In this document: positions 1 through 13,793 of the stretch, piece after piece
How positions within the stretch are numbered: the first letter of the stretch is position 1
Layout: the number at the start of each line of letters is the position of its first letter
Assembly: GCA_012510865.1 (NCBI GenBank)
Contig: JAAZHF010000224.1
Coordinates: 1-13,793, forward strand
Origin: Gammaproteobacteria bacterium
GTDB lineage: Bacteria > Pseudomonadota > Gammaproteobacteria > Xanthomonadales > Xanthomonadaceae
DNA length: 13,793 bases
Direction of reading: 5' to 3'
Notes under the pieces: model-generated
Seen by the model: only the letters and a program-made list of their open reading frames with translations
Told to the model about the DNA's origin: nothing
Databases searched by the model: none
Translations under genes and position numbers: made by a program

Positions 1-1
1 C

Positions 2-835
2 ATCGGCGGGGCCATGTGCGGCGACAACCTGTCGGTGATCTCGGACACCACGATCGCCGCGACCCGCAGCCAGGGCGCCGAGATGCGGGACAAGTTCCGC
101 GAGAACTTCCGCATCGCGCTGCCGGCGGCGCTGGCCACCATCGTGCTGCTGGCCTTCCTGGGCGATGCCGCGCCGGTGACCAGCGACGAGGCCGCGTCCC
201 CATGGCTGGTCCTGCCCTACGTGCTGGTGCTGGTGCTGGCGCTTGCCGGCCTGGACGTGATCCTGGTGCTCGGCATCGGCATCGCCCTCGCCGGCGCGAC
301 CGGGCTGCTGCTGGCCCCCGGGTACGACCTGGCGCATTTCGCCGGCGACATCTGGACCGGCTTCGAGGGCATGACCGAGATCCTGCTGCTGTCGCTGCTG
401 ATCGGCGGGGTCGGCGCCCTGATGAAGGCGGCCGGCGGGCTCGAATGGCTGGCGCGCGGGATCGCGCGCTTCGCCCGCGGGCACCAGGGCCCGCGGACGG
501 GGGAGTTCAGCATCGCCGCGCTGGCGGCCGCGGCGGACGTGTTCACCGCGAACAACACCGTGGCCATCCTGGTCAGCGGCGACGTCGCGCGCGACATCGC
601 CCGGCGCCACGGCATCAGCCCCCGCCGCGCGGCCAGCGTGCTCGACATCTTCGCCTGCGTGCCGCAGGGGGTGCTGCCCTATGGCGCCCAGATCCTGCTT
701 GCCGCGGGCCTGGCTTCGGTATCGCCGCTGGCGCTGTCGGGCACGGTTTTCTACTGCTGGATCCTGTGCCTGGTCGCCATGGCATTCATGGCCTGGCCCC
801 GCCGCGCACCCGCGGCGGAGCCCGGCGTGGCCTAG
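2..835 (+). CDS. Na+/H+ antiporter, NhaC family (5' end outside window)
   Basis: This is the C-terminal 277 residues of an inner-membrane sodium/proton antiporter; the reading frame is open to the left edge. The segment GGAMCGDNLSVISDTTIAAT followed by RSQGAEMRDKFRENF is the characteristic NhaC-family signature. Behind it are several hydrophobic helices with short polar loops: the IALPAALATIVLLAFL and VLPYVLVLVLALAGLDVILVLGIGIAL stretches, a helix around LLLSLLIGGVGALM, and a last one near the stop. The conserved AADVFTANNTVAILVSG block lies in the middle. The family exchanges external protons for internal Na+ in pH and salt homeostasis. The gene is convergent with the next one, with a 64-bp gap lacking a clear terminator. 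It belongs to the host chromosome. Substrate preference cannot be read from sequence. Confidence 0.93.
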   Translation: MGGAMCGDNLSVISDTTIAATRSQGAEMRDKFRENFRIALPAALATIVLLAFLGDAAPVTSDEAASPWLVLPYVLVLVLALAGLDVILVLGIGIALAGATGLLLAPGYDLAHFAGDIWTGFEGMTEILLLSLLIGGVGALMKAAGGLEWLARGIARFARGHQGPRTGEFSIAALAAAADVFTANNTVAILVSGDVARDIARRHGISPRRAASVLDIFACVPQGVLPYGAQILLAAGLASVSPLALSGTVFYCWILCLVAMAFMAWPRRAPAAEPGVA

Positions 836-899
836 GGTCCCGGCCCACGGTCCGCGAAGGTCGCCGCTCCCGCTTCCGGTCCCCGTGTAGCGTGGCTGC

Positions 900-1661
900 T
901 CAGTCGCGCGACTGCAGCTTCGCCAGCAGGCGCAGGAACTCGATGTACAGCCACACCAGGGTGACCATCAGCCCGAAGGCGCCGTACCACTCCATGTACC
1001 TGGGCGCGCCGCGCTCCACGCCGGTCTCGATGAAGTCGAAGTCCAGCACCAGGTTGAGGGCCGCGATCACGATCACGAACAGGCTGAAGCCGATCCCGAT
1101 GATGCCGTTGTCGTGGATCATGGGCATGTCGACGCCGAACATGCGCAGCACGATCGTGGCGAGGTAGACGAGGAAGATGCCGCCGGTGGCCGCGACCACG
1201 CCGAGCTTGAAGTTCTCGGTGGCCTTGATCCAGCCCGAGCGGTAGGCGAAGAGCAGCGCGAACAGGGTGCCGAAGGTCAGCATCACCGCCTGGATCACGA
1301 TGCCGTCGTAGAGGTGGCTGTACAGCGCCGAGATGGCACCGAGGAAGAAGCCCTCGACGAGTGCGTACAGCGGCGCGGTGACCGGCGACCACTCCTTCTT
1401 GAACACGGTGACCAGCGCGATCACGAACCCGCCGATGGCGCCGCCCCAGACGTAGGCCGCGAACCCGGGGGCGAGCTCGCCCGGCGCGCTGAAGGCCTGG
1501 CTCCAGGCGAAGGCCGCCGTGAGCACCGTGAGGGACAGTAGGAACGCGGTCTTGTTGACCGTGCCGGCGATCGTCATCGCGCCGGCGTCGCGGGACACGA
1601 CGGTGCCGCTGCCGAGGTCGAGGAAGGTGGATTCGGAAAGGACCGGGTTGCCGCTGCGCAT
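900..1661 (-). CDS. Bax inhibitor-1/YccA family integral membrane protein
   Basis: A 253-residue protein with about seven hydrophobic segments (roughly residues 36-56, 66-87, 97-116, 121-140, 152-172, 184-204, 226-246). Family hallmarks are the YSHLYDGIVIQAV block near residue 116 and the C-terminal block from LDFDFIE through EWYGAFGLMVTLVWLYIEF. The ATG at 1661 is chosen because a G-rich Shine-Dalgarno (GGGGGGA) sits just upstream and a further upstream extension would run through the tRNA-Leu gene. Bacterial BI-1/YccA proteins are inner-membrane proteins; some are linked to calcium leak or to FtsH protease modulation, but the role here is not known. It lies 71 bp downstream of tRNA-Leu on the same strand and is host chromosomal. 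Confidence 0.92.
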   Translation of the reverse strand: MRSGNPVLSESTFLDLGSGTVVSRDAGAMTIAGTVNKTAFLLSLTVLTAAFAWSQAFSAPGELAPGFAAYVWGGAIGGFVIALVTVFKKEWSPVTAPLYALVEGFFLGAISALYSHLYDGIVIQAVMLTFGTLFALLFAYRSGWIKATENFKLGVVAATGGIFLVYLATIVLRMFGVDMPMIHDNGIIGIGFSLFVIVIAALNLVLDFDFIETGVERGAPRYMEWYGAFGLMVTLVWLYIEFLRLLAKLQSRD

Positions 1662-1731
1662 GGATTCCCCCCAACGGGTGCGTGAGCCAGGGCCGGAGGA
1701 TACACGTCGGCGGACCGCCGGGACGTGCGTC

Positions 1732-1817
<86 letters not shown>

Positions 1818-1845
1818 GATGGGCCGGCCGGGGCCGTATTGGAAC

Positions 1846-1871
1846 AAAAAAACGCCCGGCGGGGCCGGGCG
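1846..1871 (-). terminator. Rho-independent terminator after tRNA-Lys
   Basis: Read on the minus strand, an 8-bp perfect GC stem (CGCCCGGC with GCCGGGCG, loop of three) is followed by seven consecutive T. It sits 11 bp downstream of the tRNA-Lys 3' end and would end transcripts of the tRNA-His/tRNA-Lys unit before tRNA-Leu. Confidence 0.88.
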
Positions 1872-1881
1872 CTTCGGGACT

Positions 1882-1957
1882 TGGTGGGCCGTCAAGGATT
1901 CGAACCTTGGACCTATTGATTAAGAGTCAACTGCTCTACCAACTGAGCTAACGGCCC
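1882..1957 (-). tRNA. tRNA-Lys (anticodon CTT)
   Basis: The minus-strand cloverleaf has acceptor GGGCCGT/ACGGCCC, the D arm TTAGCTCAGTTGGTAGAGC, the anticodon loop CTCTTAA (anticodon CTT), the T arm AAGGTTCGAATCCTT and an encoded CCA. It is 76 nt long. A promoter lies just upstream and a terminator just downstream. Confidence 0.97.
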
Positions 1958-1967
1958 CGAGCGGGAA

Positions 1968-1997
1968 ATTCTAGCAAGGCGACGGCCGGAGGATCAA
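1968..1997 (-). promoter_or_regulatory. Sigma-70-like promoter of tRNA-Lys
   Basis: On the minus strand, -35 TTGATC (1992-1997) and -10 TAGAAT (1968-1973) are separated by 18 bp. The -10 ends about 10 bp before the mature tRNA-Lys 5' end, the usual distance for a stable-RNA promoter. Confidence 0.6.
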
Positions 1998-2020
1998 CAC
2001 GTTCCGGCCACGCGGGAAGC

Positions 2021-2097
<77 letters not shown>

Positions 2098-2132
2098 CAT
2101 GGGGTCCGCCGGCCTTGGCCGGTGGGCCGGGC

Positions 2133-2138
2133 ATTGTA
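2133..2138 (-). promoter_or_regulatory. Likely -10 box upstream of tRNA-His
   Basis: TACAAT on the minus strand lies in the 82-bp spacer between the split tRNA-Arg remnant and tRNA-His. The -35 region is weak (GC-rich). It may let tRNA-His be transcribed despite the element interrupting the upstream tRNA gene. Confidence 0.35.
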
Positions 2139-2179
2139 GCGCGGTCCGCGCGCAAAGTGCGAAGCCGCCGCGCCCTGGC

Positions 2180-2225
2180 TGGCGCGCCCGGCAGGACTCG
2201 AACCTGCAACCACCGGCTTAGAAGG
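2180..2225 (-). other. Element attachment site: 3' remnant of tRNA-Arg(TCT)
   Basis: On the minus strand the sequence runs from the anticodon loop CTTCTAA (anticodon TCT) through the 3' anticodon stem GCCGG, the variable loop, the T arm GCAGGTTCGAGTCCTGC and the acceptor strand CGGGCGC to GCCA. The matching 5' half (acceptor GCGCCCG, D arm, 5' anticodon stem) is absent: homology to a tRNA stops at about 2225/2226. This is the structure left when a tyrosine recombinase element integrates by crossover in a tRNA anticodon loop. An intact tRNA-Arg, completed by element-supplied sequence, is expected at the other end of the element, outside this window. The exact core limits cannot be set without that second end. 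Confidence 0.88.
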
Positions 2226-2319
2226 TTGGGGCAGTCAGCCGCAGGGTCAATGACTTGCGCCAAATAATTTTCAGGAGAGAGAGCCCGTTAAGCGCGCCAC
2301 GGCGGCCTCGCGGCCGGAA
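2226..2319. other. Spacer between attachment site and integrase
   Basis: These 94 bp hold no gene. An A/T-rich patch (AATAATTTTC near 2263) and GTCA/TGAC words (around 2234 and 2247) could be integrase arm-binding or bending sites, but no convincing repeat family is visible. Confidence 0.4.
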
Positions 2320-3534
2320 TTATCGGGAGGCTTCCGACCCCGTATCCGCGTCTTCCGAGGCCTCGACCACCGGCACCTCGTGGTCGTACAGGTGCACCAT
2401 CGCCAAGGTCTTGTGCCCGCTGGCCCGCTGCTTCTCGTCGCCGGTGCCGCGCGTGTCGGTGATGCCGCGATGCTTCAGCCCGTGGAGCCCGAACCGGTCT
2501 TCCTGCCTCAGTACGCCGTCCGCCACGGCCGCGCGCATCATCTTGCCCCAGGCGGTGTTGAAGCCGGCGCGCGTGAGCTGCGTCCCGTCCTCGCTGACGA
2601 AGAGCGGTCGCCGGGTGGCCCGGATGGGCGTGGCCAGGCCCCGCCGGTGCCAGACGGCCTTCCGGTACGCCTGCAGCGCGGCGATCGCCTCGCGCGTCCT
2701 GGCACCGAGCCGCACCTGGTTGTCCCGGCTGCCCTTGCGTCGATTGGTCAGCAGCAGCTCGCCGTCGGCGTCGACCAGACCGTCGTGGAGCGTCAGGACC
2801 TCGATCCCGCGCAGCCGCGCCTGATACGCGAGTTCCATGGCGGCCCACAGGTACGGAGGCAGGCTGCCTTTCTCCCTGGGACCGAGCGCGCCTCGCGCCC
2901 GCGCGAAGGCTTGCACGGCGCGAAAGGTGGTGCGCTCTGGCATGCGGTGGTCTGCAACCTCGGGGACAGCCTTGACGCCCTTCGCCGGGTTCGTTCGGCA
3001 GGCGCCGTGCTCGATGCCCCAGCCGAAGGCACGGCGCAGGTATCGCAGCCAGTGGTTGGCCTTTGTGGGGTAGCCGGGCACCGCCGCGCGGCCGGCCTTG
3101 GCCGGCATGCCGTCGGCGATCTGGTCGATCAGGGCGCGGATGAATGGCGGCGCGATGCGGTCGACCAGGATGTCGCCCAGCGGACCGGACCGGGTTGGGT
3201 AGACCTTGATTGCCGCGGCGTAGGCGGCGTAGTGCGTGCGGGTGCTGTCGGCCAGGGTCAGGAAGTCACGGTGCTGGTGGAAGGCGTCAAGCACGTGGGC
3301 CACGCTGCCGCGCCGCGCGCCGCCGGCTCGCGCCTCCATGATGGCGTAGAGGTCGGACAGTTTGGCGGTGCGGTCGGCCACGCTGGTGGCGCGCGTGCCA
3401 CCCCCTGGCTTCGGCTCACGCACGTACCAGCGGCCATTGCCAGAGCGGTCCCACAGCATCCCTGCGGGCAGCTTCGACTGGTCGATGTGACCGGGGATGG
3501 TGGGGTCGAACTTGCGCGGGCGCCCGCGGCCCAT
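2320..3534 (-). CDS. int: Tyrosine-type site-specific integrase
   Basis: A 404-residue phage integrase that recombines the element with the tRNA-Arg(TCT) attachment site. An N-terminal DNA-binding region precedes a catalytic domain with Arg242 (in ARLRGIEVLTL), His351 and Lys354 (HGLKHRG), His374 (ASGHKTLA) and nucleophile Tyr383 (VHLYDHEV). The usual second Arg of HxxR is Lys, as in a known subgroup of phage integrases. The ATG at 3534 is chosen because AGGAGG stands 7 nt upstream; further upstream starts would overlap the previous gene. The stop is 94 bp from the attachment site, and the gene follows the excisionase-like gene by 10 bp, so it is probably co-transcribed with it and the methyltransferase. 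Confidence 0.96.
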   Translation of the reverse strand: MGRGRPRKFDPTIPGHIDQSKLPAGMLWDRSGNGRWYVREPKPGGGTRATSVADRTAKLSDLYAIMEARAGGARRGSVAHVLDAFHQHRDFLTLADSTRTHYAAYAAAIKVYPTRSGPLGDILVDRIAPPFIRALIDQIADGMPAKAGRAAVPGYPTKANHWLRYLRRAFGWGIEHGACRTNPAKGVKAVPEVADHRMPERTTFRAVQAFARARGALGPREKGSLPPYLWAAMELAYQARLRGIEVLTLHDGLVDADGELLLTNRRKGSRDNQVRLGARTREAIAALQAYRKAVWHRRGLATPIRATRRPLFVSEDGTQLTRAGFNTAWGKMMRAAVADGVLRQEDRFGLHGLKHRGITDTRGTGDEKQRASGHKTLAMVHLYDHEVPVVEASEDADTGSEASR

Positions 3535-3544
3535 GGCGGTCCTC

Positions 3545-3781
3545 CTAGAGTGCATCGGCCCCGAGCTGGCCGTCATTGGCAGCTGGGTTCCCCAGGCCAA
3601 GGGCGGCGTTCAGGGCCTCGACCGTGCTGATGATGCCCCCCTCGGCATCGTAGGTGTAGTGCAGCCCGATCTTCCGCGCCCATGCCTCCACGGTGGCCCG
3701 CCGGGGAGCGCTGGCGCCGTCCGCCGCGCTGGGGCGGCAGAGACGCTGGAGGTCTTGGAACTGGAGGACCGGTCCGATCAT
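3545..3781 (-). CDS. Small excisionase-like protein preceding integrase
   Basis: A 78-residue protein beginning MIGPVLQFQDLQRLC. The central part (RRATVEAWARKIGLHYTYD, residues 27-45) looks like a recognition helix followed by a wing, after which EGGIISTVEALNAALGL closes the fold. This resembles small winged-helix DNA-binding proteins often encoded directly before phage integrases. Its start overlaps the methyltransferase stop by ATGA, and it ends 10 bp before the integrase ATG with the integrase Shine-Dalgarno just after its stop. Position, size and fold suggest a recombination directionality factor or an integrase regulator; this is inference from context rather than a firm family match. 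Confidence 0.78.
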   Translation of the reverse strand: MIGPVLQFQDLQRLCRPSAADGASAPRRATVEAWARKIGLHYTYDAEGGIISTVEALNAALGLGNPAANDGQLGADAL

Positions 3782-5421
3782 GCCGCGGCCTGGATGTCCC
3801 GCACGCAGTCCAGATTGGCGCGCGCCAGCGCGGCCAGCGGGTGCGGCGGCACGCTGTTGCCCACCATCCGCACTGCCGCGGTGGTGCTGATCGCGCGGCC
3901 GTCGGCGGTGCGGTCGATGATGTAGTCGCGGGGGAAGCCCTGAGCGATGAACAGCTCGCGCGGCTTCAGCATCCTCAGGCGGATATCGGTGATGACGTGG
4001 GGCACGCCGTCCAGGTGCACCGTCACCAGCGCCATGCGGTCGCGGGTGGTTACAGTGTCCAGAGGCTCGCGCAGGGCGAGCGCGTCGCCGTTGCCGTAGT
4101 AGTTGACCAGGAAGGCGGCGACGCGCAGGGCGCCGGCCTCGGCCTCTGGCGACAGGGCCGCCATGTCGGCCGACACCAGGCGCTGGATGCTGCCCTTCGC
4201 GCAGATGGTCGGCGCGGGCTTGCGCAGGTCGTGGCCGGCGCCGGTGTAGTACCCGCTGCAGGCCTGCTCGAGGAAGGCGGCGGCCATGGCGTGCTTCACG
4301 CCACCGGCGACGACGACGCCCAGCGGCTGCTTGATGTCGAGCGCCCGCGGTGCCTGTCGCTTGCGCTCGCCGTAGCCGGTCTGCACCAACGTGGGCGCCA
4401 CCACCGCGAAGTGTCCGCCCTTCACCCCGGCGCACTGAGTGCGCAGCGGCTCGCTCGCGGACCAGGTGCGGCCGTTGCTCGCATTGGCGAACTCGGTCAG
4501 GAAGAACGGCTCGTCGGCCTCGAGCACATGCTTGACTAGCCCCTTGGCGATCCGCCGCATGGTGGCGTCCGCCAGCGGGCGCGGGCGGTCGAAGATCGAG
4601 CGCCCGAGGTCGGAGAAGTCAATGCACTCGGCCGCCGAGACGTAGGGCTTTGCGCGGGCCGGACCGTGCGTCGGCTCCGGCCAGGCGATCGGCTCGCCAT
4701 CGCGGCGGGCCAGCAGGAACAGGCGCTCCCGGCTGGTGCCCGCGCCGTAGTCAGCGGCCACCAACCGGCGCCACTCCACGGTGTAGCCCAGGGCGCGCAG
4801 CGCGGCCACGAACTGGTCCCAAGTGCGGCCGGCGTGGCGCTTGTCCGGCACCAGCTGCTGGTTCTCCACCGGGACCCGCTCGCCCGGTTCCGGCACGCTG
4901 CCGTCCATCTTCAGCACGCGGCCGGTGGCCTTGCACCGCTTCGCCACCAGCGGACCCCAGGTGAGGATCTGCCAGACGTTCTCCATGCTGATGATCCGCG
5001 GCGCGGTGCGCGTGCCGTGGAGGGCGTCGGCGCGGAGCAGCTGGCCCACCCACTTGAGCACCACCCAGGACAGCGAGCGGATCTTGCCGTTGCGCGGCTG
5101 GCCGCCCTTGGCCTGGCTGAAGTGGGTGCAGTCCGGCGAGGCATGGAACCAGCCCACCGGGCGGCCGGCGACGTCGACGCGCGGATCGGCGTGCCAGATG
5201 TCCTCGCGGTGGTGCGAGGTGAGTGGGTGGTTGGCGGCGTGCATGCCGATCGCCCACTCGTCGTGGTTGTAGGCCAGCTCGGGGTCCTTGCCGAGCGCCT
5301 GCTTCAGGCCCTCGCTCGCGCCGCCGCCCCCGGCGAACAGGTCGACCACGATCTCGCCCGGCCGCAGCGCGGAGCGCTGGGGGAGCGGGAAGTTGAAGCC
5401 TCGAGGGGTGCCGTCTGCCAT
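3778..5421 (-). CDS. DNA (cytosine-5-)-methyltransferase, Dcm type
   Basis: A full-length 547-residue C5 methyltransferase. Motif I is VVDLFAGGGGASEGL (residues 25-39), which binds S-adenosylmethionine. Motif IV is SPDCTHFS, with catalytic Cys98 (Asp replaces the more common second Pro). Motif VI is ENVW (147-150), motif VIII is around GTSRERLFLLARR (228-240), and motifs IX/X are RELFIAQGFPRDY (488-500) and GNSVPPHPLAAL (521-532). The 250-odd residues between VIII and IX hold target recognition, with recurring PLRTQ, PAPTI and PLDTVTTRD segments. No restriction endonuclease is adjacent, so this is an orphan enzyme, probably protecting element DNA or affecting regulation. The start lacks a strong Shine-Dalgarno but no other early ATG exists. 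It overlaps the next gene by ATGA. Target sequence is unknown. Confidence 0.95.
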   Translation of the reverse strand: MADGTPRGFNFPLPQRSALRPGEIVVDLFAGGGGASEGLKQALGKDPELAYNHDEWAIGMHAANHPLTSHHREDIWHADPRVDVAGRPVGWFHASPDCTHFSQAKGGQPRNGKIRSLSWVVLKWVGQLLRADALHGTRTAPRIISMENVWQILTWGPLVAKRCKATGRVLKMDGSVPEPGERVPVENQQLVPDKRHAGRTWDQFVAALRALGYTVEWRRLVAADYGAGTSRERLFLLARRDGEPIAWPEPTHGPARAKPYVSAAECIDFSDLGRSIFDRPRPLADATMRRIAKGLVKHVLEADEPFFLTEFANASNGRTWSASEPLRTQCAGVKGGHFAVVAPTLVQTGYGERKRQAPRALDIKQPLGVVVAGGVKHAMAAAFLEQACSGYYTGAGHDLRKPAPTICAKGSIQRLVSADMAALSPEAEAGALRVAAFLVNYYGNGDALALREPLDTVTTRDRMALVTVHLDGVPHVITDIRLRMLKPRELFIAQGFPRDYIIDRTADGRAISTTAAVRMVGNSVPPHPLAALARANLDCVRDIQAAA

Positions 5422-5451
5422 CTTTTTATCTGCCGTTTTTGGAGCTTTGCG

Positions 5452-5475
5452 CCGCTATTACCGCTATACCGCTCG
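5452..5475 (-). promoter_or_regulatory. Tandem CCGCTAT-type repeats in the methyltransferase upstream region
   Basis: Three head-to-tail words CCGCTAT, CCGCTAT and CCGCTCG start at 5452, 5461 and 5469, about 31-54 bp upstream of the methyltransferase ATG. On the minus strand they give TATAGC and TAATAG words that could serve as a -10. They may be a promoter overlapped by a short operator array; no clear -35 is seen. Confidence 0.3.
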
Positions 5476-5527
5476 AAAATGGGATCTACTTAGGGGTAGA
5501 CCGCAGTGACCGTTCGTCGGGTGGCCC

Positions 5528-5556
5528 TTGCGGCGTCACTAGTGACGCGATATGAT
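5528..5556 (+). promoter_or_regulatory. Promoter with a palindromic operator in its spacer
   Basis: -35-like TTGCGG (5528-5533) and a near-consensus -10 TATGAT (5551-5556) are 17 bp apart. The spacer contains the perfect 16-bp palindrome GCGTCACTAGTGACGC (5533-5548). A dimeric repressor bound there would block RNA polymerase. The promoter reads into the two small plus-strand genes, whose second product resembles ribbon-helix-helix proteins and could be an autoregulator (inference). Confidence 0.6.
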
Positions 5557-5601
5557 CCTCCCATGCCAGCCATCCCGGCTTGGCGAAAAGAGGAAAAGCC
5601 C

Positions 5602-5772
5602 ATGACCGCTAAGACCGCCGCCGAAGTCATCGCCCTGATCCGCGCCGATAGCCCGGATGCCACTGCTGACCAGATCCGTGACGCGCTGGAAGATGGCGCT
5701 GCACTGGCAGCCCTGGGCATCACGGACGACGACCAGGAAGCGGTCGAAGAAGCGCATGCCTCGCTCGCCTGA
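5602..5772 (+). CDS. Small acidic hypothetical protein
   Basis: A 56-residue acidic protein starting MTAKTAAEVIALIRADSPDA, predicted helical, with no signal peptide or membrane segment. I do not recognise a family. The ATG at 5602 is preferred over the in-frame ATG at 5563 because GAGGAAAAG stands 4-12 nt upstream. It overlaps the next gene by 17 bp in another frame, so the two are translationally linked. The promoter/operator at 5528-5556 is about 46 bp upstream. The pair could be a small regulator plus partner, or a toxin-antitoxin-like pair, but no toxin fold is evident. Confidence 0.65.
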   Translation: MTAKTAAEVIALIRADSPDATADQIRDALEDGAALAALGITDDDQEAVEEAHASLA

Positions 5773-5977
5773 GGCCAAGCCTGAAAAGCGCCCAGCGACG
5801 GGCGCAGCGCGCCAGGCGAAGTACGCCGCTGCCGGCCGGCAGATCGCGTGCGTGATCCGCGACCCTGCCGCGCTGGCAGCGCTTGACCGTCTCGCGCAAA
5901 AGCATGGCGGCGTGACTGCTGCGGTGACTGCTGCGCTTGTCTCATCGTCAAAGTCCTCATCTCGCAAAGCGGTCTAA
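5756..5977 (+). CDS. Small DNA-binding-like protein (ribbon-helix-helix resemblance)
   Basis: A 73-residue basic protein. A disordered, Lys/Arg-rich N-terminus (residues 1-25) is followed by AGRQIACVIRDPAALAALDRL, a strand-helix pattern, and then KHGGVTAAVTAAL, a second helix; this resembles ribbon-helix-helix repressors. The ATG at 5756 lies inside the previous gene. Its stop codon TAA is part of the inverse core box GTCTAAC of the attC-like site at 5972, the standard place for the stop of an integron cassette gene. A perfect 12-bp tandem repeat (5912-5935) encodes the doubled VTAA. It may bind the palindrome upstream of its operon; this is inference. Confidence 0.7.
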   Translation: MPRSPEAKPEKRPATGAARQAKYAAAGRQIACVIRDPAALAALDRLAQKHGGVTAAVTAALVSSSKSSSRKAV

Positions 5978-6031
5978 CAAACCGTTCAAGGGGAAGCCGC
6001 TTCGCGGCTCCCCTTAACGCTCGGGTTAGAT
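5972..6031 (+). other. attC: Integron attC-like recombination site 1
   Basis: A 60-bp imperfect palindrome. Its left box is GTCTAAC (5972-5978) and its right box GTTAGAT (6025-6031), matching RYYYAAC and GTTRRRY. Inner arms CGTTCAAGGGG and CCCCTTAACG pair with one unpaired C in the left arm, then GCCGC/GCGGC closes around TTC. The unpaired left-arm base sets the orientation to plus, as in the aadA-type 60-bp sites it closely resembles. Cassette exchange would cut at G6025/T6026. The stop codon of the 5756-5977 gene overlaps the left box. Confidence 0.85.
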
Positions 6032-6384
6032 GACAGTTGGCCAGTCTCAAGCCACTCGGTAAGGCGATCACGCAGACCCTCCACCTGTACGCGGTTCAGG
6101 TGCATGCGCGTGGTCACCTGCACTTCCTTCGGGATCGGATAAGGCACCCAGCCAACATCCGTCATCGGGTTGATTCCAACGCTCGCGGCATCGCGCGCCA
6201 TCACCATCGCTTCGGTGCCAGAGATCCCGAGCCACACCGCGGAAGTCCCTGGACGCTCAAACGAATCCTCGTAGTCGAGAACAATGCTGCTGAGCTGCAA
6301 ACTGCATTTCTTGCCGTAGTGGTCCTCAAAATCGACCCGTGGCCAGCCGCGTGAGTTCTCGGCATAGGTTCCAAACTTGTCCAT
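5986..6384 (-). CDS. Hypothetical cassette-borne protein, mobile-element type
   Basis: A 132-residue soluble protein starting MDKFGTYAENSRGW. Features are FEDHYGKKCSLQLSS (residues 19-33), AVWLGISGTEAM (49-60) and MHLNRVQVEGLRDRLTEWLETGQL (94-117). This arrangement, ending in an 'HLNR-Q-V...L..W/F..TG-L' helix, is familiar from unnamed phage and cassette proteins; no function is known to me. AGGAG lies 7 nt before the ATG at 6384. The last 13 residues (NPSVKGSREAASP) are encoded by attC site 1 read on the minus strand. Base composition is visibly less GC-rich than the surroundings. It is antiparallel to the canonical cassette direction but co-directional with the phage operon, which probably supplies its transcription. 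Confidence 0.85.
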   Translation of the reverse strand: MDKFGTYAENSRGWPRVDFEDHYGKKCSLQLSSIVLDYEDSFERPGTSAVWLGISGTEAMVMARDAASVGINPMTDVGWVPYPIPKEVQVTTRMHLNRVQVEGLRDRLTEWLETGQLSSNPSVKGSREAASP

Positions 6385-6411
6385 TCGTATCTCCTAGATC
6401 TGTCATCTAAC
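6025..6411. repeat. 12-bp inverted repeat bounding the cassette gene
   Basis: GTTAGATGACAG at 6025-6036 and its exact complement CTGTCATCTAAC at 6400-6411 flank the 132-residue gene. The repeat includes the attC core boxes plus five further bases (GACAG after the 7-bp GTTAGAT box), more symmetry than the 7-bp cores require. Confidence 0.8.
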
Positions 6412-6464
6412 AATTCATTCAAGGCGATGCCGCTTCGCGGCACGCCTTAACTCGTGGGTTAGGC
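6405..6464 (+). other. attC: Integron attC-like recombination site 2
   Basis: A second 60-bp site of the same design. The left box is ATCTAAC (6405-6411), the right box GTTAGGC (6458-6464), the inner arms TTCAAGGCG and CGCCTTAA with an unpaired left-arm C, and the tip GCCGCTTCGCGGC. It has the same length and orientation as site 1. Predicted crossover points are 433 bp apart, a typical cassette size. The TAA stop of the minus-strand gene to its right lies in the right box. Confidence 0.87.
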
Positions 6465-6624
6465 GGCATTCGGTGACTTGTAGGGAGCCCAGTGAGTGGG
6501 GGTCTGCCACTCGTCGAGCTTTTCTTGCGAGACGCTGTTGCGCGTGTAGGACCACCACCCTTCCCACTCTTCAAGCGTGTCGCTCGAGGAAGTCGGGGCC
6601 GCTGATGCTGTTGATCGTGTCCAT
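6459..6624 (-). pseudogene. Frameshifted small gene at the end of the early-left operon
   Basis: An ATG at 6624, 3 bp after the upstream stop and with GAGG before it, begins MDTINSISGPDFLERHA and then meets TGA at 6571-6573. In the next frame the text continues without a break as EEWEGWWSYTRNSVSQEKLD to PYKSPNAA, ending at the TAA within attC site 2. Removing one T at 6573/6574 restores a single 54-residue protein. The sense of both halves and the exact junction argue for a one-base insertion (mutation or sequencing error). Intact, it would be a small Trp-rich phage protein of unknown function. Confidence 0.7.
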
Positions 6625-6627
6625 GGG

Positions 6628-7215
6628 TCAGTCCTCGCAGTCGCTGGGGTGGTGGAAAATCCGGGTGACGCCAAGCCGCTCGATCCGGCCACCACGTCGC
6701 TCGAACTCGGCGATGTCGGCGGCAATGCGGGCGCTGGCGGCGCGGCGCGGGTCGAAGCCGTGGTCGACGGTGGCCAGCGCCGCGGGGAAGTTGGTGTCCA
6801 CGCGGCGGAGTGGGGGGGCGCGCTTCGCCTTCGCCAGCCCGCTGATGGCCTTGGCGACCTCGGCAGCCGGCCGCGGCGGAGCCGGCGCCTTCCGCGGCGC
6901 GCGGGTGCGCGCGGGGGCCGCGGGCTTGCGGACTGCCTGGGCGCGCATCGGCTTGGCAGGGGCCGCGGGCTTGCGGCGGGCCGGCTTGGGCATGCCGATC
7001 GGCCAGCAGAAGTGCACGGAGCCCTTGCCGGCGCCGACGCGCATGAGCTTGCCGGCCCCTGCCAGCGTGCCCAGGGTCGCGGAGACCAGGTTGACGCAGC
7101 CGCCCGGCTCGACCGCGTCGCGGATCTCGCGGGCGGTGAAAGCCTGGTTGGAGTGGCGTGCGAGGAACTCGCGGATCGCCTGGGTGCGGCCGGTGTGATA
7201 GGAGCGGCGGGACAT
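6628..7215 (-). CDS. Winged-helix-like protein with Ala/Pro/Lys-rich linker
   Basis: A 195-residue protein. Residues 1-73 (MSRRSYHTGRTQAIREFL, then FTAREIRDAVEPGG, VSATLGTLAGAGKLMRVGAGKGSVHF) look like a winged helix-turn-helix. Residues about 77-125 form a basic Ala/Pro/Lys/Arg linker, partly built from a repeated DNA word (near 6917 and 6960). The C-terminal segment has FERRGGRIERLGVTRIFHHP. The start at 7215 shares one base with the previous stop (TGATG), with GGAGG 9 nt upstream. Probably a phage DNA-binding or regulatory protein; no specific function is recognised. Confidence 0.85.
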   Translation of the reverse strand: MSRRSYHTGRTQAIREFLARHSNQAFTAREIRDAVEPGGCVNLVSATLGTLAGAGKLMRVGAGKGSVHFCWPIGMPKPARRKPAAPAKPMRAQAVRKPAAPARTRAPRKAPAPPRPAAEVAKAISGLAKAKRAPPLRRVDTNFPAALATVDHGFDPRRAASARIAADIAEFERRGGRIERLGVTRIFHHPSDCED

Positions 7216-7829
7216 CAGTCGCAGCCTCCGCCCACTTCGCCCGGGCGGCCGGGCTTGGTGAAGTCCTGCCAGTGCACCCAGCCGCGCTCGGGGCAGTGGA
7301 ATCCCCACTCGCGCACGGTGGGGCCGAAGAGGAACAGGGTGACGCAGGGGATGCGCGTGGGCGGCCGCTGCCCGCCGGGGTGCGTGGCAACGGACGGCGG
7401 CAGGGTCGGGAGCTCCACCCGGTGCGTGTGCCGCGTCGGGAGGAAGCGCAGGCTGCCGGCCTCCCACGCCCGGCGGCGGTGGATGCCGCCGTCGGCGATG
7501 GTGTGCTCGATGTAGGCGCCGTCCAGGATCAGGCTCACGGCCCAGCTGGGGTGGTCGTGGAGCGCGCGGTCGTCGTCGTCGCGCAGGAACACGTGCACGT
7601 AGAGGTTCGGCAGGTAGCGCGCCACGCGCGCCTTGGCGCGCCGCCAGAGCGTCGGCTGGGCCTCGGCCTGCTCGCGCCAGCGGCGCCACGGCGTGACGTA
7701 CCAGCGCAGCAGGTAGGGGCCGCCCTCGGCCTCTTCGCCGATGATGAAATCCGGCCAGCGGGCGGCGATGTAGCGCGCGCGCGCCCAGTCCAGGAGGCGC
7801 ACGGCGAGGCCGGGGACGCGCACGGCCAT
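7215..7829 (-). CDS. Cupin-fold phage protein
   Basis: A 204-residue protein. After a basic, Trp/Arg-rich N-terminus (1-70), a beta-rich domain carries cupin-like metal ligands: His91 and His93 (RALHDHPSW), Glu108 (YIEHT) and His134/His136 (PTRHTHRVEL). WGFHCPERGWVHWQDF closes the protein. Proteins of this type occur in several phages of Burkholderia and xanthomonads as cupin proteins of unknown substrate. The start overlaps the preceding stop (TGATG) and has GAGGG 7 nt upstream. It is an interior gene of the early-left operon. Enzymatic activity (dioxygenase, isomerase or none) cannot be told from sequence. Confidence 0.88.
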   Translation of the reverse strand: MAVRVPGLAVRLLDWARARYIAARWPDFIIGEEAEGGPYLLRWYVTPWRRWREQAEAQPTLWRRAKARVARYLPNLYVHVFLRDDDDRALHDHPSWAVSLILDGAYIEHTIADGGIHRRRAWEAGSLRFLPTRHTHRVELPTLPPSVATHPGGQRPPTRIPCVTLFLFGPTVREWGFHCPERGWVHWQDFTKPGRPGEVGGGCD

Positions 7830-8098
7830 CAGCCAGCCCTCGCCCGCGTCCGGGGCTGCTGCAGCGACGCCAGCGCCTCGCGTCCCTTGTCGGTGAGCTC
7901 GGCGGCGCTGCCGTACGGAGGAGTGAGCCTGACCAGCCAGGCGGTGTGCATCGCGCGGACGGTGCGCATGGTCACGCGGACCTCGTCGCACTGCGGCGCG
8001 CCTGCGGGCCGGTAGCCGCCGCTGCAGCGGGTGAGCTCGCCGGTGGTGCTGGCACCGAATGCGCGCAGGGCGTCGGCGACTTTCGGGGTGATGTGCAT
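7829..8098 (-). CDS. Small hypothetical protein, winged-helix-like C-terminus
   Basis: An 89-residue protein starting MHITPKVADALRAFGASTTG. VADALRAFGASTTGELTRC and the VRAMHTAWLVRL to AAELTDKGREALASL segments have the helix-helix-wing pattern of small MarR-like winged helices, seen here only as a resemblance. Two Cys (25 and 37) are present. AGGAG lies 7 nt upstream of the ATG. It is in the early-left operon, overlapping the cupin gene start. Confidence 0.8.
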   Translation of the reverse strand: MHITPKVADALRAFGASTTGELTRCSGGYRPAGAPQCDEVRVTMRTVRAMHTAWLVRLTPPYGSAAELTDKGREALASLQQPRTRARAG

Positions 8099-8110
8099 GC
8101 GGGAATCTCC

Positions 8111-8130
8111 TGCCCGGGCGTGCCCGGGCG
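8111..8130. repeat. Two tandem TGCCCGGGCG decamers between genes
   Basis: The exact decamer, containing the palindrome GCCCGGGC, is present twice head to tail just upstream of the Shine-Dalgarno of the 89-residue gene. The two copies can pair as an RNA hairpin in the intercistronic spacer, perhaps affecting stability or translation. Confidence 0.6.
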
Positions 8131-8143
8131 CGTTGGTATCGGG

Positions 8144-8440
8144 TCAGGCGGCGGCCGCTGCGGCCTGGGCGCGCTCGGCGGCCAGGCGCAGGGTGGGGAG
8201 CTCGGCGATCGGCACGATGTCGGCCTGCACGCGCCACGCGAGTTCCGCGCGGCGGGCGGTGCGATGCACCTGCGTGGCCACGCCGCAGCGGCTGCACTCC
8301 ACGTGCCACGCGCGCGCCGGCGTGCCGAGCAGCCGCGGGTCGGTGGTGCTGCGGCCGCGGGCCTCGATCAGGTGCGGGACATGCCCGCAGGCGCGGTGCG
8401 GGGCCAGCGGGCGAGAGGGTTGGATGTCGACCAGGATCAT
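8144..8440 (-). CDS. Small zinc-ribbon-like protein
   Basis: A 98-residue protein starting MILVDIQPSRPLAPHRACGH. Cys18/His20 and a CSRC pair (Cys49, Cys52) in AWHVECSRCGVATQ could bind one zinc ion. RAELAWRVQADIVPIAEL and an Ala-rich tail follow. AAGGAG lies 9 nt upstream and the start overlaps the previous gene by ATGA. Such small zinc-ribbon proteins are frequent in phage early regions; the target is unknown. Confidence 0.8.
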   Translation of the reverse strand: MILVDIQPSRPLAPHRACGHVPHLIEARGRSTTDPRLLGTPARAWHVECSRCGVATQVHRTARRAELAWRVQADIVPIAELPTLRLAAERAQAAAAAA

Positions 8441-8640
8441 CGCAGTGACTCCTTGCGGGGATGCTTGCGACGGTCGGGCAGGGCGCCGACCTCGCGGAAC
8501 TTGTCGATGCGGTAGCTGGTGAGTGCGAGCAGCTGTTCGAAGTCGCCGTCCACGCGGGCCAGCCGCGCGTCGACCTCGGCCTGGACGTCGCTGGCGTTGC
8601 GGAGACGGAAGGCGCCCATGGCGCGGGCGAAGGCGCTCAC
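8437..8640 (-). CDS. Small charged hypothetical protein, GTG start
   Basis: A 67-residue, mainly helical charged protein (MSAFARAMGAFRLRNASDVQ, then AEVDARLARVDGDFEQLLAL), with a basic tail RRKHPRKESLR. The GTG at 8640 is chosen because it gives a GTGA overlap with the preceding stop, the same arrangement as neighbouring genes. It may form a coiled coil. Family not recognised. Confidence 0.7.
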   Translation of the reverse strand: MSAFARAMGAFRLRNASDVQAEVDARLARVDGDFEQLLALTSYRIDKFREVGALPDRRKHPRKESLR

Positions 8641-8906
8641 AGCACGCCCGCCAGACGCAGGCCGATCACCACCGGGCCGGCGACGTACACGAAGGCGAGG
8701 GCGCGGAACTCGGTGAGCCACGGGAACGCCTTGGCCTCCGGATCCAGCTGGTGCTCGTGGCCCGGCAGCGGCGGGCGCTCGGCGGGCCCGGCCCACGGCC
8801 GCCACTCGGGCACGCCGACCAGGTCCGCGTTACCGGTGAGCACGCCCGTGGCGTCGGTCGAGCGCTCGGGGGTTGCGGGCGTGTCGGGCAGCGGGCGCGC
8901 GTTCAT
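8637..8906 (-). CDS. Small membrane protein
   Basis: An 89-residue protein with a Pro-rich polar N-terminal region (1-66) and a single C-terminal hydrophobic segment, ALAFVYVAGPVVIGLRLAG (about 69-87). It is likely a tail-anchored inner-membrane protein. AGGAAGG precedes the ATG, which overlaps the previous stop by ATGA. Function unknown; small membrane proteins of early phage operons often act on the host envelope or in exclusion, but nothing here proves that. Confidence 0.78.
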   Translation of the reverse strand: MNARPLPDTPATPERSTDATGVLTGNADLVGVPEWRPWAGPAERPPLPGHEHQLDPEAKAFPWLTEFRALAFVYVAGPVVIGLRLAGVL

Positions 8907-9286
8907 GCGGAACCTTCCTGCGAGCGGGTGGCGACACAGAGCACGCGGTCTGGCAGGCGCGAGTACACGCGGAAGCCCGCATGGAAGAGTTCCGAGACCG
9001 CGTCACGACCGAGCCAACCGGCCCAGGCGAACGCGTCCTCGAGCACAGCTTTCGCGTACGCGCCGCGGTGCACCAGTCGCCGCTTCTGCCCTTCGTCGAG
9101 CTCGCTCCATTCGACGCGGCCACGGCCATCGCACAGATCGCATTCCCGCTCGTGGCCGCAGCAGCTGCATTCGACGTCGCCTTCACCGTCGCACTCAGGG
9201 CAGTCGACAGGCATGTCCGGCGGCCGGCTGGCGATCTGCTCGTCGCGCCAGGCCTCGAAGCTCAGGGGCTTGAAGGAAGCGCTCAC
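8903..9286 (-). CDS. DnaJ-type zinc-finger-like phage protein
   Basis: A 127-residue protein. Residues 29-56 contain CPECDGEGDVECSCC and CDLCDGRG, i.e. Cys29/32, 40/42/43 and 49/52 with the CxxCxGxG pattern of DnaJ zinc domains, so two zinc sites are plausible. The C-terminal half (YAKAVLEDAFAWAGWLGRDA, then VSELFHAGFRVYSRLPDRV) is an unknown alpha/beta unit. The start is GTG at 9286 with a GTGA overlap; the Shine-Dalgarno is weak, suggesting translational coupling. Probably a nucleic-acid or protein-binding early protein. Confidence 0.85.
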   Translation of the reverse strand: MSASFKPLSFEAWRDEQIASRPPDMPVDCPECDGEGDVECSCCGHERECDLCDGRGRVEWSELDEGQKRRLVHRGAYAKAVLEDAFAWAGWLGRDAVSELFHAGFRVYSRLPDRVLCVATRSQEGSA

Positions 9287-9543
9287 TGGGCACCGCCATG
9301 CTTGAGCTTGGCCAGCCGACGCTCCTCGCGCCGGCAGGCCTTGGCGCTGCCACGCCACTCGCGGGCGACGGCAGCCACGGCGGACAGCCCGAAGACTCCC
9401 GCGCGACCGTCGATCCAGTCGTCGAAGATCTGGCGGGCCCGCGCGGTGGCGAGCCGTTCGGTGTTCTCGGCGGCAACCAGTGCGCAGTGCACGTGGTAGG
9501 CGCGCTGCTCCAGCGCCGCCGTCCATCCGGGCGCGGCGCTCAC
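9283..9543 (-). CDS. Small helical hypothetical protein, GTG start
   Basis: An 86-residue protein (MSAAPGWTAALEQRAYHVHC start) that is almost wholly helical, with RQIFDDWIDGRAGVFGL in the middle and a basic C-terminus REWRGSAKACRREERRLAKL. GTG at 9543 has GGAGG 6 nt upstream and overlaps the previous stop by GTGA. Family not recognised. Confidence 0.75.
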   Translation of the reverse strand: MSAAPGWTAALEQRAYHVHCALVAAENTERLATARARQIFDDWIDGRAGVFGLSAVAAVAREWRGSAKACRREERRLAKLKHGGAQ

Positions 9544-9761
9544 CGCGGGCCTCCACGCATCTGGCTGCGGCGGGAGACCTGTCCCTTCGCGCCCTCGCGG
9601 GCCGTGGCCTCGCTGCCGGGGAACGCACGGCGGGCCGGGCGCGGGGCCGGGTCGTTGGCGCGGCCGGTGGCGGCCAGCAGCAGCACCAGCAGCGGCAGGA
9701 ACACCAGCCACGCCGCGATGAAGCCCTGCCAGAAGATCGGGTTGGTCAGCGTGTCCAGCAC
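9540..9761 (-). CDS. First gene of the early-left operon: small membrane protein
   Basis: A 73-residue protein with GTG start at 9761, preceded by GAGGAGG about 7 nt upstream. A strong transmembrane helix, FIAAWLVFLPLLVLLLAATG (about 14-33), follows a short N-terminus, and a basic tail (RRAF.., SRRSQMRGGPR) would face the cytoplasm. It is the promoter-proximal gene behind the pL-like promoter at 9894-9923, with a leader of about 125 nt containing two hairpins. Function unknown. Confidence 0.78.
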   Translation of the reverse strand: MLDTLTNPIFWQGFIAAWLVFLPLLVLLLAATGRANDPAPRPARRAFPGSEATAREGAKGQVSRRSQMRGGPR

Positions 9762-9850
9762 TGCGCACCTCCTCGGATTCGAAGAGGGCGCCGGCGGGTC
9801 GTGCTCAGGCCAGGGGACGGGGCCGCGGCTGCCGGAGGGGAGGCCGGCGT

Positions 9851-9888
9851 GGCGACCCGCCGGTCGCCCGCCCCGGGCGTCCGGGGCG
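9851..9888 (-). promoter_or_regulatory. Tandem hairpins at the 5' end of the early-left transcript
   Basis: An 8-bp perfect stem (9869-9876 with 9881-9888, four-base loop) lies next to a 6-bp stem GGCGAC/GTCGCC (9851-9856 with 9863-9868). The first begins at about the expected +1 of pL. No T-run follows, so this is not a terminator. Adjacent leader hairpins could be an antitermination or stability element. Confidence 0.45.
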
Positions 9889-9893
9889 AGTGA

Positions 9894-9934
9894 ACCTTAA
9901 GACGCCTTAAGAGCAGAAGTCAAGCGACCTTAAG
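9894..9934 (-). promoter_or_regulatory. pL-like promoter with operator OL
   Basis: On the minus strand, -35 TTGACT (9918-9923) and -10 TAAGGT (9894-9899, 18-bp spacer) drive the early-left operon. CTTAAG hexamers at 9929-9934, 9906-9911 and 9896-9901 give CTTAAG-N4-CTTAAG inside and over the -10. The same spacing recurs at the pR-like promoter. CTTAAG is the probable operator word of the adjacent repressor or Cro. Confidence 0.75.
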
Positions 9935-9946
9935 TGTGGAGCCGTG

Positions 9947-9969
9947 CCAGAATGGAATTTCGATTCTGG
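9947..9969 (+). promoter_or_regulatory. Hairpin touching the lipoprotein Shine-Dalgarno
   Basis: CCAGAAT (9947-9953) and ATTCTGG (9963-9969) form a perfect 7-bp stem with a 9-base loop. The 3' arm ends in the first two bases of the GGAGGGG ribosome-binding site (9968-9974), so folding could lower translation of the lipoprotein. Confidence 0.4.
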
Positions 9970-9980
9970 AGGGGTGTCGC

Positions 9981-10385
9981 ATGCGTGCATTCGCGATGGT
10001 TCTGGGGATGGTTTTGGTCGTGGCGGCGTGTGCGAGTTCGCCGACCGCGGAACAGCAAGCGGCGGCCGACTACGGTCCTCCGGTGGGGCAGGAGGCCGCA
10101 GAGGCTGCAGCCAAGGAATACCTCGGCGGTCGGCTCAAGGATCCGTATTCCGCCGTTTACCAGTGCGCTCCGATCAGCAAGGGCTTCATCCAGGCCGCGC
10201 CGCTCGTGGGACAGAAAATGCAATTCGGCTGGTTGCTCGATTGCACGGTCAACTCGAAGAACAGCTTCGGCGCCTACACAGGTGCCAAGCCATACCAGTT
10301 CCTGTTCCGCGACGGCCGCATCATCCACGTGTCCGGGCAGGAATGCCTCGCCGGCGGGGGTTGCTACATGGCGCCGATGCGTTGA
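9981..10385 (+). CDS. Prophage lipoprotein in the immunity region
   Basis: A 134-residue protein with a lipoprotein signal: MRAFAMVLGMVLVVAAC, lipobox VAAC with acylated Cys17. The mature part has AKEYLGGRLKDPYSAVYQC (residues 49-67) and KPYQFLFRDGRIIHVSG, with several Cys that could form disulfides in the periplasm. GGAGGGG precedes the ATG at 9981. It is divergent from the early-left operon and ends 1 base before the stop of the convergent 122-residue gene. Its place beside the repressor suggests expression in the lysogen and a possible lysogenic-conversion or superinfection-exclusion role; this is inference. A candidate promoter is TTAAGA (9907-9912) and TTAAGT (9930-9935), weak. Confidence 0.88.
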   Translation: MRAFAMVLGMVLVVAACASSPTAEQQAAADYGPPVGQEAAEAAAKEYLGGRLKDPYSAVYQCAPISKGFIQAAPLVGQKMQFGWLLDCTVNSKNSFGAYTGAKPYQFLFRDGRIIHVSGQECLAGGGCYMAPMR

Positions 10386-10754
10386 TCAGCGGGCGTGCGG
10401 AACGTCTGGCGGGTCGCACCCGTCCTGGACGCAGGCCTCAAGGGTTCGCATCCGCTCGCAGAGGATTGCCACGGACTCGTCGCCCAGCGCGCTGATGCTG
10501 CTGACGTGTTCGGCGTCCAGGTGGCGCTGGATCTCGGGAATCCAGCCGTAGCTGGTCGCGATCCGGTTGATCTCCCGCGTCATCTTCGCGCGGGGCGACA
10601 CGTCGAACGCGGGTAGCGGGTCGTTGGCGGCGAAGCTCTGGTATCGCTTCCACGCATCGGCCTCGTCAGCCGCCTGGGCAGGCTGGATGGGCACCGCCTC
10701 GGAAATAATCTGGCGCAGGCGGGACACCCTCGCCTGAAGCTCACGATCCCGCAT
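10386..10754 (-). CDS. Hypothetical protein co-transcribed with the repressor
   Basis: A 122-residue soluble protein. An N-terminal helix (RDRELQARVSRLRQIISEAV) may form a coiled coil, followed by a polar middle and SYGWIPEIQRHLDAEHVSSI plus ALGDESVAILCERMRTLEAC (about 68-107). AAGGGGGAG lies just before the ATG. It starts 17 bp after the repressor stop, so it sits where lambda has rexA. I do not recognise the family. Its position suggests expression in the lysogen. Confidence 0.85.
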   Translation of the reverse strand: MRDRELQARVSRLRQIISEAVPIQPAQAADEADAWKRYQSFAANDPLPAFDVSPRAKMTREINRIATSYGWIPEIQRHLDAEHVSSISALGDESVAILCERMRTLEACVQDGCDPPDVPHAR

Positions 10755-10771
10755 GACTCCCCCTTGGCGGC

Positions 10772-11224
10772 TCAGGCCGCAGCAGCAAGGACGAAGCGCA
10801 GCACCTTCGCCCGAGGCAGACCCTCCTCAAGCAGCTCGAAGGCCACCTTCGCGATCTCGGCGAGCTTGGGGGGTGGCAGCGTCTTGCCTTGCTTGCCGAG
10901 TTCGGCGAGGGCGTCCGTTGCCAGCTGGAAGGCGAGGGTGAGGGTGTCGGAGCTCAGATCTTGAGACGGGTAGGCCGGGCGGCCTTCGTTCAGTCTGGTC
11001 GCTGGTGCGCGCTCGCCCAGCAGCAGTTCCCTGGCGTCCATCTCCACGGCGTCGGCGATGTTCATCAGCATGGTCGCCTTCACGTGGTCCGGCGAGATCT
11101 TGTCGCTGACCCAGTTGCTGATCGTGGCTTCGGACGTCCGTGCGCGCCGGGCGACTTCCGCGGCGTGGACGTTCAACTCGGCCATGCGGCCGGCGAGGCG
11201 GGAACCGATGGTTTCGGAGGGCAT
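10772..11224 (-). CDS. Phage repressor, HTH-XRE type without protease domain
   Basis: A 150-residue CI-type repressor. Residues 7-70 are an XRE helix-turn-helix (RLAGRMAELNVHAAEVARRA, TSEATISNWVSDKISPDHVK, MLMNIADAVEMDARELLLG), with TSEATISNW as recognition helix. The C-terminal helical part (95-148) probably dimerises. No Ser/Lys S24 autoprotease is present, so RecA-stimulated self-cleavage is unlikely. No Shine-Dalgarno precedes the ATG at 11224; a TAAGCT -10 candidate (11230-11235) would start the transcript at or next to the A of ATG, a leaderless pRM-like message as in lambda cI. It is transcribed divergently from the Cro-like gene, with CTTAAG operators between. Confidence 0.92.
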   Translation of the reverse strand: MPSETIGSRLAGRMAELNVHAAEVARRARTSEATISNWVSDKISPDHVKATMLMNIADAVEMDARELLLGERAPATRLNEGRPAYPSQDLSSDTLTLAFQLATDALAELGKQGKTLPPPKLAEIAKVAFELLEEGLPRAKVLRFVLAAAA

Positions 11225-11231
11225 AAGGCAG

Positions 11232-11287
11232 CTTAAGGCGCTGGCGCTTAAGTCGGCTTGACTTGTCACCTTAAGACCCCTTAAGGT
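11232..11287 (+). promoter_or_regulatory. pR-like promoter and operator region OR (overlapping pRM)
   Basis: -35 TTGACT (11258-11263) and -10 TAAGGT (11282-11287, 18-bp spacer) point to the Cro-like gene. Four CTTAAG hexamers lie at 11232, 11247, 11270 and 11280. The last two form the 18-bp block CCTTAAGACCCCTTAAGG over spacer and -10. Those at 11247, 11270 and 11280 have exactly the spacing seen at OL. The one at 11232 overlaps the putative leaderless repressor promoter on the minus strand. Confidence 0.78.
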
Positions 11288-11297
11288 GCGATCCGCC

Positions 11298-11501
11298 ATG
11301 ACCAAGATCACGAAGCGCCAACTCCGGGCAGCTCTCAGAGAGGCTCCCGCCCCCGAACTCAGCGACGCGGACCTGGCCCGCTGGTTCGGGATCAGCCAGT
11401 CCGCGGGTTCCCAGTGGGAAGAGGACGCACCGATCCCTCGGCTCCGGGCCCTCGAGGTGGCGCTGAAGCGCCCGGACCTTGCCGTCGAGCAGGTGGCTTG
11501 A
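11298..11501 (+). CDS. Cro-like transcriptional regulator
   Basis: A 67-residue helix-turn-helix protein. LSDADLARWFGISQSAGSQW (about 24-43) is the HTH, followed by EEDAPIPRLRALEVALKRPDL, typical of Cro proteins of lambdoid-type elements. The ATG at 11298 is preferred; an in-frame GTG at 11286 lies inside the -10 and would not be in the transcript. The predicted RNA start at about 11294 leaves a leader of about four bases, so the message is probably leaderless or nearly so. As first gene rightward it should repress the repressor promoter and shift the element to lytic growth. Confidence 0.88.
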   Translation: MTKITKRQLRAALREAPAPELSDADLARWFGISQSAGSQWEEDAPIPRLRALEVALKRPDLAVEQVA

Positions 11502-11591
11502 GTGCTGGGGGCAGAAGAGCAGGGCGACCACGTCCCCGGCGCCGTGGCCGATGGTCCATCTGCGTACTGCCGTGACGCGAAATCCATCCAT

Positions 11592-11608
11592 GTCGCACAT
11601 CGTGCGAC
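11592..11608. promoter_or_regulatory. Palindrome upstream of the 193-residue gene
   Basis: GTCGCACATCGTGCGAC has two perfect 7-bp arms around ATC, 18 bp before the next ATG, in the 125-bp gap behind the Cro-like gene. It differs from the CTTAAG operators, so a second regulator or an RNA hairpin before the ribosome-binding site are both possible. I see nothing else in the gap. Confidence 0.5.
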
Positions 11609-11626
11609 CAGCAACAGGGGGAGCGC

Positions 11627-12208
11627 ATGAAGCGCGATCGTCATTTCCTGCCGCCGCGCCAGTCGGTGGTCTACGGCCACACCCGCCGCATGCTCGACGA
11701 AACGGGCATGAACGCGAACACCTTCGCCATGCACGTGGCCGAGCGCTACCACCAGCTGGTGGCACCCGATGTCCGCGGCGTGCCGCTGCGGCTGGGCGAG
11801 GGTGACGAACTGCTCGCGGCCCTGAAGAACAACGGCCAGATCATCCGCCGCTACATGGACGGCACGGTGAAGGTGCTGCCCGCCGACCTCGAGGACGCCT
11901 GGGTGATAGCGCTGCCGGCAGCGTACCGCAGCGACTGCGAGCGTGACCTGGCACAGCGCCGCGGCACGCTCAGCGTCCGGGTTCCGTCGGGCGACGCCGC
12001 CAAGGCGTTCGGCGTGGCCGCGCTCACGACCGAGTTCGGCGAGCTGCTGCAAGCGCTGGCGCCTGCCTTGGCCGACGGGAAGATCTGCGAGCGCGACCTG
12101 CCACACGCGCGGCGCATCCTGTCGGAGAGCGACGACCTGATCAGCCAGGTGGTGGCGCTGCGCCGGCAGATCACCGCGCTGCTGCCGGAGGGCTCGGTCC
12201 ATGCCTGA
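11627..12208 (+). CDS. Early-right phage protein of unknown function
   Basis: A 193-residue protein in the position of lambda cII. The N-terminal part (MKRDRHFLPPRQSVVYGHTR, then MLDETGMNANTFAMHVAERY) is followed by a conserved-looking block, NNGQIIRRYMDGTVKVLPAD and ALPAAYRSDCERDLAQRRG (about 68-113), and a C-terminal helical region with SDDLISQVVALRRQITALLP. AGGGGGAG precedes the ATG. No classical HTH is evident, although the NNGQIIRRYMDGTVKVLPAD block could be a DNA-binding element. It overlaps the next gene by 8 bp. A regulatory or replication role is plausible but unproven. Confidence 0.88.
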   Translation: MKRDRHFLPPRQSVVYGHTRRMLDETGMNANTFAMHVAERYHQLVAPDVRGVPLRLGEGDELLAALKNNGQIIRRYMDGTVKVLPADLEDAWVIALPAAYRSDCERDLAQRRGTLSVRVPSGDAAKAFGVAALTTEFGELLQALAPALADGKICERDLPHARRILSESDDLISQVVALRRQITALLPEGSVHA

Positions 12209-12428
12209 TCCCATGGACCTGGTCCAGGAGCGCGTGCAGCGCGAGACCGACGCGCTCGTGGCGAGTGCAGCGCGGGCCACATCGCCCGGCGCCACGGCCT
12301 GCGTGGTGGCGGACTGCGGCGAGCCCATCGCCCCGGAGCGCACCGCGCTCGGGGCGCGGCTGTGCCTGGACTGCCAGCGCGGCGCGGAAGCGCGCAACGC
12401 GCACTTCGCCAGGTGGGGCCGGCGGTGA
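12201..12428 (+). CDS. TraR/DksA-like C4 zinc-finger protein
   Basis: A 75-residue protein: a helical N-terminus (MDLVQERVQRETDALVASAA) and a C-terminal zinc finger with Cys34, Cys39, Cys55 and Cys58 in ACVVADCGEPIAPER and LCLDCQRGAEAR. CGEPI..ER and LCLDCQ are typical of the TraR family, which binds RNA polymerase through the secondary channel; here the first pair is C-x4-C rather than C-x2-C. The protein is short, like phage and plasmid TraR, so it may modulate host transcription without ppGpp. GGAGGG is upstream and the start overlaps the previous gene by 8 bp. Confidence 0.88.
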   Translation: MPDPMDLVQERVQRETDALVASAARATSPGATACVVADCGEPIAPERTALGARLCLDCQRGAEARNAHFARWGRR

Positions 12429-12431
12429 CGC

Positions 12432-12641
12432 ATGGCCGCCTGGCATGGCCCGCGCCGAGTCACGCATCGCCCGCCCAGCCCGGCGTCGATGCGGGGCCTG
12501 GCGCTGGCACGGCAGGCGCTGGTGGCGCCGGCCACGGGGCAGGGCAGCGACGCGCTGCTCGCCGAACGCGAGCGCCTGGCGCTCGAAGCGGATGCACGAC
12601 GCCGGCGGCAGGGCTGTCTGCCGCTGCCACGGGGGGAATGA
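12432..12641 (+). CDS. Small hypothetical protein
   Basis: A 69-residue basic protein starting 3 bp after the zinc-finger gene. The C-terminal half (SDALLAERERLALEADARRR) is a charged helix; the N-terminal half is Pro/Arg-rich. No family is recognised and the ribosome-binding site is weak. Support comes from tight spacing on both sides: its stop overlaps the next possible start by ATGA. Confidence 0.5.
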   Translation: MAAWHGPRRVTHRPPSPASMRGLALARQALVAPATGQGSDALLAERERLALEADARRRRQGCLPLPRGE

Positions 12642-12886
12642 TGGGTCACTGGATGGTGGTGCCTCCGCACGCGGTGCGGTGGCCCGTGGACGACGCGGGG
12701 TTCGCCCCCACGCCCCCGGGTGTGAGGAGCGAACGCGGCGCAGTTGCAGCGGCGGGCGTGGGCGTGGGGGGCGGCGGCGTCTCGCTGCTGCGTGCGACGG
12801 CCGGGCGCGGGTCCTCCCCCGGGGCCCCCTACGCGGGTAATTCGGACCGCGATTTCTGTGTAGTCAGCGAGCCCGGGGCTTACTGA
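12638..12886 (+). CDS. Possible small protein, doubtful
   Basis: An 82-residue frame with a GGGGGGA ribosome-binding site, an ATGA overlap with the preceding stop and a stop 1 base before the primase TTG. The N-terminus (MMGHWMVVPPHAVRWPVDDA) is credible, but the rest is Gly/Ala/Ser-rich (GVGVGGGGVSLLRATAGRG) and looks like chance translation of GC-rich DNA. The stretch could instead be non-coding DNA upstream of the primase gene. Confidence 0.35.
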   Translation: MMGHWMVVPPHAVRWPVDDAGFAPTPPGVRSERGAVAAAGVGVGGGGVSLLRATAGRGSSPGAPYAGNSDRDFCVVSEPGAY

Positions 12887-12887
12887 A

Positions 12888-13793
12888 TTGGGCACGAACT
12901 ACGACGACGTGCTCCGCCAGCTCACCGGCTTCGGCCTGCTGCTCGACCGCGGCAGCCTGGAGATCGGCCGCATGGTCCGCTGCAAGGTGGAAGGCGGCGG
13001 CCGCGAGAAGCGGGGCTGGTACATCCTCCACGAGTTCCCGAAGTCCGACGGCACGCTGCTGATCGTCGGCAGCTACGGCATGTGGCGTGGCAACGAGAAC
13101 CACGCGCAGAAGATCGAGCTCGGCAAGGCCGATCCGCTCTCCGCTGACCAGGTGGCCGCGCTCAGGCGCCGACTGGCCGAGGACCGGAAGCGCATCGAGC
13201 GTGAGCGCGCCAGGGAAGCGGCGCGCGCGGCCGAGGTCGCACGCAAGGCCTGGGCCGCGCTGCAGGTCGACGGCGAGTCGCCGTACCTGAAGCAGAAGGG
13301 CGTCGGCGCGCACGGCCTGAAGTTCACCCGCAACGGATCCGCCGTGCTGCAGCTGGTCGACACCGGCGGCAAGGTGCACGGCCTGCAGTTCCTCCGCACA
13401 GCTGCGCAGGCGCGCGAGGCGCGTCGGCCGGCCAAGGAATTCTGGCCGGCCGGGCTGGCCAAGAAGGGCCACTTCCACATGCTGGGGCACGACCCGCACT
13501 GGATCGTACTGGTGGCCGAGGGGTACGCCACCGCGGCGTCGTTGTACGAAGCCACCGGGTTCCCGGTCGCCTGCGCCTTCGACGCCGGCAACCTGCGGCC
13601 CGTGGCCGAGGCCCTGCGCAAGCGCTACAAGCGCGCCCGCATTCTGGTGTGCGCCGACGACGACTGCTTCACCGACGGCAACCCCGGCGTCACCGCCGCC
13701 GGCGCCGCGGCGCTCGCGGTCGACGGGGCCTGGCTGGCGCCGGCCTTCACCGACCAGGCGGCGCGCCGCGAGAAGTTCGAAGCCAACGGGCAC
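12888..13793 (+). CDS. Toprim-domain primase (3' end outside window)
   Basis: The first 302 residues of a phage primase or primase-helicase. Residues 1-80 (NYDDVLRQLTGFGLL, EIGRMVRCKVEGGGREKRGW, LIVGSYGMWRGNENHAQKIE) are the N-terminal domain of this family. A charged helix spans 88-122 and is followed by DYLxxKGVGAHG-like text (SPYLKQKGVGAHGLKFTRNG). The Toprim fold has Glu211 (LVAEGYATAASLY) and Asp257-Asp259 (ILVCADDD), the metal-binding residues. The start is uncertain: an in-frame TAG at 12861 and no early ATG make TTG at 12888 the best choice; the next ATG (residue 29) would remove conserved sequence. It would start replication of the element. Confidence 0.9.
   Translation, partial: MGTNYDDVLRQLTGFGLLLDRGSLEIGRMVRCKVEGGGREKRGWYILHEFPKSDGTLLIVGSYGMWRGNENHAQKIELGKADPLSADQVAALRRRLAEDRKRIERERAREAARAAEVARKAWAALQVDGESPYLKQKGVGAHGLKFTRNGSAVLQLVDTGGKVHGLQFLRTAAQAREARRPAKEFWPAGLAKKGHFHMLGHDPHWIVLVAEGYATAASLYEATGFPVACAFDAGNLRPVAEALRKRYKRARILVCADDDCFTDGNPGVTAAGAAALAVDGAWLAPAFTDQAARREKFEANGH

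What the first reader, a model, noticed from the sequence alone, without database searches (positions are those of the whole stretch)
5972..6464. Two integron attC-like sites inside a prophage
Two 60-bp palindromes with RYYYAAC and GTTRRRY boxes, paired inner arms and an unpaired left-arm base lie in the same orientation 433 bp apart. They closely resemble aadA-type attC sites. There is no integron integrase in the window. Gene cassettes captured by a temperate phage would give cassettes a second route of transfer, and phages with attC arrays are little described.
Basis: partly seen in the sequence, partly recalled or inferred. Interest (0 to 1): 0.8.

Follow-up and report, generated by a model that had tools for sequence, protein, structure and literature searches.

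The report
Phage cassette between inverted integron sites
A bacterial prophage carries two genuine integron recombination sites around a small phage gene that faces the "wrong" way, and many predicted phages in public data show the same reversed arrangement, which suggests that phages may swap small genes with the integron machinery of their hosts.

Summary
The two palindromes are genuine attC sites (5972-6031 and 6405-6464, + strand). A covariance model built from 30 other attC sites, none from the window, scores them 63.7 and 78.3 bits. They bound a 433-bp cassette whose only convincing gene (5986-6384, -) belongs to a phage family, phrog_3849. The host MAG has an integron integrase and an attC array on other contigs. 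attC clusters in phages are published (Qi 2023, PMC9892861), so that part is not new.

New here: the gene runs opposite to its attC sites, and this recurs. An opposite-strand start with ribosome-binding site just outside the attC occurs at 51 of 83 sites in viral contigs but 11 of 220 in chromosomal integrons (signature defined after seeing examples). A related phage, L195, has a five-attC array of the same orientation at the same locus beside the same methyltransferase. Two otherwise dissimilar viral contigs share one cassette whose homology stops at R' boxes. I infer a phage cassette pool mobilised in trans by host IntI. Recombination was not tested.

The parts
5972..6031 (+). attC1 (R'' GTCTAAC 5972-5978, R' GTTAGAT 6025-6031)
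   Evidence: R1 63.7 bits; fold z -6.0 on the - strand
6405..6464 (+). attC2 (R'' ATCTAAC 6405-6411, R' GTTAGGC 6458-6464)
   Evidence: R1 78.3 bits; fold z -4.5 on the - strand
6026..6458 (+). cassette B, 433 bp between the two G|TT crossover points of the R' boxes (crossover rule from PMC9892861 and established knowledge)
   Evidence: sequence
5986..6384 (-). gene B, 132 aa, phrog_3849 family, function unknown; ATG about 21 bp from attC2 R'', last codons run into attC1
6385..6404 (-). ribosome-binding site (AGGAG) of gene B, between its ATG and attC2 R''
   Evidence: sequence
6459..6590 (-). tail of a further open frame (...YKSPNAA*), stop codon inside the attC2 R' box; remnant, also inverted relative to attC2
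6571..6624 (-). phage gene MDTxNSISGPDFLER..., 17 codons here against 70 in the G320 prophage; right edge of the foreign block at about 6580
5602..5772 (+). 56-aa ORF, possibly first gene of the unit left of attC1
5756..5977 (+). 73-aa ORF (ribbon-helix-helix-like by eye only), stop TAA inside attC1 R'', i.e. standard cassette orientation
5422..6580 (.). foreign block: GC 60.2% against 72.0% and 75.2% in the flanks; GC3 0.68-0.77 against 0.89-0.94 in four core genes
5533..5548 (.). perfect 16-bp palindrome GCGTCACTAGTGACGC upstream of the + strand ORFs, possible operator
3778..5421 (-). phage C5 DNA methyltransferase
2320..3600 (-). phage tyrosine integrase, beside tRNA-His (2021-2097)
7215..8309 (-). 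ORF containing a phage gene matching phrog_4786 (cysteine dioxygenase), syntenic with L195 and G320
11627..12208 (+). CII-like activator
12888..13793 (+). phage primase with Toprim domain, cut by the contig end

Best explanation
The prophage carries a short attC cluster without an integrase, of a phage-specific, inverted kind: small phage genes separated by attC sites that point against the genes. In the window and in L195 the genes run in the direction of the neighbouring methyltransferase. Cassette B (gene B plus attC2 in the integron sense) is one such unit, and the frame right of attC2 is the remnant of another. The phage shows no intI. Host-encoded IntI (the host MAG has an intI and an attC array, on separate contigs) would fold and recombine the attC bottom strand and insert, delete or exchange units at G|TT. 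Shown here: site structure, orientation, recurrence in other viral contigs, an array at the same locus in a related phage, covariation, and one cassette shared between two viral contigs with ends at R' boxes. Inferred: that IntI does this in cells; that inverted orientation keeps phage cassettes expressible in phage operons but antisense in a classical integron; that it puts the recombinogenic strand on the coding strand.
For: attC identity. Phage gene. Inverted orientation in the window. Recurrence, covariance-model sites of 50 bits or more, duplicate contigs dropped: viral 51 of 83 inverted-type and 1 of 83 standard-type, chromosomal 11 of 220 and 41 of 220, Fisher 4e-25 (hand-picked subsets gave 48 of 77 and 4 of 141). 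By a script's own site caller, exact duplicates removed: 54 of 142 viral against 6 of 208 chromosomal, random-position rate 5.9% and 5.4%. Relative with array at the same place: L195, five attC, same orientation relative to the same methyltransferase, with phage integrase, SSB and a Mom-like DNA-modification gene. Covariation in 32 sites: 12 of 21 pairs change on both sides, 65 cells, against at most 14 when slid. Single-cassette block: L141/L181, one match at 91%, ends at TAAC boxes. No intI over cut-off in 17 of 17 records other than L187's. 52 array ORFs hit 55 PHROG families; 52 chromosomal cassette ORFs hit 1.
Against: The start signature was defined after looking at examples, and sites of one contig are not independent. 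ORF length alone did not separate the sets: one search gave 27 same, 26 opposite, 26 undecided among 79 viral sites and left both window sites undecided; one search gave 13 same (9 of them in L187), 3 opposite, 12 undecided among 28 viral intervals. A combined score gave 41 opposite, 21 same (11 in the record of L187/L190), 30 undecided of 92 viral intervals. In one search the script's viral sites also included 21 of 142 standard-type. In the window attC2 also carries a standard-type motif (GTG start), and the inverted-type motif at attC1 leads into the antisense of the 5756 ORF. The unit left of attC1 is in standard orientation, so the window is mixed. In L183 the array genes run against the neighbouring primase. 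R'-bounded homology is seen in few pairs. IMG/VR contigs are predicted viruses, often fragments. Array ORFs were chosen on the opposite strand only. No recombination was tested.
Confidence: 0.7

Rival explanations
1. One-off capture: ordinary bacterial cassettes from the host's chromosomal integron were carried into the prophage by homologous or illegitimate recombination, or by IntI at a secondary (attG) site.
For: Host MAG has intI and eight attC sites of the same type outside the window, seven on C223 by pattern and one on C56 by model; the block has foreign composition; the left unit is in standard orientation.
Against: The cassette gene is phage-family and was in no other of 296 family genomes; it is inverted; related phage L195 has an array at the same locus; the window attC inner arms (GGGG/CCCC, GGCG/CGCC) differ from all 30 sites in the model.
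Confidence: 0.14
2. The hairpins are no longer recombination sites; phages keep them as bidirectional terminators or mRNA-end structures after each small gene.
For: They sit at gene 3' ends, some with stop codons in the box. [quoted passage not shown]
Against: R-box letters next to the cut and the unpaired A are invariant in 32 sites; a terminator needs neither. One shared cassette ends at R' boxes.
Confidence: 0.11
3. Assembly artefact: the MAG contig joins prophage and integron DNA.
For: The host is a 469-contig MAG; composition differs between the block and both flanks.
Against: L195, from another data set, has an array at the same place between the same genes.
Confidence: 0.05

Closest known systems
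CALINs (clusters of attC lacking an integrase) in phages, Qi et al. 2023, PMC9892861
   Same: attC sites in phage genomes without intI, small genes between them, methyltransferases; five of six tested phage sites recombined with IntI1 in that paper
   Different: In their phage TJE1 the genes and the three R1 hits point the same way in my scan; the parts I read do not describe attC inverted relative to genes
Sedentary chromosomal integrons of the family (host array on C223; Xanthomonas study PMC12444791, passages only)
   Same: Same attC type, 60 nt or about 112 nt
   Different: ORF on the attC strand in 130 of 179 intervals, opposite in 7, undecided in 42; intI present in the host MAG
Artificially inverted V. 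cholerae superintegron, PMC11023631 (passages only)
   Same: Orientation of the attC bottom strand relative to replication affects excision
   Different: There the whole array is inverted in the chromosome; here the genes are inverted relative to their attC
phrog_3849 phage genes (e.g. Pseudomonas phage MPK9)
   Same: Gene B family, in a replication/recombination gene cluster
   Different: I did not search the named isolates for attC; among 80 IMG/VR relatives only L225 had R1 hits at E<=1

Membership tests
attC site | RYYYAAC and GTTRRRY boxes | tested here: met
attC site | paired inner arms with unpaired bases on one arm | tested here: met
attC site | significant match to a covariance model built from independent attC sites | tested here: met
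   IntegronFinder's own model was not available
attC site | recombined by an integron integrase | not testable with these tools
   needs an assay
CALIN | two or more attC within a few kb, no intI nearby | tested here: met
   two sites 433 bp apart, no intI match on the 13.8-kb contig; what lies beyond the contig ends is unknown
complete integron | intI plus attI beside the array | tested here: not met
   the MAG's only intI over cut-off is on C363, not on this contig; attI was not searched
standard gene cassette | gene on the attC strand, stop at R'' of its own attC | tested here: not met
   gene B is on the opposite strand; the ORF left of attC1 does meet it
temperate phage / prophage | integrase, lysogeny regulator, replication and structural genes | tested here: inconclusive
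   integrase, CII-like and primase genes present; no structural gene found on the contig; a head protein gene in the relative G320

The most novel reading that the evidence does not exclude
Phages hold their own cassette pool, coded by orientation: attC sites inverted relative to genes make cassettes interchangeable between phage operons through host IntI, antisense and hence silent in ordinary integrons, and place the recombinogenic strand on the coding strand, which if genes run with the replication fork is the lagging-strand template and so the high-exchange configuration.
Probability: 0.38. Interest if true: 0.88.

Novelty: new variant of a known kind. Interest (0 to 1): 0.73.

Why it matters
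Integrons are studied as bacterial gene-capture devices. If phages keep arrays of their own genes on inverted attC sites and rely on host IntI, integrons also drive phage gene shuffling (methyltransferases, nucleotide enzymes, a Mom-like modification gene, possible counter-defence genes), and orientation is a simple rule that could separate the phage and bacterial pools. It also means that attC orientation relative to genes should be scored when integron finders are run on viral genomes.

Tried and rejected
Rfam gave no attC-type hit in the window at gathering scores (three tRNAs only). Gene B alone found no confirmed viral locus; an alignment was needed. Gene B in chromosomal genomes: seven loci, all Bacillota by their titles and my knowledge, no R1 hit. 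PADLOC scan of eight array or window proteins: none. AlphaFold model of gene B, pLDDT 85: no solved-structure match at E<=0.001; two matches at that level among viral models, one an uncharacterised Pseudomonas phage protein, one without a name; function stays unknown. Searches for the left-unit ORF at 5756: no phage match, and only weak matches in 8 of 296 other family genomes, E 4e-5 to 1e-3, five of the eight inside frames of 291-1327 aa. A plain attC query found 4 of 50,697 INPHARED records, 2 of them (a phage P1 isolate and a Salmonella record) covering most of the site, so inverted arrays of this sequence type were not seen among isolated phages at that sensitivity. ORF-length tests of orientation were indecisive for viral contigs and were replaced by the start-signature test, a choice made after seeing the data. 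In one search the L183 protein that I scanned was the antisense of the real gene; the right strand encodes a phage primase. The idea that the 12-bp inverted repeat at 6025/6400 marks an inversion event was not pursued.

Full report
Observation. The window is one complete contig (C5, 13,793 bp) of an unnamed MAG of 2.67 Mb in 469 contigs. Two 60-nt sites lie at 5972-6031 and 6405-6464 in the same orientation. I built a covariance model (R1) from 30 attC sites of same-family genomes and the host's own array, none from the window. It scores the window sites 63.7 and 78.3 bits. In the whole MAG nine distinct places were reported, and the window sites rank eighth and seventh (150 of 5054 first-look candidates scored). 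The inner stems differ from the 30 sites in the model (GGGG/CCCC and GGCG/CGCC where those have GCCG/CGGC, with one or two single changes) but pair fully, and the two left-arm unpaired bases are kept.

Host. The MAG has one integron-integrase gene over the NCBIfam cut-off (C363, 451 bits, running off the contig), an attC array on C223 (seven sites by pattern) and one further R1 site on C56. The three are on separate contigs.

Prophage. Integrase beside tRNA-His, a CII-like activator, phage primase and a C5 methyltransferase. A same-genus genome, G320, has a related element: 72.6% identity over window 6581-9856 and 75.7% over 3544-3782, with a head protease/major head protein gene about 12 kb away, and no R1 hit at E<=1 in the 23.5 kb fetched (L127, L128). 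Homology to G320 stops at 6581, inside a small gene of 70 codons in G320 that has 17 here. The block 5422-6580 has 60.2% GC against 72.0% and 75.2% on either side, and its open frames have GC3 0.68-0.77 against 0.89-0.94 for four core phage genes. None of 80 viral loci with related methyltransferases (the best 80 of 92) has an R1 hit at E<=1. So the sites are an insertion, not an ancestral feature of all relatives.

The cassette. Between the two R' crossover points lie 433 bp (6026-6458). The only convincing gene, 5986-6384, is on the minus strand, opposite to the attC orientation, with an AGGAG and ATG about 21 bp from attC2 R''. It matches phrog_3849 (5.3e-11) and genes of Pseudomonas phages at 30-47% identity (8 of 50,697 phage records); in phage MPK9 it sits in a replication/recombination gene cluster. 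It was found in 1 of 297 family genomes, the host's own. An AlphaFold model (pLDDT 85) had no solved-structure match at E<=0.001 and two viral-model matches, neither with a known function. A further minus-strand frame ends with its stop codon in attC2 R'. On the left, a plus-strand ORF ends with its stop in attC1 R'', the standard arrangement, so the window is mixed.

Recurrence. A scan of IMG/VR for one attC-like pattern gave 60 stretches, and R1 found 170 hits in them at E<=0.01, both strands of strong sites counted. Looking at the gene layout, I saw arrays in which small genes, many with a start and ribosome-binding site about 10-30 bp outside R'', run against the attC. By a combined ORF and start score over 31 viral loci: 41 intervals opposite, 21 same (11 of them in the record of L187 and L190), 30 undecided; examples are L183 7 of 8 opposite, L149 5 of 6, L200 4 of 6, L174 3 of 3, L146 3 of 3, the window 1 of 1, and L187 10 of 10 same. 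ORF length alone was indecisive for viral sites, while for nine chromosomal loci it gave 130 same, 7 opposite and 42 undecided of 179.

I then counted a start signature. For sites called by a script, exact duplicates removed: inverted-type 54 of 142 viral and 6 of 208 chromosomal; standard-type 21 of 142 and 38 of 208; the inverted motif at random positions 5.9% and 5.4%; Fisher p = 2.8e-18; of 46 viral loci with sites, 22 had more inverted than standard, 4 the reverse, 20 a tie or none. For covariance-model sites of 50 bits or more: viral 51 of 83 inverted-type and 1 of 83 standard-type, in 24 of 35 loci and 1 of 35 loci; chromosomal 11 of 220 and 41 of 220; Fisher p = 4e-25; without L187/L190, 50 of 74. 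Sites of one contig are not independent, and the signature is post hoc; the contrast is nevertheless large. The window's own sites were not in these counts: both carry the inverted-type motif, attC2 also a standard-type one, and at attC1 the motif leads into the antisense of the 5756 ORF. The published phage TJE1 comes out standard, which checks the orientation call.

Are these phages? Of ten neighbouring proteins scanned, eight hit PHROGs, including replication initiation O-like, baseplate wedge, phage helicase, DNA polymerase, RecE-like exonuclease and primase. The L183 protein in that call was the antisense of the real gene: the other strand encodes a phage primase of the window's family (phrog_2249, 56% identical). 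L195 has a phage integrase, a single-strand binding protein and, between its array and the methyltransferase, a Mom-like DNA modification gene; of four other array ORFs scanned there one hit a PHROG. 52 ORFs from such arrays and the window hit 55 PHROG families, none in more than one member; how many members had hits is not told. 52 chromosomal cassette ORFs hit one family. Of ten array ORFs that I chose and scanned singly, six had hits, among them two DNA methyltransferases and a dATP/dGTP pyrophosphohydrolase-like protein. Of 18 viral records, only L187's has an intI over the cut-off (489.5 bits), and that one is standard-oriented; five others have weaker tyrosine-recombinase matches of the kind that also appear in all 14 control genomes. 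Many of these records are fragments.

Same locus in a relative. L195 (a 42-kb viral contig) matches the start of the window's methyltransferase gene (75.8% nucleotide identity over 0.9 kb) and the gene at 7748-7210, and between them carries five attC sites in the same orientation relative to the methyltransferase as in the window. All four of its sites that were scored are inverted-type.

Exchange. L141 and L181 share one match, 345 bp at 91%. In the alignment, homology begins at the TAAC of one R' box, covers attC and one gene, and ends at the GCATAAC box of the next. L146 and L179 share a gene at 76% whose homology ends at an R' box. In a scan that listed 15 homologous stretches among these loci, four had an end within 7 nt of the centre of an R' box; one of those (L187/L190) lies within a single record, and most of the other stretches do not end at a box. 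This is the pattern expected of single-cassette recombination, from few cases.

Structure under selection. In 32 sixty-nt sites from the window and viral contigs, 12 of 21 stem pairs show changes on both sides (65 cells; at most 14 when partners are slid), 89% of cells are paired, and the three box positions on either side of the stem base (AAC and GTT) never vary; the outer box positions pair less well.

Mechanism. Established knowledge, and passages of PMC11023631: IntI recombines the folded bottom strand, which fixes cassette orientation for expression from Pc; chromosomal integrons preferentially keep bottom strands on the leading-strand template, and inversion of the V. cholerae array raised excision. 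With inverted attC the bottom strand is the coding strand of the gene. I infer that such cassettes are read from phage promoters, would be antisense in a classical integron, and may sit in the more recombinogenic strand configuration if genes run with the fork. Replication direction was not determined, and in L183 the array genes run against the neighbouring primase.

Literature. Qi et al. 2023 (abstract, results section and one methods section read; passages) report integrons or their components in 21 of 10,705 phage genomes and recombination of five of six phage attC sites. Ten searches of the held library listed no paper on attC inverted relative to genes in phages, judged by title and the shown start of the abstract; one search listed 15 of 140. 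Apart from PMC9892861, only passages of PMC12444791 and PMC11023631 were read, and the library lacks most subscription journals and preprints.

Verdict. Real attC sites in a prophage; the class is known from 2023; the inverted phage-gene architecture, its recurrence and its presence at the same locus in a relative appear to be new, as far as these searches reach.

Noticed in passing
window 6025-6036 and 6400-6411: A perfect 12-bp inverted repeat (GTTAGATGACAG / CTGTCATCTAAC) bounds cassette B, five bases longer than the two R boxes.
   Followed up: no
window 5533-5548: Perfect palindrome GCGTCACTAGTGACGC just upstream of a TATGAT-like box before the + strand ORFs; looks like an autoregulatory operator.
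   Followed up: no
L225 2600-5340: A 39.7-kb viral contig with gene B's family in what looks by eye like a longer array of attC-like sites, weak by R1 and its best hits opposite to the genes (scores differ between filter settings).
   Followed up: partly
L201 (G000:C56) 9981-10040 and 10631-10981: A single host attC site by R1 near the contig end, followed by an ORF that looks by eye like an IS110-type transposase.
   Followed up: no
L301 / L187: A 48-kb IMG/VR record with a complete intI and a long standard-oriented attC array; may be bacterial integron DNA classed as viral, or a phage with an integron.
   Followed up: partly
L195 4777-5220: A Mom-like DNA modification gene lies between the attC array and the C5 methyltransferase in the window's relative, so anti-restriction genes cluster at this locus.
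   Followed up: partly
window 7215-8309: Prophage gene matching phrog_4786 (cysteine dioxygenase), with homologues at the corresponding place in G320 and L195.
   Followed up: no
L183 9136-10080: Inverted-array contig L183 shares a primase gene with the window prophage (56% protein identity), so the two phages are partly related.
   Followed up: partly
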